From the NCBI RefSeq assembly GCF_001517405.1, contig NZ_LN907828.1:1-64000 (forward strand): a DNA stretch of 64,000 bases. Direction: 5' to 3'. The DNA is from Duffyella gerundensis. Lineage in GTDB: Bacteria; Pseudomonadota; Gammaproteobacteria; Enterobacterales; Enterobacteriaceae. Positions 1 through 64,000 of the stretch are shown here, one piece after another. Both the position numbers and the translations under genes were made by a program. Within the stretch, counting starts at the first letter, position 1, and each line of letters starts with the position of its first letter. Under the pieces are notes generated by a model. It searched no databases, was not told the origin of the DNA, and saw only the letters and a list, made by a program, of their open reading frames with translations.

Positions 1-180
1 AAAGGCGAAACGATGAAGTACATTTTGGCGTTGAAAAGCAAGCCGGAGCAGGCGCAGTTGGCCGTTCGTGTTGGTATCGCCGTCGCCAAAAGTGATGGCA
101 ATTTTGACGATCAGGAAAAGGCCAACGCGCGTGAAATTATCGCCGCGCTGGGCTTTCAGGATCAGGAATTTGGTCTCTGA
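1..180 (+). CDS. terB: TerB, C-terminal part (partial, cut by window edge)
   Basis: The reading frame is open from base 1 and stops at 180. Its last 59 residues match the end of the TerB tellurite-resistance family, with the typical tail containing KSKPEQAQLAVRVG and AKSDGNFDDQEK and ending EFGL. TerB is a small helical cytoplasmic protein that works with TerC at the inner membrane. It lies 35 bases before terC on the same strand, in the usual terBCDE order. The start and any terZ/terA lie outside the window. Confidence 0.93.
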   Translation, partial: KGETMKYILALKSKPEQAQLAVRVGIAVAKSDGNFDDQEKANAREIIAALGFQDQEFGL

Positions 181-215
181 CCGCATTACTTTTTTAATAC
201 CCTGGAGCTTAACAC

Positions 216-1259
216 ATGCAATCCACTCACATCGGCTTCCCGATTGAGACTGTCGCAGTTTTCATACTGCTGTCGGTCGGCGCCATTTTTATTGACCTGT
301 TCATGCACCGTCATGACAAGCCAATTACCCTGAAAAGCGCCGCCTTATGGTCCGTTTTCTGGATCCTGATGGCGTTCGTTTTCGCCGGCTTCCTGTATGT
401 ACATCATGGCGCTGAAGTCGCCAGCCTGTTCGTTACCGGTTATGCGCTGGAAAAAGTGCTGTCGGTCGACAACCTGTTCGTCATGATGGCGATCTTCTCG
501 TGGTTTGCTATCCCGGACCGCTTCCGTCACCGCGTGCTGTACTGGGGCATCATCGGCGCTATCGTTTTCCGCGGTATCTTCGTGGCAATCGGTACCAGCC
601 TGCTGTCACTGGGCCCGTGGGTGGAAGTGGTCTTCGCGATTATCGTTGGCTGGACTGCGATAATGATGCTGAAAGGCGGCGGCGATGATGATGAAATTGA
701 GGATTATTCACAACATCTTGCCTATCGTATGGTCAAACGCTTTTATCCAATCTGGCCAAAACTCAAAGGCAGCGCCTTTGTCATCAGTCAGAAAGAAGTG
801 GATGAAGAACTGGCAAAACCAGAGAACGCCGACGTGAAAATCGGTCGCGTAGGCAAAGCCGCACGTTATGCCACGCCAATGCTGCTCTGTCTGGCTGTGG
901 TTGAACTTTCAGATGTTATGTTTGCCTTCGACTCCGTTCCGGCGGTGATCGCCGTGAGCCGTGAGCCGCTGATCGTTTATAGCGCCATGATGTTCGCCAT
1001 CCTTGGCCTGCGTACCCTGTACTTTGTACTGGAAGCGCTGAAGCAGTATCTGGTTCACCTGGAAAAAGCCGTTATCGTGCTGCTGTTCTTTATCGCCGTT
1101 AAGCTGGGCCTGAATGCGACTGACCACTTCTTCCATCACGGTTATGGCATTACCGCCACCCAAAGTCTGTTAGTGGTGATTGGTGTGCTGGCGCTGGGTA
1201 TCATTGCCAGCCTGCTGTTCCCGGGCAAAGCTGAACCGAAAGAAGATTTGCACGATTAA
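216..1259 (+). CDS. terC: TerC integral membrane tellurite-resistance protein
   Basis: This 347-residue protein is very hydrophobic, with about eight to nine membrane segments. It carries family hallmarks: an acidic intramembrane motif near residue 80 (EKVLSVDNLFV) and a second one near residue 235 (VELSDVMFAFDSVPA). Length is normal for TerC of ter operons (about 346). TerC is the membrane anchor of the Ter stress complex and may handle metal ions; the acidic membrane motifs are the expected ion ligands. It sits between terB and terD, consistent with one transcript. Confidence 0.96.
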   Translation: MQSTHIGFPIETVAVFILLSVGAIFIDLFMHRHDKPITLKSAALWSVFWILMAFVFAGFLYVHHGAEVASLFVTGYALEKVLSVDNLFVMMAIFSWFAIPDRFRHRVLYWGIIGAIVFRGIFVAIGTSLLSLGPWVEVVFAIIVGWTAIMMLKGGGDDDEIEDYSQHLAYRMVKRFYPIWPKLKGSAFVISQKEVDEELAKPENADVKIGRVGKAARYATPMLLCLAVVELSDVMFAFDSVPAVIAVSREPLIVYSAMMFAILGLRTLYFVLEALKQYLVHLEKAVIVLLFFIAVKLGLNATDHFFHHGYGITATQSLLVVIGVLALGIIASLLFPGKAEPKEDLHD

Positions 1260-1317
1260 ATACGATTAACATTAACGATTACGCACTGTGGCGTAACCAC
1301 TAATTGAGGAAAATAAC

Positions 1318-1896
1318 ATGGCAGTAACTCTCTCCAAAGGCGGTAACGTTTCACTCGCTAAAGCGGACCCGACGCTGGTAAAAGTTCGCCTTGGCCTTGG
1401 CTGGGATACGCGTTCAACCGACGGCCAGGACTTTGACCTTGATGCGTCAGCTTTTCTGCTGACCGACGCGGGCAAAGTTCGCGGCGATGCCGATTTCATT
1501 TTCTACAACAACCTGCGCTCTTCTGACGGCTCGGTCACCCATACCGGTGACAACCGTACCGGCGAAGGCGACGGTGATGATGAATCACTGGTGGTGGAAC
1601 TGAATAAGGTACCGGCGGAAGTCGCGAAAATCGTTTTTGTCGTCACCATTCATGATGCGCAGACGCGCCGTCAAAGTTTTGGTCAGGTTGCCAACGCGTT
1701 TATTCGCCTGGTCAACGATGACACCAACAACGAAGTGGCGCGTTACGATCTGTCAGAAGATGCCAGCACCGAGACGGCGATGCTGTTTGCCGAACTCTAT
1801 CGCCACAACGGCGAATGGAAATTCCGCGCCGTGGGTCAGGGTTATGCCGGTGGACTCGCGTCGGTCTGTGCGCAGTACGGTATCAACGCATCGTAA
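1318..1896 (+). CDS. terD: TerD, Ca2+-binding stress protein
   Basis: This 192-residue protein has the TerD domain along its whole length: [11 protein letters not shown] start, LGLGWD, the acidic [10 protein letters not shown] loop and the [13 protein letters not shown] calcium-binding segment. The ATG follows a GAGG ribosome site. TerD-family proteins are cytoplasmic, bind calcium and are thought to associate with TerB/TerC under tellurite, phage or colicin stress. It is about 66 percent similar by eye to the next gene, terE, so the two are tandem paralogues. Confidence 0.95.
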
Positions 1897-1920
1897 TAAT
1901 TGAATTTGCAGTAAAACATT

Positions 1921-1945
1921 GCCCGCGAAAGCACGCTTTCCGGGC
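1921..1945 (+). other. Intercistronic RNA hairpin between terD and terE
   Basis: The arms GCCCG-c-GAAAG and CTTTC-CGGGC pair around a CACG loop, giving ten pairs with one bulged C. No T run follows, so this is not a normal terminator. It may adjust the terD/terE mRNA ratio by stability or processing; that role is inference. Confidence 0.55.
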
Positions 1946-1972
1946 ATCACACAAGCAAAGAGGAATGACACC

Positions 1973-2548
1973 ATGGCTGTATCTTTAACCAAAGGCGGTA
2001 ACGTAAGTCTGACCAAAGAAGCACCGGGCCTGAGCAAAATCGTTGCCGGACTGGGCTGGGACTCACGCGTGACCGACGGTTCTGCATTTGACCTCGACGC
2101 CTCGGTATTTCTGGTCGGTGATGATGGCAAAGTGCTGTCTGACCAACATTTTGTCTTTTTCAACAACGCCAAAAGCCCGGACGGTTCCGTGGTGCATCAG
2201 GGCGATAACCGCACCGGTGAAGGCGATGGCGACGATGAGCAGGTGAAATTCGACCTGAACGCCGTTCCGGCTGAGATCAAAAAAGCGGTGTTCGCCGTGA
2301 CCATTTACGATGCTGAAACCCGTAAGCAGAACTTTGGCATGGTCTCCAACGCCTATATCCGCATCGTCAACGAAGATAACAGCACCGAAATCGCGCGCTA
2401 CGATCTCTCCGAAGATGCCAGCACCGAAACCGCGATGGTGTTCGGTGAGCTTTATCGTCACAACAACGAGTGGAAGTTCAAGGCCGTGGGCCAGGGCTTC
2501 GCCGGCGGCCTGAGCGCGCTGGCTAAACAGCACGGCGTGTCCGTATAA
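1973..2548 (+). CDS. terE: TerE, Ca2+-binding stress protein
   Basis: A full-length 191-residue TerD-domain protein with the same calcium-binding signatures as TerD ([30 protein letters not shown]). An in-frame start exists at 1919, but the ATG at 1973 is chosen because it follows AGAGGAA and gives the family's [14 protein letters not shown]-terminus. It ends just before a strong terminator, so the terB-E transcript probably ends here for most polymerases. Confidence 0.95.
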
Positions 2549-2563
2549 CGCATAACGCTGCTG

Positions 2564-2592
2564 AGCCCTGTCCCCGGACAGGGCTTTTTTTT
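2564..2592 (+). terminator. Rho-independent terminator after terE
   Basis: Perfect ten-base arms AGCCCTGTCC / GGACAGGGCT around a CC loop, followed directly by a T7 run. It separates terE from terF, so terF is expressed by read-through or from its own promoter. Confidence 0.9.
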
Positions 2593-2635
2593 ACCCTCAA
2601 TCTGCCTGAACAGGCCATATTGCAGAGGATGCCCT

Positions 2636-3892
2636 ATGGAATTGACCTCCGGTCAGAACACCGTACTGGCCACCCGCCAGCTTGAAGTGCAGCTGACTTA
2701 CGCCTTTCATCCCCATTTCACCAGCGACCTCGACGCCTCCGCTTTTCTGCTCAACGGCGATGAAAAGGTTCTGTCCGATGAGTCGATGATTTTCTATAAC
2801 CAGCCACGCAACGCTAACGGATCCGTGGTGCTGGAAACTGAGCCAGGCCAGGTGCGACTGCGGCTCGATCTCGATCGCCTGGCGGAAAACGTCAGCAAGG
2901 TGGCGCTGACGCTGGTGATTGACGGCAAAGACAACATCAGCGGACTCAGCGCCCTGGCGTTACAGGCTGATGGTCATCGTTATCAGGTGCCGCTGGCGGA
3001 TCGCAGTGAAAAAGCGCTGATTGTGGCGCAGATTTATCGCCATCAGGGCGGCTGGAAAATACGCGCACTCGGCCAGGGTTTTAACGGCGGCCTGCAGCCG
3101 CTGGCGCAGCATTATGGTGTGGATATCGCCGCGCCGGAAAACGTGCCTGTGCCACCCGCGGCACCCGTTACCACCACGGTAAGCCTTGAGAAAAAACTGG
3201 CGAAGGTACCTGCACTGGTCAGTCTGGCAAAGCCCATCCGTGTCAGTCTGGAAAAGCACCGGCTGCACGATGTGAAAGCGCGTGTCGCGTTTGTGCTTGA
3301 TGCCTCCGGCTCAATGACCAACCAGTTTAAAAGCGGCAACGTGCAGAAAGTGCTGGAGCGCGTAGCGGCGCTGGCGGTGCAGTTTGATGATGATGGCGCG
3401 CTGGAACTCTGGGCGTTTGGCACGGAATTCAAAAAGTATGAAGACGTCACGCTGGATAACCTCGATGGCTATGTCGAACGGCTGCGCAGCACCGGTAAAC
3501 GCAGCATGTGGGAAATTATTCCCGGCCTCGGCGGCACCAACAACGAGCCGCCGGTCATGCAGGATATTATTGCCACCTTCAGCGACAGCACGCAGCCCGC
3601 CTTTGTGGTGTTTATCACCGACGGCGGCATCAACAAAACCCGCGAGATAAAAAATGCCATTCGCGAATCGGCCCAGCTGCCGATTTTCTGGAAGTATATG
3701 GGGCTGGGCGGCAGCAATTACGGCATTCTGGAAAAGCTGGATAACTTCACCGATCGGCTGGTGGACAATACCCACTTTTTTCCGGTGGATGACTACAAAC
3801 GCATCAGCGACGAGCGCCTTTACGACCTGCTGTTGACCGAATTTCGTGAATGGCTTGACGAGGCGCGGCGGAAAAAAATTCTGCGCGACTAA
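2636..3892 (+). CDS. terF: TerF, TerD-like domain fused to a von Willebrand A domain
   Basis: In this 418-residue protein, residues 1-165 are a diverged TerD domain (DLDASAFLL kept, calcium loop weaker) and residues 215-405 are a VWA domain. A complete MIDAS set is visible: DASGSM near residue 222, a threonine region in the middle, and a TDGGINKT segment near residue 330. This domain order and length match TerF of plasmid and chromosomal ter operons. VWA domains mediate metal-dependent protein binding, so TerF may be an effector or scaffold. The ATG is preceded by GCAGAGGATG. Confidence 0.9.
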
Positions 3893-3908
3893 GCCGCCTG
3901 AGACCCGC

Positions 3909-3933
3909 CTGCCGCGTCATCACACGCGGGCAG
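3909..3933 (+). other. Hairpin downstream of terF
   Basis: CTGCC-GCG and CGC-g-GGCAG arms pair around an eight-base loop 16 bases after the terF stop. There is no T run, so it is at best a weak terminator or an mRNA 3' end. Confidence 0.4.
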
Positions 3934-4044
3934 CCGAAAACCACAGCGTTGATTGGGTTGCCATAAGCGGAAGCCGCGTTATCCTCTTTAGCAACCAACC
4001 TGGCTTTTTACTTATCTCCAGCTGATGTCAGCTAAGGACGGACG

Positions 4045-4488
4045 ATGACTTTCCTGATTTTTCTTGTGGCCTGCGGCGCGGCGGCCAGCACCGGCATGCT
4101 GTTTAAACCTGGCGAATGGTATGACGGCCTTAAAAAGCCCTGGTTCACGCCGCCAAAGTGGCTCTTTCCGGTCGCCTGGTCAATTATCTATCTGCTGCTT
4201 GCCTGGGCAGGATATCGCCTTACCTTGCTGCCCGGCAGCGAGACGTTGCTGGCGCTGTGGGCGGCGCAAATCGCCCTGAACACGCTGTGGACGCCGATCT
4301 TTTTTGGTGCGCATCGCATCGTCGCGGGCATGATTATTCTGTCGCTGCTTTGGCTGATCGTCGCCACGATGGTGGTGCTGGCCTTCCAGCTCGACAGCGC
4401 TATCGGCCTGATGCTGGTGCCCTATATTGTCTGGCTCACCGTCGCCGCCGCGCTGAATTTCTCTATCCTGCGCCATAACCGCGCCTGA
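4045..4488 (+). CDS. tspO: TspO/MBR family membrane protein
   Basis: 147 residues with five predicted membrane helices. Family motifs are present: WYDGLKKPWFTPP near residue 26, WSIIYLLLAWAGYRL, and the A-x-N-x-x-W-TPIFFG block near residue 80. Bacterial TspO binds porphyrins and sterol-like ligands and takes part in tetrapyrrole and stress regulation. The gene stands alone between terF and a bidirectional terminator. Length fits the family (about 150-160). Confidence 0.9.
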   Translation: MTFLIFLVACGAAASTGMLFKPGEWYDGLKKPWFTPPKWLFPVAWSIIYLLLAWAGYRLTLLPGSETLLALWAAQIALNTLWTPIFFGAHRIVAGMIILSLLWLIVATMVVLAFQLDSAIGLMLVPYIVWLTVAAALNFSILRHNRA

Positions 4489-4500
4489 CAGCCGATTGAC

Positions 4501-4529
4501 AAAAAGCCCGCCGAATGGCGGGCTTTTTT
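4501..4529. terminator. Bidirectional terminator between tspO and the aldo/keto reductase gene
   Basis: GCCCGCC-GAAT-GGCGGGC stem with an A5 run on the left and a T6 run on the right, so it can end transcripts from both converging genes. Confidence 0.9.
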
Positions 4530-4559
4530 ATGGAACGCGTTTCGCGTTAAACACTGCTG

Positions 4560-5546
4560 TTACCAGCGCTGGTGTACCCATGGCGCGATTTTTTGCTGAT
4601 AAATTGCCTTGATCGCTGCCATTGTCTCGTCGCTGAGCGCGGGAAGATCGCTGGCGCGCGCATTGGCCTGCGCCTGCTCGCGGTTTTTTGCGCCGGGAAT
4701 CACCACGCTGATGGCATCGGCCATCAGGATCCAGCGCAGCGCAAAGGCCGCCATGGTGGCATCGCCGCTCACATACTGGCGAACGTCTTCAACCGCATCA
4801 AGCGCCACGTCATAAGGTACGCCAGAGAAGGTTTCGCCTTTATCAAAGGCTTCGCCATTGCGGTTAAACGCACGGTGATCGTCAGCCGAAAACGCCGTAG
4901 TGGCGCTCATTTTTCCGGTCAGCAAGCCCGATGCCAGCGGCACGCGTGCGATAACCGCCACGTTACGGCGACGCGCTTCCTGGAAAAACAGCTCCGCCGG
5001 ACGCTGACGAAACAGGTTATAGATGATCTGCACCGAGGTGACGTTGGGAAACTCCATCGCCTTCAGCGCTTCTTCAATCTTCTCTACCGACACGCCATAA
5101 GCCCGAATTTTACCGGCCGCCTGCATCTCATCCAGCGCGGCAAAAACCTCCGGCTGGTAGTAAACCTCCGTTGGCGGGCAGTGCAATTGCAGCAGATCCA
5201 GCGTATCGGTTTGCAGATTCTCCAGAGAGCGATCGACAAAGGCTGTTAAGTTTTCGGCGTTGTAACCTTCGGCCACGTGCGGCGAGAGACGGCGTCCCGC
5301 CTTGGTCGCCACAAAAGGACGCTCGCCACCACGTTCGTTGAGCACTTCAGCAATGATTTTTTCCGAGCGGCCATCACCGTAGACATCAGCGGTATCGATA
5401 AAGGAGATACCTGCGTCCAGCGCGGCATGCAGGGCGCTTTTGGCATCCTCATGGGAAACTTCACCCCAGGTACCACCAATTGCCCAGGCGCCGAAGCCCA
5501 CTTCGGAAACGCTGCGTCCCGTGCGGCCAAAAATACGTTGTTTCAT
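4560..5546 (-). CDS. Aldo/keto reductase
   Basis: 328 residues from the ATG at 5546, which follows AAGGATAACTCC; the frame is open 75 bases further upstream but without a good ribosome site. The AKR fold is clear: GFGAWAIGGTWG near the N-terminus, DTADVYGDGRSE with the catalytic Asp and Tyr, the Lys in ATKAG, and LQLHCPP with the catalytic His region. It should be a soluble NADPH-dependent carbonyl reductase; the substrate is unknown. It is divergent from a LysR regulator that probably controls it. Confidence 0.88.
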   Translation of the reverse strand: MKQRIFGRTGRSVSEVGFGAWAIGGTWGEVSHEDAKSALHAALDAGISFIDTADVYGDGRSEKIIAEVLNERGGERPFVATKAGRRLSPHVAEGYNAENLTAFVDRSLENLQTDTLDLLQLHCPPTEVYYQPEVFAALDEMQAAGKIRAYGVSVEKIEEALKAMEFPNVTSVQIIYNLFRQRPAELFFQEARRRNVAVIARVPLASGLLTGKMSATTAFSADDHRAFNRNGEAFDKGETFSGVPYDVALDAVEDVRQYVSGDATMAAFALRWILMADAISVVIPGAKNREQAQANARASDLPALSDETMAAIKAIYQQKIAPWVHQRW

Positions 5547-5678
5547 GGAGTTATCCTTAATCGTTATGCTGCCCTTATGGCATATTCGGGCCGATGAGTA
5601 AGCATAGCGTTTTACCTGCAACCGCGTAGCGTGTTAAAGATGAATGCCATTCATTCCAGCAGTGACTGTTATTTCACT

Positions 5679-6611
5679 ATGAACCGTATCGACTTTGCCG
5701 ATTTACAGGTGTTCCTCAACGTCGCGCGCTGCCGTAGCTTTAAGCTTGCCGCCATCGAGCTGGGATTAACGCCGTCCGCGGTCAGCCACGCTATTCGTCG
5801 GCTTGAAACCCGGCTCGGTGCTCGTTTACTTAACCGGACCAGCCGGGCGGTGTCCGCGACGGCGTTGGGCATCGATCTGGCAGAAAGGCTGGCAGGCGGT
5901 TTTGACACCATCGGCGCCGCGCTGGAAACGCTGAATGCACCCGGCAGCGGCCGTTTTGGTGAATTGCGCATCAATGTTTTTTCGGATGCCGCCCATCAGC
6001 TGATTGCCCCGATTCTGCCGCTGTTTGTTATGCGCTGCGCCGAGGTCAGATTAACCATCGTCGTGGACGAAAGGCCGGTTGATATTACCGCTGAAGGTTT
6101 TGATGCTGGCATGCGCTACGGTCATTTGGTCCCGGAAGATATGATTGCCGTGCCGCTCACCGGCCCGCAGCGCTGGATTGTGGTGGCATCACCGGCTTAT
6201 CTTCATCAGCACGGCACGCCTGAAACACCCGCGGAGCTGAAGCAGCACACCTGTATTCAGCTGCTGTTGGGCAATAATGCCGGTTTTCGCTGGGAATTCG
6301 GCGCGGGTGAGCAGGCATTCAGCATGAGCGTGCCGGGCCTGATCACCATCAAAGATACCGCCACCACCATTACTGCGGCTAAAGCAGGCATCGGGCTGGC
6401 CTATGTGCTGGAGTCGCGCGTTGCCAGCGAACTGGCGGAAGGCAGCCTGGTCAGTGTGCTCAACAGCTGGGCTTCACCGGGCGAACCTTTTCATATCTAC
6501 TACAGCAGCCGTCGCTATGTGCATCCTGCGTTGCGCGAGTTCATTAACATCGTGCGCCAGCACAACGGGTTGCAGTCGTTACCTGCGCTCAACAACCCGA
6601 CTGAATCCTGA
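5679..6611 (+). CDS. LysR-family transcriptional regulator
   Basis: 310 residues from ATG 5679 (MNRIDFADLQVFLNVARCRSF). The N-terminal winged helix-turn-helix (SFKLAAIELGLTPSAVSHAI) is followed by a substrate-binding-type effector domain from about residue 90. It resembles the group of LysR proteins that act on neighbouring reductase genes. An in-frame upstream start at 5631 gives a non-conserved extension, so it is rejected. The divergent arrangement with the aldo/keto reductase, 132 bases apart, suggests autoregulation and control of that gene. Confidence 0.88.
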   Translation: MNRIDFADLQVFLNVARCRSFKLAAIELGLTPSAVSHAIRRLETRLGARLLNRTSRAVSATALGIDLAERLAGGFDTIGAALETLNAPGSGRFGELRINVFSDAAHQLIAPILPLFVMRCAEVRLTIVVDERPVDITAEGFDAGMRYGHLVPEDMIAVPLTGPQRWIVVASPAYLHQHGTPETPAELKQHTCIQLLLGNNAGFRWEFGAGEQAFSMSVPGLITIKDTATTITAAKAGIGLAYVLESRVASELAEGSLVSVLNSWASPGEPFHIYYSSRRYVHPALREFINIVRQHNGLQSLPALNNPTES

Positions 6612-6627
6612 TGTGACGCTGTCACAT
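6611..6627. repeat. Palindrome ATGTGAC-GCT-GTCACAT (variant of the GTGAC-N3-GTCAC motif)
   Basis: Perfect seven-base arms fill the 15-base gap between the convergent LysR and DapA-like stop codons. Its core, GTGACGCTGTCAC, differs by one base from the palindrome found at 17153, 23839 and 56041. Confidence 0.7.
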
Positions 6628-7517
6628 TATGCCAGCGCCAGTTGGGTGATAACCTGTTCAATTTCGTTGCGAGCCTGCCTGTCTGGCAACGCCAGCGGCA
6701 GCGGCAGGCAATCCTCCTGCACCAGATTCAGCGCGACCGCCGCGCTGGCTACCACGCGCAGGCTGCCATATTTACCAAACAGCCGCCACAGTGGGTCCAG
6801 CGCCTGGTTACTCGTCAGAGCACGCTCCCGCTGGCCGTTTAACGCCTGCGTGGCCAGCGTCATTGCCAGCTGCGGGAAAAGGCCGCCGACTACCGAATAC
6901 CAACTGTCACAGCCAGCCAGCAGCGCAGGGACGGCAAAAGCATCGCCGCTGATGCCTAACGAGATGCGCTCCGGCAGGCTTGCCCGCAGGGCGGCAATGC
7001 GGTCAATGCAGCGTTCACGATCGGGATAGCCACCGGCAAGTTTGATCGACTGGATGGCCGGCAGCTCCGCCAGGCGAGCATACAGCGCATCGCTGAAATC
7101 AAAATGGGTCACGCCCGGATTTTCATAAACGCAGATCGGCACGGAAACCGCCCGCGATACCGTTTCATACAGTGTGAATACTTCCTCTTCGGTGAGCTTT
7201 TGATAGGAGACCGGCGCCAGCAGCAGCGCCTGTGCACCTGCCTGCTGCGCATCGTCGGCGGCGAGCAAAATCTCTCTGGTGCGCAACGCGCCAACGCTGG
7301 TCATCACCGGCAGCGTACCGGCGACCTCAACCGCCAGCTTCACCAGGCGGGCGCGCTCTTCGCGCGGCAGATAGGCGTAATTGCCGGTTGAACCCAGCAC
7401 ACAGATCGAATCAACCTTCGCGTTAATCAGGCGTTCGATCAGCCCAGAATATGCACGGTCATCGGTGCCGAACTCATCCATCGGCGTCAGGGGAAATGCA
7501 CACAGGCCGGTAAACAT
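6627..7517 (-). CDS. DapA/NanA-family lyase (dihydrodipicolinate synthase-like)
   Basis: 296 residues of TIM-barrel aldolase. The Schiff-base lysine is in IQSIKLAGG near residue 160, the catalytic tyrosine in ICVYENPG near residue 132, and the pyruvate-binding GSTGNYAYL near residue 43 (the family usually has GTTGE). It should condense or cleave a pyruvate-containing compound. It is not DapA itself, since dapA is housekeeping and the motifs are diverged. Start supported by AAGGAACC before ATG 7517. It converges on the LysR gene with only 15 bases between stops. Confidence 0.85.
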   Translation of the reverse strand: MFTGLCAFPLTPMDEFGTDDRAYSGLIERLINAKVDSICVLGSTGNYAYLPREERARLVKLAVEVAGTLPVMTSVGALRTREILLAADDAQQAGAQALLLAPVSYQKLTEEEVFTLYETVSRAVSVPICVYENPGVTHFDFSDALYARLAELPAIQSIKLAGGYPDRERCIDRIAALRASLPERISLGISGDAFAVPALLAGCDSWYSVVGGLFPQLAMTLATQALNGQRERALTSNQALDPLWRLFGKYGSLRVVASAAVALNLVQEDCLPLPLALPDRQARNEIEQVITQLALA

Positions 7518-7869
7518 GCGAGGTTCCTTTTTAGGTTAAGGTTGGGCAGACACATCGATAATGGCAACAGCGCGCCAGCGCAGGCCACCAGATTATTGTT
7601 AACAAAAGAAACCGTCCAATCATTCCAACCAGCCAGGTTCGCCTCAGCGCGTTGCGGCATGACATACTGCCTTATAATCCCTGACGAACAGGGGTGATTC
7701 ACCTGGATCTGTTAACCGGTAAACATATGAAATGATGGCTTTCAGGCTGGCCAGCCAGGGCATTACGCTGGCAGGTAGAGCGGGGAATATCGATGCGTAG
7801 CCGCCGCTGTTCAGCGCGATGTTAAATGAAGCACAAGATGGGTAGTGCGGCCCCGAACGGAGCACGGTA
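7518..7869. other. Intergenic region, no gene seen
   Basis: 352 bases between two divergent genes. It should hold both promoters. The perfect ten-base palindrome TTGTTAACAA at 7596-7605 lies about 80 bases upstream of the lyase gene and could be an operator. Short open frames here lack ribosome sites and family features. Confidence 0.4.
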
Positions 7870-9072
7870 ATGAATGACTTAACCAGCAGCAGCAGCCAGG
7901 CGGGCTTTTCCATTCCCGGCTTTGAGCTAATTTATGATGCGCCAATAGAAACCAGCCTGCAGGCTGATGATCTGCGCAGCAGCGCGGTGGTATGGACAGA
8001 GATGTTTGACCAGGCGCAGCAGCAGATTGATATCGCGCAGTTCTACGTCGCCAGTCAGTCCGGGTCACGGCTTGATGAGGTTTTACGCGCGCTGAAAGCC
8101 GCGGCAGCGCGCGGCGTGAGAATTCGATTCCTGATTGAAGAGCAGGGCCTGAAACGCAGCACGGCTGACACGCTGGCCGAGCTACAATCGATAACCGGCC
8201 TCAGCTTGCGCACGATTGCTTTTGCGCGTCTGACCGGCGGGATTATGCATGCCAAATACCTGCTGATTGATGGCAAGCGGGCCTTTGTCGGTAGCCAGAA
8301 TTTTGACTGGCGCGCGCTGGAGCATATTCACGAAACCGGGGTGCTGATTGATGATGCGCTGGTGGTGCAGCAGATTGCGGCGATCTTCAATCACGACTGG
8401 GAAATGCAGCCGTTGTTGCAAGCCGGACTGCCGTTGCCGGTCGGCGAGCTTACGGCTTGTCAGCCAGCAGCGTGCGATCGCGATCATTTTCTTGTCGCCA
8501 GCCCGACAGCATTGAATCCGGCGGGCATCGCCGACGCGCAAGTCGTGCTGCCGCAGTTACTTGCCGCGGCCAAATCACACATACACGTGCAGGTGATGGA
8601 GTATTCGCCGTTGCTGTTTGGCGCTGGACGTCGCAGAGGCTTCTATCCGCTCATCGATAACGCTTTACGCGCTGCTGCCGCGCGTGGCGTTGAGGTCGCG
8701 CTGATGGTGGCGAACTGGAATACCAAACAGCCCGACATCAGCTGGCTGAAAAGCCTGGCGCTGGTGCCTAATGTGCATATCAGGATCGTCACGCTGCCCG
8801 ATGCCAGCAGTGGATTTATTCCCTTTGCGCGGGTGATTCACAGCAAAATCATGACTATCGATCACCGTCTCGCCTGGGTCGGCACCAGCAACTGGAGCGG
8901 TGGCTACCTGGATAATTCGCGCAATCTGGAGTTGGTGATGAACAATGCAACACTGGCACAGCGGCTCGACGCGCTCTGGCAGCAGCTGTGGCAGAGTGAA
9001 TATGCCGCACCGTTACAGATTGATTATGACTATCCCGCACCGGATCCGGCTGGGCTGAAATCGGCAACATGA
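7870..9072 (+). CDS. Phospholipase D-like protein with two HKD motifs
   Basis: 400 residues. Both catalytic HxK(x)4D motifs of the PLD superfamily are intact: HAKYLLIDG near residue 127 (followed by FVGSQNFDW) and HSKIMTID near residue 324 (followed by WVGTSNWSGG). The second half repeats the fold of the first, as in cardiolipin synthases and PLD-type phosphodiesterases. No convincing signal peptide or membrane anchor is visible, unlike ClsA. It may be a phospholipase or phosphatidyltransferase; substrate unknown. Confidence 0.85.
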   Translation: MNDLTSSSSQAGFSIPGFELIYDAPIETSLQADDLRSSAVVWTEMFDQAQQQIDIAQFYVASQSGSRLDEVLRALKAAAARGVRIRFLIEEQGLKRSTADTLAELQSITGLSLRTIAFARLTGGIMHAKYLLIDGKRAFVGSQNFDWRALEHIHETGVLIDDALVVQQIAAIFNHDWEMQPLLQAGLPLPVGELTACQPAACDRDHFLVASPTALNPAGIADAQVVLPQLLAAAKSHIHVQVMEYSPLLFGAGRRRGFYPLIDNALRAAAARGVEVALMVANWNTKQPDISWLKSLALVPNVHIRIVTLPDASSGFIPFARVIHSKIMTIDHRLAWVGTSNWSGGYLDNSRNLELVMNNATLAQRLDALWQQLWQSEYAAPLQIDYDYPAPDPAGLKSAT

Positions 9073-9246
9073 ACGTCTGTCGCAGAAAGCAAACAGCTTT
9101 TTCGTTACGGTGTCACGTTTAGGCTGATATGCTCATGATCTTTATTTATATTTTACTAACAGTAGCTTATGGGTTTCCCTTCAGACAATACGCCGTCTCA
9201 GGCTATGATGATTGTCCTTATAAAGAAATGTTGAGTTCTCAAGCTT

Positions 9247-9480
9247 GTGTATAAACGGGAGGCTCCATGCACAATCGACCGTTTCATTGCGAGACGAAAA
9301 AACGTTTTTTCTCGGCGGCTCAGGCTGGAGCTTTTTTCCCTGCTTATTTGCGTGATGGTCGGCGTGGCGGTTGGCCTGATGAGTGGAGCCGGTCATTTGT
9401 CTGCGGAAACCATAACGGGCATTACGGTATGCGCACTTTTTCTCTTACTGGCCGTGACTGATCGGCTACTTAAAAAATAG
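9247..9480 (+). CDS. Small two-helix membrane protein, probably frameshifted near its start
   Basis: The frame opening at GTG 9247 encodes 77 residues with two hydrophobic helices (about 30-50 and 55-73). GTG 9247 has no ribosome site. A strong site, GGGAGG at 9257-9262, instead serves ATG 9267, whose frame is different and becomes non-hydrophobic after about 15 residues. The two frames meet at a T6 run (9305-9310). Removing one T would join MHNRPFHCETKKRF to the membrane part, giving a protein of about 70 residues. So this is either a frameshift mutation or a sequencing error. Family not recognised. Confidence 0.55.
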   Translation: MYKREAPCTIDRFIARRKNVFSRRLRLELFSLLICVMVGVAVGLMSGAGHLSAETITGITVCALFLLLAVTDRLLKK

Positions 9481-9587
9481 CTGCCGCGTGGGTAACGGTT
9501 TAACTGGCAGGCTGAAACCCGCTTCGGGCGCCGCTTGTCCAGTGACGGCAAGCGCCGGTTCTGGCCAGTAGCCGTTCTGAATGTCGG

Positions 9588-10517
9588 TTAGTCAGACGCT
9601 TGCTTCATCACCTGTCGCAACAAGGCCAACAGCCATTGCAGCGCCGGATCGCCATCGCGTCGCTTGTGCCATAACAGCGATAACGGGATAGCAGCGGTAT
9701 CAACTGGCACTGCGCTCGCTGCCAACCGATATTGTTGCTGCCATGCCCGCGAGAGGCCTGCCGGAACAGTCACCAGCGCGGGTATTTGTTTAATAATCAG
9801 CGGTAACGACGAAAAATGCGGCGTCACGTAACGCACGCGCCGGGAACATCCTTGTTCCGCCAGCCGGTCGTCAATTGCGCTATGGCTGGCACCACGATAA
9901 GAGACCAGCAGGTGCTGATGCGCCACATAATCCGCTAACGACAGCGGCGAAGGTAAATCCAGCTGGTTGGGGTCCCACAGCGTGGCGAAGGCCATGTTAG
10001 TGACATTGTCACGGAGCAGGCCAGCTGGCGTCTGTTGTCCCACGGAGAGAGCGACATCAACCTTGTCCTGCTGCAGCTTTTCACCGTCGCGAAAGGGATC
10101 GGTAGCGACAATGACGACATCAATGCCAGGCGCCTGCTGCGCTAATGCTGCCATCAGCGCAGGCATGATCCAGCTTTCCACCCAGTCGCTCATGCCAATG
10201 CGAAAGGTATGTGCATCATTAAGGGCGTCAAACGCAGGCGGCTGGAACAACAGTTGCTGCATCTGTTCCATCATAGGCGCCAACGCCGCGATCAGCGCTT
10301 CGGCGCGAGGCGTCGGCACCATACTGTTTGCCGTGCGGACAAAAAGCGCATCATCAAACAGCGCACGCAGCCGGGCAAGCGCGCCACTGACCGCCGGTTG
10401 ACCGAGATGCAGCTTCTGCGCGGCGCGGGAAACGCTGCCTTCGCGGTGCAGCACCAGCAGGACAATCAGCAAATTGAGATCGATGTGACGAAAATCATTT
10501 TCCCTGATACTGCTCAT
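9588..10517 (-). CDS. LysR-family transcriptional regulator
   Basis: 309 residues from ATG 10517 (MSSIRENDFRHIDLNLL). The HTH region (GSVSRAAQKLHLGQPAVSGALARLRALFDDALFVR) is typical of the NodD/LeuO-like LysR subgroup, followed by a ligand-binding domain. An upstream in-frame start at 10652 would overlap the divergent gene's leader and is rejected. It faces the secreted metallo-beta-lactamase-fold gene across an 82-base promoter region, so it very likely regulates that gene. Confidence 0.88.
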   Translation of the reverse strand: MSSIRENDFRHIDLNLLIVLLVLHREGSVSRAAQKLHLGQPAVSGALARLRALFDDALFVRTANSMVPTPRAEALIAALAPMMEQMQQLLFQPPAFDALNDAHTFRIGMSDWVESWIMPALMAALAQQAPGIDVVIVATDPFRDGEKLQQDKVDVALSVGQQTPAGLLRDNVTNMAFATLWDPNQLDLPSPLSLADYVAHQHLLVSYRGASHSAIDDRLAEQGCSRRVRYVTPHFSSLPLIIKQIPALVTVPAGLSRAWQQQYRLAASAVPVDTAAIPLSLLWHKRRDGDPALQWLLALLRQVMKQASD

Positions 10518-10599
10518 TAAATTAATCGATTTGAATGAAGTGTTGGCGCTCAGGATACTCAACGGACCGAAACAATTCGATGAGCCGGAGAGAAAAAAG

Positions 10600-11556
10600 A
10601 TGAAAATAGTTTTCGCGATGTGCGCCGCCTTAGGCTTCGCTGCCCCTGTCATGGCCGCAGAACCGCCGATGAGCGAACTGAATCAGCAGGCACCGGGTTA
10701 CTACCGCATGATGTTGGGCAAACTCCGCATCACAGCCGTATCAGACGGCACGGTCACCGTGCCGCTGGATAAGCTGTTAACCCCCATCTCGCCACAGGAA
10801 TTACAGCGGCGCATGGCCGCGGAGGCGATGACGTCTCAGGCAGAGACCTCTATCAATGCTTTTGTAATCGATAACGGCCAGCAGCGCATTCTGGTTGATG
10901 CCGGCGCGGGCGATCTGTTTGGTCACAAGGGCGGGCATTTGCTGGATAATCTCGCGGCGGCAGGTTATCCCGCTAACACGATTGACGCGGTGTTGCTGAC
11001 GCATATCCATGCCGACCACTCCGGTGGCGTCTCACGCGCAGGCAAACTCGCGTTCCCTAATGCCATGGTGTACGTCGACAAACGTGACGCTGATTTTTGG
11101 TTGAACCCCAATAATGCCAACAAGGTTGAAGCCAGCCAGCGCCACACGTTTGTGGAAAGCGCGCAGACAATTGGCCCGGTCGCAGCCGCTAACCGCCTGA
11201 AAACCTTTACCGCACCCGCAACGCTGCTGAACAGCATTCACGCGATGGCGGGTGCAGGCCATACGCCGGGCAGCGTGATCTACCGCGTTGAAAGTGAAGG
11301 GCAAACGCTAATGTTGTGGGGCGACATTATTCACGCTAAGGCGGTGCAGCTGCCGGATCCGCAGGTGGCGATTCATTTTGATGTCAATCAGCAGCAGGCG
11401 ATCGACACCCGCAAGCGCGTGCTGGCAAAGGCCGCTGATCAGGGTGCCTGGGTAGCTGCGGCGCATATCGCTTTTCCCGGGCTGGGTCATGTGATGCGCG
11501 ATGGTCAGGGATATCGCTGGGTGGCGGCGAATTACACCACACAGCTCGCGCCGTAA
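10600..11556 (+). CDS. Exported metallo-beta-lactamase-fold hydrolase
   Basis: 318 residues from ATG 10600; residues 1-20 form a signal peptide ending in VMAAEP. The metal-binding motif THIHADHSGG lies near residue 133, with further ligands at AGHTPGS near residue 228 and in the C-terminal AAAHIAFPG. This is the organisation of AHL-lactonase and SdsA-like MBL hydrolases, acting in the periplasm. The substrate could be a lactone or an ester, but this cannot be told from sequence. The divergent LysR gene suggests substrate induction. Confidence 0.85.
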   Translation: MKIVFAMCAALGFAAPVMAAEPPMSELNQQAPGYYRMMLGKLRITAVSDGTVTVPLDKLLTPISPQELQRRMAAEAMTSQAETSINAFVIDNGQQRILVDAGAGDLFGHKGGHLLDNLAAAGYPANTIDAVLLTHIHADHSGGVSRAGKLAFPNAMVYVDKRDADFWLNPNNANKVEASQRHTFVESAQTIGPVAAANRLKTFTAPATLLNSIHAMAGAGHTPGSVIYRVESEGQTLMLWGDIIHAKAVQLPDPQVAIHFDVNQQQAIDTRKRVLAKAADQGAWVAAAHIAFPGLGHVMRDGQGYRWVAANYTTQLAP

Positions 11557-11593
11557 TCGGTTATCCGCCACGCTAAAGGGTGATTGTTGTGGT

Positions 11594-11953
11594 TCAGAGC
11601 TGATGCCACTGCGGCAGCGCATGGCGTTTTCTGTACCAACGGTAGAGTAGCGCCATCAACAGGCCGAACAGCGCGCCTGCCAGCAACGCTGTCAGCACTG
11701 CCACGACGATGCCCATTTCCTGACGCTGCCAAAACATAAACCACATCACTACGCCCCACAGCAGCGAGTAGAAGAGGCCAAATATCAGCATATTGCTGGA
11801 AAAGCGGGCAAAGCAGGGCGGAATGAATGTTAAGCCCGCTTTCCACAGCAAGCGATGCGGCAGGGAAGAAAGCCAGTCGCCCTTTATGCCTTTTGCTCGC
11901 ATAATGGTGAGTGCCCGGGCCTTTTTGCGGTAAAAGCTGTGATCTTTTGCCAT
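11594..11953 (-). CDS. Small membrane protein, probably DUF6404 family
   Basis: 119 residues. A basic N-terminal region (residues 1-45, containing KARALTIMRAKGI and PHRLLWKAGLTFIPPCFA) precedes two membrane helices near 52-74 and 78-104 and a basic tail. The RAKGI...PPxFA pattern followed by two helices resembles DUF6404 proteins; I hold that with moderate confidence. No function is known. It converges on the hydrolase gene. Confidence 0.65.
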   Translation of the reverse strand: MAKDHSFYRKKARALTIMRAKGIKGDWLSSLPHRLLWKAGLTFIPPCFARFSSNMLIFGLFYSLLWGVVMWFMFWQRQEMGIVVAVLTALLAGALFGLLMALLYRWYRKRHALPQWHQL

Positions 11954-12045
11954 TTCACGCTCCTGTCAGATCGTCTGAGATCAATACTATCAGCCGGATG
12001 ACTCGATGCGACGTTGCCGGTCAGGAATGGGATGCAGGTTTGACG

Positions 12046-13083
12046 TTATAACTGTTGGGTCAGACAACCGCCTTCTGCGGTAAATGTCACCACGGCACTG
12101 GCGCCGTTAACCAGCGTCATCTGCGGCGGAATATGGCCGATATCAACATCGTAAATTACCGGAATAGTCAGATCGCCAAGGGCAGCGCGCAGCGCATCAA
12201 TGTATTGATGCTTCGAGGCATCATCGTTATTCGGTCCGGCGCTGCGGCCAATCAGAATGCCATTGAGGTGCGTAAACCAGCCTTGTAATCGCAGGCTGAA
12301 CAGGGCGCGCGTTAATTCGCAGGGACCCATCTCAACATTTTCAAAATAGAGAATAATGCCCTCTTCGTTATTTCTCTGTGCAAAGTGCGGCAAATTACCA
12401 AAAGGCGTGCCCGCCAGCCTGGCGATAATATCCAGGCAGCCGCCGATCAAGCGCCCCTGGAAACAGGCGGAGGCAGTGACGCCATCAAGATGTGTCCAGC
12501 GGGTTTTTTCGGTCAGGTTGAAAGCCGCATCTGATGCTGGCCCCCACTGGTTTTCTCCAGGTTGAAACGCCGCCGAGGACTGCTGTTCGAGCCGTTCACC
12601 GCGCTCGCCTTCAAGCACACGCCATATCGCCTCGGTGGTGGCATCAGGCGCTCTGGCAGCTAAATCCATCAGGTTAGGGCCGTGAACGGTCGCCCAGCCT
12701 GACAGCGTGGATAAGGGGAAATGCAGCGTGCTGAGATCGGAGAAGCCGGTGAACCATTTGGGTGCAGCCTGTGCGAACATCTGAAAATCGAGCAGCTCCA
12801 GCAACTCAATGGCTAAATCACCGCCCCACGGCGGCATAACGGCTTTGATTTCAGGCTCGGTTAAGCAGAATGTCAGCTCTTCGGCGCGCAACAAAGGGCT
12901 CGCACTTTGATTTTTATATTGTTCGCGCAGGCAACGCCCTTCATAAACCCGATAACCTCGCGCTTTGAGATTCGCTATCGCCAGATCCAGACGTGGATGT
13001 AAATGGGCTGGCACGCCAGAAGAAGGCGCAGTGATCGCAATCAGATCTCCCGGAACCAGTTTTGCCGGAAAACGCACGGGCAT
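12046..13083 (-). CDS. S66-family serine carboxypeptidase, MccF/LD-carboxypeptidase-like
   Basis: 345 residues from ATG 13083, which follows AAGGAGGTTGCTC. The Ser-Glu-His triad of family S66 is visible: Ser in FTGFSDLS near residue 117, Glu in LYFENVE near residue 238, His in DIGHIPPQ near residue 313. The length and spacing are closer to MccF (microcin C immunity peptidase) than to the shorter cytoplasmic LdcA. It may cleave peptide-nucleotide antibiotics or muropeptides. It lies next to an acetyltransferase of an antibiotic-modifying family. Confidence 0.83.
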   Translation of the reverse strand: MPVRFPAKLVPGDLIAITAPSSGVPAHLHPRLDLAIANLKARGYRVYEGRCLREQYKNQSASPLLRAEELTFCLTEPEIKAVMPPWGGDLAIELLELLDFQMFAQAAPKWFTGFSDLSTLHFPLSTLSGWATVHGPNLMDLAARAPDATTEAIWRVLEGERGERLEQQSSAAFQPGENQWGPASDAAFNLTEKTRWTHLDGVTASACFQGRLIGGCLDIIARLAGTPFGNLPHFAQRNNEEGIILYFENVEMGPCELTRALFSLRLQGWFTHLNGILIGRSAGPNNDDASKHQYIDALRAALGDLTIPVIYDVDIGHIPPQMTLVNGASAVVTFTAEGGCLTQQL

Positions 13084-13167
13084 GAGCAACCTCCTTATTC
13101 TGTTGGATGACCGGACAACGCAACGTATTCATTACGCATTCTCCAGATAGTGTTAAAGCCGTGCCTG

Positions 13168-13794
13168 CTAATCGACGAAAGCCGCAATATCGGCCGACAT
13201 GATCGCGGGCAGATTTTGGGTGATTTTCTCGATCGGCCAGTCCCACCAGGCCAGTTGCTCAAGCGCGGCGATGATCTCAGCAGGAAAGCGCTGCTTAATC
13301 ACCTTAGCCGGGTTGCCACCCACAATGGTATAGGCAGGAACATCAGCGGTAACCACCGATCGAGAGGAGATTATCGCGCCATTGCCAATGGTTACGCCGG
13401 GCATAATCAGTGCCTGATAACCTATCCAGACGTCATTGCCAATCACCGTGTCGCCCTTGTAAGGCAGCTCGCCGGCCTGTGGCAGCGCTTTTTCCCAACC
13501 CTGGCCGAAGATATAAAAGGGAAAGGTCGAGAAGCCGGAAAGTTTATGGTTGGCACCATTCATAATGAACTGCGCGCCCCGGGCAATCGCGCAAAATTTA
13601 CCGATGATCAGCTTATCGCCAATAAAGGGAAAATGATAAAGCACGTTGCGTTCGAAATTTTCTGAATCTTCCGGGTCATCGTAATAGGTGTAATCACCAA
13701 CGATAATATTGGGATTGTTCACCGTGTTCTTAATAAAGCAGACCTGAGGAAAACCCGCCATGGGGTGTTTATCTGATGGATCGGGTCCGTGCAT
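13168..13794 (-). CDS. CatB/Vat-type xenobiotic O-acetyltransferase
   Basis: 208 residues from ATG 13794 (AAAAGGAG ribosome site); a longer in-frame version from 13893 lacks support. It has left-handed beta-helix hexapeptide repeats (IGDKLIIGKFCAIARGAQFIM, IGNDVWIGYQALIMPGVTIG), the catalytic His in MNGANHK, and the acceptor loop of the CatB/Vat class (WWDWPIEKI near the C-terminus). Family members acetylate chloramphenicol or streptogramins; the true substrate here is not established. A likely trimer in the cytosol. Confidence 0.87.
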   Translation of the reverse strand: MHGPDPSDKHPMAGFPQVCFIKNTVNNPNIIVGDYTYYDDPEDSENFERNVLYHFPFIGDKLIIGKFCAIARGAQFIMNGANHKLSGFSTFPFYIFGQGWEKALPQAGELPYKGDTVIGNDVWIGYQALIMPGVTIGNGAIISSRSVVTADVPAYTIVGGNPAKVIKQRFPAEIIAALEQLAWWDWPIEKITQNLPAIMSADIAAFVD

Positions 13795-14041
13795 TTCTAT
13801 CTCCTTTTCGGCTTGAATGTTTGCCCTGAATCCTGAAGCCCGATTCAGCCGTGGATGTAGCGCACCAGAAGAAACAGCGATGAGTCGTCGCATATCCGCG
13901 CATCGAAATCAGCGGACAAAATTAACAAAAAAGTGTTCTTTCTGAGGCACGCTAAAATCGAATATGTCGATTGCTAAATTACGTCAATACAGCGAATCTG
14001 GTTATTTCCCAGATGCAAAAATATAACTCAAGGAGCAGCAG

Positions 14042-14305
14042 ATGCCAGATTACTGTTTTTTTCAGAAGGGCAAAGACGTCGTGGTGCTGGAAAGGTCAGA
14101 CGTTGAAAACGCCGCCTTGCTGGCGGTCAAAGGCTTTGAAAAGCAGTTTGAAGAGATCGAGGCATCCAACCCAAACCGTGCGCTTGTGCGTTTTAAAGCC
14201 CTGCGTCACGAGGATTCCACGGCGCTACAAACCTACAGTGGCAATGTGTTGTTGATGTCAGCTGTCTCGGTTATCGGGTTACTCGCTGCGCTTATTCTGC
14301 GTTAG
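14042..14305 (+). CDS. Small tail-anchored hypothetical protein
   Basis: 87 residues starting after AAGGAGCAGCAG, a strong ribosome site. A soluble charged region (residues 1-64) is followed by a single membrane helix (about 67-86) at the very C-terminus, so it is probably tail-anchored in the inner membrane. I do not recognise a family. It stands alone between two minus-strand genes. Confidence 0.65.
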   Translation: MPDYCFFQKGKDVVVLERSDVENAALLAVKGFEKQFEEIEASNPNRALVRFKALRHEDSTALQTYSGNVLLMSAVSVIGLLAALILR

Positions 14306-14351
14306 CCGCAGGCCGCGCTTACGAGTTCGTACAACATATCGATAACCATCG

Positions 14352-15368
14352 TCATGCCGATTCACGAATCACCAGCTGGCCGGAGAGAATAATCCGCTGC
14401 GGTGTCAAATCGGCCTCATTAATCTTGCGCAGAATCAATCCGGCCGCCTGACAGCCGGTCTCCTCACTGGCAGAGGAAACGTAGGTCAGGGAAGGCGAAG
14501 TCAGGTTCACGTGCAGCATATCCTCAAATCCCAACAGCGCGACCTGAGAGGTTAAAAACAGATCCTTGCCTAACGTGCGGCCAACCTGGTGTACGGCGCT
14601 GATACCGCCGAGCATCGCATTGGGAGAATGGCAGAGCAGCGCGGTAACGGCATTATTTTTTTCCAGCAGCTTACGGGTCACGAGGCCAGCGGCGCGAGTG
14701 CTTTCATCGCAGGCGGGCGCCAACTCCTCACGGAAAATCATGCCGTATTGCGTTAGCGCGCTGCGAAAACCCTGCAGACGCTGCTGGCGAATGCGATCGC
14801 TTTCTCCGCCGCCAATATAGGCGATATTGCGGTGTCCACGCTCTATCAGATAACGGGTTGCCAGATTGGCCGCCTGCCGGTTATCACGCATCACCAAATC
14901 ACACTTCTCTTCAGAAAGAGACTGCGACACCACCACCAGCGGTAGCGGACAGCGACGAATCGCTTCCGGCAACGCAGAAGCAGTGACATCAGAATTCAAA
15001 TAGATGACCCCTGCGACGCCCTGCTGCTTAAACGACAGCAGGCAGCGTTCGAGCGCCTCTTCATCGTTTTGCGGCTGACCGAGAAACACCATATATTGCC
15101 GACGTTCCAGCTCCTGCACGATGCTGGCCATCACCTTGATGGCGAAGCTGTCGCTGAAGTCGCGGATGATCAGGCCAATCAGATTGGAGGTGCTGGCGCG
15201 TAAATTGGCGGCGGCTACGTTGTGAACATAGCCCAGCGTGGTCATCGCCTGCTGTACGCGTGCAATGGTGGCGGGAGAGATCTTTCCTTTCTGCCGCAGC
15301 ACCAGCGACACGGTGGAAACCGACACCTCGGCCTCTTTGGCGACATCAACAATACTGACTCTTTTCAC
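14352..15368 (-). CDS. LacI-family repressor, MalI-like
   Basis: 338 residues. The N-terminal LacI HTH (SIVDVAKEAEVSVSTVSLVLRQ) and hinge are followed by a periplasmic-binding-protein-type domain. Sequence and neighbourhood point to MalI, the repressor of the malX PTS gene. It lies directly downstream of the malX-like gene on the same strand, unlike E. coli where malI is divergent from malXY. A perfect MalI-type operator (17013-17028) lies upstream of malX. A malY-like lyase is not seen. Confidence 0.8.
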   Translation of the reverse strand: MKRVSIVDVAKEAEVSVSTVSLVLRQKGKISPATIARVQQAMTTLGYVHNVAAANLRASTSNLIGLIIRDFSDSFAIKVMASIVQELERRQYMVFLGQPQNDEEALERCLLSFKQQGVAGVIYLNSDVTASALPEAIRRCPLPLVVVSQSLSEEKCDLVMRDNRQAANLATRYLIERGHRNIAYIGGGESDRIRQQRLQGFRSALTQYGMIFREELAPACDESTRAAGLVTRKLLEKNNAVTALLCHSPNAMLGGISAVHQVGRTLGKDLFLTSQVALLGFEDMLHVNLTSPSLTYVSSASEETGCQAAGLILRKINEADLTPQRIILSGQLVIRESA

Positions 15369-15458
15369 CGCGGCTCCCTGAAAAATGCACGCTAATCATC
15401 CCTATAGCATAAGGCTGCCCGCAGGTGGCAGGCAGCCTTATTTCACTCAGTAAACCCA

Positions 15459-16958
15459 TTATTTTCCCAGTATGGCGGACATACGTTGCGCAATAAACTG
15501 CGCACGGGCCCCGAAAATCACCTGCACCCCCTTGTCGCCGACGAAGACCACACCGCGCGCGCCCAACCCGTTCAGACCATCTTTATCAACCTGTGGCCCC
15601 TGAGCCACTTCTACACGCAGGCGGGTAATGCAGGCACCGACTGAGGCGATGTTATGCGCGCCGCCAAGCAGGCCAATAATTTCGGTGGCCAGTTCGTCAT
15701 CGGTTTTATTACTGGCGTCAGCAGTGACATCGGCGCGCCCCGGCGTTTTGATGTCATACCGCCGAATCACAAAGCGGAAGGTGACGTAATAAATCAGACC
15801 CATCGGCACGCCGATAATGATGGCGTTGAGGTAGTTGGTTTGAAAGCCGTTAAACGATGGCAGGATGCCAAATGAAATGTAGTCAATCAGGCCAGCAGAA
15901 AATGATTTGGCGATGTGCGCATGCAGCAGATACATACACATATAGGAAAGCCCGGCCATGATCGCATTGAAGACGTAAAGAATTGGCGCCACGAAGATAA
16001 AGGTAAACTCTACCGGCTCGGTAATACCGGTGAGGAAACAGGTCAGCCCGGCGGAAAATAGAATCCCCGCTGCAATCTTTTTGTTGCGGGTTTGCGCTTC
16101 ATGATACATCGCCAGACAGGCGGCTGGCAGGGCAAACAGCATCAGCGGAAACTCACCCTGCATAAACTTACCGGCATTTTGATAGCTGTCGCTGCTGAAC
16201 GACTTCACGCCTTCTTCCAGCATTTTGAACCAGATAGTTTGATCGCCATGGATCACCTGACCAGCCTGGGTGGTGTAATCGCCGAAGGAGTACCAGAACG
16301 AGGGATACCAGATGTGATGCAGACCCAGCGGAATCAGCGCGCGTTCAACCAGCCCAAAGATAAAGGTTGAGGCGGCCTGATTATCGCCGTTTACCACCAC
16401 CGACAACGCATCAATGCCGGACTGAATATATTGCCAGATATAGGGCAGCAGCAGGCCAAGCAGAAATGAGAGAAAGGCGGTGGCAATCGCCACAAAGCGT
16501 TTGCCGGAGAAAAAGCCAAGAAACTCCGGCAGCTGTATGGTGTGGAAACGGTTATAACACCAGGCCGCAAGGATGCCGCACAGCAGCCCACCGAAGACGC
16601 CCATCTGCAACGTTGGAATGCCTACCACCATGGCGTACTTGCCGCCCTGCGCCGCCATTTCAGGCGTAATGGAGAGCACGGTGCCGATGGTAACGTTAGT
16701 AATAAATACCGAAACCGCCGCCGACAGCGCAGCGATACCCGATTCCGACGCCAGCCCAACCGCCGAACCAATGGCAAACAGCAGCGGCAAGTTATCAAAG
16801 ATTACACCACCCGCATTCATCATCAGCGGTAAGTGAAACTTATCGCCAAACGCCAACAGCAATCCCGCTGCGGGCAACAATGAAATGGGCAGCATCAGGG
16901 CGCGGCCTATCATCGACAATTTGGACAGCGAACGTGTTAATCCTGAAATCACACTCAT
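15459..16958 (-). CDS. PTS EIICB, maltose/glucose-type (MalX-like)
   Basis: 499 residues from ATG 16958 (GGGG ribosome site); the frame is open 111 bases further but the extension is not conserved. An EIIC domain with about ten membrane helices (residues 1-390, with FLTGITEPVEFTF) is followed by an EIIB domain with the phosphocysteine Cys443 in GACITRLRVEV. It imports and phosphorylates a glucose- or maltose-like sugar. It should be repressed by the adjacent MalI-like protein acting at the operator just upstream. Confidence 0.88.
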   Translation of the reverse strand: MSVISGLTRSLSKLSMIGRALMLPISLLPAAGLLLAFGDKFHLPLMMNAGGVIFDNLPLLFAIGSAVGLASESGIAALSAAVSVFITNVTIGTVLSITPEMAAQGGKYAMVVGIPTLQMGVFGGLLCGILAAWCYNRFHTIQLPEFLGFFSGKRFVAIATAFLSFLLGLLLPYIWQYIQSGIDALSVVVNGDNQAASTFIFGLVERALIPLGLHHIWYPSFWYSFGDYTTQAGQVIHGDQTIWFKMLEEGVKSFSSDSYQNAGKFMQGEFPLMLFALPAACLAMYHEAQTRNKKIAAGILFSAGLTCFLTGITEPVEFTFIFVAPILYVFNAIMAGLSYMCMYLLHAHIAKSFSAGLIDYISFGILPSFNGFQTNYLNAIIIGVPMGLIYYVTFRFVIRRYDIKTPGRADVTADASNKTDDELATEIIGLLGGAHNIASVGACITRLRVEVAQGPQVDKDGLNGLGARGVVFVGDKGVQVIFGARAQFIAQRMSAILGK

Positions 16959-17012
16959 AGTAAATCCCCGGTTAAAGGCAGTAATCGGCGCAAAAATCGC
17001 GTTTTTATTGTA

Positions 17013-17028
17013 GGTAGAACGTTCTACC
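17013..17028. promoter_or_regulatory. MalI-type operator upstream of malX-like gene
   Basis: Perfect 16-base palindrome GGTAGAACGTTCTACC centred 63 bases upstream of the malX-like start. It keeps the central AACGTT of LacI-family sites and closely resembles the E. coli MalI site GATAAAACGTTTTATC. Confidence 0.8.
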
Positions 17029-17152
17029 AATGTGAAACAGGCGTTTAAAACGCGCAATGAAAATTTCATCGCCGGTCATACGGGATTGTGATTGTTTGAA
17101 GCGCATCATGAATTCGCCGGACGGCAAACAGAGATAACGGGGTGGATTTTTT

Positions 17153-17165
17153 GTGACGTTGTCAC
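17153..17165. repeat. Intergenic palindrome GTGAC-GTT-GTCAC, copy A
   Basis: Exact copy of the 13-mer also present at 23839-23851 and 56041-56053. It lies between the malX-like promoter region and the 3' end of the lipoprotein gene. Confidence 0.75.
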
Positions 17166-17241
17166 TGTAAAAAGGCGGCTTACCGGGTTATAAGCGTTAA
17201 ATAAAATCGCACCAGCAGGGCGCTGATGCGAGCACCGGACA

Positions 17242-17583
17242 TTATTTGGCGGTGAGAATCCCGGAGTGTCCCTGTTCATCAATCCACGTAATGTCGCACT
17301 TACCAAGCCCCAGCTTTAATACCGAAAGGGTGATGTCCATTTGCGTGCTCACTTGCCACATATCCGCTTTGACCTGCTTCACGGCGCGAGGTGCGAAGCC
17401 ATTCACTTTGCTTACCCAGCACTGGTCATCGGCGATCACGTCCAGCAGTGCATCGCTATAGAGATGGCTACCGGCTTGCGTCGCTGCGACATTCTGTGCG
17501 GGAGTCGGATCTTGCTCTGTCTTCTGCGTTTTACAGCCAGCAAGGGCCAACGCCATCAGCGTTATTAAGAGGGCTTTCTGCAT
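17242..17583 (-). CDS. Small lipoprotein, unknown function
   Basis: 113 residues. Residues 1-17 form a lipoprotein signal ending in the lipobox LALAGC, so Cys17 should be lipidated. The mature part is polar, with two further cysteines (in DDQCWV and GKCDITW) that could form a disulphide. No family recognised. It is the last gene of a run of six small minus-strand genes. Confidence 0.72.
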   Translation of the reverse strand: MQKALLITLMALALAGCKTQKTEQDPTPAQNVAATQAGSHLYSDALLDVIADDQCWVSKVNGFAPRAVKQVKADMWQVSTQMDITLSVLKLGLGKCDITWIDEQGHSGILTAK

Positions 17584-17728
17584 TTTTTACTCCGTTTTGA
17601 CAGCAGTGAAGGCAATTTCGATAGCCTTTTAAAACCGGGCACCTTCATCGTCAGCTAAAGATGATAAGCGATAGTGTCCGACGTAAAACAGTCGGCTTGT
17701 AGACTGCTCAGATATCGCAGTAAGACCT

Positions 17729-18202
17729 TTACGACTTTGCCGACAGCTGTTTACCACCACGTTGAATGTTCACGACGTTACTGGCGCGGATTGAAGACGA
17801 TGCCGATGCATGCTGCTCATCCGACAGCACATCGATAAGCTGCTGACCTTGATATCGGGCATGCAAACGAATCCTGCTTTCCTCCAGCTCGGTTTGCTGC
17901 CACAGGTAGGCAGAACGTTTGCGGTAAACGGTGCCCGATGCGCTAATCGCAAAATCGTTATCTTCGCTAACAAAGATAAACGCCAGCAGCTTTGTGGTTG
18001 GCACGCTTTCCGCTGCATCCTGAAGCGCAATAAAGCGCTCGACGTTAAAGGTTTCGATGACTTCCTCGTCGACGCCATAATGGCGCAGGACATCGCGCAG
18101 TGCGTTTTCCAGATCCCACATAAAATAATCATGCTTTACGCCAGGCAACTGTTGGCGCAGCCAGCGAATAGCCTCTTCAGCAGGTTGAGTCAGTAATGTC
18201 AT
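17729..18202 (-). CDS. Hypothetical cytoplasmic protein
   Basis: 157 residues with no signal or membrane segment. The first 100 residues look like a compact alpha/beta domain (LENALRDVLRHYGVDEEVIETF; LLAFIFVSEDNDFAIS). The C-terminal 40 residues are low-complexity and polar. I do not recognise the family. It begins four bases from the next small gene upstream, so the two are probably co-transcribed. Confidence 0.65.
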   Translation of the reverse strand: MTLLTQPAEEAIRWLRQQLPGVKHDYFMWDLENALRDVLRHYGVDEEVIETFNVERFIALQDAAESVPTTKLLAFIFVSEDNDFAISASGTVYRKRSAYLWQQTELEESRIRLHARYQGQQLIDVLSDEQHASASSSIRASNVVNIQRGGKQLSAKS

Positions 18203-18205
18203 AAG

Positions 18206-18340
18206 TCACCCGTGGATTGCGAAAATGAGCGCTGCCAGAACAGCGGCAGAACCGATACCGGCTTTAACCGGGTTGCCAAACCGCCAGAGAAAACCGAGAA
18301 AGAGGGCGTTAAACCCGATCCAGCCATATAACAAGGGCAT
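18206..18340 (-). CDS. 44-residue membrane protein
   Basis: ATG 18340 follows CAGGAGTTTTTT. The product (MPLLYGWIGFNALFLGFLW start) has two hydrophobic stretches, at about 3-17 and 25-42. A longer in-frame version from 18484 has a polar, cysteine-rich extension with no ribosome site and is rejected. It sits four bases before the 157-residue gene. Function unknown. Confidence 0.6.
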   Translation of the reverse strand: MPLLYGWIGFNALFLGFLWRFGNPVKAGIGSAAVLAALIFAIHG

Positions 18341-18401
18341 AAAAAACTCCTGATTGCGTTGTTGGCGGCATCGGGCTAAGCCGGTATCGCAACGTATCTG
18401 T

Positions 18402-18647
18402 TCAGAGATGATGCAAACGCAGATAGTCTGCCAGCCGCTTCGTTGCCGCCGCCACATCTTCTGGAGCGGTCTGCTCTGCGACACAGGTTTTCGCTGCGCT
18501 TATCACAAAATTGTTAATAAGGCCTGGCGTGCAAAGCACCAGGTGATCAATCCATTGCTGATAGCGCGCGAACATGGCGTTAAATGCCTTTTCGGCCTCT
18601 TTACTCAGCTGCTTCTCTTGTGGTTCAACACAAATTTGCTCACGCAT
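18402..18647 (-). CDS. Hypothetical protein, 81 residues
   Basis: A soluble, mostly helical protein with two cysteines (LVLCTPG, KTCVAEQ), reading MREQICVEPQEKQLSKEAEK at its start. No family recognised. Composition and codon use are coding-like and the strand agrees with its neighbours. Confidence 0.55.
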   Translation of the reverse strand: MREQICVEPQEKQLSKEAEKAFNAMFARYQQWIDHLVLCTPGLINNFVISAAKTCVAEQTAPEDVAAATKRLADYLRLHHL

Positions 18648-18793
18648 TTGCCCGATCTCAATGTGTTTATGTTGGAGCCGGTAGCCCGTGACGAAATAAT
18701 CAGATATTGCGGATTAAGTAATATTTATATTCTTGATTAATAGCGGTAAATCTTTTTACGTAATGTAAATTAATCGCCTGTTTTTGCCGGAGA

Positions 18794-18895
18794 TCACTTA
18801 TCGCCCTTCGACCGGTTGATACAGATATCCAAAACGATATAGATCAACAGCACGACGCCAAAAAGGTTCAGCCAGAGATCTGAATGATGTTGCAT
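18794..18895 (-). CDS. 33-residue single-span membrane protein
   Basis: The reading frame starts at ATG 18895 after AAGAGGTGTTAT, a good ribosome site, and ends at TGA 18794. The product is MQHHSDLWLNLFGVVLLIYI followed by a short charged tail. Residues 7-26 form one membrane helix, and the tail (NRSKGDK) is basic. This is the layout of enterobacterial small membrane proteins. Not recognised as a named family. Confidence 0.55.
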   Translation of the reverse strand: MQHHSDLWLNLFGVVLLIYIVLDICINRSKGDK

Positions 18896-18952
18896 ATAAC
18901 ACCTCTTACCCTTTGCCAGCAGAGTAAAACCGGGCTTACGCTGACTTATCCT

Positions 18953-19204
18953 TTACGCGCCGATCTCAGCTGGCCAGCGGTGGGGCAGCAATTTGAGCAC
19001 CCATATGTCACAGACGCGGCAAACACGGTAGCAGGCGATCACGCCGCTGTTATTGCGCAAGGTGCAGTACCATTTATCATCGACTTCCAGCACTTCACAT
19101 CGTTTGCGATCGGGAATCTCAACAAGGGTGCCACTGCGTTTTGCATGGCGGAAGTGCGCGGTGATGGCACGGTTAATTAGCGCTTCTTGCTCAAAAGTTG
19201 TCAT
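18953..19204 (-). CDS. Hypothetical protein, 83 residues
   Basis: A basic protein with four cysteines (KRCEVLE, WYCTLRN, ACYRVCRVCD). An N-terminal helical part is followed by beta-like segments. The cysteine spacing (C-x3-C-x2-C late in the chain) could bind zinc but is not a classic finger. It is the first gene of the small-gene run. No family recognised. Confidence 0.55.
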   Translation of the reverse strand: MTTFEQEALINRAITAHFRHAKRSGTLVEIPDRKRCEVLEVDDKWYCTLRNNSGVIACYRVCRVCDIWVLKLLPHRWPAEIGA

Positions 19205-19708
19205 ACTTATTTTTCAGCACGAATTAAATCATGAGGGCATTAAACTGTATTTACTGGAATGCAATTTTGATCCGTATCAATGTTGTGATGCTTGTCACAT
19301 TCGTGCTGGAAATGGGCGGACCGGGTATATCGTTGAGGGCAACTCAACCTGACAGTGGAAATAAATCTTTATAGAGGTAATGACTCTGATGCGAGTGGCT
19401 GGCCGGAGCTTGCCATCATCCTGTTGAATCATGCTTACCATGAATAAAACCGTAGCCTGACCTAATGCATTGGTCCTGCTTGTAGTTGATTAATCTGACA
19501 TAAAGTTATCGGTTTACTTTGCCTGTTGAATTAGAATAGCCTCCCAGCGCATCGGCAAACGTCGATGTGGTCAGCATAACGTTCTGCGCGTTTACAGCTG
19601 CATTATACGACAGCCAATCTGACGCCTTTATAACCGTTTCTCGGCCGTTATTACGCGCCTTCCGCCTGTTTTTAGAATGTATCAATTAATCAATATCTAA
19701 GGTTTTGT
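19205..19708. other. Intergenic region, 504 bases
   Basis: AT-rich spacer between the small-gene run and the flavoprotein operon; it should hold two divergent promoters. A 47-codon frame at 19231-19374 (plus strand) has one hydrophobic stretch but no ribosome site, so I do not call it a gene. No clear repeats. Confidence 0.4.
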
Positions 19709-21601
19709 ATGCCAATTACCCGTCGTGATTTTCTTAATGGCGTTGCCTTAACGGTTGCTGCCGGCCTGACGCCGCTGGAGCTGCTTCAGGCCGCGGGCCA
19801 TGCAACAATGCTTGATGGCGATGCGCAATATCCGCCTGCATTGATGGGTTTACGCGGTAATCATCCAGGCTCGTTTGAAAATGCCCACGCGCTGGGTCGC
19901 GAACATGAGAATTTTAATTTCGATGCGCTTCCCGTCGAAGAGCACTATGACCTGGTGATTGTCGGCGGCGGCATCAGTGGTCTGGCGGCCGCCTGCTTCT
20001 GGCAGCAGGTAGCCGGTAAAGATAAAAAAATTCTCATTCTGGATAATCACGATGATTTTGGCGGACATGCCAAACGCAATGAATTTTCCGTCGGTAAGAA
20101 AACCCTGATCGGCTATGGCGGCAGTGAATCATTCCAGTCGCCTGCCAATAACTTCAGTCCGGTAGCCAATAAGCTGCTGCAGGACGTTGGCATCAGCGTG
20201 GTAAAAATGAAGCAGTGTTTTGATCAGAATTTTTATCCCGATCAAAATCTGAGCCGCGGTGTTTTCTTCGATAAAAAGAATTTTGGCGAAACCCGAATTG
20301 TAAGTGGCGATCCGGGCCGGGCCGTCTCCGATGATATTCCGCCAGACAGGCTGAACGGCCGCAATATAGAAGATTTTATCAACGATTTCCCGCTTGCCGA
20401 GGGGGATAAACAGGCGCTGATCGATCTGCACGTCAGGCCAAAAGATTATCTGCAGCCGATGAGTGTCGATGAGAAAACCGAGTGGCTGGACACCCACAGC
20501 TATCGGGAATTCCTGCTCAAGAAAGTCGGACTGAGCGAAATGGCTGTGCTCTATTTCCAGCAGCGCACCAATGACTTTTTCGCCATCGGCATCGAAGGCA
20601 TTTCCTGCAACGATGCGCGAGCTTGCGCGTTGCCTGGCATGGAGGCGATGCAGTTGCCGCCACTGGAGGAAGAGGCACAGGCCGATCTTGACGAGCCTTA
20701 CACCTATCATTTTCCCGACGGCAACGCGGGTTTAACCCGGCTGCTGGTGCGCCATCTGATCCCGGAAGCGCTGGCTGGCAGCACCATGGAAGATTCGCTC
20801 ACTTCACGGCTCGATTACAGCCGACTTGATCGTCAGGAGAACAACACGCGCCTGCGCCTGAACAGCATCGTGGTTAACGCCGTAAACAGCGACGATGGCG
20901 TGGTGGTGACTTACCTTAACGCTGGCAAGCCTCATCGGGTACGCGGCCGCAGTGCGATCATGGCCTGCTACAACATGATGATTCCGTTCCTGGTGCCAGA
21001 GACGCCGAAACCGCAGCAAGAGTATCTGCGCATGAACGTCAAAGCCCCGCTGGTTTATACCAATGTGGCGATCAAAAACTGGTCATCCTTTAAGGCGTTG
21101 GGCATTCACGAGTTTTACTGCCCGGCAGCGCCATACAGCCGGGTGAAGCTCGATTATCCGGTCAGCATGGGTGACTATCAACACCCGAAAAATGATGATG
21201 AGCCGATGGTACTGCATATGGTTTATGTGCCGACCTGGCCGGGCAGCAACCTCACCGCGCGTGAACAGTTCAGGCGCGGCCGCGCCTATTTGCTTGGCAC
21301 CTCGTTTGATACTCACGAGGCGATGATCCGCGATCAGCTACAGGAGATGCTGGGCGGCGCTGGATTTGACCACCAGCGCGACATTGTTGGCATCACCGTT
21401 AACCGCTGGGCGCACGGTTACGCCTACTACGCCAGCCCGCTGTTTGATGACCTCGATAAAATGCCTGAGATTATCAAAGAAGCGCGCCAACCGGTTGGCC
21501 GTATTGCCATCGCCAATTCTGATTCCGACTGGAGTGCCTACGCTCATGCGGCAATCGATCAGGCCTGGCGCGCCGTTAATGAACTCCAGGCAATGGGCTG
21601 A
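19709..21601 (+). CDS. Exported FAD-dependent dehydrogenase, spermidine dehydrogenase-like
   Basis: 630 residues. A twin-arginine signal (TRRDFLNGVALTVAAGLTPL) targets it to the periplasm already folded. The FAD-binding Rossmann motif IVGGGISGLAAA lies near residue 82, followed by a GGHAKRNEF block. The size and motifs match SpdH-like amine dehydrogenases and other exported GMC-unrelated flavoproteins. It is 10 bases from a triheme cytochrome c gene that should accept its electrons. The substrate may be a polyamine, but this rests on family likeness only. Confidence 0.8.
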   Translation: MPITRRDFLNGVALTVAAGLTPLELLQAAGHATMLDGDAQYPPALMGLRGNHPGSFENAHALGREHENFNFDALPVEEHYDLVIVGGGISGLAAACFWQQVAGKDKKILILDNHDDFGGHAKRNEFSVGKKTLIGYGGSESFQSPANNFSPVANKLLQDVGISVVKMKQCFDQNFYPDQNLSRGVFFDKKNFGETRIVSGDPGRAVSDDIPPDRLNGRNIEDFINDFPLAEGDKQALIDLHVRPKDYLQPMSVDEKTEWLDTHSYREFLLKKVGLSEMAVLYFQQRTNDFFAIGIEGISCNDARACALPGMEAMQLPPLEEEAQADLDEPYTYHFPDGNAGLTRLLVRHLIPEALAGSTMEDSLTSRLDYSRLDRQENNTRLRLNSIVVNAVNSDDGVVVTYLNAGKPHRVRGRSAIMACYNMMIPFLVPETPKPQQEYLRMNVKAPLVYTNVAIKNWSSFKALGIHEFYCPAAPYSRVKLDYPVSMGDYQHPKNDDEPMVLHMVYVPTWPGSNLTAREQFRRGRAYLLGTSFDTHEAMIRDQLQEMLGGAGFDHQRDIVGITVNRWAHGYAYYASPLFDDLDKMPEIIKEARQPVGRIAIANSDSDWSAYAHAAIDQAWRAVNELQAMG

Positions 21602-21611
21602 GGAAAATAAC

Positions 21612-22811
21612 ATGTCTAAGTTGATTCCGATCCTTGCAGTAATGTTCTCTGCCAGCGCCTTTGCCAATACTGCCGAGGGAGAATACATCGCGCGCATTGC
21701 AGACTGCGTGGCCTGCCATACCCAGAAGAATGGCGACGAAATGGCCGGTGGCAAAAGATTTCAAACGCCGCTCGGCGATATTTTCTCAACCAATATTACG
21801 CCCGATCGGCAACAGGGAATTGGCGCGTACTCTTATGAAGAATTTGACCGCGCCGTGCGCCAGGGTATTGCGCGGGACGGGCATTATCTCTATCCGGCGA
21901 TGCCCTATCCTTCCTATGAAAAAATGAAAGAGGAAGATATCAGGTCGTTGTATGACTATTTTATGCACGGCGTAAAACCGTCGGCGCAAAAGAATCAAGC
22001 CAGCGAGATTCCCTGGTATTTTTCGCCGCGCTGGCCGCTGCGTATCTGGAATGGTCTCTTTACCGAAACAGCCGCAGGCACCGCTGTCGCGCAGGATCCC
22101 CAGCAAAACCGGATCATGCGCGGCAAATATATTGTGGAAGGGCCGGGACATTGCGGTGCCTGCCATACGCCGAGAGGCATTGCCCAGCAGGAAAAAGCCT
22201 ATGACAGCGCGGATCCGGTTTATCTCAGCGGCGCAATGATTGATGGCTGGTTTGCGCCATCACTAAGAGACTTAACGCTTGCTGATGACGAGCTGCAAGC
22301 GTTGTTGCATCGCGGAAGAAGCCGCCATTCTGCGGTCGCCGGGCCTATGAGTGAAGTGATCACCCAGAGCACGCAATATCTGACCGAAGCCGATCGTCGA
22401 TCGGTCAGCGCCTATTTATTGAGTCTCAACAGTGATAAAGCCCATGGCGATCGCGTCGTCTCATCGGAACGCGCTAAGACGAAAAACGCATCGGGCAACG
22501 CGCTTTATTTCCGTTATTGTTCAACCTGTCACGCTATCGACGGCAAGGGAACCGATTACAACGTGCCTTCTCTGGTGAATAACGCGGCGGTAAACGCGGA
22601 GGATCCTGCTAATTTGATCAAAGTTATCGCCTGGGGCGCTGAGACGCCGGTTACCAAAGGCAACATTCCTTATAAAATGCCCGCTTATCAGGGCGAAATA
22701 AGCGATGAGCAATTGCGGGACGTGGTGAATTACGTTCGTGGCGCGTGGGGCAATCATGTCGAGCCGATCAGCGAACAAAAGATTAAAGATGTGCTGGAAA
22801 ATAAGCATTGA
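21612..22811 (+). CDS. Triheme cytochrome c subunit of a periplasmic dehydrogenase
   Basis: 399 residues from ATG 21612 (AGGAAAATAAC before it); the frame is open further upstream inside the preceding gene. Signal peptide residues 1-18 (SASAFA). Three CxxCH haem sites: CVACH near residue 32, CGACH near 181, CSTCH near 303. This is the plan of gluconate, fructose and alcohol dehydrogenase cytochrome subunits, which pass electrons to ubiquinol oxidase. It pairs with the flavoprotein before it. Confidence 0.88.
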   Translation: MSKLIPILAVMFSASAFANTAEGEYIARIADCVACHTQKNGDEMAGGKRFQTPLGDIFSTNITPDRQQGIGAYSYEEFDRAVRQGIARDGHYLYPAMPYPSYEKMKEEDIRSLYDYFMHGVKPSAQKNQASEIPWYFSPRWPLRIWNGLFTETAAGTAVAQDPQQNRIMRGKYIVEGPGHCGACHTPRGIAQQEKAYDSADPVYLSGAMIDGWFAPSLRDLTLADDELQALLHRGRSRHSAVAGPMSEVITQSTQYLTEADRRSVSAYLLSLNSDKAHGDRVVSSERAKTKNASGNALYFRYCSTCHAIDGKGTDYNVPSLVNNAAVNAEDPANLIKVIAWGAETPVTKGNIPYKMPAYQGEISDEQLRDVVNYVRGAWGNHVEPISEQKIKDVLENKH

Positions 22812-23013
22812 TAGCGGGCGGGGTAGCTGGCTGCAGCGTGATTAATGAGTGACATATTGCATTCAGGGAAAGCCAGAAGCAACGCAGGAGACCCTGGCAT
22901 TTTTGCTTCTAAGCTTAAAAACGTGTGCCGCGTACAACGTTTTTACTTTTTCCTTGGGTTAAAACTAAGATTCATTTTGATCGAACGTTGGAGAGTGTGA
23001 AGAGTTGAACTGT

Positions 23014-23051
23014 CCCCAGGTTGGGGGTGCTATATCCCATAGTTGGGGATA
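23014..23051. promoter_or_regulatory. Two inverted repeats before the toxin remnant
   Basis: CCCCA-GGT-TGGGG (23014-23026) and TATCCC-N7-GGGATA (23033-23051) lie immediately upstream of the fragment's ATG. Their position is that of an autoregulatory toxin-antitoxin operator; this function is inferred. Confidence 0.4.
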
Positions 23052-23060
23052 GGGAAAAAC

Positions 23061-23171
23061 ATGCACGCTACATTTATTGAGCTTTCCAGCTTTCAGCGAT
23101 ATCGGGCTGAAAATTTGAATGATGATCGGTTCAGAATGCTTCAGAGCATGCTGCCTCTCGCGCAATTCTGA
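23061..23171 (+). pseudogene. Truncated RelE/HigB-type toxin gene
   Basis: Thirty-six codons beginning MHATFIELSSFQRYRAENLN resemble the N-terminus of a RelE/HigB-family toxin subgroup (pattern xTFIELxxFxRYRAxxLxDDxFxxLQ). Full proteins have about 105-115 residues, so roughly two thirds are missing. The frame stops after LPLAQF and a terminator follows 30 bases later. No antitoxin gene is visible nearby. Confidence 0.6.
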
Positions 23172-23200
23172 AAAACCCGCTTTCGAGTTCATCCGGTACA

Positions 23201-23225
23201 AACCGCGCTCCCTGCGCGGTTTTTT
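23201..23225 (+). terminator. Rho-independent terminator
   Basis: AACCGCGC-TCCCT-GCGCGGTT followed by a T run, 30 bases after the toxin fragment stop. Confidence 0.8.
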
Positions 23226-23838
23226 ATTTGCTCCCTGCGCGCCAGAGGGTAGGGGATTTACCCAGCGGTTATTTTTAGAAATGTGTCGAAGATGAACATT
23301 TAAGGCCATTTGAAAAATGATCGTTTTCTTTTGAAAAGTTACAGGCAGAGGCCATGAAGGATCCGAGCGCGGACTACTCAATTAATGATGCGATTTGTAA
23401 GGAGAAATGCAGAGACTCACCTGAAAACCTTACCGTGTAACTTTATATAATGCTTATTATATTACTCTGGATACGAAGTCCGCAGGATCTGCAGTAATTT
23501 TAAGCATTCAGAGAGCCTGAACCGCGAAAAAAGAGGCGTGGCGATGATAGCGCTACGTAAATTCTGACCGCCCATCACCCCTGCTAACGCTACAGATTTC
23601 ACGTAGCGCAATCTGGGTGTTATTGTATGAATGTTGTCCAGAAAACGAAGGCTTGCGGAAAAAAATTGAATTATTGAACCAGCAGTTAGGTCACTTGGTT
23701 GGGAGGAGTTAACAGCACATTTTGGCATCAGCTAAAGTTTAAAATAAGCCCAGCACATCTCTTACTGCCGCAACGGCACGCGTGATAATGCCTGAATCCC
23801 TTTTTGACGCGTACCTCCGCGTTCAGTCAATAATTTAA

Positions 23839-23851
23839 GTGACGTTGTCAC
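23839..23851. repeat. Intergenic palindrome GTGAC-GTT-GTCAC, copy B
   Basis: Same 13-mer as at 17153 and 56041. Copies B and C share a longer 19-base identity, TAAGTGACGTTGTCACTCA. Confidence 0.75.
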
Positions 23852-24007
23852 TCATCTGACGCTGGCTTGTTCCTGCACTTCCATAATGACCCCGAATCCG
23901 TTTCCCTTCCCCCTGTAATCCAGACAAAACTTATCCACAGAAAATGGGGATAGCCTGTGTGCAGTTGGGTATGAATCCGGCATCTTGTGCGCTATCTCAC
24001 CATTTAA

Positions 24008-24202
24008 TCAAGCAGTTAGCACCGTGTTGATAACCTCGGGCGTTTTTGCGCCGTCTTGATCAAAGCGGGCTTTGTGAAAGTATTGCGCAGTACATTCTTT
24101 GCATGTCGCCACGCGATGCTGAAGGTCAACCCATTTTACGGGCTGTTTTATTGTGATCCTGTTCGAATTTACGCAATTACCGCATTGTGAAAAATCCGCC
24201 AT
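24008..24202 (-). CDS. Small cysteine-rich protein, putative zinc ribbon
   Basis: 64 residues with two CxxC pairs, CGNC near residue 7 and CKEC near residue 34, arranged like a zinc ribbon. The rest is polar (KWVDLQHRVAT, YFHKARFDQDGAKTPEV). The ribosome site is weak, but the paired motifs argue for a real gene. Divergent from the YbiU-like gene. Function unknown. Confidence 0.5.
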   Translation of the reverse strand: MADFSQCGNCVNSNRITIKQPVKWVDLQHRVATCKECTAQYFHKARFDQDGAKTPEVINTVLTA

Positions 24203-24265
24203 GAGTTATGAATGAAGGTATAAATACTTCAAATGAAAGTTTCACACCTATTAGCGGAGAGCGTC

Positions 24266-25528
24266 ATGAACACGGGATACACCTCAATTCATCATCCGGA
24301 AGACGTTAAACAGGCCGTGCGCCTGGTAAAAAAAGCGTTAAGAGAACAGATTGGCGACGTCGAAAGGCTGTTTGATCAGGTAAAAGCAAAGATAGTCAGT
24401 GAAATCAGTGCGGCTCGAGCTGAAGAGCAGCAGCGCGGTTCGGCCTGGCCAGAGGTCAGCCAGAGTGACATCGCCAGTGGGAAAATTTCAGAGGAAGTCA
24501 GAGACCATATTCGCCGCCGCGGCTGCGTAGTAGTCAGGCAGACGTTCAACCGCCAGCAGGCGCTGCAATGGGATAGATCGCTGCTCGACTATCTGGATGA
24601 AAACGATTTTGATCGCGTTTATAAGGGGCCGGGCGATAATTTCTTTGGCAACCTTGAGGCGTCGCGCCCGGAGATCTATCCAGTCTACTGGTCGCCCGCG
24701 CAGATGGCGGCCCGGCAGAGTGACGCGATGGCGCAGACTCAAACCTTCCTCAACCGCCTGTGGAAATTTGAATCCGAGGGCGAACGCTGGTTCGAGCCAG
24801 ACGTCAGTATCATCTATCCCGATCGCATCCGTCGTCGGCTACCGGGCACCACATCCTCAGGATTGGGCGCGCACACCGATTCCGGCGCGCTGGAGCGCTG
24901 GTTGCTTCCGGCTTATCAGAACGTTTTCCGTCATATCTTCGCTAATCGTTTTGATCAATACGATCCCTGGGATGCCGCGTGGCGTACCAGGGTGAATGAG
25001 TATGAGGCGGGCACCACCACAAAATGCTCGGCGTTCCGTACCTTTCAGGGTTGGACGGCGCTGTCCGACATGCAGCCGGGGCAAGGGCTGCTGCATGTGG
25101 TGCCGGTGCCGGAAGCGATGGCCTACATGCTGCTGCGTCCGCTATTAAAGGACGTGCCGGAAGATGAACTGTGCGGCGTATCGCCCGGCAAAGTGCTGCC
25201 GGTATCAGAAAAATGGCACCCTGAATTGATTCAGGGGTTATGTTCTATTCCTGAACTGCAGGCGGGAGACTCGGTTTGGTGGCACTGCGACGTTATCCAT
25301 GCCGTGGCACCGGTCGAAAATCAGCAGGGCTGGGGAAATGTTATGTATATCCCGGCCGCGCCCTGGTGCGACAAAAACGCGGTCTGTGCGGCAAACGTCG
25401 CGCGCGCGCTGGCAGCAGGCGCATCGCCCAATGATTTTCCGCGGGAAGATTATGAACTGACCTGGAAAAATCGCTTCACACCTGACATGCTCAACGCCAA
25501 CGGGCGCCGCAGTCTTGGCATGGAATAA
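24266..25528 (+). CDS. ybiU: DUF1479 (YbiU-like) putative Fe(II)/2-oxoglutarate-type oxygenase
   Basis: 420 residues from ATG 24266 (GGAG six bases before); an in-frame ATG at 24233 is the alternative. Long stretches match E. coli YbiU as I recall it, including RRGCAV/RRGCVV, VYKGPGDNFFG, LGAHTDSGALERWLLPAYQ and AGDSVWWHCDVIHAVAPVENQQGWGNVMYIPAAP. The HTDSG and later HCD/H residues fit a double-stranded beta-helix iron site. Substrate unknown. Cytosolic. Confidence 0.88.
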   Translation: MNTGYTSIHHPEDVKQAVRLVKKALREQIGDVERLFDQVKAKIVSEISAARAEEQQRGSAWPEVSQSDIASGKISEEVRDHIRRRGCVVVRQTFNRQQALQWDRSLLDYLDENDFDRVYKGPGDNFFGNLEASRPEIYPVYWSPAQMAARQSDAMAQTQTFLNRLWKFESEGERWFEPDVSIIYPDRIRRRLPGTTSSGLGAHTDSGALERWLLPAYQNVFRHIFANRFDQYDPWDAAWRTRVNEYEAGTTTKCSAFRTFQGWTALSDMQPGQGLLHVVPVPEAMAYMLLRPLLKDVPEDELCGVSPGKVLPVSEKWHPELIQGLCSIPELQAGDSVWWHCDVIHAVAPVENQQGWGNVMYIPAAPWCDKNAVCAANVARALAAGASPNDFPREDYELTWKNRFTPDMLNANGRRSLGME

Positions 25529-25536
25529 GCGCTGAT

Positions 25537-25555
25537 GGCCCGCCTCCGGCGGGCC
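25537..25555 (+). terminator. Hairpin after ybiU-like gene
   Basis: GGCCCGCC-TCC-GGCGGGCC, eight perfect pairs, beginning eight bases after the stop. Only TT follows, so termination may be partial. Confidence 0.65.
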
Positions 25556-25622
25556 TTGAGCATGGATGGGGCGTCGCTTATCTTTCTGTTAAGCTGGGCA
25601 AAAAGGATCACCGGCAGAGACC

Positions 25623-26372
25623 ATGAACATACGGCATCAACATATTATTCAGCTGGTCAGTGAACGCGGCAGCATCAGCGTCAGTGAACTTTCTCAGATT
25701 GCGAGCGTATCAGAAGTAACGATACGGCAGGATTTAAACGTGCTGGAAAAAGGCGGCTTTCTGCGCCGTGTGCACGGTGCGGCGGTTGCGCCTGAAAGTG
25801 ATGATGTCGGCGCGCGCATGCGCACCCGCTATGCCACCAAAAAACGGCTCGCCGAACACGCGGCATCACTGGTGAATGCTGGCGAGGTGGTGTTCATTGA
25901 GGGCGGCAGCACCAATGCGCTACTGGCGAGGGAGCTAAGCGAAAGGCAGGATATTACCATCGTCACCGTTAGCCACTATATCGCCACGCTGCTCAGAGAC
26001 ACCGGCGGCGATGTCATTATCCTTGGCGGTCTCTATCAGAAAAGCAGCGAGTCGGTGGTAGGGCCGCTGACCCGGATTTGCATTCAAAACCTGAACTTTC
26101 ATAAAGTATTTATTGGTATTGATGGCTGGGATGCACTTACCGGCTTCAATGGTCGAAATATGCTGCGCTGCGATGTCGTTAACGCGCTGATGGCGAAACA
26201 GACTCACACTGTCGCGCTGACCGATTCATCGAAATTTGGTCAAATCCATCCGTATCCGCTGGCACCAGAATGCCCCTTTAGCCATGTGATCACCGACAGC
26301 GATATTCCTGACGCCGACAGAGAGATTCTGGCAGCTCAGGGGCTGCAACTGGATATTATCGACATTGTCTGA
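25623..26372 (+). CDS. DeoR/GlpR-family transcriptional regulator
   Basis: 249 residues. The DeoR HTH is at residues 5-58 (GSISVSELSQIASVSEVTIRQDLNVLEKGGFLRRVHGAA), followed by the sugar-phosphate-sensing DeoRC domain (IFIEGGSTNALLARELS; KVFIGIDGWDALTGFN). Such proteins usually repress sugar catabolic operons and are released by a phosphorylated sugar. No catabolic operon is adjacent, so the target is unclear. The next gene is 450 bases away. Confidence 0.88.
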   Translation: MNIRHQHIIQLVSERGSISVSELSQIASVSEVTIRQDLNVLEKGGFLRRVHGAAVAPESDDVGARMRTRYATKKRLAEHAASLVNAGEVVFIEGGSTNALLARELSERQDITIVTVSHYIATLLRDTGGDVIILGGLYQKSSESVVGPLTRICIQNLNFHKVFIGIDGWDALTGFNGRNMLRCDVVNALMAKQTHTVALTDSSKFGQIHPYPLAPECPFSHVITDSDIPDADREILAAQGLQLDIIDIV

Positions 26373-26376
26373 AAAC

Positions 26377-26409
26377 GGTTGTCGGTGGCCTGCGCTGACG
26401 ACCTCTTTT
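26377..26409 (+). terminator. Terminator after DeoR-family gene
   Basis: GGTTGTC and GACGACC pair (one G-T) around a 13-base loop and are followed by TCTTTT. Confidence 0.6.
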
Positions 26410-26826
26410 CATGCTGAGGTAAGACATTGATAATTTAGCAAGAGAGCCGCGGCAGCGAGGCAACAACGATCAATCGCGGCCGCATGACGCACGCGGGTCA
26501 CCCTATCGATAGCTGTATTAATTTCAGAATTAGATTATTTATTTAACTGCATGAAAACAAAGAAATTACCTGTTATTTCACTTCTTTTTTCTGCTTCAGG
26601 AATACGCTATCAAACAAAAATAAAGCCTCAGTTAATACTGCCGGCTCGTCAGTAATCATCCGCACATAAAATAAATTCATGCCAGCAAAAAAAAGCAAAG
26701 ACACCCGCCTCAACCAGGCATACAATCATTAAAAATATAACAGCTGATACATTCCTTTCTTAACGGTTTTCACCGGCTATTTCTTATTTATTTCGTTCCG
26801 GCCAAAGCACGGGGCGGGAGACACAC
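26410..26826. other. AT-rich intergenic region, no gene seen
   Basis: About 420 bases of AT-rich DNA upstream of the EAL-domain gene. It presumably carries that gene's promoter and a long leader. I see no ORF with a ribosome site and no clear operator. Confidence 0.4.
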
Positions 26827-28608
26827 ATGCTCAATAATATTAATACGGATGAGGAACGCCGTGAACATGCCCTGCAGGCGCTGCGCTCATCCGATGAAAT
26901 CAGGGATGAAGTGCTGCGAAAATTTGTCCGGCTGGCGAGCCAGACGCTGGCTATTCCTGGTAGTTTTGTCTCCATTGTGGATGATGAGATGCAATATATC
27001 AGGGCCGCACATAACTTTAATCTTAAGCAATCGTCACGCCAGGATTCACTGTGTCGGCACGTAGTGGATGGCAACGGCGTGGTCATCGTTGCCGATACGC
27101 ATCTTGATCCCCGCTTTGCCGAGCATCCACTGATTATCGGCGCACCTTACATTCGTTTTTATGCTGGAGTAGCGCTGAAAAATCGTGAAGGCGTCCGGTT
27201 GGGCACGCTGTGCGTGACCGATACCAGCCCGCAGGCTTTCAGCGCCGCTCAGTTGAATACGCTTCAGCTGCTCGCCACGCTGGTGATGTCCTTTCTCGAA
27301 GCCTGGCACTCCGCTGGCTTTATCGATCCGGTTACGGACTTGCCGAATCGCCAGCGTCTTATTCGCGATCTGCAATATCTGGCCGAGGCGGGTGATACCA
27401 CGCGACGCAGGCTGGTGCTGATCGACTGCATTGATATGCCGCGGGCTTACGAACTCGCTCGCTCGATGGGAATGGGCCCGGTAGAAAGCCTGCTCGGTGA
27501 TATGGCGACGCTTATTCCGCTGCGTCTGCGGTTGACGCCGGGTGACATGCTGTACACCGTGGCTACCGGGCGCTTTGCGCTGCTGACCCGCGCTGACGGG
27601 CCGCTGAATGCCAGTTGGGTTGTCAGTCGGCTTGCCGGTATCAGCGCCGACCTGGAAGAGGGGTTGTCAGTAGCGCTGACCACCCACAGCGGCGAGGCGG
27701 AATTTATTGCCGGTGAAGTGGCCGCTCAGGAAGTGTTGCGTCGCGCGGTGAGTGCGCTGCATGAAGCTATTGGGCTAGGCGTGCCTTCTTTGCCATTTAG
27801 CGAAGTTTCCGATACGCAGCGCACCCGTGATTTCCGCCTGATGAACGATTTGACCGTCGCGCTGCGCGAAAATATTGGTCTGTATCTGGTTTATCAACCT
27901 AAGGTGCGTTTGCAGGATGGTATGCCTGTTGGCCTGGAAGCGCTGATCCGCTGGCGGCATCCGACCCGCGGCGAGCTTTCCCCGGCGGCCTTTATTCCGC
28001 TGGCGGAACAGACCGAGCTGCTGGGTGAGGTCACCGCCTGGGTGATCAACAGCGTTATTCTTCGCCTGACTGCGCTACGAAACAGCCCTATCCAACTGCC
28101 GATCACCATCAATGTCAGCGTACGTGATTTCTCGCAAAAAGTGTTTGCCGATCAGCTTGAGAGCCGGATGATAAAAGCCGGACTCTCGACCGCGCTACTC
28201 GGTATTGAATGCCTTGAAACGGAACGCATTATCGAAAGCTCCGCGGCGCTCCAGGGGCTGGAAATGCTCAAACTCAAAGGCTTTGGCATTTCGCTTGATG
28301 ATTTCGGCACCGGTTACAGCAATGTCAGCTATCTGCGCCGCATGCCGTTGGATGTCATTAAGCTTGATCGTTCTCTGATCAGCGATCTTTCCGTTGATAC
28401 CGCGTCCCGAGTTATTGTCCGCAGCATTATCACCATGCTGAAGGAGCTGGATTATGTGGTGCTGGCGGAAGGGGTGGAAAGTGAGGAAGACGCAACGGCG
28501 CTGCTCGATTATGGCTGCGACCTCGCGCAAGGCTACTTTTATTCGAAACCGCTCGCCGGGGAAGCGCTCAATAGCTGGCTGAGCTGGAAGCTACGGGATC
28601 GCGGTTAA
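26827..28608 (+). CDS. GAF - degenerate GGDEF - EAL protein, probable c-di-GMP phosphodiesterase
   Basis: 593 residues, cytoplasmic. A GAF domain (about 10-155) is followed by a GGDEF domain in which the signature is ATGRF near residue 245, so no cyclase activity is expected. The EAL domain (about 345-590) keeps EALIRW near residue 370, an ECLE block in place of the usual EITE, DDFGTGYSN, IKLDRSLI and EGVES. It should therefore hydrolyse c-di-GMP, with GAF as sensor. Next plus-strand gene downstream encodes a GGDEF protein. Confidence 0.87.
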   Translation: MLNNINTDEERREHALQALRSSDEIRDEVLRKFVRLASQTLAIPGSFVSIVDDEMQYIRAAHNFNLKQSSRQDSLCRHVVDGNGVVIVADTHLDPRFAEHPLIIGAPYIRFYAGVALKNREGVRLGTLCVTDTSPQAFSAAQLNTLQLLATLVMSFLEAWHSAGFIDPVTDLPNRQRLIRDLQYLAEAGDTTRRRLVLIDCIDMPRAYELARSMGMGPVESLLGDMATLIPLRLRLTPGDMLYTVATGRFALLTRADGPLNASWVVSRLAGISADLEEGLSVALTTHSGEAEFIAGEVAAQEVLRRAVSALHEAIGLGVPSLPFSEVSDTQRTRDFRLMNDLTVALRENIGLYLVYQPKVRLQDGMPVGLEALIRWRHPTRGELSPAAFIPLAEQTELLGEVTAWVINSVILRLTALRNSPIQLPITINVSVRDFSQKVFADQLESRMIKAGLSTALLGIECLETERIIESSAALQGLEMLKLKGFGISLDDFGTGYSNVSYLRRMPLDVIKLDRSLISDLSVDTASRVIVRSIITMLKELDYVVLAEGVESEEDATALLDYGCDLAQGYFYSKPLAGEALNSWLSWKLRDRG

Positions 28609-29358
28609 CGGCTGTCCGCTGCCCATAATGCCAAACGTTATTTCACAGCCTAAGCCGCAACGATTAATGGCATGCTTCCAGTCAACGCCCGGCGGAAGCG
28701 CAAACCCTCAGCGTTGCTGATAAGCAGTCAGGTGAATGATGCCGTAGCGGGCATCTCAACTGTACCTCTCACAACCCATCCGCTTAAGCCACAAGAGAAT
28801 CTTAACCTCTGCGTTGGCTCAGTATTACACCTGAATTAACCCATAAATGCGCATAACATCCCATCTCTTTGATTCACGTCACATTTAATCATCTACTTTG
28901 CGCTTACAGGCTGATTGCACAACTTGTGGAATTTAAGTAAACTTAAATAAAGCTTACCTGTGAACGGTGTGTGCAACGGGCAAGTTTCGCTGCCCGGCTT
29001 GATAGCGGAGTGCGGCATGATCAGGCGAATCGGTATGCCGTTGCACCGGGAAACTCGGGTATCAACATTTACCGGTTAGCTTTGCACCTGATCACCGAGG
29101 CGTTTTTTCTGACAATAATAACAGGCATAGCCGTAATATCGGCTGCTGCACTGATTATAATAGCGATGCCTTCCTGAGCCTCCAGGAAATCTATTTTATC
29201 CACCTCCGAACACGGCGCGTTATATCTGTTATGCAGAGCTAAACCTGCATTTTAGATATTACCTTGATCTGTTTCAGATCCGCTTAACCGTGCATGACAG
29301 TCCCGAGAGGGGCGCTCTCAAACAGCATCATTTAAAATAAAGAGTTCGGGGATGACAT
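28609..29358. other. 750-base intergenic region with an unexplained palindrome
   Basis: It holds the 18-base palindrome at 28931-28948 and the shorter GATCTG-TTT-CAGATC at 29266-29280. A 68-codon GTG frame at 28971-29177 has one hydrophobic C-terminal stretch but no ribosome site, so it is not called. The region may contain the promoter of the GGDEF gene and possibly an unrecognised small RNA. Confidence 0.4.
28931..28948. promoter_or_regulatory. Perfect 18-base palindrome, possible operator
   Basis: ATTTAAGT-AA-ACTTAAAT has eight-base perfect arms, AT-rich, in non-coding DNA about 410 bases upstream of the GGDEF gene. It has the form of a dimeric repressor site (for example MarR or TetR type); the regulator is unknown. 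Confidence 0.45.
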
Positions 29359-30900
29359 ATGAAAAAAAAATTTCTGACACATTTTCTCTATTTGCATACG
29401 GCGCTTGGGCGCAGCGGTAATGGCATGCTGTTTGCGCTATTAGTCGGGGTACTGGCGGTGAATATATGGACATTGAAAGTTTCCTGGGATAAACGCCTGG
29501 CGGAAGCGGGCGACGAGGCGATGAACCTTTCTGTTTCGCTGTCAAGACAGGCGGAAGATACCTTTATGCAGGTTGAATTTACGCTCAAAGATGTCATGCA
29601 TGAAATTGAGCAATCCCACGATGGGAATATCAGTACGCCAGAGATGCGGGATTTTCTTCGCGAAAGGCAAAAAAGACTGTTGCAGCTAAACGGCATTTTT
29701 ATTTATGACGAAAAAGGGCGGTGGCTTGCGGCTTCCAGTGAAAAGTTACCGGCCAATGCCAATAATGCCGATCGGGAGTATTTCATTTATCACCGGGATA
29801 ACGAGAATCAGGATATTCGCATTGGTCACGTTATTCGTAGCCGCTCTTCGGAGGATTTGGTTATACCGGTCTCTCTTCGTCGTTATGACCGCTCGGGTAA
29901 TTTTGCGGGAGTGGTGCTGGCCACGGTGCGCGTGGATTATTTCCGCAAGTTTTATAACTTTTTTGAGCTGGAAGATCGGGATGCTCTGGCATTAATTCTG
30001 GCTGACACCACCGTGCTGTACGCCCGTCCGTTTCCTGATTCCGTTATCAATCAAAGTCTGGCGCAAAGTCCGCTGTTCAGGACCGTTTTAAAGCATGCAG
30101 ACAGCGGCGGTCGGAGCTGGCATTCGCCTCTGGATGGCATCGAAAGAATCTACGGCTATGCGCGTCTGCACCGTTTTCCGCTGGTTGTTACCGCGGGCTA
30201 CGATAAGGCCACGCTGTGGCAAAAATGGTTGACCGATCATCTGTTGAGCCTTGCGCTCAATACCGCGCTTTTGGCTACCGTGCTGGGCATGGGCGTAGCC
30301 ATTCTGCGCCAGGCGCGGGTACAAAAACACAATCAGCATGAGATTTCACGCATGCAGGGCGAGCTAACCCACGTTAACCAAACGCTGCATGCGCTGGCGC
30401 TGCTGGATGAAATGACCGGGCTGGCAAGCCGCAAACAGTTTGATATCTTTCTTGAAGAGGCGCTACGGCGATCGCGTAGCAGCGGCAGGCCGGTTTCAGT
30501 GGTGATTGCCGGTATTGACGGTTTCAGATATTACAATGACACCCTCGGGCATGAGGCGGGAAATAAATGCCTGCGGCAGGTGGGGAAAGCGCTGCGCGAT
30601 ATGCCGTTATCCACCACCGATCTGGTGGCGCATTATGGCGGTGACCGGTTTGCTTTTGTGCTGCCGAATACCTCTTCCATTTATGCTTTTGAAATAGCGA
30701 TGCGTGCCGTTTCGGCGGTGCGCCACTGCCATCTGCCTGATGTTGTTGATGCACCCGGCCACACTGTGACCATCAGCGCAGGCTGTAGCACGCGCAACGC
30801 TGCAAACAGTGATATGGACGCCGCCATGCTTATTCATCAGGCGGAGAGCGCGCTGCTGGACGCCAAAAGAAAAGGCAAAAACCAGGCGAGTCAAAAATAG
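29359..30900 (+). CDS. Membrane GGDEF protein with extracytoplasmic sensor and altered active site
   Basis: 513 residues. A membrane helix at about 22-40, a dCache-like periplasmic sensor (about 45-285), a second helix near 290-312, a short coiled coil, then GGDEF (about 345-510). The signature is HYGGDRF near residue 427, with Arg at the fourth position. The first metal-binding Asp of the usual DxDxFK motif is Gly (AGIDGFRYYND), and the GHxxGD block ends in Asn. Cyclase activity is therefore doubtful. It may act as a c-di-GMP receptor or partner of the EAL protein. Confidence 0.85.
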   Translation: MKKKFLTHFLYLHTALGRSGNGMLFALLVGVLAVNIWTLKVSWDKRLAEAGDEAMNLSVSLSRQAEDTFMQVEFTLKDVMHEIEQSHDGNISTPEMRDFLRERQKRLLQLNGIFIYDEKGRWLAASSEKLPANANNADREYFIYHRDNENQDIRIGHVIRSRSSEDLVIPVSLRRYDRSGNFAGVVLATVRVDYFRKFYNFFELEDRDALALILADTTVLYARPFPDSVINQSLAQSPLFRTVLKHADSGGRSWHSPLDGIERIYGYARLHRFPLVVTAGYDKATLWQKWLTDHLLSLALNTALLATVLGMGVAILRQARVQKHNQHEISRMQGELTHVNQTLHALALLDEMTGLASRKQFDIFLEEALRRSRSSGRPVSVVIAGIDGFRYYNDTLGHEAGNKCLRQVGKALRDMPLSTTDLVAHYGGDRFAFVLPNTSSIYAFEIAMRAVSAVRHCHLPDVVDAPGHTVTISAGCSTRNAANSDMDAAMLIHQAESALLDAKRKGKNQASQK

Positions 30901-30975
30901 CGCTGAGGCTGAACACCTGTCCGCGGCGCAGTTATAGCGGGCAGTGCCTCTTTATCTGAGAATGCCGCCTCAGCG
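30901..30975 (+). other. Branched RNA structure after the GGDEF gene
   Basis: Outer arms CGCTGAGGC (30901-30909) and GCCTCAGCG (30967-30975) are perfect. An inner stem CTGTCCGC/GCGGGCAG (30917-30924 with 30937-30944, one G-T) sits between them. There is no T run, so it is a 3'-end structure or part of a small RNA rather than a standard terminator. Confidence 0.4.
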
Positions 30976-31210
30976 CAGAGAACAAATATCCTTGTGAATG
31001 AGTAAAGCAGCAAGCAGTTCACGCTGACTTTGCTCAAGCGGATTGTGATTCCGCTGCTTAGGAATAATCTCTAAACATGACATAGCGCGGTGACCAGGAA
31101 TAAAGTGAATTTACGGCGGGTGAGCAGATGCCATAATGCTTTCGTCGATCTCTTCTTTAACCACTATAAGCAGGGCGCTGCGGGTTAAGCCGCCCAGCTC
31201 AAGGGGAAAC

Positions 31211-31819
31211 ATGCGTTCTGTTACAACTGGATTACTGATTGCTATAAGCGGTGGCGTGGTGGGTGCTGCGCTGGCTAGTCATGATACTTTTTCCAAAACT
31301 GCACCCGATCGCTCTGCTGACATCGCAAAACAGCAGCCTGCGGGCTTCTGGACAACACCGGCGGTAAAGGGCTATGGCGACATCCATTACGATCGCAATG
31401 CGGCTTTTCAGCCCACGTTGGATCTGAGCAATAAAGTGGTTTTCAGGGTAGGTCAGGGCGGAAATAACCCTGCCATGCCGAATCCGGCGCTGGAAAAAGT
31501 TGCGCAGGTGGTGAATCTTTACACCGCCGCTGGCGTTCCCGCTAACAAACTCAGTTTTGTTGTGGCAGTTAATGGTGGGGCCACGCCTGCAATGCTTGAT
31601 AATGCGCATTATCAAAAGATATATGGCACTGACAATCCTAACCTCAGGCTTATTTCGGCGCTGCAAAGTCAGGGCATAAAAGTGAGTATTTGCGATCAGG
31701 CTATCGCCTGGCATCATTATAAAAAGGATTGGGTGGCAGAGTCGGTTATCCATACGCCTTCCGCGCTGACCACCATAACCACCTTACAAAACAGCGGTTA
31801 TGCTTATCTTGAGATGTGA
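31211..31819 (+). CDS. Exported DsrE-like protein
   Basis: 202 residues from ATG 31211 (AAGGGGAAAC); the longer frame from 31136 lacks a site. An N-terminal membrane/signal segment (about 4-22) precedes a DsrE/DsrF-like alpha/beta domain. It contains NKLSFVVAVNGGATPAML and the SICDQAIAWHH block, where Cys is the usual reactive residue near residue 168. Cytoplasmic DsrE proteins carry sulphur; exported forms like this have unknown roles. A terminator follows. Confidence 0.75.
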   Translation: MRSVTTGLLIAISGGVVGAALASHDTFSKTAPDRSADIAKQQPAGFWTTPAVKGYGDIHYDRNAAFQPTLDLSNKVVFRVGQGGNNPAMPNPALEKVAQVVNLYTAAGVPANKLSFVVAVNGGATPAMLDNAHYQKIYGTDNPNLRLISALQSQGIKVSICDQAIAWHHYKKDWVAESVIHTPSALTTITTLQNSGYAYLEM

Positions 31820-31852
31820 GTGAATCAGACTTTATCGGGCGAACAGCACAAG

Positions 31853-31883
31853 GCCTCTTTTCAGCGAATGAATGAGGCTTTTT
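31853..31883 (+). terminator. Terminator after DsrE-like gene
   Basis: GCCTC and GAGGC arms with an inner partly paired stem, followed by T5. Confidence 0.65.
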
Positions 31884-32130
31884 AACCTCCTCACGCCAGG
31901 CGCTCTGAATATGACGCCCGTATCCCACTGAACAGTTCTGTTCCAGATCCCATGCCGCTTACCAGCCTGAATGCTGGCCTGCGGTCGCTCAGCAATGCCG
32001 CGCTGTGCGGTGGCTGAAACGGCTTTTAACGCCAATCGCACAAAATACCCCATTTGATCCCTTTATCTGAACCGCAGGCTCATCTACTCTTTTACCTGTT
32101 GCGCCAGATAATCAACAACGAGATAAATCA
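31884..32130. other. Intergenic region upstream of the MarR-type gene
   Basis: About 250 bases with no gene seen. It must contain the promoter of the MarR-type operon. No clear palindromic operator was found by eye. Confidence 0.35.
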
Positions 32131-32604
32131 TTGAGTACAAAAATGCAGACACGTCAGGAAATCGGCACCCAACTCTCATTTGCGCTTTATGGCGCGGCAA
32201 GCCGCATGAACCGGCTGCACAAGCCGTTACTGGCTCCGCTCGGGCTGACCTTTCCACAATACCTGGTGATGCTGGAGCTGTTTAACGACACGCCACGCAC
32301 GGTGGGAGATATTGGCAATAAGCTCGGCATGGATACCGGGACGATTACGCCGGTACTTAAACGTCTGGAGGCAGCAGGGCGCGTGCGCCGCACCCGCGAT
32401 CGTAGCGATGAACGGCGCGTTCTCATCACTCTGACTGAAGAGGGCCGTGCCTTGCAAAGCACGCTATGGAGCATCACCGACAACATTAAATCAGCCTGTC
32501 AGCTGTCGGATGCAAAGCTGGAAGCGCTGCGCGATACCCTGAACGATTTTGCTCATCCTGCAGATAACGCATCGTTATCTCCTGAAAAAAAAGAGGTTTT
32601 ATGA
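32131..32604 (+). CDS. MarR-family regulator, OhrR-like but without the peroxide-sensing Cys
   Basis: 157 residues if started at TTG 32131; ATG 32143 (153 residues) is equally possible. The winged helix and dimer helices follow the OhrR pattern (LCFALY-like start, [29 protein letters not shown]-like block as [14 protein letters not shown]). The N-terminal cysteine that OhrR uses to sense organic peroxide is Ser16 here. It overlaps the next gene by four bases (ATGA), so it likely regulates its own operon. Confidence 0.82.
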
Positions 32605-33335
32605 AAATAGGCATCATTGGCGCCGGAAATATTGGCTCGACGCTGGCACAAAAACTTGCTGCCCATGGGCATACCATCAAGCTGGCGAACTCCAGAGGGC
32701 CGGAGACCATTGCTGAACTGGCAACCCGTATCGGCGCAAAGGCGGTTGAACGTCAGGAGGCGGTGCGTGATGTGGATGTGATCATTCTCTCTACGCCGTT
32801 TGATAAGCATGCCGAACTGGCACCTTTGTTGGGCGGCGTTGGCGAAAACGTGATTGTGATTGATACCTCGAATTACTATCCATTTCGCGACGGCAATATT
32901 GAGGCCATCAGTCAGGGCAAAGCAGAAAGCGTTTATGCCAGCGAAATGCTTCAACGTCCGGTGGTGAAGGCGTGGAATGCGGTTCTGGCAAAAACCCTAC
33001 AGGAAAAAGGTGCGGCGGCGGGTTCTGCAACGCGCATCGCGATTCCTGTTGCTGGCAATGACGCCGCCGCCAAATCCGTGGTGATGGAGCTGGTGAGCCA
33101 AACCGGTTTTGACGCCGTTGATGGCGGAACGCTTGCGGAATCATGGCGTCAGCAGCCCGGCACGCCAGCCTACTGCACTGAACTCACCAGCGACGCCCTC
33201 AGGGCAGCGCTTAACGCCGCGGATAAAGCGTGCGCGCCAGTAAACCGGGATGCATTGATCAACGAGTTTATGTCCGCAGGCGACTCGCTTACGCATGACG
33301 CCATCGTTGAGCGCAACCGGGCGGTCACGGCCTGA
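32601..33335 (+). CDS. NAD(P)-binding reductase of the F420-dependent NADP oxidoreductase family, copy 1
   Basis: 244 residues. N-terminal Rossmann motif GIIGAGNIGSTLAQKLA, then the NADP-selecting ANSRGPET. The VIDTSNYYPFRDG and VVKAWNAV blocks are typical of NpdG-like proteins. Enterobacteria lack F420, so the natural cofactor is probably NADP(H) with another partner. Translationally coupled to the MarR-type gene and followed 18 bases later by a paralogue. Confidence 0.82.
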   Translation: MKIGIIGAGNIGSTLAQKLAAHGHTIKLANSRGPETIAELATRIGAKAVERQEAVRDVDVIILSTPFDKHAELAPLLGGVGENVIVIDTSNYYPFRDGNIEAISQGKAESVYASEMLQRPVVKAWNAVLAKTLQEKGAAAGSATRIAIPVAGNDAAAKSVVMELVSQTGFDAVDGGTLAESWRQQPGTPAYCTELTSDALRAALNAADKACAPVNRDALINEFMSAGDSLTHDAIVERNRAVTA

Positions 33336-33353
33336 ATTCACAAGGAGCCGCAG

Positions 33354-34118
33354 ATGAAACACACTGAAAGCAGGCGCATTGGGATTTTAGGTACGGGTCA
33401 TATTGGCAAAACGCTGGCACGACAGCTGGCATCCGCGGGCCACAGCGTAAAGGTGGCCAACTCCCGCGGGCCCGAAACCATTGCGGCCGATGTGCTTGAA
33501 ACCGGTGCAGTCGCAACCGATGCCGCTACTGCGCTGCGGGACGTGCAGTGGGTGATACTTTCTGTTCCCTTATCCAGGATCGCCTCTCTCGCTTCGCTTA
33601 TCCATGAGTTGCCTGAAGAGGTCATCATTGCCGACACGTCGAACTACTATCCGCATCGGGATGGCACCCTTGATGCGATCGTCGATGGGCAAGTGGAAAG
33701 CCTGTGGGTTGCAGAGACCCTTGGACGTCCCATCGTCAAAGCGTGGAATGCGATCGGCTCGGACTCGCTGGTGAAAAAAGCATTGCCACCAGGTTCGCCG
33801 GATCGTCTCGCCATCCCGGTTGCAGGCGATCTTGCCGACCACCGACAAGCAATCATGCAACTGGTGAATGATAGCGGTTTTGACCCTTACGATGCCGGAT
33901 CGCTGGCGGAATCCTGGCGCCAGCAACCGGGCGCGCCCTGTTACTGTACCGATCTCACCCGCGATGAAATGGGAGCAGCGCTGGCTTCCGCTGAGTTATC
34001 GCGTTTGCCCGCCAGACGGGATATTGCGGTGGCGGCTATTCAGGAGCGGATGGGGGACAACAAATCCAATCCCGATGCAGACTATCTCGTTGGTCTGCAC
34101 CGTGTGCTGTTCATGTAA
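33354..34118 (+). CDS. NAD(P)-binding reductase of the same family, copy 2
   Basis: 254 residues, closely parallel to the preceding protein over its whole length: GILGTGHIGKTLARQLA, ANSRGPET, IADTSNYYPHRDG, IVKAWNAIG, SLAESWRQQPG. A tandem duplication within the operon is the simple explanation. The last 15 residues (NPDADYLVGLHRVLFM) extend beyond copy 1. Soluble, cytosolic. A terminator follows. Confidence 0.82.
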   Translation: MKHTESRRIGILGTGHIGKTLARQLASAGHSVKVANSRGPETIAADVLETGAVATDAATALRDVQWVILSVPLSRIASLASLIHELPEEVIIADTSNYYPHRDGTLDAIVDGQVESLWVAETLGRPIVKAWNAIGSDSLVKKALPPGSPDRLAIPVAGDLADHRQAIMQLVNDSGFDPYDAGSLAESWRQQPGAPCYCTDLTRDEMGAALASAELSRLPARRDIAVAAIQERMGDNKSNPDADYLVGLHRVLFM

Positions 34119-34146
34119 TTCAGAACGGTCAAATGCGCGTCGGGAA

Positions 34147-34168
34147 GAACCGGGTTGTTGCCCGGTTC
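34147..34168. terminator. Hairpin between convergent genes
   Basis: GAACCGGG-TTGTTG-CCCGGTTC, eight perfect pairs, between the second reductase gene and the SDR gene. T-poor flanks make it a moderate terminator. Confidence 0.6.
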
Positions 34169-34176
34169 GTCTTTGA

Positions 34177-34908
34177 TCATACTTGCGTCAGCCCACCATC
34201 CACGCAGATTTCTGCTCCGGCAATATAACTGCTTTCATCACTCGCTAAAAACAGCGCCGCATTGGCAACCTCTTCAGGTCTGCCCATTCTGGCTAAGGGA
34301 ATGGTGCTGATAATGCCGTTACGTATCTCATCGGAAGCGGCCTGCATCATCTCAGTATCGACAGGGCCGGGCGCGACAACATTGATGCGAATGCCGCGCG
34401 CGGAGAGTTCACGTGTCCAGGTGCGGGCAAAAGAACGCAGGGCCGCTTTACTGGCGCCGTACACGCCATAGCCTGGCGTACCAATCACATCGGCAATTGA
34501 CCCAATCAAAACGACGCTCGATCCCGCTTTCAATAGGGGAAGTGCGGCCTGCAGAGCAAAAAGCGGTGAGCGCACATTCAGGCCGAATGTCGTATCAAAA
34601 TGTGCCGGGGTTATCTCATCAATCGTTGCGTATTCTGCCATGCCAGCGTTGATCACCAGCACATCGATCTGGCCGGACTCTGCCTTTATCACTTCAGCTA
34701 TGCGTGTCAGTTCACTTAACTGGCTGACATCAGCCCGTAGCGGTCGGGCGCTATTCTCCATGGTGTGGCGCGCGGCGGCTAACTCCTCGTCCCGGCGTGA
34801 GGTAAACCAGGTGGTTGCCCCTTCGCGGGCGAATCGCTGGCTGATAGCGAGACCAATACCTTTTGCGCCGCCCAGAATCAGGGCAACTTTATTCTCTAAT
34901 CTGTTCAT
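34177..34908 (-). CDS. Short-chain dehydrogenase/reductase
   Basis: 243 residues from ATG 34908 (CAGGAGTGAACAG). Classical SDR features: LILGGAKGIGLA cofactor motif near residue 10, NAG in VINAG, the catalytic Ser in VVLIGSIAD, and YGVYGASK with Tyr and Lys. Probably NADP(H)-dependent; substrate unknown. It is divergent from an HxlR regulator with a 99-base gap, a pairing commonly seen when HxlR represses the enzyme gene. Confidence 0.87.
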   Translation of the reverse strand: MNRLENKVALILGGAKGIGLAISQRFAREGATTWFTSRRDEELAAARHTMENSARPLRADVSQLSELTRIAEVIKAESGQIDVLVINAGMAEYATIDEITPAHFDTTFGLNVRSPLFALQAALPLLKAGSSVVLIGSIADVIGTPGYGVYGASKAALRSFARTWTRELSARGIRINVVAPGPVDTEMMQAASDEIRNGIISTIPLARMGRPEEVANAALFLASDESSYIAGAEICVDGGLTQV

Positions 34909-35007
34909 CTGTTCACTCCTGTTGGGATGGAAAACAGATGATATAATTTTTATACTTAATAACAATTACGCACTTTATTTATACCAGGTATCGAGGAGTA
35001 TAGTGCC

Positions 35008-35388
35008 ATGAGTCAGATTGACAGTAATGACCTGAGAGAAGTAGGAAAAACCCGTCCCGTTTTGGAGAACATCACCAATAAATGGTCGATTTTGATCCTC
35101 ACCGTGCTGTGTACGGAGCCGGTGCGTTTCAATGAACTTCGCCGCCGACTGGATGGCATTACGCATAAAGCCTTGTCTGATGCGCTTAAGCGGCTTGAGC
35201 GCAATGGGCTGGTGCATCGCAAGGTATTGGCCACGTCGCCGGTCAGTGTGGAATACAGCCTGACCGCTTTGGCACAAACGCTGCGCGATCCGTTTGATGC
35301 GTTGTATGAATGGGCGCTAAAACATGGCGAAGAGATGCGCCGGGCTCAGCTTTCGTATGATACCCGGCAGCTGGAAGAGCACGGCTGA
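35008..35388 (+). CDS. HxlR-family transcriptional regulator
   Basis: 126 residues with the HxlR winged helix: ENITNKWSILILTVLCTEPVRFNELRR, ITHKALSDALKRLERNGLVHRK and a C-terminal helix. The redox-sensing N-terminal Cys of HypR/YodB types is absent; the only Cys lies in VLCTEP. It probably represses the divergent SDR gene and itself. Confidence 0.87.
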   Translation: MSQIDSNDLREVGKTRPVLENITNKWSILILTVLCTEPVRFNELRRRLDGITHKALSDALKRLERNGLVHRKVLATSPVSVEYSLTALAQTLRDPFDALYEWALKHGEEMRRAQLSYDTRQLEEHG

Positions 35389-35475
35389 ATAATCGTGATG
35401 GTGAGGACAATATTCCCCAATGAAACCGCCACGATTAATGACAATATTACTTTTTACAGCGGCTAAATTTAAACC

Positions 35476-35841
35476 ATGATTGATATCGACGAAATAGGCT
35501 CGTCCGTTATTAAAAGCGCTTATGGCCTGTCGATGGGATCGATATGGCAGCATATTAGCGTTGAATGTGCTGATGTTCCTGATAATGACTTATTAAGAAA
35601 GAAAATCTTCTTTTGCATACTCTTTAAGTTGCTGGATGAGAAGAGAATTAAACTGGCAAACAGAGGTGTGTTGTGGTCGGGTAGCATCGAGCAGCAAATA
35701 GAGGCGATCCAGTTAGCCTGGCCGGGCAATCCGTCTCATGACGAAAATGATGATCTGGACGACTATGGCATGTGGTTTTTGGCTAAGGCACCTTGCGGCG
35801 TGGTGTGGTTATTGCCCGATGGTAACGCGATATGGACGTAA
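35476..35841 (+). CDS. DUF596-like small protein
   Basis: 121 residues, acidic, with the SAYGLSMGSIWQHI start, a helical region (IFFCILFKLLDEKRIKLA), a long acidic loop (GNPSHDENDDLDDYG) and the WLLPDGNAIW end. This order resembles DUF596 proteins, many of which sit beside contact-dependent toxins as possible immunity proteins. No toxin gene is adjacent, so it may be an orphan. Moderate confidence in the family. Confidence 0.6.
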   Translation: MIDIDEIGSSVIKSAYGLSMGSIWQHISVECADVPDNDLLRKKIFFCILFKLLDEKRIKLANRGVLWSGSIEQQIEAIQLAWPGNPSHDENDDLDDYGMWFLAKAPCGVVWLLPDGNAIWT

Positions 35842-36106
35842 ATCGATACCAACTCTGCGGCCAATACAGAGTGAAACCCGGTTCAGAGAACAGCGTCATG
35901 GGCTAATGCTTTGGCTCACTGGTTGCTCAGGCGTGAAAAAGCCCGTTGTGCCCGGCTTCATATCAGGCATTTTCGTTCTCAAGCCGCCGCCTGAACGCCT
36001 GAGTATAAAACCATCAAAACATCAGTTATTCTTAACTTTAAGATCCAGCCATAAGTGGAGTTCTCGCCAACAGCCAGCGGATAATGTCTGAAGAATGCCG
36101 GTTTTT

Positions 36107-37054
36107 TTATGACAGTCGAAACGGAATCACCTCGCCCTGCGGACCGCTTTCACCGCGCAGCATGGCGAATAGCAGCTGCGACGATTTCAGCCCGGCACTT
36201 TGATAACCCAACTCAACCGACGTAATGCCAGGCTCAAGAAAGGTCATCAGCGGCGTGCAGCCAATACTGCCGACTTTGATATCCCACGACTGCTCTCTGA
36301 TATATTTTATCGCCCCCAACGCGATGGTATCCGTTGCGCAGATCAGGGCGCGGGTCTCTGCTGTCAGGCTGCGCTTTGCCAGGTCATAACCACTTTGATA
36401 ACTGAGGTCGCCCAGCGCTGCCGAGGGCGCATAGCCGTATTTTTCACAGCACGTCAGGTAAGCCTGATAGCGTGCGCTGCCGGTGGTCTGATCGTTATTG
36501 GTGACGCCGATATAGCTCACATTTTGGTGGCCCTGATTTTTCATCTTTTCCATCAGGATGTTGACGGCGCCCGCATTATCGTAGGTTACCGAGGCAAAAC
36601 CTGGAATCGCCGAGGCGATAATCACCATTTTATCCTTCCACACCTTCAGGCTTTTCTTGTTCATTTCTGAAAAGCCAAACAGGATCACCCCTTCAACATT
36701 CCGCTGCTCCAGCACATGCAGGTGGTCTTCAAGCAACTGCGGATCCAGCAGGCTCTCCATCAAAATAGCGTCATATTTTTGTGCGTAAATATCGGGAAGA
36801 ATCGCGCGGACGACCTGATTTTCCGATACCGAATCCAGACGCGTAACGATCACGCCAATGATTTTTTCGCGCTGTGAGCGCAATGCCTGTGCCGATTTTG
36901 ACGGCGTGTAGCCATACTGGTCGATAATGGCTTCAACATGCTGGCGCGTTGAGGCTTTGACCTTATCGCTGTTGTTAATGACCAGCGAGACAGTGGACTT
37001 TCCGACGCCACTCAGTCTGGCAATATCATTCAGGGTCAACTTTTTCTCATTCAT
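36107..37054 (-). CDS. treR: Trehalose operon repressor TreR
   Basis: 315 residues, the E. coli TreR length. LacI HTH LTLNDIARLSGVGKSTVSLVINNSDKV, hinge, then a ligand-binding domain that in TreR senses trehalose 6-phosphate. It is divergent from treB, whereas in E. coli treR lies upstream of treBC on the same strand. TreR-type operators lie before both treB copies in the window (37166 and 57678), so it should control both. Confidence 0.9.
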   Translation of the reverse strand: MNEKKLTLNDIARLSGVGKSTVSLVINNSDKVKASTRQHVEAIIDQYGYTPSKSAQALRSQREKIIGVIVTRLDSVSENQVVRAILPDIYAQKYDAILMESLLDPQLLEDHLHVLEQRNVEGVILFGFSEMNKKSLKVWKDKMVIIASAIPGFASVTYDNAGAVNILMEKMKNQGHQNVSYIGVTNNDQTTGSARYQAYLTCCEKYGYAPSAALGDLSYQSGYDLAKRSLTAETRALICATDTIALGAIKYIREQSWDIKVGSIGCTPLMTFLEPGITSVELGYQSAGLKSSQLLFAMLRGESGPQGEVIPFRLS

Positions 37055-37146
37055 CGCGTCACGCCTTCAAAGTGCTGTAACAGTCATTCTACCATCATCG
37101 CGCAGGGCCGTTTCGGGCATCTTTCTTAAGGTTTTCTGAACATATT

Positions 37147-37162
37147 TGTGATCGTTTTCAAC
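37147..37162. promoter_or_regulatory. CRP-like site upstream of treB
   Basis: TGTGA-TCGTTT-TCAAC, one strong half-site and one weaker, just upstream of the TreR operator. The same arrangement is kept before the second treB. Confidence 0.6.
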
Positions 37163-37165
37163 TTT

Positions 37166-37177
37166 TGGAACGTTCCA
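37166..37177. promoter_or_regulatory. TreR operator upstream of treB
   Basis: Perfect palindrome TGGAACGTTCCA, with the central GGAACGTTCC also found before the second treB copy at 57678-57687. Confidence 0.75.
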
Positions 37178-37288
37178 GCTATCGGTTGTTTTTTTAAGCA
37201 GCTATGTTCTCACTCGCCCTGAGACAGGAATCCCCCGTTTCCGGAGAACAATGAACAACGACCCCTCTACCCGTTGCGGAAGGCAAAC

Positions 37289-38710
37289 ATGGCGATTAAG
37301 AGTAACACCCAGGATATCGATAAATTGATTGAGATGGTCGGCGGCAAGAGCAATATCGCCACCGTAACTCACTGTATTACAAGGCTACGCTTTGTACTGA
37401 ACGATCCGGCAAAAGCCCGGCCAAAAGAGATCGAAACGCTGCCAATGGTCAAAGGCTGCTTTACCAACGCCGGACAGTTTCAGGTGGTAATCGGCACCGA
37501 CGTCGATGACTGGTATCAGGTACTGCTGGCGCAAACCCAGCTCTCCGGCACCGACAAAGAGAGCGCCAAGCGGGTGGCGCGCCAGAACATGAAGTGGCAC
37601 GAAAGCCTGATCTCCCACTTCGCGGAGATCTTCTTTCCGCTGCTGCCTGCGCTGATCAGCGGTGGCCTGATCCTCGGCTTCCGCAACCTGATTGGCGATT
37701 TGCCGCTCTACAACGACGCGCCGCTGACCGAAGCTTCGGTGGTGTGGAAAAGTATCTACGATTTCCTGTGGCTGATCGGTGAGGCGATCTTCTTCTACAT
37801 TCCGGTGGGCATCTGCTGGTCGGTGGTGAAAAAAATGGGCGGCACACCGATCCTCGGCATCGTGCTGGGCATCACGCTGGTCTCACCGCAGCTGATGAAC
37901 GCCTACCTGCTGGGGCAACAAATCCCCGAAGTGTGGAACTTTGGCTGGTTCACCATCGACAAAGTGGGTTATCAGTCGCAGGTCATTCCGTCGATACTGG
38001 CTGGCCTGACGCTGGCGTGGATTGAGCTGAAGCTCAAACGCATCGTGCCCGACTACCTGACGCTGGTGGTGGTGCCGGTTGTTTCGCTGCTGCTGGCGGT
38101 TTTCCTCGCGCATACCATCATTGGGCCGTTTGGTCGCGTTATCGGTAATGGTATTGCCTGGGGCGTCAGCCACCTGATGACCGGTCCGTTTGCGCCGATC
38201 GGCTCCGCGCTGTTTGGTTTCCTGTACGCGCCGCTGGTGATTACCGGCGTGCACCAGACCACGCTGGCCGTGGATCTGCAGCTGATCCAGAACCTCGGCG
38301 GCACGCCGGTGTGGCCGATTATTGCGCTCTCCAACATGGCGCAGGGTTCGGCGGTGCTGGGCATCATCTTTATGAGTAAGAAGGTCAACGAACGGGAAAT
38401 TTCGGTGCCGGCCGCTATCTCCGCGTACCTTGGCGTTACCGAACCGGCGATGTACGGCATCAACATGAAGTACCGCTTCCCGATGCTCTGCGGCATGGTG
38501 GGATCGGCCGCAGCCGGGCTGATTTGCGGCTTGTCCGGCGTAATGGCTAACGGCATTGGCGTCGGCGGATTACCCGCGATTCTTTCGGTGAAAACCCAGT
38601 ACTGGTCGGTGTTTGGCACGGCAATGATTGTGGCGATTGCGGTTCCGCTGATGCTCACCATGGCGATCTATAAACGCAAACATGCAGCCGGCAAACTTCT
38701 GGTTGTCTGA
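37289..38710 (+). CDS. treB: Trehalose PTS permease EIIBC, copy 1
   Basis: 473 residues from ATG 37289, the same length as E. coli TreB. EIIB with phosphocysteine Cys29 in VTHCITRLRF (residues 1-85) is followed by EIIC with about ten helices (105-473), including GVHQTT and LGVTEPAMYG. It imports trehalose as trehalose 6-phosphate using EIIA from the glucose PTS. treC follows 18 bases later. A second, inverted copy at 56135-57556 is nearly identical in the EIIC part. Confidence 0.94.
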   Translation: MAIKSNTQDIDKLIEMVGGKSNIATVTHCITRLRFVLNDPAKARPKEIETLPMVKGCFTNAGQFQVVIGTDVDDWYQVLLAQTQLSGTDKESAKRVARQNMKWHESLISHFAEIFFPLLPALISGGLILGFRNLIGDLPLYNDAPLTEASVVWKSIYDFLWLIGEAIFFYIPVGICWSVVKKMGGTPILGIVLGITLVSPQLMNAYLLGQQIPEVWNFGWFTIDKVGYQSQVIPSILAGLTLAWIELKLKRIVPDYLTLVVVPVVSLLLAVFLAHTIIGPFGRVIGNGIAWGVSHLMTGPFAPIGSALFGFLYAPLVITGVHQTTLAVDLQLIQNLGGTPVWPIIALSNMAQGSAVLGIIFMSKKVNEREISVPAAISAYLGVTEPAMYGINMKYRFPMLCGMVGSAAAGLICGLSGVMANGIGVGGLPAILSVKTQYWSVFGTAMIVAIAVPLMLTMAIYKRKHAAGKLLVV

Positions 38711-38728
38711 GTGAAAGGACATCACAAC

Positions 38729-40387
38729 ATGAGAAACGACGCGCACTGGTGGCAGAACGGGGTAATTTACCAGATCTACCCACGCAGTTTTCAGGACAGC
38801 AGCGGCAATGGCATCGGCGATATTCCTGGCATTACCCAGCGGCTGGATTATCTGCAATGGCTGGGCGTCAGTGCCATCTGGCTGACGCCGGTTTACTCCT
38901 CACCGCAGGTTGATAATGGCTATGACGTCTCCGACTATTACGCCATCGATCCGCTGTTTGGCACCATGGAAGATTTCGAGGCGCTGGTGGCTGCCGCCCA
39001 TGCGCGTGACATCAGAATAGTCATGGATATGGTGTTTAACCATACCTCTACGGAACATCCCTGGTTTCAGTCTGCTGCTAACGACCGCAACAGTCCGTGG
39101 CGCAATTACTACATCTGGCGTGATGGTAAAGAGGGACGGTTGCCGAATAACTGGCACTCGAAGTTTGGTGGCAGCGCCTGGCACTGGCACGAAGAGAGTC
39201 AGCAGTATTATCTGCATTCGTTCTCGGCGCGGCAGGCCGATCTCAACTGGGAAAACCCGGACGTGCGCAACGCCCTGAAGGCGATCTGTCATTTCTGGGC
39301 GGACAAAGGCGTCGACGGACTTCGTCTGGATGTGATCAACCTGGTGTCGAAGCATCCCGATCTGCCGGACGATCATGAAGGCGATGGCCGCCGTTTTTAC
39401 ACCGATGGCCCATCGATTCACGATTTTCTCGAAGAGATGAGCCGGGATGTGTTCCAGCCGCGTGGCCTGATGACGGTAGGTGAGATGTCATCCACGCAGC
39501 TGGAACACTGCCAGCGCTATGCGCGTCTGGACGGCAAAGAGCTGTCGATGACCTTTAATTTTCACCATCTCAAAATAGATTATCCTGCTGGGGAAAAATG
39601 GCGGCTGGCACCGCCCGATCGGGTGGCGCTGAAGCGAATATTCTCTGAGTGGCAGTGCGGTATGCACGGCCTGGCGTGGAACGCGTTGTTCTGGTGCAAT
39701 CACGATCAGCCGCGCATCGTGTCGCGTCTTGGCGACGATGGGCCATTGCGTACGGCGTCAGCGAAAATGCTGGCGATGGTGCTGCATGGCATGCAGGGCA
39801 CGCCGTACATCTATCAGGGTGAAGAGATTGGCATGACCAATCCGCACTTCACCGACATTGCGCAGTACCGCGATGTCGAGAGCCTGAATATGTACAAAAT
39901 CCTGCGCCTTCATCAGGAAGAGGAGGACGTATTGGCCGTGCTCGCGGCGAAATCACGCGATAACGGCAGGACGCCGGTGCAGTGGGATGCCGGAGAAAAT
40001 GCCGGTTTTACCCGCGGCACAAGCTGGATTGACCTTGCGCCTAATTATCGTGAGATCAACGTGGCGCGAGAACGGGAGAATGTTGATTCAGTGCTGCACA
40101 CCTATCGTCAGCTGATCGCGCTGCGTAAAAGCATGCCGATCCTGACGTGGGGGAATTATGTTGATCTGGATCCTGAATCAGAAACCTGTTGGTGCTATCA
40201 GCGCGAGGACAATGGCCACACGCTGCGGGTGATTGCCAACCTCGATAATCAGCCCATACCGCTGGCTGAGAACCACTTTTCGACAGAAGAAGGGTGGCAG
40301 CTGGTGTGTGCCAACTATAGTGATTCCGCGCAGCAGCTGACCAGCGGCCTGTTGCGGCCTTATGAATGTGTTTGGTTAAGTAAGTAA
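38729..40387 (+). CDS. treC: Trehalose-6-phosphate hydrolase TreC
   Basis: 552 residues from ATG 38729. GH13 alpha-amylase fold: QIYPRSFQDS start, VFNHTS, catalytic nucleophile Asp in LRLDVINL near residue 200, acid Glu in TVGEMSS near 252, third Asp in NHDQPR near 326. It splits trehalose 6-phosphate to glucose and glucose 6-phosphate in the cytosol. It closes the treBC operon; a hairpin follows. The second treB copy has no treC of its own and would depend on this enzyme. Confidence 0.94.
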   Translation: MRNDAHWWQNGVIYQIYPRSFQDSSGNGIGDIPGITQRLDYLQWLGVSAIWLTPVYSSPQVDNGYDVSDYYAIDPLFGTMEDFEALVAAAHARDIRIVMDMVFNHTSTEHPWFQSAANDRNSPWRNYYIWRDGKEGRLPNNWHSKFGGSAWHWHEESQQYYLHSFSARQADLNWENPDVRNALKAICHFWADKGVDGLRLDVINLVSKHPDLPDDHEGDGRRFYTDGPSIHDFLEEMSRDVFQPRGLMTVGEMSSTQLEHCQRYARLDGKELSMTFNFHHLKIDYPAGEKWRLAPPDRVALKRIFSEWQCGMHGLAWNALFWCNHDQPRIVSRLGDDGPLRTASAKMLAMVLHGMQGTPYIYQGEEIGMTNPHFTDIAQYRDVESLNMYKILRLHQEEEDVLAVLAAKSRDNGRTPVQWDAGENAGFTRGTSWIDLAPNYREINVARERENVDSVLHTYRQLIALRKSMPILTWGNYVDLDPESETCWCYQREDNGHTLRVIANLDNQPIPLAENHFSTEEGWQLVCANYSDSAQQLTSGLLRPYECVWLSK

Positions 40388-40394
40388 GCACGTA

Positions 40395-40419
40395 ATCAGG
40401 GCAGGCAATCTGCCCTGAT
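40395..40419 (+). terminator. Hairpin after treC
   Basis: ATCAGGGCAG-GCAAT-CTGCCCTGAT, ten perfect pairs, seven bases after the treC stop. No T run follows, so it may act as a partial terminator or 3'-end protector. Confidence 0.6.
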
Positions 40420-40535
40420 AATATGAAAATAATACCTCACTTTTATGCAGTAGCTTTATCAGCGATAAAATCGGGCTGAGTGATTTTATCATCCTTGATG
40501 TATGGCGAGTTATCCTGTTAATAAGGGGTAATATA

Positions 40536-41906
40536 ATGCAAAGCTGTGGTAGTAAATGCGCGATATTTATTTCATTTGATGCTGTTTCTCTGTCAGGTAT
40601 TACCGTTGAAGCCTCGAAGACTGCGAAGGAATTATCCCGGCAAGGTTATCGCTGCTTTCTCGATCTTGGTTATGATATCAAATTCGACAAAGGTAATTTC
40701 GCTAAGGAATATGGCTATGAACGTGATATTTACCGCGATGTCTTTACGCTGGTTCGCGTTGACGATATTTTCGATGTGCCATTTTATAATCGGGCATTTA
40801 TCGAAAAAACGCAGAATGTTTTAATTAGCCAAAAAACTGTTTCTTCGGAAAAGGAAAAGGAGGCGTTAATTGCCTGTATTAATCAATCGGCACAGGCGCT
40901 GAGTGAAAAGATTCTTAACCTATGGCGCACTCTCGATATCAGCGCGGTGCTGGTGGAAAATGGCACTCTGCCTGAGAATATTATTTATACCAAAGCGCTT
41001 TATCGGGCGATTGAACACTATGGTCATGAACGCGGTTTGCATAAATATGTTATCTGGCGCGATCATGATTTGATGTGGAACAGCGAAAAGAAGGTGATGA
41101 AGTATGGCGAACCGCCGTATCCTTATGCGGTCAAGCCGGTAGCATCAGAATTTATCACCTACGTGACGCTGAATCAGGATTTGAAAGAGAAGCTGGAGAG
41201 CTGGTGCGATCATCAGGTTGAGGTCAGCGTTAAAAAGAACACCTACGATTTTACCGAAGACTTCTCAGGCACTGACCTGCGGCGTTATTTTGATATCCGC
41301 GAGCAGGACATCATCATCGCCCGCACTACGCGAATCATTGCGCAGAAACGCATCGATCGGGACATCATTCTGACGCAGCGACTCAACCGCTTATTTGAAC
41401 AGAATGATATCGATAAAAAGATTTTCCTGATTATCGCCGGTGATACTGAAGAGGACGATCATCATTATCAGCATCTGCAAAAATTAGTGAAAAAGCTCGC
41501 TATCCTGCCACAGATTAAATTTATTGGCCCACTGCACCATAGCTGTATCTCACTGAGGACCGAACGCTTTACCATCGAAGATTTATATTATTCGAGCAAT
41601 CTTGTCTCTTTTCTCACTTCGTGGGATTACGACAGCTACGGCAATCCCATTGGCGAGGCGATAAGTTGCCAGCGCTGTTATATCGCGAGTCGCTATGAAT
41701 ATTACCATGAGGTTTACGGCCAGCATGGCTTTCATGCGCCGCTGATGAATATATCGGAAGGCGATGATGGATTGCCTGATGATGATTTTATCAATGATGT
41801 GTTTGCGTTGATTAACGATCCTGCTGCCATGCAGCGTATTGCGCAGGCCAATTTTGTGCTGGGTAAACGCGTTTTGTCTAATAATGTTATTGATATATTA
41901 ATCTAA
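40536..41906 (+). CDS. GT4-like glycosyltransferase (first gene of putative biosynthetic cluster)
   Basis: 456 residues, start after AAGGGGTAATATA. A GT-B fold is suggested by the N-terminal GITVEASKTAKELSRQGYRC (glycine loop and helix of GT4 enzymes), a mid-protein IIARTTRIIAQKRID segment, LIIAGD, and the acceptor/donor motif near residues 365-382 (WDYDSYGNPIGEAIS) with the paired acidic residues of the E-x7-E type. No membrane segments. It is AT-richer than its surroundings, suggesting transfer. Acceptor and donor sugar unknown. Confidence 0.75.
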   Translation: MQSCGSKCAIFISFDAVSLSGITVEASKTAKELSRQGYRCFLDLGYDIKFDKGNFAKEYGYERDIYRDVFTLVRVDDIFDVPFYNRAFIEKTQNVLISQKTVSSEKEKEALIACINQSAQALSEKILNLWRTLDISAVLVENGTLPENIIYTKALYRAIEHYGHERGLHKYVIWRDHDLMWNSEKKVMKYGEPPYPYAVKPVASEFITYVTLNQDLKEKLESWCDHQVEVSVKKNTYDFTEDFSGTDLRRYFDIREQDIIIARTTRIIAQKRIDRDIILTQRLNRLFEQNDIDKKIFLIIAGDTEEDDHHYQHLQKLVKKLAILPQIKFIGPLHHSCISLRTERFTIEDLYYSSNLVSFLTSWDYDSYGNPIGEAISCQRCYIASRYEYYHEVYGQHGFHAPLMNISEGDDGLPDDDFINDVFALINDPAAMQRIAQANFVLGKRVLSNNVIDILI

Positions 41907-41919
41907 TCCTGGAGGAAAT

Positions 41920-43197
41920 ATGCGCGATAATATTGCCGTATCTGTTGTGCTGCCCGTATTTAATGAAAGTGCCAGAATCGATGCGGTGCTCAATTCACTT
42001 TATCATCAACAAACCCGCAATGAATTAATTACGCATGACAGCTATGAGCTGATTATTGTTGATAATAACTGCACCGATGATTCGGTAGCCAAAATCAATG
42101 CGTTCAGCCAGCAGCATCCGGCGCTGGATATTCATGTCATTGTTGAAAAAGTGCAGGGCGTCTCCTCGGCGCGTAAGCGCGGCATGGATTACGCCTCTCA
42201 GCGGGCCAGCGTGCGCGATAGCCGTCTGGGCCGGGAAAGAAAGCACTACATCGTTTCGGCGGACGCGGATTGCACGGTGGATGCTTTTTGGCTGCATGAA
42301 CTCACCGCCACGATGATCGCTGAAAACGGCGATTTGGGCACCTGTAACTACTACTACGATTTTGAGCACTTTCGCCAGCGGCCCAATCTGTTCCGGGAGA
42401 TTCAAAAAACGCTGCGCTGCCGCGACTTCTCTTTCAGCCTTTTTGGCGGCTTCCCGGATGGCAAGGGCTTTGCCGTTGAACGCCAGCTGTATGATCGCGT
42501 CGGCGGCATCGAGATTTTTTACCAGCTTGAGCGCGGCCGCTTCGTCGAACACCTTTCAGATGACTGGGATTTCGGCATCCGCGTGATCGCCTGGGGCGGC
42601 AAACCAGTCTATGCCCGCGAATCCTGCGTGGAGATCAACAGCCGCCGCGTCGATACCATTCTTAATGAGGTGATCAACGGCGTGGCCTATGGGCGCGACG
42701 GCATCATCATCATGAAAGATGTCAGGCCCGAAACCAGCAGCAAGAATTGTGCGCTGGTTGATACCAACGAAGCGGAGTCGCAGCAGGCCTGGTTTTATTC
42801 AATCAAAGATTACCTGCCCAAAAATATCATCTTACCGGTGCTGTTAAACCCGCAGCTGTTGCTGGAGCGTGAAGACGTGCGCCAGTTCTACAGCGGCCCG
42901 GTGGCCGACCGGCTCTACGCGCGCATTCATGAAATCAAATATGAGATGCGGATCATCGATTTCAAACCGATACACGCCTACAAAACGCCCGCCTACCGGC
43001 TCTATTTTGAATTTCGTCATGAACTGTTTGCTGCGTTGCGGCGTGCCGTTGGCGAGGACATTGGCTATCCGCCGCCGCTGCCCACCTGTTTTGATTCGGT
43101 TGCAGAAGCGGATTTCACCCGTTTTGTCGGCTACTTCTGCGAAGACCGCGAGTCCGGGGAAGCCCACAACTATTTCGCTAATGGAGGTGTATTTTGA
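41920..43197 (+). CDS. GT2-family glycosyltransferase
   Basis: 425 residues. GT-A fold: SVVLPVFNESARIDAVLNSL near the N-terminus, IIVDNNCTDDS, the metal-binding D-x-D in SADADCT near residue 113, and a SDDWDFGIR acceptor motif near residue 208. No membrane helices. The C-terminal 150 residues are unassigned. It is 13 bases after the GT4 gene and overlaps the radical SAM gene by four bases (ATGA), so the three are translationally linked. Confidence 0.8.
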   Translation: MRDNIAVSVVLPVFNESARIDAVLNSLYHQQTRNELITHDSYELIIVDNNCTDDSVAKINAFSQQHPALDIHVIVEKVQGVSSARKRGMDYASQRASVRDSRLGRERKHYIVSADADCTVDAFWLHELTATMIAENGDLGTCNYYYDFEHFRQRPNLFREIQKTLRCRDFSFSLFGGFPDGKGFAVERQLYDRVGGIEIFYQLERGRFVEHLSDDWDFGIRVIAWGGKPVYARESCVEINSRRVDTILNEVINGVAYGRDGIIIMKDVRPETSSKNCALVDTNEAESQQAWFYSIKDYLPKNIILPVLLNPQLLLEREDVRQFYSGPVADRLYARIHEIKYEMRIIDFKPIHAYKTPAYRLYFEFRHELFAALRRAVGEDIGYPPPLPTCFDSVAEADFTRFVGYFCEDRESGEAHNYFANGGVF

Positions 43198-44636
43198 TGA
43201 ACACTGAAGCGCTGGCATCACTGAACGATATCGATCCCAATTATCCTGTGCCGCAGGTGTGGGATTTCCTGTCCCGTCCCGAAAACCACCTGTTTCTGGA
43301 TTATGTCTATCGCGATCCCTTCGGCTGTCACGTTTTTCCCGGCGACATCGAAGCGTACCCGCTGGCTTCCTTTTTTGCCGACATGGAGCGTGAAATCAGC
43401 GAAGCACGGCAAATCCACCTCTGGGCCTACATTCCAACCTGCCGCTATCGCTGCCATTTTTGCCAGTATCCTACGGTGATACTCAACCCGAAAGCGGCCT
43501 CCTCGCAAGAGGTGTTCCGCGATCTGGTGGATTACAACATCAAAGAAGCGACGATGTGGCTCGAAAAAGTGCCGAGCCTGGCGCAAGCGGAAATCGGCGA
43601 ATTCAACATCTTCGGCGGCACGCCGTCGCTGTTGCCCGAGCCGGAGCTGCGGCGGCTGATGGCCTTTTACTATGCGCATTTTAACTTTTCAGCCGCCACC
43701 CTGCGTTTCGAAGGCGAGCCGGGCACGCTGAACCGTGAATATATCGGCGTACTCAAGGAGCTGGGCTTCAGCAAAATCAGTTTTGGTACGCAGTCGTTCA
43801 ACGATCAAATCATCGCCGCCTGTGGCCGTATGCACACCGCCGATGAGTGTGAGGAAACCATCCGCAGCGCCAGAGAGCAGGGCATCGACTGGGTCAGCGT
43901 CGATCTGATCTACGGCATGCTTGGACAAACCGTCGATGACGTTAAATACGACATGGAAAAAACCCTTGAGCTGGAGCTGTCCCACGTGGTCTGCACCAAA
44001 CTGCACATGGAGGAGTTCATGAAGACGCGCACCGGCGTGTCAGGTGAACGCGAAAGCCTGTGGCAGAAAAAAGGGCTGATCAACATGAACAGCATGACCT
44101 TCCCGGGGTTGGGCAAGCAGTATCAGATGCGCGAGCTGGTGGAGCGCTATCTGCATAACGGCTATCAGGAACATCCCACGATGTATTTCCATCAGAAGCA
44201 TCAGGCGCCTGAAAAGTGGAAGGGGATGATCACCGATCTCGATAAGCAATATCCGGAAGTGGCCATCGGCCTCGGCGGCAGTTCAAAGTGCACCCGCTCG
44301 GAGGCGATCAACATCACCGGCTATAAAAAATACAAAGAGGCACTGGATGAAAATCGCCTGCCGATTGAGGAAAGCCGCGGCATTTCAGACGAAGCACGCG
44401 AAGTCAACGCCTTCAAAATGGCGCTCTCCACGCTGATCCCGGTTAGCGAAGCGGTATTCCGCGATCGCTTCAACGGCCGGAGCTATCTCGATAATCCGCT
44501 GATCGCCCACACGCTGAACAAGCTGCAACACAAGGGGCTGCTTAAGGTTGATACCCAGCAGGTCACGCTTACGCCACCCGGCGTCACGCTGGTTGAAGCG
44601 ATCATCAACACGCAATTCACCTTTGCAGAATCATGA
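43194..44636 (+). CDS. HemN-like radical SAM enzyme
   Basis: 480 residues. The 4Fe-4S cluster motif CxxxCxxC is CRYRCHFC (Cys83, Cys87, Cys90), with NIFGGTPSLLP near residue 137 and the HemN/HemW-like FEGEPGTLNREYIGVLKELGFSKISFGTQSF. A HemW-like C-terminal winged domain (LDNPLIAHTLNKLQHKGLL) is present. It is clearly not HemN or HemW itself given its diverged middle region and its location between glycosyltransferase and export genes. Class C radical SAM methyltransferases and cyclopropanases of natural-product pathways share this architecture. Exact reaction unknown. Confidence 0.8.
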   Translation: MMNTEALASLNDIDPNYPVPQVWDFLSRPENHLFLDYVYRDPFGCHVFPGDIEAYPLASFFADMEREISEARQIHLWAYIPTCRYRCHFCQYPTVILNPKAASSQEVFRDLVDYNIKEATMWLEKVPSLAQAEIGEFNIFGGTPSLLPEPELRRLMAFYYAHFNFSAATLRFEGEPGTLNREYIGVLKELGFSKISFGTQSFNDQIIAACGRMHTADECEETIRSAREQGIDWVSVDLIYGMLGQTVDDVKYDMEKTLELELSHVVCTKLHMEEFMKTRTGVSGERESLWQKKGLINMNSMTFPGLGKQYQMRELVERYLHNGYQEHPTMYFHQKHQAPEKWKGMITDLDKQYPEVAIGLGGSSKCTRSEAINITGYKKYKEALDENRLPIEESRGISDEAREVNAFKMALSTLIPVSEAVFRDRFNGRSYLDNPLIAHTLNKLQHKGLLKVDTQQVTLTPPGVTLVEAIINTQFTFAES

Positions 44637-44645
44637 GGCGCAGAT

Positions 44646-45449
44646 ATGAACAAGCAGAACGATACCACGCCGGTTTTCAGCTTCTATTACATCGCCATCG
44701 ATACGGAAGCGGGGATCACCGCTGAGGATTTTATAAGCTTTGTGCGTGAAAAAGGGGTGCATATTCCCTGTTATCCCGGCTGGCGCTGGACCTTGCTGCA
44801 CGGCCTGCGTGGCGAACGCGCGGGGCAGTTTATGATGCTGTATGAAATCGAAAGCGCCAGCCAGCGCGATCGTTACGTGACGGCGGACGGCAACCTGACG
44901 CCGGAAGCGCACGCCTTCTGGCAGCAGCATCCGCAGGCCCAGCCGCTGATTGCGCAATGGAAAACCTTCGGCACCTTTAGCGAGCTGCCGACCATTTATA
45001 CCGACTATCAGCTGTTGGCTGATAACCCTCGCAGCACGGTACCGGACGGGCCGCGCTATCAGGCGAGCTCAGAAGGCGAACCGATCGCCAGAGTCATCGG
45101 CATTCATAATCTGGCGCTGCGGCCGGGCGTCACCGCCGATGACTTTGAATCCTTTATTGCCGCCAATCATCACCGCATCGACGATTATCCCGACTGGAAG
45201 TTTCGCCTGCTGAAAGGGGTGCGCGGCAATCGCCTTGATCAATATGTGGTGCTGATGGAGATCGGCAGCCAGGCGGCGCTGGATGTGTTTTATCCGGAAC
45301 CGGATCTGGCAACCGACCAGGCGGCGCAGTTTGCCAGCGCCCATCGCGATACCAAAGCGATGTACGAAGAGTGGAAGAAACTCGCCTCATTTTCAGGCTC
45401 GCCGCAGCTCTACACGGATTACCTCTCCGTGGCAGAAAGTCTGAAATAA
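44646..45449 (+). CDS. Two-domain alpha/beta protein of unknown function, copy 1
   Basis: 267 residues made of two internal repeats (about 10-122 and 148-262). Each carries the block YPGWxWxLLxGxRGxRxxQYMxLYExxS, a WKxxxxF segment and LPTIYTDY or SPQLYTDY near the end. The size and pattern fit ferredoxin-like dimeric alpha/beta-barrel domains (NIPSNAP/EthD/ABM type), but I cannot name the family. A close paralogue lies at 46755. It follows the radical SAM gene by nine bases. It may be a small-molecule-modifying or binding protein of the cluster. Confidence 0.75.
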   Translation: MNKQNDTTPVFSFYYIAIDTEAGITAEDFISFVREKGVHIPCYPGWRWTLLHGLRGERAGQFMMLYEIESASQRDRYVTADGNLTPEAHAFWQQHPQAQPLIAQWKTFGTFSELPTIYTDYQLLADNPRSTVPDGPRYQASSEGEPIARVIGIHNLALRPGVTADDFESFIAANHHRIDDYPDWKFRLLKGVRGNRLDQYVVLMEIGSQAALDVFYPEPDLATDQAAQFASAHRDTKAMYEEWKKLASFSGSPQLYTDYLSVAESLK

Positions 45450-45461
45450 CGTGTAGAACCG

Positions 45462-45488
45462 GCACCGCCTGGCCAGCGCAGGCGGTGC
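45462..45488 (+). other. Hairpin inside the biosynthetic cluster
   Basis: GCACCGCCTG-GCCAGCG-CAGGCGGTGC, ten perfect GC-rich pairs, 12 bases after the copy-1 stop and before the MFS gene. No T run follows. It could reduce read-through or protect the upstream mRNA. Confidence 0.55.
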
Positions 45489-45531
45489 TGATACGCACTC
45501 TCAACCCTTTGCTGTGGAATATGACGCCTTC

Positions 45532-46701
45532 ATGACTATCAATCTGTCTGACAGAGATGTCGTCACACCGCTGCGCCAGCAGCGGGCGACACGGATGATC
45601 TTTTTTGTTGCCGGGCTGGGAATGGCCTCCTGGGCGCCGCTGATTCCGTTTGTGAAAAACCGGGTCAATGCGGATGACGCCACGCTCGGCCTGTTGCTGT
45701 TTTGTATTGCCGCCGGGGCGATGCTGATGATGCCGTTTACCAGCAGGCTGATCGCGCGCTTTAGCTATCGGTTGATCATTCTCTGCTGCTGCATCGCGCT
45801 GGCGTTGATCCTGCCGCTGCTGTTGATCGGTACCTCGTTGGGCGCACTGGCGGTGCTGCTGCTCTGTTTCGGCGCGGCGAATGGCATTCTGGATGTCACC
45901 ATGAACGCACAGGCGATTGTGGTGGAGCAGGCGAGCGGGCAGGCCAACATGTCCGGTTTTCACGGCTTTTACAGCCTCGGCAGCATTGCCGGAGCGGGCG
46001 GCGTCAGCATGCTGTTAGGGGCCAGTCTGCCTCCCATAATGGCTGCTGCGCTTGTCGCGGCGGGCGTGTTGCTGCTGGCGCTGATGGCCTTTCCCCAGTT
46101 GCTGCGTCGGCGTCACGCCCATCGCGCACAACAGCAAGGCGTGCTGCAGGCGCTGTGTCAGCGCGTGGTGCTGATTGTCGCCGTTCTCTGCTTCTTTATC
46201 TTCCTGATTGAGGGCGCCATGCTCGACTGGTCGGCGATATTTATGGCCACGGAACGCGGCATGGCGCTGCATCACGCGGGTTTTGGTTTTGCGATCTATT
46301 CGATTGCCGTAGCGATCGGACGGCTCTATGGCGATCGCATCATCAACCGCATCGGCGGCACAAAGGTATTAACCGGCGGCGGCCTGCTTGCCGCGGGCGC
46401 GCTAAGCGTGCTGCTGGTGAGCACCAGCGTGCCGCTGGCGCTGGGAGCGATCTTTTTTATCGGCCTCGGGCTCGCCAATATCATCCCGCTGCTGTTCACC
46501 ACCGCGGGCAACCAGCCGGAACTCTCTGCGGATGTCGCCATTCCCGCCGTTACGCTGGTCGGCTACAGCGGCCTGCTGGCTGGCCCGGCGCTGATTGGCT
46601 TCTCTGCTCACTGGGTTGGCCTCTCCGCAACCTTTGTGGCCGGTGTTTTCATCCTGCTGGCCGTGGCGCTCAGTGCGCGTCAGGTCATGGCACGGCAATA
46701 A
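45532..46701 (+). CDS. MFS transporter, likely exporter of the cluster
   Basis: 389 residues from ATG 45532 (GTG 45514 in frame is the alternative), with twelve predicted membrane helices. It resembles the YbjJ-like MFS group: MIFFVAGLGMASWAPLIPFVK start, ANGILDVTMNAQ near residue 115, GFHGFYSLGSIAGAGG. Its place between the two duplicated proteins suggests export of the pathway product, by inference. Proton-driven, inner membrane. Confidence 0.82.
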   Translation: MTINLSDRDVVTPLRQQRATRMIFFVAGLGMASWAPLIPFVKNRVNADDATLGLLLFCIAAGAMLMMPFTSRLIARFSYRLIILCCCIALALILPLLLIGTSLGALAVLLLCFGAANGILDVTMNAQAIVVEQASGQANMSGFHGFYSLGSIAGAGGVSMLLGASLPPIMAAALVAAGVLLLALMAFPQLLRRRHAHRAQQQGVLQALCQRVVLIVAVLCFFIFLIEGAMLDWSAIFMATERGMALHHAGFGFAIYSIAVAIGRLYGDRIINRIGGTKVLTGGGLLAAGALSVLLVSTSVPLALGAIFFIGLGLANIIPLLFTTAGNQPELSADVAIPAVTLVGYSGLLAGPALIGFSAHWVGLSATFVAGVFILLAVALSARQVMARQ

Positions 46702-46754
46702 CCTTGCCGTGCGCCGATTTTCTTACTTCTCCGTTGATACGCTAAGGAACCACC

Positions 46755-47555
46755 ATGAAAGAGTATGATCAGCCGGTATTTAGCCTGCATTACGTTGGAC
46801 TGAACCTCAAAAAAGGCGTGACCGCCGAACATTTCGAGCAGTTTGTGCAAACGCGTGGCGTACAGATTCCCGCCTATCCGGGGTGGAAATGGAGCCTGTT
46901 AAAGGGGCTGCGCGGCGAGCGGGAAAACCAGTACATGATGTTGTATGAAGCGGAAAGCGCACAGCACTACGCCCGCTACGTCGATGCAAAAGGGGGAAAA
47001 ACCGCGCTCGCGCACGCTTTCTGGCAGGATAACCCCGATGGGCAGGCGTTGATCACAGAATGGAAAACCTGGGCCACCTTCGGTGAATTGCCGACTATCT
47101 TCTCTTATTATTCGCTGCTGGCGGAAAACCGCCGCAGTTCGCTGCCCGCCGGGCCTAATTATCAGGCACTGCCCGGCCAGCCAGCGATCCAGCGCGTCGT
47201 CGGCATTCATAATCTGGCGCTGCATCAGGATGTTGCCGCAGCCACCTTTGATCAGTTTATCGTTGATAACGTCCATCGTATCGACGATTACCCTGGCTGG
47301 AAATTTCACATGCTCAAGGGGGAAGGCGGTAACCGGCAGGATCAGTATGCTGTAATGCTGATCATAGAAAGTATGGCATCGCTGAATGCGTTTCATCCGG
47401 AGCTGGATGTCTCGACGCCGCGTGCGCTGGCTTTTGTCGCAGAGCATCAGGAGAGCGAGCGCATGTATGAAGAGTGGCGCGCTCTGGCGTCATTCTCCGG
47501 CGCGCCGCAGCTTTACACCGATTACATCACCATTGCGGGTAACGTGACAGCGTAA
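46755..47555 (+). CDS. Two-domain alpha/beta protein of unknown function, copy 2
   Basis: 266 residues, a full-length paralogue of the protein at 44646 with the same internal duplication. Repeat 1 has YPGWKWSLLKGLRGE and LPTIFSYY; repeat 2 has IDDYPGWKFHMLKG and APQLYTDY. The repeat-1 halves of the two proteins resemble each other more than they resemble repeat 2, so the internal duplication came first and the gene duplication later. Clear ribosome site (AAGGAACCACC). Confidence 0.75.
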   Translation: MKEYDQPVFSLHYVGLNLKKGVTAEHFEQFVQTRGVQIPAYPGWKWSLLKGLRGERENQYMMLYEAESAQHYARYVDAKGGKTALAHAFWQDNPDGQALITEWKTWATFGELPTIFSYYSLLAENRRSSLPAGPNYQALPGQPAIQRVVGIHNLALHQDVAAATFDQFIVDNVHRIDDYPGWKFHMLKGEGGNRQDQYAVMLIIESMASLNAFHPELDVSTPRALAFVAEHQESERMYEEWRALASFSGAPQLYTDYITIAGNVTA

Positions 47556-47612
47556 TCCGCCTCATCGGTGGCGTTTACCGTCACCGCTTTTTTACCGGCA
47601 TGCGGAGGCACA

Positions 47613-48245
47613 ATGTATCGGCTTTATGGCACAGAACGTTCGGGATCGGCGGCCATTGAGATGGCGCTGGCGCGTTGTCAGGCTGACTATCGTCTGGAGA
47701 ACGCGAGTTCGTGGCAGGAGGGCAGCGGCAGCGAAGCGCTCAAAGCATTGAATCCGCTGATGCAGATCCCCACGCTGCTGCTGGCGGACGGGGCGGTGCT
47801 GACCGAAAGCGCAGCGATACTGATTTATCTTGGGCTGGAATATCCGCTTTCCGGTCTGCTGTCGAACGATGCCGATCTGCGTGCGCAGCAGATCCGCGGG
47901 CTGATCTTTATCAGCAGCAACTGCTATGCCGCTATTGGCGTAATCGATTATCCCGAGCGCTGGCTGGCTGCTGCCCACGACACTGCGCTGAGCGCCCTGA
48001 AAACCGGCGCCACGCAGCGACTGCATCAGCAGTGGGAGACGTTCAGCGATATCTTCAGTGCGACCGCTGCCTGGCGCCCGGACGATCCCGGCGCGCTGGA
48101 AATGCTTGCCTGTGTGGTCACGCGCTGGAGCGCAACACGACGCGAACTGCAACAAACCAGGCCCGAATTTTATGCCGCACTAACGCGCATTGATCGCCAT
48201 CCAACTCTTACAGCCGTGCTGCAACGTCACTGGCCAGCGGCGTAA
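47613..48245 (+). CDS. Glutathione S-transferase-like protein
   Basis: 210 residues from ATG 47613 (GCGGAGGCACA). Thioredoxin-like N-terminal domain MYRLYGTERSGSAAIEMAL with NPLMQIPTLLL (cis-Pro) and LTESAAILIYL (Glu-Ser glutathione contact), then an all-helical C-terminal domain. It may detoxify or conjugate an intermediate of the cluster, or the product. Last gene of the plus-strand run. Confidence 0.83.
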   Translation: MYRLYGTERSGSAAIEMALARCQADYRLENASSWQEGSGSEALKALNPLMQIPTLLLADGAVLTESAAILIYLGLEYPLSGLLSNDADLRAQQIRGLIFISSNCYAAIGVIDYPERWLAAAHDTALSALKTGATQRLHQQWETFSDIFSATAAWRPDDPGALEMLACVVTRWSATRRELQQTRPEFYAALTRIDRHPTLTAVLQRHWPAA

Positions 48246-48275
48246 TCGCTGCGGATTAACGCCCGCCGGCTTAAC

Positions 48276-49562
48276 TCAGACATCCAGCCGATGGATCACA
48301 CTCACAAACTGGTTCACGCCGCTGTTAATTTCCCGCAGGCTGCGCGACAGATCGCTGATTTTTTCCTGCTCAGAAACCACAAACTGCTTTATCTCATCCA
48401 TTTGCTGATGCATCTGCTTGATCAGGCTGGTATTGATCTCCACGACCGAGGTGATTTTGTGCGTCGCGCTCGCCGTGGAAGCGGCCAGACGGCGCACTTC
48501 GGCGGCCACCACGCTGAAGCCGCGTCCCGCCTCACCGGCGCGGGCCGATTCAATCGCGGCATTCAGCGCCAGAATATTGGTTTGTGCGGCGATGACGTTT
48601 ATTGCTTCAACCACCTCATTGATGCTTTTGGCCGACGCGTTCAGCTGCTCGCCAATCTCCGTGGCTGCACTGACCTTTAACGCCACCTGACCCGAATTGC
48701 GCACGGTTTCATCCAGCACTTCGTTGGCGTTATGGGTGATTTGCGACGTCTCTTCGGAAGTGGTCACGGCAATGTCCGCCACCCGCTTGGCGGCTTCCAC
48801 GCGTGCGGTGATATCCGAGGCGATTTTGATCACTTTGCTGACGTTGCCGTCGGCGTCATAAATGGGGTTGTAGCTGGCTTCAAGCCAGATGCGTTCGCCG
48901 CTGGCTGTTTTACGTTCAAAGCGACCGACAAAATGCTGGCCGCGGGTGATCTTTTGCCAGAAGTCAGGGTTCTCGCGATAGAAATTGTCATAGCAAAACA
49001 GGCGATGGTGCTTGCCGACGATGTCAGGCAGCGCATATTGCATGTGCTTCAGGAAGTTCTCGTTGGCGGTAATGATCTCGCCAGTGTTGGTAAATTCAAT
49101 CACCGCCATGGAGCGATCAAGGGCGGTGATCACCGCTTCTTTGTGCTTCAGCACGTGATGGCGTTCGGTGATGTCCGTTGCCAGCTTAATCACCTTATAG
49201 ACCTGGCCTTTTTCATCGCTGACCGGGAAATAGGTGGCGCTGAGATAAAAGCGCTGATGCTGCTTACTGAAGCGCTCAAAAATGCCGGTGATCGATTCGC
49301 CGGTGGCCAGCGTGTGCCAGAAATTACTGTAAACCGTCGAGCGGGCGTAATCAGGGCTGCAAAAAAGACGGTGATGCTTGCCCTGAATGTCGCTGAGTGA
49401 ATAGCCGACCAGATCCAGAAACTGTTGATTGGCACTGATAATTTCGCCATCAGGCAAAAACTCAATCCAGGCAACGTGCTGTTTGATGGCATTGATATCG
49501 TTAACCATGCTGCTGTTTTTGGAAGAGGGCAGAGAAAAGCTCGATTTTTTCACACCAAACAT
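48276..49562 (-). CDS. Soluble PAS-PAS chemotaxis-type transducer, BdlA-like
   Basis: 428 residues, no membrane helices. Two PAS domains (about 25-140 and 147-262; each has [11 protein letters not shown] or [11 protein letters not shown] and GKHHRLFC) precede a short methyl-accepting signalling domain with the hairpin tip [33 protein letters not shown] near residue 350. The layout matches BdlA of Pseudomonas, which links redox or c-di-GMP state to biofilm dispersal; the [11 protein letters not shown] pattern is that of Aer/BdlA-type sensors. Convergent with the GST gene. Confidence 0.88.
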
Positions 49563-50007
49563 AGAGGACCTCGAAAAATTGCTGATGATTCAATGAGTCA
49601 TTCGCATGAAAATATTTTCTGGTTACGAACGCTCACCCATCAACACCGTGCGGCACCTCCGGAAACGCGGTGAAAAACGCGCGTTCCCCGTGATAAAACC
49701 GGCGCTTTCTACTGAGCAGGACACCAAAAAACAACAAAGAATTAACCATAACGACTAAACAAGGTATCGGCAGCCCTCGCAGATATTTGAGAGTCGCGCA
49801 GCTAAATATCAGCAAAGCTTTACATTGGTCACGTTTAAGGCGGTCAGCGTGCCGGGCCACGCCATAATGTTACCTGGTTTTACAGCCGGGCAGCGTTAAC
49901 CGAAGCGCAAGCTACACTGTGGGGTCACGCATTTCTGCGTCACTGCCTGACCAGGCCGTTCAGGCAGAAAATGAGAACCACGACAGATTATTTGCCACGG
50001 GAAAATT
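49563..50007. other. Intergenic region with a leader hairpin before uvrA2
   Basis: 445 bases carrying two divergent promoters. CTGCCTGA (49943-49950) and TCAGGCAG (49960-49967) form a perfect eight-base stem about 40 bases upstream of the uvrA2-type start. I see no LexA box (CTGT-N8-ACAG) here. Confidence 0.45.
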
Positions 50008-52539
50008 ATGACAACGCGCAGCAGTAAAAAAGGTCATGCTGACCATCAACACAGCCATGATGGCAACGTCACGATAACCGGCGCCAGAACGCATAATCTG
50101 CAAGAGGTTTCACTGTCATTTCCGCGTGATGCCATGGTGGTCTTTACCGGCGTGTCAGGCTCGGGTAAATCCTCGCTGGCGTTTGACACCATTTATGCCG
50201 AAGCGCAGCAGCGCTATCTCGAATCGGTGGCGCCGCACGCTCGCCGTTTAATCGAACAGATCGCGGCACCCGATGCCGATGATATTCAGGGACTGCCACC
50301 GGCGGTGGCGCTCAAGCAGAGCCGGGGCGGCACACAGGAGCGTTCAACCGTTGGCAGCATGACGCGCATTGCGGTTAACCTGCGTCTGCTTTACTCCCGC
50401 GCGGGTAAACGCCCTGCGGATGTGCCTTTTATGACCGCCGAGGCGTTTTCGCCGAATAATCCGCAGGGCGCCTGCCCGGTTTGTCACGGCATCGGCGTAG
50501 TGCCGGAACTCAACCGCGCCGCGCTGGTGCCCGATCGCACGCTGAGCATTCGTGAAGGCGCCATCGCCGCCTGGCCCGTTGGCTGGCATGGCAAAAACCT
50601 GCGCACCATTCTTGAAATGCTCGATTACGACGTCGATGCGCCGTGGGATACCCTGCCCGAAAAGCAGCAGCAGTGGATCCTGTTTACCGACGAGCAGCCT
50701 TCAACCGGCGTTTACCCCGGCCTGAATGCCGCGCAGCGTCAGAAAGCGATCGCCGCAGGCGTCGAGCCCGATTACCGCGGCACCTACACCAGCCCGGCGA
50801 AATACGTGCTGCAAAATGTCTCGGGCGGCAAGGACTCGGTTAAAAAGCGGCTGTCCCGCTTTGTCACTATTGCGCCGTGCTCCGCCTGCCACGGCAAACG
50901 GCTCAATCCCGATGCGCTGACGGTGACTTTCGCGGGTCATGATATTGCCGCGCTGGGTGAAATGACCATTCGGCAGCTGAAATCAGTGCTGCTGCCGTAC
51001 GCGGAGAAAACGTCCGCCGATCTGCCTGATGAAGCCGCGCTGCGCGAGGCGGTGATTCGGCTGACCCGCGATATTGTTGGCCGACTTGACCAGCTTGAAG
51101 CGTTAGGGCTTGGCCACCTGTCGCTGGGTCGCCGCACGACGATGCTGTCGTCGGGCGAGCTGCAGCGCATCAGGCTGGCAACCCAGATGATCTCAAAACT
51201 GTTCGGCGTGCTCTACGTGCTGGATGAGCCTTCTGCGGGCCTGCATCCAGGAGATGTTGCCGCGCTGATGCCGCCGCTGCGATCGCTGCTCGCTGCTGGC
51301 AACTCGCTGTTGATCGTCGAACACAATCTCGACGTCATCGCCGAAGCGGATTGGGTGGTGGAAGTCGGCCCCGGTCCGGGCCGCCAGGGCGGCAACGTGG
51401 TCTACAACGGTGAGCCTGCGGGCCTGAAACACATCGCCACGTCAGCCACCGCGCGCTATCTGTTTAACGAGCAGCGCCCGCCGCTGCGCGAGCACAGAGC
51501 ACCGAACGCCTGGCTGAGTCTGAAAAACGTCGCCTGTAATAACCTCAACGCGCTGGACGTCGACTTCCCGCTGGCCAGCATGACCGTGATCACCGGCGTT
51601 TCAGGCTCAGGTAAGTCAACGCTGCTGACCCGGGTGATCCCTGGCCTGCTGTCGCAGATCGATAACAGCGACGTTGATGAAGAGCAGGATGATGAGGCGC
51701 TGAAGCAGAGTGTACGCGGCGAGGTGGCCGCTGGCGGTGAGGCACTGAAACGTCTGGTGAGAATCGACCAGCGACCGATAGGCCGCACGCCGCGTTCCAA
51801 TCTGGCTACTTACACCGGGTTTTTCGATACCGTCAGAAAGCTATTTGCTGACACGCCGGAAGCGAAAAAGCGGGGATTTGATGCCGGACGCTTCTCGTTT
51901 AATCTGCCCGAAGGCCGCTGTCCGGTGTGCGAAGGGCAGGGCATCATCAGCATTGAATTGCTGTTTATGCCAGAGGCCAGCGCGCCCTGTACCGCCTGCG
52001 GCGGCAAGCGCTACAACGACGAGACGCTGGCGGTGAAATGGCAACATCTCAGCATCGCCGACATTCTCGCGTTGACGGTCGATGATGCCGTGGCGGTGTT
52101 TCATCACAACGAACCGATTCAGCGTTCACTGAGCGCGCTGACCGCGCTGGGCCTTGGCTATTTAACCCTGGGCCAACCGGCAACCGAACTGTCGGGCGGG
52201 GAGTGTCAGCGCATCAAGCTGGCGCGTGAGCTGCAACGCGTGCAGCGCGGCAACGGTCTTTATCTGCTGGATGAACCCTCTTCGGGGCTGCATCCGGCGG
52301 ATATGGATAAGCTGGTGTTGGTGCTGGATCAGCTGATACAGCGCGGCAATACGGTGATCATGGCCGAGCATGACATGCGCATTGCGGCTGAAGCGGACTG
52401 GGTCATCGATCTTGGGCCAGGCTCGGGCGATAACGGCGGCCAGGTGGTTGCAGCCGGTTCACCGGCGCAGGTCAGCGCGTCAGCCAATAGCCGTACCGCG
52501 CCCTATCTGAAAAAGCGGCTTCACGCCCGCGAGGCATAA
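50008..52539 (+). CDS. Class II UvrA-like ABC-type excinuclease subunit
   Basis: 843 residues against about 940 for housekeeping UvrA. Two ABC ATPase modules: Walker A GVSGSGKSSLA near residue 51 and GVSGSGKSTLL near 530; signature SSGELQRIRL and LSGGECQRIKL; Walker B LYVLDEPSAGLHP and LYLLDEPSSGLHP. Zinc motifs CPVCHG, CSACHG, CPVCEG and CTACGG are kept. The missing length corresponds to the UvrB-binding region, marking UvrA2/DrrC type. Such proteins protect against DNA-binding drugs. It lies 2.5 kb downstream of the biosynthetic cluster. Confidence 0.88.
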   Translation: MTTRSSKKGHADHQHSHDGNVTITGARTHNLQEVSLSFPRDAMVVFTGVSGSGKSSLAFDTIYAEAQQRYLESVAPHARRLIEQIAAPDADDIQGLPPAVALKQSRGGTQERSTVGSMTRIAVNLRLLYSRAGKRPADVPFMTAEAFSPNNPQGACPVCHGIGVVPELNRAALVPDRTLSIREGAIAAWPVGWHGKNLRTILEMLDYDVDAPWDTLPEKQQQWILFTDEQPSTGVYPGLNAAQRQKAIAAGVEPDYRGTYTSPAKYVLQNVSGGKDSVKKRLSRFVTIAPCSACHGKRLNPDALTVTFAGHDIAALGEMTIRQLKSVLLPYAEKTSADLPDEAALREAVIRLTRDIVGRLDQLEALGLGHLSLGRRTTMLSSGELQRIRLATQMISKLFGVLYVLDEPSAGLHPGDVAALMPPLRSLLAAGNSLLIVEHNLDVIAEADWVVEVGPGPGRQGGNVVYNGEPAGLKHIATSATARYLFNEQRPPLREHRAPNAWLSLKNVACNNLNALDVDFPLASMTVITGVSGSGKSTLLTRVIPGLLSQIDNSDVDEEQDDEALKQSVRGEVAAGGEALKRLVRIDQRPIGRTPRSNLATYTGFFDTVRKLFADTPEAKKRGFDAGRFSFNLPEGRCPVCEGQGIISIELLFMPEASAPCTACGGKRYNDETLAVKWQHLSIADILALTVDDAVAVFHHNEPIQRSLSALTALGLGYLTLGQPATELSGGECQRIKLARELQRVQRGNGLYLLDEPSSGLHPADMDKLVLVLDQLIQRGNTVIMAEHDMRIAAEADWVIDLGPGSGDNGGQVVAAGSPAQVSASANSRTAPYLKKRLHAREA

Positions 52540-52546
52540 CACATAA

Positions 52547-52574
52547 CCCGCCCTGGCATGGGTGCCGGGGCGGG
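52547..52574. terminator. Hairpin between convergent uvrA2 and barrel genes
   Basis: CCCGCCC-TGGCA ... TGCCg-GGGCGGG stem in the 61-base gap; GC-rich, no long T run. Confidence 0.55.
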
Positions 52575-52600
52575 CTGCCTGTTGTGCCGCATTAACTGCC

Positions 52601-53284
52601 TCAGAACAGATAACGTGCTCCAAGGGTGATTTCGCTGGAGGCCAGGCGAGCTTTCATCTGCTCATCCTTCAGGCCGCGCACGTTGCCGAAGGTGTTGAAA
52701 CCGCTTTCGACTTTACCCATATCGAGATAGCGGTAGCCGAGATCCAGGCTCAGACGCGGCACCGGCGAGTAGCTGACGCCTGCGCCCAGCGACCACGCCA
52801 GATTGTTCTGGCTGCTGGCGGCATACTGACGTGACGTGTTGCCCTGCCAGCCGCCTGCGTTAACCTTCGCCACGCCCAGCCCGGCGGTGCCAAACAGTGA
52901 AACGCCATAGCCAATATCATAGTCACGGTAAACGTTGAGCATCAGCCGTTCGGTTTTCAGCTTCAGGTGGTTATCGCTGGTTGCAAACGCGGTGGAGCCG
53001 CTGGTAAATTCCGCTTTCTGACGAAAAGTATACTCACCCTCGGTGCGCCAGCCGTTGCCGTACTGATAACCCATCGCCACCGCAGCGCCGTTCTGGCGAT
53101 CCTTTTCTTTGCGCTCGACAAACTGCCCAACGCTCGGACGGCTACTGCTGTCCTGATTGCTGGCGCGCTGCTCGCTGTTGAGGAACTTCGCCGAGCCGTA
53201 ATAGCCTTCATCGCTGTTTGCCGCCAGCGCTTGTCCCGCACTTAACATCAGTGGGAACATCATCAAACCCATTTTACTTTTCAT
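52601..53284 (-). CDS. Outer-membrane beta-barrel protein
   Basis: 227 residues. Signal peptide 1-21 (SAGQALA), then alternating amphipathic strands (GYYGSAKFL, AAVAMGYQYGNGWRTEGEYTF, SLFGTAGLGVAKV, AWSLGAGVSYSPVPRLSLDLGYRYL) and a C-terminal Phe in LGARYLF, the signal for outer-membrane insertion. Probably an eight-stranded barrel of the OmpA/OmpW-like or opacity type. It starts 20 bases after the haem-binding protein gene, so the two are likely co-transcribed. Confidence 0.85.
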   Translation of the reverse strand: MKSKMGLMMFPLMLSAGQALAANSDEGYYGSAKFLNSEQRASNQDSSSRPSVGQFVERKEKDRQNGAAVAMGYQYGNGWRTEGEYTFRQKAEFTSGSTAFATSDNHLKLKTERLMLNVYRDYDIGYGVSLFGTAGLGVAKVNAGGWQGNTSRQYAASSQNNLAWSLGAGVSYSPVPRLSLDLGYRYLDMGKVESGFNTFGNVRGLKDEQMKARLASSEITLGARYLF

Positions 53285-53304
53285 GGTTATCCATCCTTAG
53301 TGTG

Positions 53305-53802
53305 TTATGCAGCCGTAAATTCTTTTTGCATGCTTTTCAACGCGTCCAGCGCGCAGGCCTGATCGAGATGGCCGCCCGGTGCGCCACCGACGCCGACTGC
53401 CCCAATGACCTGCTCACCTGATTTAATCGGTACGCCACCGGCCAGCAGCAGAAAGCCCGGAATATCGCGCAGGTTGGCGGCACCGGCATTTGACTGGGCG
53501 CTTTTCATCACGTTATCGGTGGCGTTTTTGGTGCTGAGCGCGGTAAAGGCCTTCATGCGGCTCGCTTCGAGCGTGTGCGGCCCGGCGTTGTCCATGCGCT
53601 TGATCACCAGCGGCGTTCCGGCACGGTCAACCACGGTGACCGCTACGCTGTAATTGTCTTTGGCGCAGACCTTCAAAACCTGCTGCGCCAGTTTATCGGC
53701 GAGGTCAAGGGAGAGGTTTTTCTGACTGAGAACGCCGGTTGCTGCGCTGGCGGCGGACACCATGCCGCTCATCAGCAGTGCACCTAACAGAAGTGATTTC
53801 AT
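53305..53802 (-). CDS. Exported HbpS/GlcG-family haem-binding-type protein
   Basis: 165 residues. Signal peptide 1-20 (SAASAA), then the GlcG/HbpS domain: VAVTVVDRAGTPLVIKRMDNAG, TLEASRMKAFTAL, LLAGGVPIKSGEQVIGAVGVGGAPGGHLDQ. HbpS of Streptomyces is an extracellular haem-binding partner of a sensor kinase. Here a two-component system lies directly upstream on the same strand. The ribosome site (GGAG) lies inside the hairpin at 53804-53836. Confidence 0.84.
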   Translation of the reverse strand: MKSLLLGALLMSGMVSAASAATGVLSQKNLSLDLADKLAQQVLKVCAKDNYSVAVTVVDRAGTPLVIKRMDNAGPHTLEASRMKAFTALSTKNATDNVMKSAQSNAGAANLRDIPGFLLLAGGVPIKSGEQVIGAVGVGGAPGGHLDQACALDALKSMQKEFTAA

Positions 53803-53803
53803 G

Positions 53804-53836
53804 GTATTGCTCCGTGTGTTTATGATGGAGCAATAC
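53804..53836 (-). promoter_or_regulatory. Perfect inverted repeat covering the ribosome site of the HbpS-like gene
   Basis: Ten-base perfect arms, GTATTGCTCC and GGAGCAATAC, with a 13-base loop. On the gene's strand the second arm contains the GGAG ribosome site and ends one base before the ATG. Folded RNA would hide the site; alternatively this is a dimeric DNA operator. Both are inference. Confidence 0.65.
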
Positions 53837-53869
53837 TATGCAAGGCCGGACGGCGGCGAAATTAGCGCG

Positions 53870-53891
53870 AACACCTAACTTTCCAGGTGTT
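53870..53891 (-). terminator. Hairpin after the response regulator gene
   Basis: AACACCT-N8-AGGTGTT lies directly after the stop at 53893 in the direction of transcription. The T run is on the other side, so it is a weak terminator for this strand. Confidence 0.4.
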
Positions 53892-53892
53892 T

Positions 53893-54510
53893 TTACTTAG
53901 CTTCCTGGGTGAGTTCGCCATAAATCTTCAGCAATTTTGCCAGCGAATTGACCTCCAGCTTGCTGAATATATTGGCGCGATGTACTTCTACCGTGCGCGG
54001 CGACAGCGAGCGGCGCTGAGCGATCTCTTTACTGGAGTAACCCTGCACTATTTCGCCCAGCATCTCCTTTTCGCGCGCGGTCAGGGTGGCCAGCTTTTGC
54101 TGCAAAGGTTGCAGCCGTTGCTGCGCGTCAAAGGCGATTTGCTGCCGGGCCATAGCGTCGCCGACCACCTCAAACAGCAGGTCGGCATCTACCGGTTTGG
54201 TCAGAAACTCATGTGCGCCGTTTTTAAAGGCACGACGGCATAAATCGATATTGCCGTGCCCGGTCATCACGATCACCGGAATCGCTAGCCCCTGTTGCGT
54301 CCACTCTTCCAGCAGCGTCAGCCCGGATTTTCCCGGCATGCGGATATCCAGCAGCAGGCAGCCTGCCAGGTCGGCAAGATCGCCAGCCTGCTGTTGAAAC
54401 GCCTCGGCGCTGTCGAAAGCCTGCGTCTGCCAGCCAACGGTCGAGAGCAACAGGCTCAGGGAATCACGCATCGCCGCGTCATCATCGATAATCCAGATAT
54501 GCTGATTCAT
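53893..54510 (-). CDS. FixJ/NarL-type response regulator
   Basis: 205 residues. Receiver domain (1-120) with acidic pocket DDD at 9-11, phospho-acceptor Asp55 in LLLDIRMPG, Thr in VMTGHG and Lys in LTKPVDA. LuxR-type HTH at about 140-200 (LTAREKEMLGEIVQGYSSKEIAQRRSLSPRTVEVHRANIFSKL). It overlaps the kinase gene by four bases. It probably controls the HbpS-like/barrel genes just downstream. Confidence 0.9.
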   Translation of the reverse strand: MNQHIWIIDDDAAMRDSLSLLLSTVGWQTQAFDSAEAFQQQAGDLADLAGCLLLDIRMPGKSGLTLLEEWTQQGLAIPVIVMTGHGNIDLCRRAFKNGAHEFLTKPVDADLLFEVVGDAMARQQIAFDAQQRLQPLQQKLATLTAREKEMLGEIVQGYSSKEIAQRRSLSPRTVEVHRANIFSKLEVNSLAKLLKIYGELTQEAK

Positions 54511-55826
54511 TGCGCCTCCTCGCGCTGCGGGGGAAAGTGCAGCGTAAAGCAGGCGCCTGCGCCCGCCACATTGCAGGCTTCAATGGTGCCGTGAAGGCGC
54601 TGCACCAGCGTATCGGTCAGCGCCATGCCGAGGCCAAGCCCGGCGGCGCGGGTGGTGAAAAAAGGCATAAAAACCTGCTTCAGCGCCTCAGGCGAGAGAC
54701 CCGTTCCGCCATCGGTAAGCGTTAACACAAGATTCTGTTTTTCCTGTCGAACCTCGAGATGAATCCATGCGCTGTACGGATTGCCGGTCTGTGCCTGAAC
54801 CGCATTGCTGACCATGTTATGCAGGATCTGTTCGATCCACAGCGGCGGCGCCATAAAGGGCGGCAGGTCGCTGGCGATCGCACTGCTGACCCGCACTTTC
54901 CCGGCATCGAGTTCATTATCCAGCAGCTTGCAGACACGCAGCCAGAGCTGCTGCAAATCGATTGGCTGATACTCGGGGTGCTCAGCGGTGAGCTTTTGGC
55001 GGAACTGGCTGAGCAGAGCATCGATGCGCTTGATCTGCGCGATGGCCGCCTCGAGCAGCATCGGCACCTGCGCGGGATTATCCTGTTTGATCAGCCGTAA
55101 GGCGGCATTGTTGTAGTTCATGATGGCGGCAAGCGGCTGGTTAAGTTCATGCATCATGCCCGCCGCCAGCTCGCCAAGGGTGTTCAGGCGAATAAGTTCG
55201 TTGTAGCGGGCGCGCAGGGCGGCGCTGTCGCGGCGACGCTTGTTGGTTTGAAACTGAATCAGCAGGCCGATCACCAGCGCCCAGAACAGGGCGGGAGAAA
55301 CGATCAACCACCACGGCAAGGCGGCCCACTGCGGATTATCGCCCGCCGACACCACAAACGGCTGCGTCGGGCTGGCAACGCTTTTATCCCAGCGCCACCA
55401 GGTGTCAGCATTGCCCTGGCTGAACAGCGTCGTTGCCTGCTCAGTGATGGCGAGATGGGCGAAGGTTTTCTTCTCGCCCAGGGTTTCGAGCAGGATCGGC
55501 AGGTCGATCAGTATCGACAGGTGTGCGCTGTTCAACCAGTAGCGTCCGCCGCCCGCAGCTACGATAGGCGCACGATTTTCAGTCTGCTCGTGCTGCCGCC
55601 AGCGAACAATCTGCGGCAGAATATGCTGCACATCGGCAACGTGCTGGCTGGCCGGAAGCAGCGGAATAATGGCGTCGTGCTGCGACAGCTTTACGGTGAT
55701 TTCACGGTACAGAATGCGATAATCAGCGGATCTCGCTTCATACTGCTGCTGTAAAAACCAACCGCCTAATGCCGCAGCGCTGAGCAGCGTAAGCAGTAAC
55801 CAGCAGAGAATCCTTAACATACCCAA
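54507..55826 (-). CDS. Sensor histidine kinase, FixL/DctB-like
   Basis: 439 residues. Membrane helix 5-26, periplasmic region about 27-165, second helix about 168-192, then HisKA with phospho-acceptor His226 in AAGMMHELNQPLAAI and an ATPase domain (NMVSNAVQAQ N box, LTDGGTGLS, FMPFFTTRAAGLGLGMALT). Pairs with the overlapping FixJ-type regulator. The periplasmic part has no recognised ligand motif; the neighbouring exported HbpS-like protein could be its signal partner. Confidence 0.9.
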   Translation of the reverse strand: MGMLRILCWLLLTLLSAAALGGWFLQQQYEARSADYRILYREITVKLSQHDAIIPLLPASQHVADVQHILPQIVRWRQHEQTENRAPIVAAGGGRYWLNSAHLSILIDLPILLETLGEKKTFAHLAITEQATTLFSQGNADTWWRWDKSVASPTQPFVVSAGDNPQWAALPWWLIVSPALFWALVIGLLIQFQTNKRRRDSAALRARYNELIRLNTLGELAAGMMHELNQPLAAIMNYNNAALRLIKQDNPAQVPMLLEAAIAQIKRIDALLSQFRQKLTAEHPEYQPIDLQQLWLRVCKLLDNELDAGKVRVSSAIASDLPPFMAPPLWIEQILHNMVSNAVQAQTGNPYSAWIHLEVRQEKQNLVLTLTDGGTGLSPEALKQVFMPFFTTRAAGLGLGMALTDTLVQRLHGTIEACNVAGAGACFTLHFPPQREEAQ

Positions 55827-56081
55827 TCCTTTTGATGTTAGTGAGCAAGTTCGCGGTGGGAGAGAACAATCCCTGTCAATCCAGGCGGCTGATTATCACT
55901 CTTTTTCCCTTAACGTTGCGCTTTTTCTCGCTGAAGTGACACGGCAGCACCTTGTAGCCGATCACTGAAAGCGACAGGTAATGACGGCAGGTTAAGTAGC
56001 CTGATACATCGTCTGAAACAGTGGAAGCGCCTTTGAGTAAGTGACGTTGTCACTCAATAAATATCACCCGTTTTCAGGCAT
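55827..56081. other. Intergenic region upstream of the two-component system
   Basis: About 255 bases that should contain the promoter of the kinase operon. Palindrome copy C (56041-56053) lies here. No gene seen. Confidence 0.4.
56041..56053. repeat. Intergenic palindrome GTGAC-GTT-GTCAC, copy C
   Basis: Third exact copy of the 13-mer, sharing 19 bases with copy B. It lies 30 bases from the terminator of the second treB. Confidence 0.75.
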
Positions 56082-56110
56082 AAAAAACGGGACCGCGGGG
56101 TCCCGTTTTG
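56082..56110 (-). terminator. Terminator of the second treB copy
   Basis: ACGGGACC-GCGG-GGTCCCGT; on the minus strand the stem is followed by a T6 run. It begins about 25 bases after the stop. Confidence 0.85.
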
Positions 56111-56134
56111 CGCTGTATTAGCTAAACCGGCGCG

Positions 56135-57556
56135 TTAGACCACCAGCAGTTTGCCAGCGGCATGTTTGCGTTTATAAATCGCCATCGTCAACAACAGCGG
56201 TACGATGATCGCCACCAGCATGGCGATGCCGTAAATAGCCCAGTACTGGGTTTTCACCGAAAGAATCGCGGGTAATCCGCCGACGCCAATGCCGTTAGCC
56301 ATTACGCCGGACAAGCCGCAAATCAGCCCGGCTGCGGCCGATCCCACCATGCCGCAGAGCATCGGGAAGCGGTACTTCATGTTAATGCCGTACATCGCCG
56401 GTTCAGTAACACCAAGGTAGGCGGAGATGGCAGCGGGCACCGAAATTTCCCGTTCGTTGACCTTCTTACTCATAAAGATGATGCCCAGCACCGCTGAACC
56501 CTGCGCCATGTTGGAGAGCGCGATGATTGGCCACACCGGCGTGCCGCCGAGGTTCTGGATCAGCTGCAGATCCACGGCCAGCGTGGTCTGGTGCACGCCG
56601 GTAATCACCAGCGGCGCGTACAGGAAACCAAACAGCGCGGAGCCGATCGGCGCAAACGGACCGGTCATCAGGTGGCTGACGCCCCAGGCAATACCGTTAC
56701 CGATGATGCGGCCAAACGGCCCGATAATGGTGTGCGCGAGAAAGACCGCCAGCAGCAGCGAAACAACCGGCACCACCACCAGCGTCAGGTAGTCGGGCAC
56801 GATACGTTTGAGCTTCAGCTCAATCCACGCCAGCGTCAGGCCAGCCAGTATCGATGGAATAACCTGCGACTGATAGCCGACCTTATCGATCGAAAACCAG
56901 CCAAAATTCCACACTTCCGGGACTTGTTGGCCGAGCAGGTAAGCGTTCATCAGCTGCGGCGAAACCAGCGTAATACCCAGCACGATGCCGAGGATCGGCG
57001 TGCCGCCCATTTTCTTCACCACCGACCAGCAGATGCCCACTGGGATGTAGAAGAAGATCGCCTCGCCGATCAGCCATAAAAAGTCATACACGCTTTTCCA
57101 CACCACTGAGGCTTCGGTCAGCGGCGCGTCGTTGTAGAGCGGCAAATCGCCAATCAGGTTGCGGAAGCCGAGGATCAGGCCGCCGCTGATCAGCGCAGGC
57201 AGCAGCGGAAAGAAGATCTCCGCGAAGTGAGAGATCAGGCTTTCGTGCCACTTCATGTTCTGGCGCGCCACCCGCTTTGCACTCTCTTTGTCGGTTCGGC
57301 TTAGCTGGGTGCGTTCCAGCAGCACGTTATACCAGTCGCCGACGTCGGTGCCGATCACTACCTGAAACTGTCCGGCATTGGTAAAGCAGCCCTTAACCAT
57401 TGGCAGGTTTTCAATATCTTTTGGCCGGGCTTTGGCGGGGTCGTTCAGCACAAAGCGCAGTCGGGTGATACAGTGCGAAACCGTGGCTATATTACTTTTC
57501 CCGCCAACCAGATCGATGAGGTTATCGATATCCTGCGGGTTACTTTTTATCGCCAT
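56135..57556 (-). CDS. Trehalose PTS permease EIIBC, copy 2 (inverted paralogue)
   Basis: 473 residues, the same length as TreB at 37289. EIIB has Cys29 in VSHCITRLRF. By eye the EIIC middle (about residues 100-445) is almost identical to copy 1, while the N-terminal 95 and last 25 residues differ more (for example DVGDWYNVLLERTQLSR against DVDDWYQVLLAQTQLSG). Two DNA blocks of about 140-170 bases are identical. No treC lies beside it. TreR and CRP sites upstream match those of copy 1. Probably trehalose, possibly a related disaccharide. Confidence 0.9.
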   Translation of the reverse strand: MAIKSNPQDIDNLIDLVGGKSNIATVSHCITRLRFVLNDPAKARPKDIENLPMVKGCFTNAGQFQVVIGTDVGDWYNVLLERTQLSRTDKESAKRVARQNMKWHESLISHFAEIFFPLLPALISGGLILGFRNLIGDLPLYNDAPLTEASVVWKSVYDFLWLIGEAIFFYIPVGICWSVVKKMGGTPILGIVLGITLVSPQLMNAYLLGQQVPEVWNFGWFSIDKVGYQSQVIPSILAGLTLAWIELKLKRIVPDYLTLVVVPVVSLLLAVFLAHTIIGPFGRIIGNGIAWGVSHLMTGPFAPIGSALFGFLYAPLVITGVHQTTLAVDLQLIQNLGGTPVWPIIALSNMAQGSAVLGIIFMSKKVNEREISVPAAISAYLGVTEPAMYGINMKYRFPMLCGMVGSAAAGLICGLSGVMANGIGVGGLPAILSVKTQYWAIYGIAMLVAIIVPLLLTMAIYKRKHAAGKLLVV

Positions 57557-57652
57557 ATTGACCTTCCAGAGGATGAATGATGAGAAAAACTGATGGCCTG
57601 GGCTGTGCGAACGGGCCGTTTTTTTATAACTCTCCGCGCATCAAGAACATAG

Positions 57653-57667
57653 CTGCTAACGTTGCAG
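57653..57667. promoter_or_regulatory. Second AACGTT-centred imperfect palindrome before treB copy 2
   Basis: CTGCTAACGTTGCAG has LacI-family symmetry around AACGTT but imperfect arms. It lies between the main operator and the gene and is absent at the equivalent position of copy 1. Confidence 0.35.
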
Positions 57668-57677
57668 ACCGATATCA

Positions 57678-57687
57678 GGAACGTTCC
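57678..57687. promoter_or_regulatory. TreR operator before treB copy 2
   Basis: GGAACGTTCC, identical to the core of the site at 37166-37177, at similar distance from the gene and from the CRP-like site. Confidence 0.72.
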
Positions 57688-57691
57688 ATTA

Positions 57692-57707
57692 ATTGAAAAC
57701 GATCACA
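57692..57707. promoter_or_regulatory. CRP-like site before treB copy 2
   Basis: On the minus strand TGTGA-TCGTTT-TCAAT, one base different from the site before copy 1. Confidence 0.6.
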
Positions 57708-58182
57708 AAATAGTCGCCAGTGGTGATTTGGCTTATGTTTTGCCAACGGGACGGCAGGTGCGAGGGCTAAAAGGCAGTTTGAAGCAGGCGTTTTCAAAGC
57801 AGAAACAGGGAAGGCGGCAGGCGTATTTTGTTTAGCAGCCCAACAGAAAGGGAAAGAAATTTAACGTGCTTCACCAGGCAGCCGATTTTTTCATTATCAG
57901 AGTTGGCTATGTCTGTGCATTCTCTATGGGCCTTTTCAGATCAATGCCATAGCGAAAGTAGCAAGAGATGATCTTATTCGGCCAAACGATATTGGCACTA
58001 AACAAAGCGTTACCTGATTTCACTGCCGACTTAGACGTAATTCAGCAAAGCTTTGCCATTTAATTCCTAAGGACAGATCGCTATAACTCATGCCGTTACG
58101 TTGTTAGACAGCCTTAAGCGTGACTCTTATCTTTCGTCATGATTTGTAAACCTCATGGCAACCATTTGATAAGGGAATACGT
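57708..58182. other. Intergenic region upstream of the ABC importer
   Basis: About 475 bases without a recognisable gene. It should contain the importer operon promoter. No clear operator or repeat seen. Confidence 0.35.
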
Positions 58183-59871
58183 TTGTCCAGATATGCACAA
58201 CCCACGCGCATTGCGCAGGCGCTGACACTCGCCGTGTTAAGCAGCGTCATGGCCTTTTCCTCGCCGCTTTATGCCGATGAGATTCTGAAGCCGGGCATTA
58301 CGCCAGCCACTGACATCAGCCAAATCCCGGCGTCCGCGAAGCTGCGTAAAGACACCGTGGTGGCGGGTATCTCTGAACCTCAGGGCATTTTCAATCCCTA
58401 TTTCTTCGTCAATGGCTGGGATGAGAACGTTACCAACGTCATCTTCTCGCGGCTGATCGACTGGGATAGCCAGGGCAAGCTGGTGCCTGGCCTGGCAGAA
58501 AGTTGGTCGGTCAGCGACGATCATAAGGTTTACACCATTAAGCTCAGGCCGAACTTAACCTTCAGCGACGGCTCGCCGTTAACCGCTGAGGATGTCGCGT
58601 TCACCCTGACCGTGCTTCACGATCCGAAATATGATGGCGACACGGATATCACGCTGGCCAACATTGCCGGTGGAGCCGATTACAAAGCGGGCAAAGCCGA
58701 CAGCGTCAGTGGGCTGAAGGTGATTGATCCACTGACCTTGCAGGTGACCACCACGCAGCCAGGTGCCACCACGCTGGCAAAAATTGGCGGACCGGTGCTG
58801 TCAAAAGCCTGGTACGGAAAAAATTATCAGCGTGGCAATCTCGACTATCTGCGTACGCTCAACGGCAAGCCGCTGGGCAACGGCCCTTACGTTTACGATA
58901 AATATATTCCCGGCCAGGAAATTCGCTTCCACGCCAACACGCGCTTCTATCGCGGCACGCCGCCGGTACCTCGCTTTATTTATCGCGTCACCAATCCATC
59001 GACCAACTTCCAGCTATTCCAGACCGGCGAGACCGATTACGACGCCTTTACCTCCCGTCCGGATGATATTGAACAGCTGCGCATGCTCGGTTTTGCCAAC
59101 ATCAACCTGTATGGCTCCAGTGATTACAGCAAAGTGGAATTTAACCTGCATCGCCCGGCGTTGCAGGATGCAAAAGTACGCCAGGCGCTGATCTACGGGC
59201 TGGATCGCCAGAAGTTGATTGATGTGGTTTATCAGGGTTACGGCAAGGTGGCGATTGAGCCAATAGCGCCCATCTCCTGGGCGTGGAACGCTAACGGCGT
59301 GAATCCGTATCAGTACAATCCTGCGCGCGCTAACCAACTGCTTGATGAAGCGGGCTGGAAGAAGGGACCGGACGGCATTCGCGTCAAAGCGGGCAAACGG
59401 CTGGAACTGACGCTGCTGGTGAGCAAAAAAGTGTTGAACGATGCACTGATTCCGATCGCCAAAGAGAACTGGCAGCAAATTGGCGTGCTGCTCAAGCCAC
59501 AGGTGGTGGATTTCAACGCCTTGATGTCGCAACGCAAGGCGGGGAACTACGATCTCGCCTCGTTCAGCACCAGCACGCTGAACGATCCGCATGACGGCGT
59601 GTGGGATTTCTACAGCAAGGAAGCCACCGAGTCGGGCTATAACAACCCGCAGGTCGACGCGCTGATTAATCAGGGCAACACCGAGCTTGATCCGGAAAAG
59701 CGCAAGCCGATTTACAACCGGCTGTATCAGGTACTGGCCGAGGATCCACCGGCGATTTTGCTTGCTTACCGGCAGATTCTCTCCGCCAGCAGCGCCCGCG
59801 TCACCGGTTTTAAACCGGATATCTACAACGGCCTGACCGGCAGCCTGCCGAACGTCACCATCGCCAAATAA
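58183..59871 (+). CDS. ABC importer periplasmic binding protein (dipeptide/oligopeptide type)
   Basis: 562 residues, start at TTG 58183 after AAGGGAATACG. Signal peptide about 1-31 (FSSPLYA). SBP family 5 features: AESWSVSDDHKVYTIKLRPNLTFSDGSPLTAEDVAFTL, YGKNYQRGNL, NGPYVYDKYIPGQEI. It should bind a peptide or another medium-sized substrate in the periplasm. First gene of a five-gene importer operon. The ligand cannot be assigned by sequence alone. Confidence 0.9.
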   Translation: MSRYAQPTRIAQALTLAVLSSVMAFSSPLYADEILKPGITPATDISQIPASAKLRKDTVVAGISEPQGIFNPYFFVNGWDENVTNVIFSRLIDWDSQGKLVPGLAESWSVSDDHKVYTIKLRPNLTFSDGSPLTAEDVAFTLTVLHDPKYDGDTDITLANIAGGADYKAGKADSVSGLKVIDPLTLQVTTTQPGATTLAKIGGPVLSKAWYGKNYQRGNLDYLRTLNGKPLGNGPYVYDKYIPGQEIRFHANTRFYRGTPPVPRFIYRVTNPSTNFQLFQTGETDYDAFTSRPDDIEQLRMLGFANINLYGSSDYSKVEFNLHRPALQDAKVRQALIYGLDRQKLIDVVYQGYGKVAIEPIAPISWAWNANGVNPYQYNPARANQLLDEAGWKKGPDGIRVKAGKRLELTLLVSKKVLNDALIPIAKENWQQIGVLLKPQVVDFNALMSQRKAGNYDLASFSTSTLNDPHDGVWDFYSKEATESGYNNPQVDALINQGNTELDPEKRKPIYNRLYQVLAEDPPAILLAYRQILSASSARVTGFKPDIYNGLTGSLPNVTIAK

Positions 59872-59912
59872 TCGGGTGGCCAGCGCTGGCTGGCCATTGC
59901 GCAGAGACGTGC

Positions 59913-60869
59913 ATGAAAAACTTTATTCTCCGACGGCTGCTGCAAACGGTGCCAATGCTGCTGTTTGCCTCGCTGATCATCTTTATGCTGTTTGCCAAAA
60001 CGCCTGGCGATTTCATTGATGGCAACGTCACGCTTACTGCCGCGCGCGCCGCCGAGCTGAAAGCCATTTACGGCCTCGATCGGCCACTGCTGTGGCGCTA
60101 CCTGCACTGGCTGGGTCAGCTGCTGCGCGGCGATCTCGGCTTTTCGTTGCAGTATCAGATACCGGTAAGCCAGCTGCTTAACCAGTACATCTGGAATTCA
60201 TTTCTGCTGGCGAGCATTGCGCTGCTGTTTTACTGGGGCATCGGCCTGACGGCGGGCGTGATCTCCGCGATGCGGCCTGGCTCGCTGTTTGATTATCTGC
60301 TCAGCGTGGTGGTCTTCGCTGCGATGTCGTTTCCTACCTTCTTTCTCTGTCTGCTGCTGATCAAATGGTTTGCGGTGGATCTGCACTGGCTGCCGGTAGG
60401 CGGCATGACCAACACCGGCAGCGACGAGACCGGCTGGGCCTGGGTTGTGCAGGTTGCTGCGCATCTGGTGCTGCCAGTGCTGGCGCTGGTGATGCTGCAA
60501 GCGGGCAGCCTGACGCGTTATTTTCGCGCCAGCATGCTCGACGTGGTGAAGATGGATTTTATTCGCACCGCGCGGGCAAAAGGGCTGCGCGAGCGTACGG
60601 TGATCTTTCGCCATGCGCTGCGCAATGCGCTGTTGCCGGTGATTACGCTGCTCGGCTTTGAGCTGCCGGGGCTGTTTTCTGGCGCCATCATCACGGAAAA
60701 AGTCTTTAACTGGCCGGGTGCCGGGCATATTCATCTCGATTCGCTCGCCGCGCGTGATTATCCGGTGCTAATGGGCTTTACGCTGTTTCTCGCGGTATTA
60801 ACCATTCTGGGCAATCTGCTGGCCGATGTGCTTTACGCGTGGGCCGATCCGCGCATTCGGGTGAAATAA
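59913..60869 (+). CDS. ABC importer permease, DppB-like
   Basis: 318 residues. Six membrane helices, with the N-terminal FILRRLLQTVPMLLFASLIIFML typical of DppB/OppB, the periplasmic region containing ELKAIYGLDRPLLWRYLHWL, and the cytoplasmic EAA-like loop (FIRTARAKGLRERTVIFRHALRNALLPV). Forms the channel with the next permease. 41 bases after the binding protein gene. Confidence 0.9.
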   Translation: MKNFILRRLLQTVPMLLFASLIIFMLFAKTPGDFIDGNVTLTAARAAELKAIYGLDRPLLWRYLHWLGQLLRGDLGFSLQYQIPVSQLLNQYIWNSFLLASIALLFYWGIGLTAGVISAMRPGSLFDYLLSVVVFAAMSFPTFFLCLLLIKWFAVDLHWLPVGGMTNTGSDETGWAWVVQVAAHLVLPVLALVMLQAGSLTRYFRASMLDVVKMDFIRTARAKGLRERTVIFRHALRNALLPVITLLGFELPGLFSGAIITEKVFNWPGAGHIHLDSLAARDYPVLMGFTLFLAVLTILGNLLADVLYAWADPRIRVK

Positions 60870-60871
60870 TC

Positions 60872-61816
60872 ATGTTAAGTACGCTGTTTTCCACCCGTCG
60901 CCTGCGCAAGGCGATTATTCCGACGATGGCCAACGTGACACCGTCACCCTGGCATCTGGCGTGGCGCACGCTGCGCCATAACCCGCTGGCCATGCTGAGC
61001 CTGGCGTTATTAATTATCATGGCTCTCTGGTGCGTTGTCGGGCCTTACTGGTCGCCGTGGCAGAACGACGCCACCGATGCGCTGATGGTCAATAAGGCTC
61101 CCGGTGCTGCGCACTGGCTGGGCACCGATTTCCTTGGCCGCGATGTCTATACGCGCCTGCTGCTGGCCGGGCGTATCTCGCTGATGATCGGCCTGATGAC
61201 CATGCTGCTCTCGGTAGCGCTGGGCTATCTGCTGGGTGCGCTGGCCGGCTATCGCGGCGGCATCACCGATAAACTGTTGATGCGGCTGGCCGATCTGGTG
61301 ATGACCATTCCCAGCCTGCCGCTGCTGATCGTCGCCGGTGCCATGCTCTCCGAGCTCGACTTTTCCGCCGAGTCGCGTGTTTACATGGTGGTGATCATGC
61401 TGAGCCTGCTGGAGTGGCCAAAGCTGGCGAGGCTGGTGCGCGGACAAATTCTCTCGCTGCGTGAGCGCGACTTTATGCTGGCAACCCAGGTGCTTGGCCT
61501 GTCGTCGCGTCGACGGCTGTTCCGCCATCTGTTGCCAAACACCGTGCCGTTGTTGATTGTGATGGCGACCATGGGGGTCGCTAACGCCATTCTCACCGAA
61601 TCCGCCCTGAGCTATCTCGGCCTTGGCGTCGTGCCGCCGACGCCCTCATGGGGCAATATGATGGACGCTGCCAACAGCCTGATCGATTTTCAGCGCCGCC
61701 CGTGGTTATGGATGCCGCCCGGTATTGCCATCTTTCTTACCGTGATCGCTATCAATGTGCTGGGCGATGGCCTGCGCGATGCCCTTGATCCAAAAATGAA
61801 ACCGGGGCTGAAATGA
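60872..61816 (+). CDS. ABC importer permease, DppC-like
   Basis: 314 residues from ATG 60872, two bases after the DppB-like stop; an upstream GTG in the same frame (60839) would overlap and is less likely. DppC features: AWRTLRHNPLAMLSLALLI, LGTDFLGRDVYTRLLLAGR, the EAA loop (RERDFMLATQVLGLSSRRRLFRHLLPN), and SYLGLGVVPPTPSWGNMM. Partner of the preceding permease. Confidence 0.9.
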   Translation: MLSTLFSTRRLRKAIIPTMANVTPSPWHLAWRTLRHNPLAMLSLALLIIMALWCVVGPYWSPWQNDATDALMVNKAPGAAHWLGTDFLGRDVYTRLLLAGRISLMIGLMTMLLSVALGYLLGALAGYRGGITDKLLMRLADLVMTIPSLPLLIVAGAMLSELDFSAESRVYMVVIMLSLLEWPKLARLVRGQILSLRERDFMLATQVLGLSSRRRLFRHLLPNTVPLLIVMATMGVANAILTESALSYLGLGVVPPTPSWGNMMDAANSLIDFQRRPWLWMPPGIAIFLTVIAINVLGDGLRDALDPKMKPGLK

Positions 61817-62793
61817 GCACGCCATTAATTTCGTTCGAAAACTTATCGGTCTCTTTTGCCGGCGAGCAGGGCCGGGTACGCGCGGTGCAGCAGGTGAGTT
61901 TTTCCCTGCAACCCGGACAGACGTTGGGCATCGTCGGCGAGTCGGGCTGTGGCAAAAGCGTTACCGCGCTGTCGCTAATGGGATTATTACCGGCTCAGGC
62001 GTCGCGCATCGATGGCGGTGCCATCCGGTTTGAGGGGGAAGATCTGCTGCAATTAAAACCGAAGCGCATGGCCGATCTGCGCGGCAACGCGCTGGCGATG
62101 ATCTTTCAGGAGCCGATGAGCGCGCTGAACCCGGTGTTAACGCTGGGTGAGCAGCTGTGTGAACCGCTGATCCGCCATCGCGGCGTCACGCCGAAGGCGG
62201 CCTGGCAGCAGGCGACACAGCTGATTAGTGACGTCGGGCTGGGCCGGGCCGAAAGCCTGATGCGCTGTTATCCGCATCAGCTCTCCGGCGGCATGCTGCA
62301 ACGCATCATGATCGCCATGGCGATCAGCTGTCAGCCGAAGCTACTGATTGCCGACGAGCCGACCACCGCGCTGGATGTCACGGTACAGGCGCAGATCCTG
62401 CAGCTGCTGCGTGAACGTGCGCGGGCACAGCAGATGGCGCTGATGCTGATTACGCACGATCTCGGCGTGATTGCACAGATGGCGGAGCAGGTGGTGGTGA
62501 TGTACGCCGGAAGGGTGGTTGAGCAGGGCCCTACCGCCGACGTACTGCGTCAGCCATTGCATCCTTACACCCGCGGGCTGATCGCCTCACGGCCGGTGCC
62601 CGGCGAGCGCCGTCGCCGCCTGTGGTCAATTCCCGGTCAGGTACCGGATCTGGCGGCACTGCCCGCCGGGTGTGCCTTTGCCGATCGCTGCGATCGCGTT
62701 TCAGCACACTGCCGGAGTGCCGTGCCACCGCTGATCGGTGAGGTGCGGCGAGCGGCCTGCTTTCACAGTGAACGCGCGGAGACGCAACCATGA
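61813..62793 (+). CDS. ABC importer ATPase, DppD/OppD-like
   Basis: 326 residues. Walker A GESGCGKSV near residue 41, Q loop FQEPMSALNP, signature LSGGMLQRI, Walker B LLIADEPTTALD, H loop LITHDLG. The C-terminal oligopeptide/dipeptide extension with clustered cysteines (GCAFADRCDRVSAHC) is present; in related transporters this region may bind an Fe-S cluster. Overlaps both neighbours by four bases. Confidence 0.92.
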   Translation: MSTPLISFENLSVSFAGEQGRVRAVQQVSFSLQPGQTLGIVGESGCGKSVTALSLMGLLPAQASRIDGGAIRFEGEDLLQLKPKRMADLRGNALAMIFQEPMSALNPVLTLGEQLCEPLIRHRGVTPKAAWQQATQLISDVGLGRAESLMRCYPHQLSGGMLQRIMIAMAISCQPKLLIADEPTTALDVTVQAQILQLLRERARAQQMALMLITHDLGVIAQMAEQVVVMYAGRVVEQGPTADVLRQPLHPYTRGLIASRPVPGERRRRLWSIPGQVPDLAALPAGCAFADRCDRVSAHCRSAVPPLIGEVRRAACFHSERAETQP

Positions 62794-63764
62794 ACCAGGA
62801 CTATGTGATTGAAGTCGACGGGCTGAAAAAATATTTTCCCATCCGCGATGGCTTGTTTGGCCAGGAAACCGGGCAGCTGCGCGCCGTGGATGACGTTAGC
62901 TTTCGCATTCGTCGCGGTTCCATCTTTGGCCTGGTCGGCGAATCGGGCAGCGGTAAAACCACCGTAGGGCGCACGCTGCTCGGGCTGTATGAACAAACCG
63001 CAGGCCATATTCTCTGGCAGGGGCAGGATCTGCAGCAGTTAACCGCGCGACAACGCCAGGCGCTGCGGCCAAAAATGCAGCTGGTCTTTCAGGACCCTTA
63101 CAGCGCGCTGAATCCACGCATTCGCGTCGGCGACGCCATCGGCGAGGCGATGTTGCAGCATAAGTTGTGTAGCCGGGCAGAACTGCGGGACAAGGTGCTA
63201 CAGGTGATGACCATTTGCGGTCTGGCCGCGCAGCATTATGATCGCTTTCCGCATGAGTTTTCCGGCGGACAGCGACAGCGCATCGGTATTGCCCGCGCGC
63301 TGATCCTGAATCCTGACTTTATCGTCGCCGATGAGCCGATTTCCGCGCTGGACGTGTCGATTCAGGCGCAGATCATCAACCTGTTTTCCGATCTGCGTGA
63401 CGATCACGGCGTCACCTTTCTGTTTATCTCGCACGATCTCGGGGTGGTGGAGCACCTTTGCGATGATGTCGCGGTGATGTATCTCGGTCAGCTGGTGGAA
63501 ACCGCCAGCCGCGACCGGCTGTTCAGTCAACCGCTGCATCCTTATACCCAGGCGCTGCTGGCGGCAGTGCCGACGCTACAGCCGCAGCAGAAACCGTCGC
63601 AGATCGTGCAGGGTGATATTCCCGATCCGGCGAATCCGCCGCCGGGCTGTCGCTTCTCTTCGCGCTGTCCGCTGGCGACAGCGCAGTGCCGCAGCGAGGC
63701 ACCGCGTTTGCGACAGGTGGCTGAAGGGCATCAGGTGGCGTGCCATAAGGTCATGCCAGCGTGA
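62790..63764 (+). CDS. ABC importer ATPase, DppF/OppF-like
   Basis: 324 residues. Walker A GESGSGKTT near residue 50, Q loop FQDPYSALNP, signature FSGGQRQRIGIARAL, Walker B FIVADEPISALD, H loop FISHDLG. C-terminal extension with GCRFSSRCPLATAQC. Pairs with the preceding ATPase as a heterodimer. Last gene of the importer operon. Confidence 0.92.
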   Translation: MNQDYVIEVDGLKKYFPIRDGLFGQETGQLRAVDDVSFRIRRGSIFGLVGESGSGKTTVGRTLLGLYEQTAGHILWQGQDLQQLTARQRQALRPKMQLVFQDPYSALNPRIRVGDAIGEAMLQHKLCSRAELRDKVLQVMTICGLAAQHYDRFPHEFSGGQRQRIGIARALILNPDFIVADEPISALDVSIQAQIINLFSDLRDDHGVTFLFISHDLGVVEHLCDDVAVMYLGQLVETASRDRLFSQPLHPYTQALLAAVPTLQPQQKPSQIVQGDIPDPANPPPGCRFSSRCPLATAQCRSEAPRLRQVAEGHQVACHKVMPA

Positions 63765-63830
63765 AATACGGTGGTCACCGTTGCGATAAATAAACACGTG
63801 CAGATGGGCTTTATTTCATAATAATGACAG

Positions 63831-63859
63831 TGCGGTTTATTTTTCTAATCTAAACCGCA
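63831..63859. other. Inverted repeat after the importer operon
   Basis: TGCGGTTTA and TAAACCGCA, nine-base perfect arms with an 11-base loop, about 70 bases after the last stop. No T run; it may be an mRNA end or an operator for the next gene beyond the window. Confidence 0.45.
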
Positions 63860-64000
63860 GCTCAATAAACTGTAAATACGCATACTGGAATAACCCTTCT
63901 TCTATTTCTGTCACCTGTAAATAAATATGTCCTTCCGCTGCGTGCCCAGCCGCGCACCCCCTGATCAGAAAGGGTTTTTCTTATATTCCCTGCCTTTTTT

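Follow-up and report, generated by a model that had tools for sequence, protein, structure and literature searches.

A six-gene cassette in Duffyella gerundensis probably directs the synthesis and export of a sugar-based compound; both the compound and the cassette, apparently a sugar-based natural-product cluster, seem to have escaped description so far. It lies within a 64-kb stretch of DNA (the window) that forms the start of contig C2 in a three-contig genome, where six of the seven plus-strand open reading frames at 40536-48245, namely those at 40536-47555, encode in this order a GT4-family glycosyltransferase (GT1), a GT2-family glycosyltransferase (GT2), a HemN-like radical SAM enzyme, the two-domain protein DD1, an MFS transporter and the DD1 paralogue DD2. 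The fuller reading, which is given about an even chance of being correct, is that of a mobile cassette for making and exporting a small, secreted metabolite of the oligosaccharide type, with trehalose or a derivative as the most likely acceptor and with a modification introduced by radical SAM chemistry. The features on which this reading is based are the following.

36107..37054, minus strand: treR, trehalose operon repressor (NCBIfam TIGR02405, above cut-off)
37274..38710, plus strand: treB, trehalose PTS IIBC (NCBIfam TIGR01992, above cut-off)
38711..40387, plus strand: treC, phosphotrehalase (NCBIfam TIGR02403, above cut-off), ending 148 bases 5' of GT1
40536..41906, plus strand: GT1, GT4-family (GT-B) glycosyltransferase, 456 aa
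41920..43197, plus strand: GT2, GT2-family (GT-A) glycosyltransferase, 425 aa
43194..44636, plus strand: HemN-like radical SAM enzyme, 480 aa, with a TTG start and the next ATG at 43197
44646..45449, plus strand: DD1, two-domain dimeric alpha/beta-barrel protein according to its model
45532..46701, plus strand: MFS transporter, likely exporter (Pfam MFS_1, E 2e-21), in a frame open from GTG 45514
46755..47555, plus strand: DD2, paralogue of DD1, 56% identical
47566..47592, plus strand: terminator-like hairpin and T-run, an 8-pair stem followed by CTTTTTT
47613..48245, plus strand: GST-like protein, judged to lie outside the cassette

The original prediction, of seven closely spaced plus-strand genes in the families of glycosyltransferases, radical SAM enzymes, MFS transporters and GSTs together with a pair of duplicated two-domain proteins, agreed with the open reading frames and spacing found here (gaps of 13, -4, 9, 82, 53 and 57 bases, given ATG 45532 for MFS and ATG 47613 for GST) and with Pfam, in which only the GT4-like assignment of GT1 stays just below the cut-off. 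NRPS and PKS genes are missing, as had been noted, and the gaps between operon genes (-4 to 82 bases) are too short to hold a RiPP precursor gene. On the other hand, the GST-like gene could not be retained as a cluster member, since it stands beside the cassette only in Duffyella, no locus of another species has it, and the hairpin, which is probably the end of the operon, lies 5' of it; this last argument is one of position alone, as terminator-like matches occur in the region at chance density.

The remaining genes do travel together, as the original prediction required. When the seven window proteins were compared by tblastn with 40 named loci (found by means of the radical SAM enzyme), further family genomes and plasmid records, 26 of the named loci proved to have the order GT1-GT2-radical SAM-DD1-MFS-DD2 in full, with hosts in Pseudomonas and Enterobacterales (Cedecea, Kosakonia, Serratia and Ewingella among others), and conservation of both order and orientation in dozens of genomes indicates more than chance. 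Two family-level searches, one for the radical SAM enzyme and one for DD, returned the identical 11 of 295 genomes; with a Pantoea DD protein as query 17 of 392 genomes were positive, and the six extra DD-positive genomes all possess the radical SAM gene too, split in one of them (G707) at an insertion-sequence-like stretch. The set is nonetheless rare and patchy, because in a phylum-wide sample radical SAM or DD homologues occurred in the window genome only; a search of E. coli genomes for the core gave zero matches.

Three modules can be distinguished, namely a universal core of GT4, GT2 and radical SAM genes, DD1, and an MFS-DD2 pair. This division follows from the rhizobial loci, from Pantoea dispersa and from the enterobacterial genus g117. 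The ten named rhizobial loci (Paraburkholderia, Sinorhizobium/Ensifer and Cupriavidus) hold GT1-GT2-radical SAM only, as do plasmids of P. phymatum, S. garamanticum, R. jaguaris and C. taiwanensis. Symbiosis plasmids of both alpha- and beta-rhizobia carry the core without DD1, MFS and DD2. A DD homologue is present on eight Pantoea dispersa megaplasmids, and on the one examined MFS (55% identical to the window protein) and DD2 (68%) stand as a pair, with the radical SAM gene absent from the record. Genus g117 has the core and DD1 only. DD2 would accordingly go with export, since in P. dispersa it is paired with MFS alone, and DD1, which stays beside the core in g117, would go with synthesis. 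GT1 and GT2 are annotated as a single fused protein in P. phymatum and S. garamanticum, which suggests that their reactions are coupled; one or the other is interrupted at two further loci (L042 and L044).

The maximum-likelihood tree of the radical SAM sequences shows that the cassette is horizontally mobile and has been transferred between classes, since the alpha- and beta-rhizobial sequences form a group nested among otherwise gammaproteobacterial ones. Within this group Sinorhizobium and Paraburkholderia are placed together (support 94/86), with the Cupriavidus pair and R. jaguaris beside them at positions that the tree does not fix. The hosts reached are many plant-, insect- and root-nodule-associated bacteria, and the surroundings of the cassette are unrelated from site to site, with no gene family found that is common to all flanks. 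The window enzyme itself is 99.4-99.6% identical to copies on 0.58-Mb plasmids of Duffyella gerundensis (Erwiniaceae). Transfer had originally been proposed because the first gene is AT-richer than its neighbours. The composition was confirmed (GC 0.437 in GT1 vs 0.53-0.61 in the neighbouring genes), but the GC content of GT1 falls below that of GT2 at 43 of 44 homologous loci, so that the low GC belongs to the gene and is no evidence of recent transfer.

With regard to the enzymes, GT1 matches Pfam Glycos_transf_1 with E 7e-5, and its AlphaFold model (pLDDT 86.5) lies nearest to HepE, PimA and BshA (VIA Z about 24), with WaaG also near. Judged from this model, it is a GT4 enzyme with a GT-B fold and with the donor-site R/K and E-x7-E-like positions, which correspond to the invariant R266 and K271 and to D366-x7-E374, where D replaces the first E of the motif. 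GT2 matches Glycos_transf_2 (E 3e-18) and has an invariant ADAD motif together with a C-terminal HNYFxNGGVF, features that identify it by sequence as a GT-A type enzyme. Two glycosyltransferases, one of them resembling HepE, PimA and WaaG in fold, might also be expected in a locus for surface polysaccharide or envelope glycan modification, and Bphy_7707 of P. phymatum is filed under envelope biogenesis in a passage of a paper on RpoN (PMC5979394). Nevertheless, this explanation is very unlikely and was rejected, because family scans of the cassette proteins gave no polymerase, flippase, lipid-carrier transferase or nucleotide-sugar pathway gene, the exporter is of the MFS type, and the cassette lands in unrelated surroundings. 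Somewhat less improbable, although still unlikely, is that the product resembles mannosylglucosylglycerate and serves as a compatible solute or stress sugar, and not as a secreted bioactive metabolite. Trehalose is itself a stress solute and GT1 weakly matches mannosylglucosylglycerate synthase (NF041101, E 2.4e-10), but at 39.8 bits vs a curated cut-off of 640, and the distribution of the cassette is very patchy. Radical SAM, MFS and DD genes are not known to belong to the mannosylglucosylglycerate pathway.

The third core protein has a Pfam Radical_SAM match and a CxxxCxxC motif (C83, C87, C90) that is invariant in 25 rows, which places it in the radical SAM superfamily; in PDB profile comparison it lies nearest to NocN (1e-25) and HemN (8e-23). 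By analogy with its family, the radical step would most likely be a C-methylation or another carbon-centred change; a link to class C radical SAM methyltransferases, which bind a second SAM and transfer a methyl group, is suggested only by the similarity to NocN. DD1 and DD2, of ~266 aa each, have no Pfam or NCBIfam family and gave only chance matches to the PDB by sequence, and the halves of one DD protein each have a counterpart in the halves of a homologue. In its model (pLDDT 88.7) DD1 consists of two ferredoxin-like domains that match 2pgc best (VIA Z 15.2), followed by PenE (12.7) and, at Z about 12, sulfur oxygenase reductases and putative monooxygenases, with HmoB and HemQ/chlorite dismutase lower at Z 8-10. 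The DD proteins are predicted to be fused dimeric alpha/beta barrels like those of antibiotic biosynthesis monooxygenases (ABM), the agreement being one of fold and not of a Pfam match. Since HmoB and HemQ share this fold, and the core enzyme resembles HemN, a haem or tetrapyrrole pathway with haem-oxygenase-like barrels was considered as well. It is the least probable of the explanations and was discarded: the radical SAM enzyme scores far under every HemN, HemW, STM4012 and HutW cut-off (at best 117 bits vs 380 for STM4012 and 115.6 vs 205.4 for HemW), two glycosyltransferases are part of the cassette, rhizobial versions lack DD, and porphyrin genes are absent from all flank lists examined.

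The nature of the acceptor is suggested by neighbouring genes. In the window treR-treB-treC lie directly 5' of GT1, with treBC co-directional; the genome has a further treB (73%) on contig C1, and an inverted, 90%-identical treB copy lies at 56135-57556. In genome G747 treB-treC directly follow DD2, whereas in G707 a divergent upstream set comprises treB, a GH65 protein and a beta-phosphoglucomutase-like HAD protein (pgmB). Six Pseudomonas loci have treB-treC upstream, followed in those examined by a LamB-like porin and a PTS EI fusion. On a Pseudochrobactrum plasmid, a sugar ABC transporter-thuA-thuB set ends 15 bases before GT1 at a locus whose GT2 and radical SAM genes are broken; ThuA corresponds to Pfam 'Trehalose utilisation', and ThuB takes its name from where it lies and from a generic GFO/IDH match. 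Four g117 genomes have a co-directional series otsB-otsA-GMC oxidoreductase-class III aminotransferase-sulfotransferase that runs into GT1, with otsB and the sulfotransferase degraded in one (G731). This otsB is above its curated cut-off, and otsA (531.7 bits vs a cut-off of 564.85) can be aligned over almost its whole length with T6P synthases of solved structure. A second OtsA (52%) is encoded elsewhere in all four g117 genomes and, together with the chromosomal treB of the window genome, this shows that the cassette-linked trehalose genes are extra copies.

Trehalose genes of different kinds thus adjoin the cassette in six of about 23 contexts and in none of 60 control stretches, a difference with a hypergeometric probability near 3e-4 in which the number of contexts is a matter of judgement: strict flank-similarity grouping gives 20 groups, of which those bearing treBC merge through treB and treC themselves, and these were split by side and orientation. 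The controls were 20-kb stretches taken at regular intervals from seven genomes that carry the cassette, all enterobacterial, and hence do not represent Pseudomonas or alphaproteobacteria; they held no treC, otsA, otsB, trehalase, thuA, GH65 or trehalose-specific treB match, and their matches came from other families (one 29% PTS, eight LacI-family and two HAD). As trehalose genes occur beside the cassette far more often than at random sites, trehalose is suggested to be a building block of the product. It is also possible, if doubtful, that an exported, glycosylated and radical-SAM-modified metabolite is made which is not trehalose-based, the trehalose neighbours being explained by shared regulation or a preferred landing site. 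Trehalose genes are missing from the neighbourhood in about 17 of the 23 contexts; where they are present, four of the six sets serve uptake or breakdown and not synthesis, and may share only regulation or landing site with the cassette; and neither GT1 nor GT2 showed trehalose-specific features, the structure of GT1 resembling trehalose synthases no more closely than it does other members of the GT4 family. Against this, four kinds of trehalose genes are found on varied sides and in varied lineages vs none in the 60 controls, and in g117 a dedicated otsBA pair runs in the same direction into GT1.

According to the relevant passages on published RNA-seq data, expression of the P. phymatum copy in nodules requires NifA and RpoN: in bean nodules a nifA mutant had Bphy_7706 (the radical SAM gene) at -4.07 log2 and Bphy_7707 (the fused glycosyltransferase) at -4.98 log2 (PMC8305402), and Bphy_7707 was at -3.6 in an rpoN mutant (PMC5979394). 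These passages do not treat the two genes as a pathway, and the bacteroid expression in the former (PMC8305402) would also suit a stress sugar. Sigma-54 sites with at most two mismatches precede GT1 in 8 of 14 rhizobial loci (4% expected) vs none of 21 gammaproteobacterial loci, although the eight represent only three related groups, and they are suggestive only as a sign of regulation of the rhizobial core. In P. phymatum such a site is absent within 400 bases 5' of GT1, and no NifA UAS was found upstream of GT1 in the loci scanned for sigma-54 sites.

Taken together, the view that the enzyme set fits a small glycosylated, radical-SAM-modified and exported metabolite was largely upheld. In the proposed trehalose-based pathway, GT1 and then GT2 would glycosylate an acceptor, most likely, from the gene context, trehalose or a derivative; the HemN-like enzyme would alter the resulting glycoside by radical chemistry; DD1 and DD2, as cofactor-free-monooxygenase-like barrels, would complete the product or bind to it; and export would fall to the MFS transporter. 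MFS-DD2 alone would resemble export/protection modules, and in g117 the cassette would be extended by dedicated trehalose synthesis (otsBA) and a C6 oxidation-amination pair. Put more broadly, and tentatively, with chances somewhat below even, the mobile GT4-GT2-HemN-like cassette would define a new class of trehalose-based, radical-SAM-modified oligosaccharides, to which enterobacteria and pseudomonads add DD/MFS finishing and export, and of which rhizobia keep the core under nitrogen-fixation control, with production in nodules. If true, bacteria associated with plants, insects or nodules would share a class of natural product that follows neither NRPS, PKS nor RiPP logic, whose genes encode a sugar-modifying HemN-like radical SAM enzyme and, in DD, a protein family that Pfam and NCBIfam lack; as the P. 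phymatum copy is NifA-dependent, a role in symbiosis can be tested directly.

In the open-access literature searched, no paper was found that describes such a gene set, or that deals with 7LLD, in keeping with the original statement that no known cluster was recognised with this order; literature on two glycosyltransferases with a radical SAM enzyme includes work on gentamicin, but no set like the cassette. Among known systems, mannosylglucosylglycerate synthase (NF041101) shares with GT1 the GT4 family over most of its length, but differs in gene company and in a cut-off far above the GT1 score. NocN (9p2u) and HemN (1olt) share with the cassette enzyme CxxxCxxC, a GGTPS-type motif and about 200 aligned residues, but have Tyr six residues before the first Cys, where the cassette enzyme has an invariant Trp, and the enzyme lies well under all cut-offs of HemN, HemW and STM4012. 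The alpha/beta barrels 2pgc, PenE 9kdp, 3f44 and 5f9p have two fused ferredoxin-like domains in common with DD, but at about 10% identity and with no common sequence family; the likeness is one of fold and not of activity, 2pgc and 3f44 being themselves uncharacterised or putative. Gentamicin tailoring (GenQ, GenB1-4, GenK) offers a close parallel in logic, in that a small oligosaccharide is worked on by glycosyltransferases together with a radical SAM enzyme. GenK is cobalamin-dependent, and the cassette enzyme is HemN-like and not of the GenK type; moreover, the cassette lacks aminocyclitol genes and its core would be of the trehalose type, and no oxidase/aminotransferase pair or aminocyclitol synthase occurs among the cassette and treRBC proteins of the window. 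In gentamicin biosynthesis, C-6' is oxidised by the flavin enzyme GenQ and aminated by the PLP enzyme GenB (PMC4039129, PMC11420954). The g117 version also has a flavin oxidase and a relative of C-6' aminotransferases: its GMC protein is related to glucose dehydrogenase, pyranose oxidase and 6'''-hydroxyparomomycin C oxidase, and the best solved relatives of its aminotransferase are named C-6' aminotransferase (345 bits). As relatives of a sugar C6 oxidase and a C-6' aminotransferase, with C6 as the putative site of oxidation, they stand beside glycosyltransferases as in aminoglycoside clusters, and this GenQ/GenB-like C6 oxidation-amination pair, together with otsBA, suggests that the g117 version is an amino-trehalose variant.

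The version of the cluster that possibly tells most is that of the enterobacterial genus g117 (loci L114/L110), in which the core and DD1 close a longer run in the order otsB-otsA-GMC-aminotransferase-sulfotransferase-GT1-GT2-radical SAM-DD1:

G116:C3:7619-18839, g117 cluster, nine co-directional genes

In the window, the cassette lies, together with genes for an MCP, a UvrA-like protein and a two-component pair, between two copies of the trehalose PTS IIBC gene treB, which are 17.4 kb apart, show 90% identity when compared copy to copy and have opposite orientations, an arrangement that recurs on the Duffyella plasmid NZ_CP072599:

window 37278-38708, treB copy 1, inverted relative to copy 2
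window 56137-57567, treB copy 2, inverted relative to copy 1

Partial and decaying copies are also found:

L063 8806-10789, MFS-DD2 pair standing alone on a Pantoea dispersa megaplasmid, the biosynthetic core being absent beside it
L109 2211-9192, degenerating cassette copy of genome G707, with GT1 broken into two pieces and the radical SAM gene interrupted by a transposase-like insertion

Allowing at most two mismatches, suggestive sigma-54-like sites were counted 5' of the core in 8 of 14 rhizobial loci and upstream of GT1 in none of 21 gamma loci:

about 175 bases 5' of GT1, L035, L037, L049 and L056
about 210-340 bases 5' of GT1, L039, L042, L044 and L058

On a P. phymatum plasmid, the core lies about 9 kb from a toxin-like gene, which a published study lists as NifA-dependent (PMC8305402):

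L055 22197-23156, cytolethal distending toxin subunit B family protein gene, by annotation
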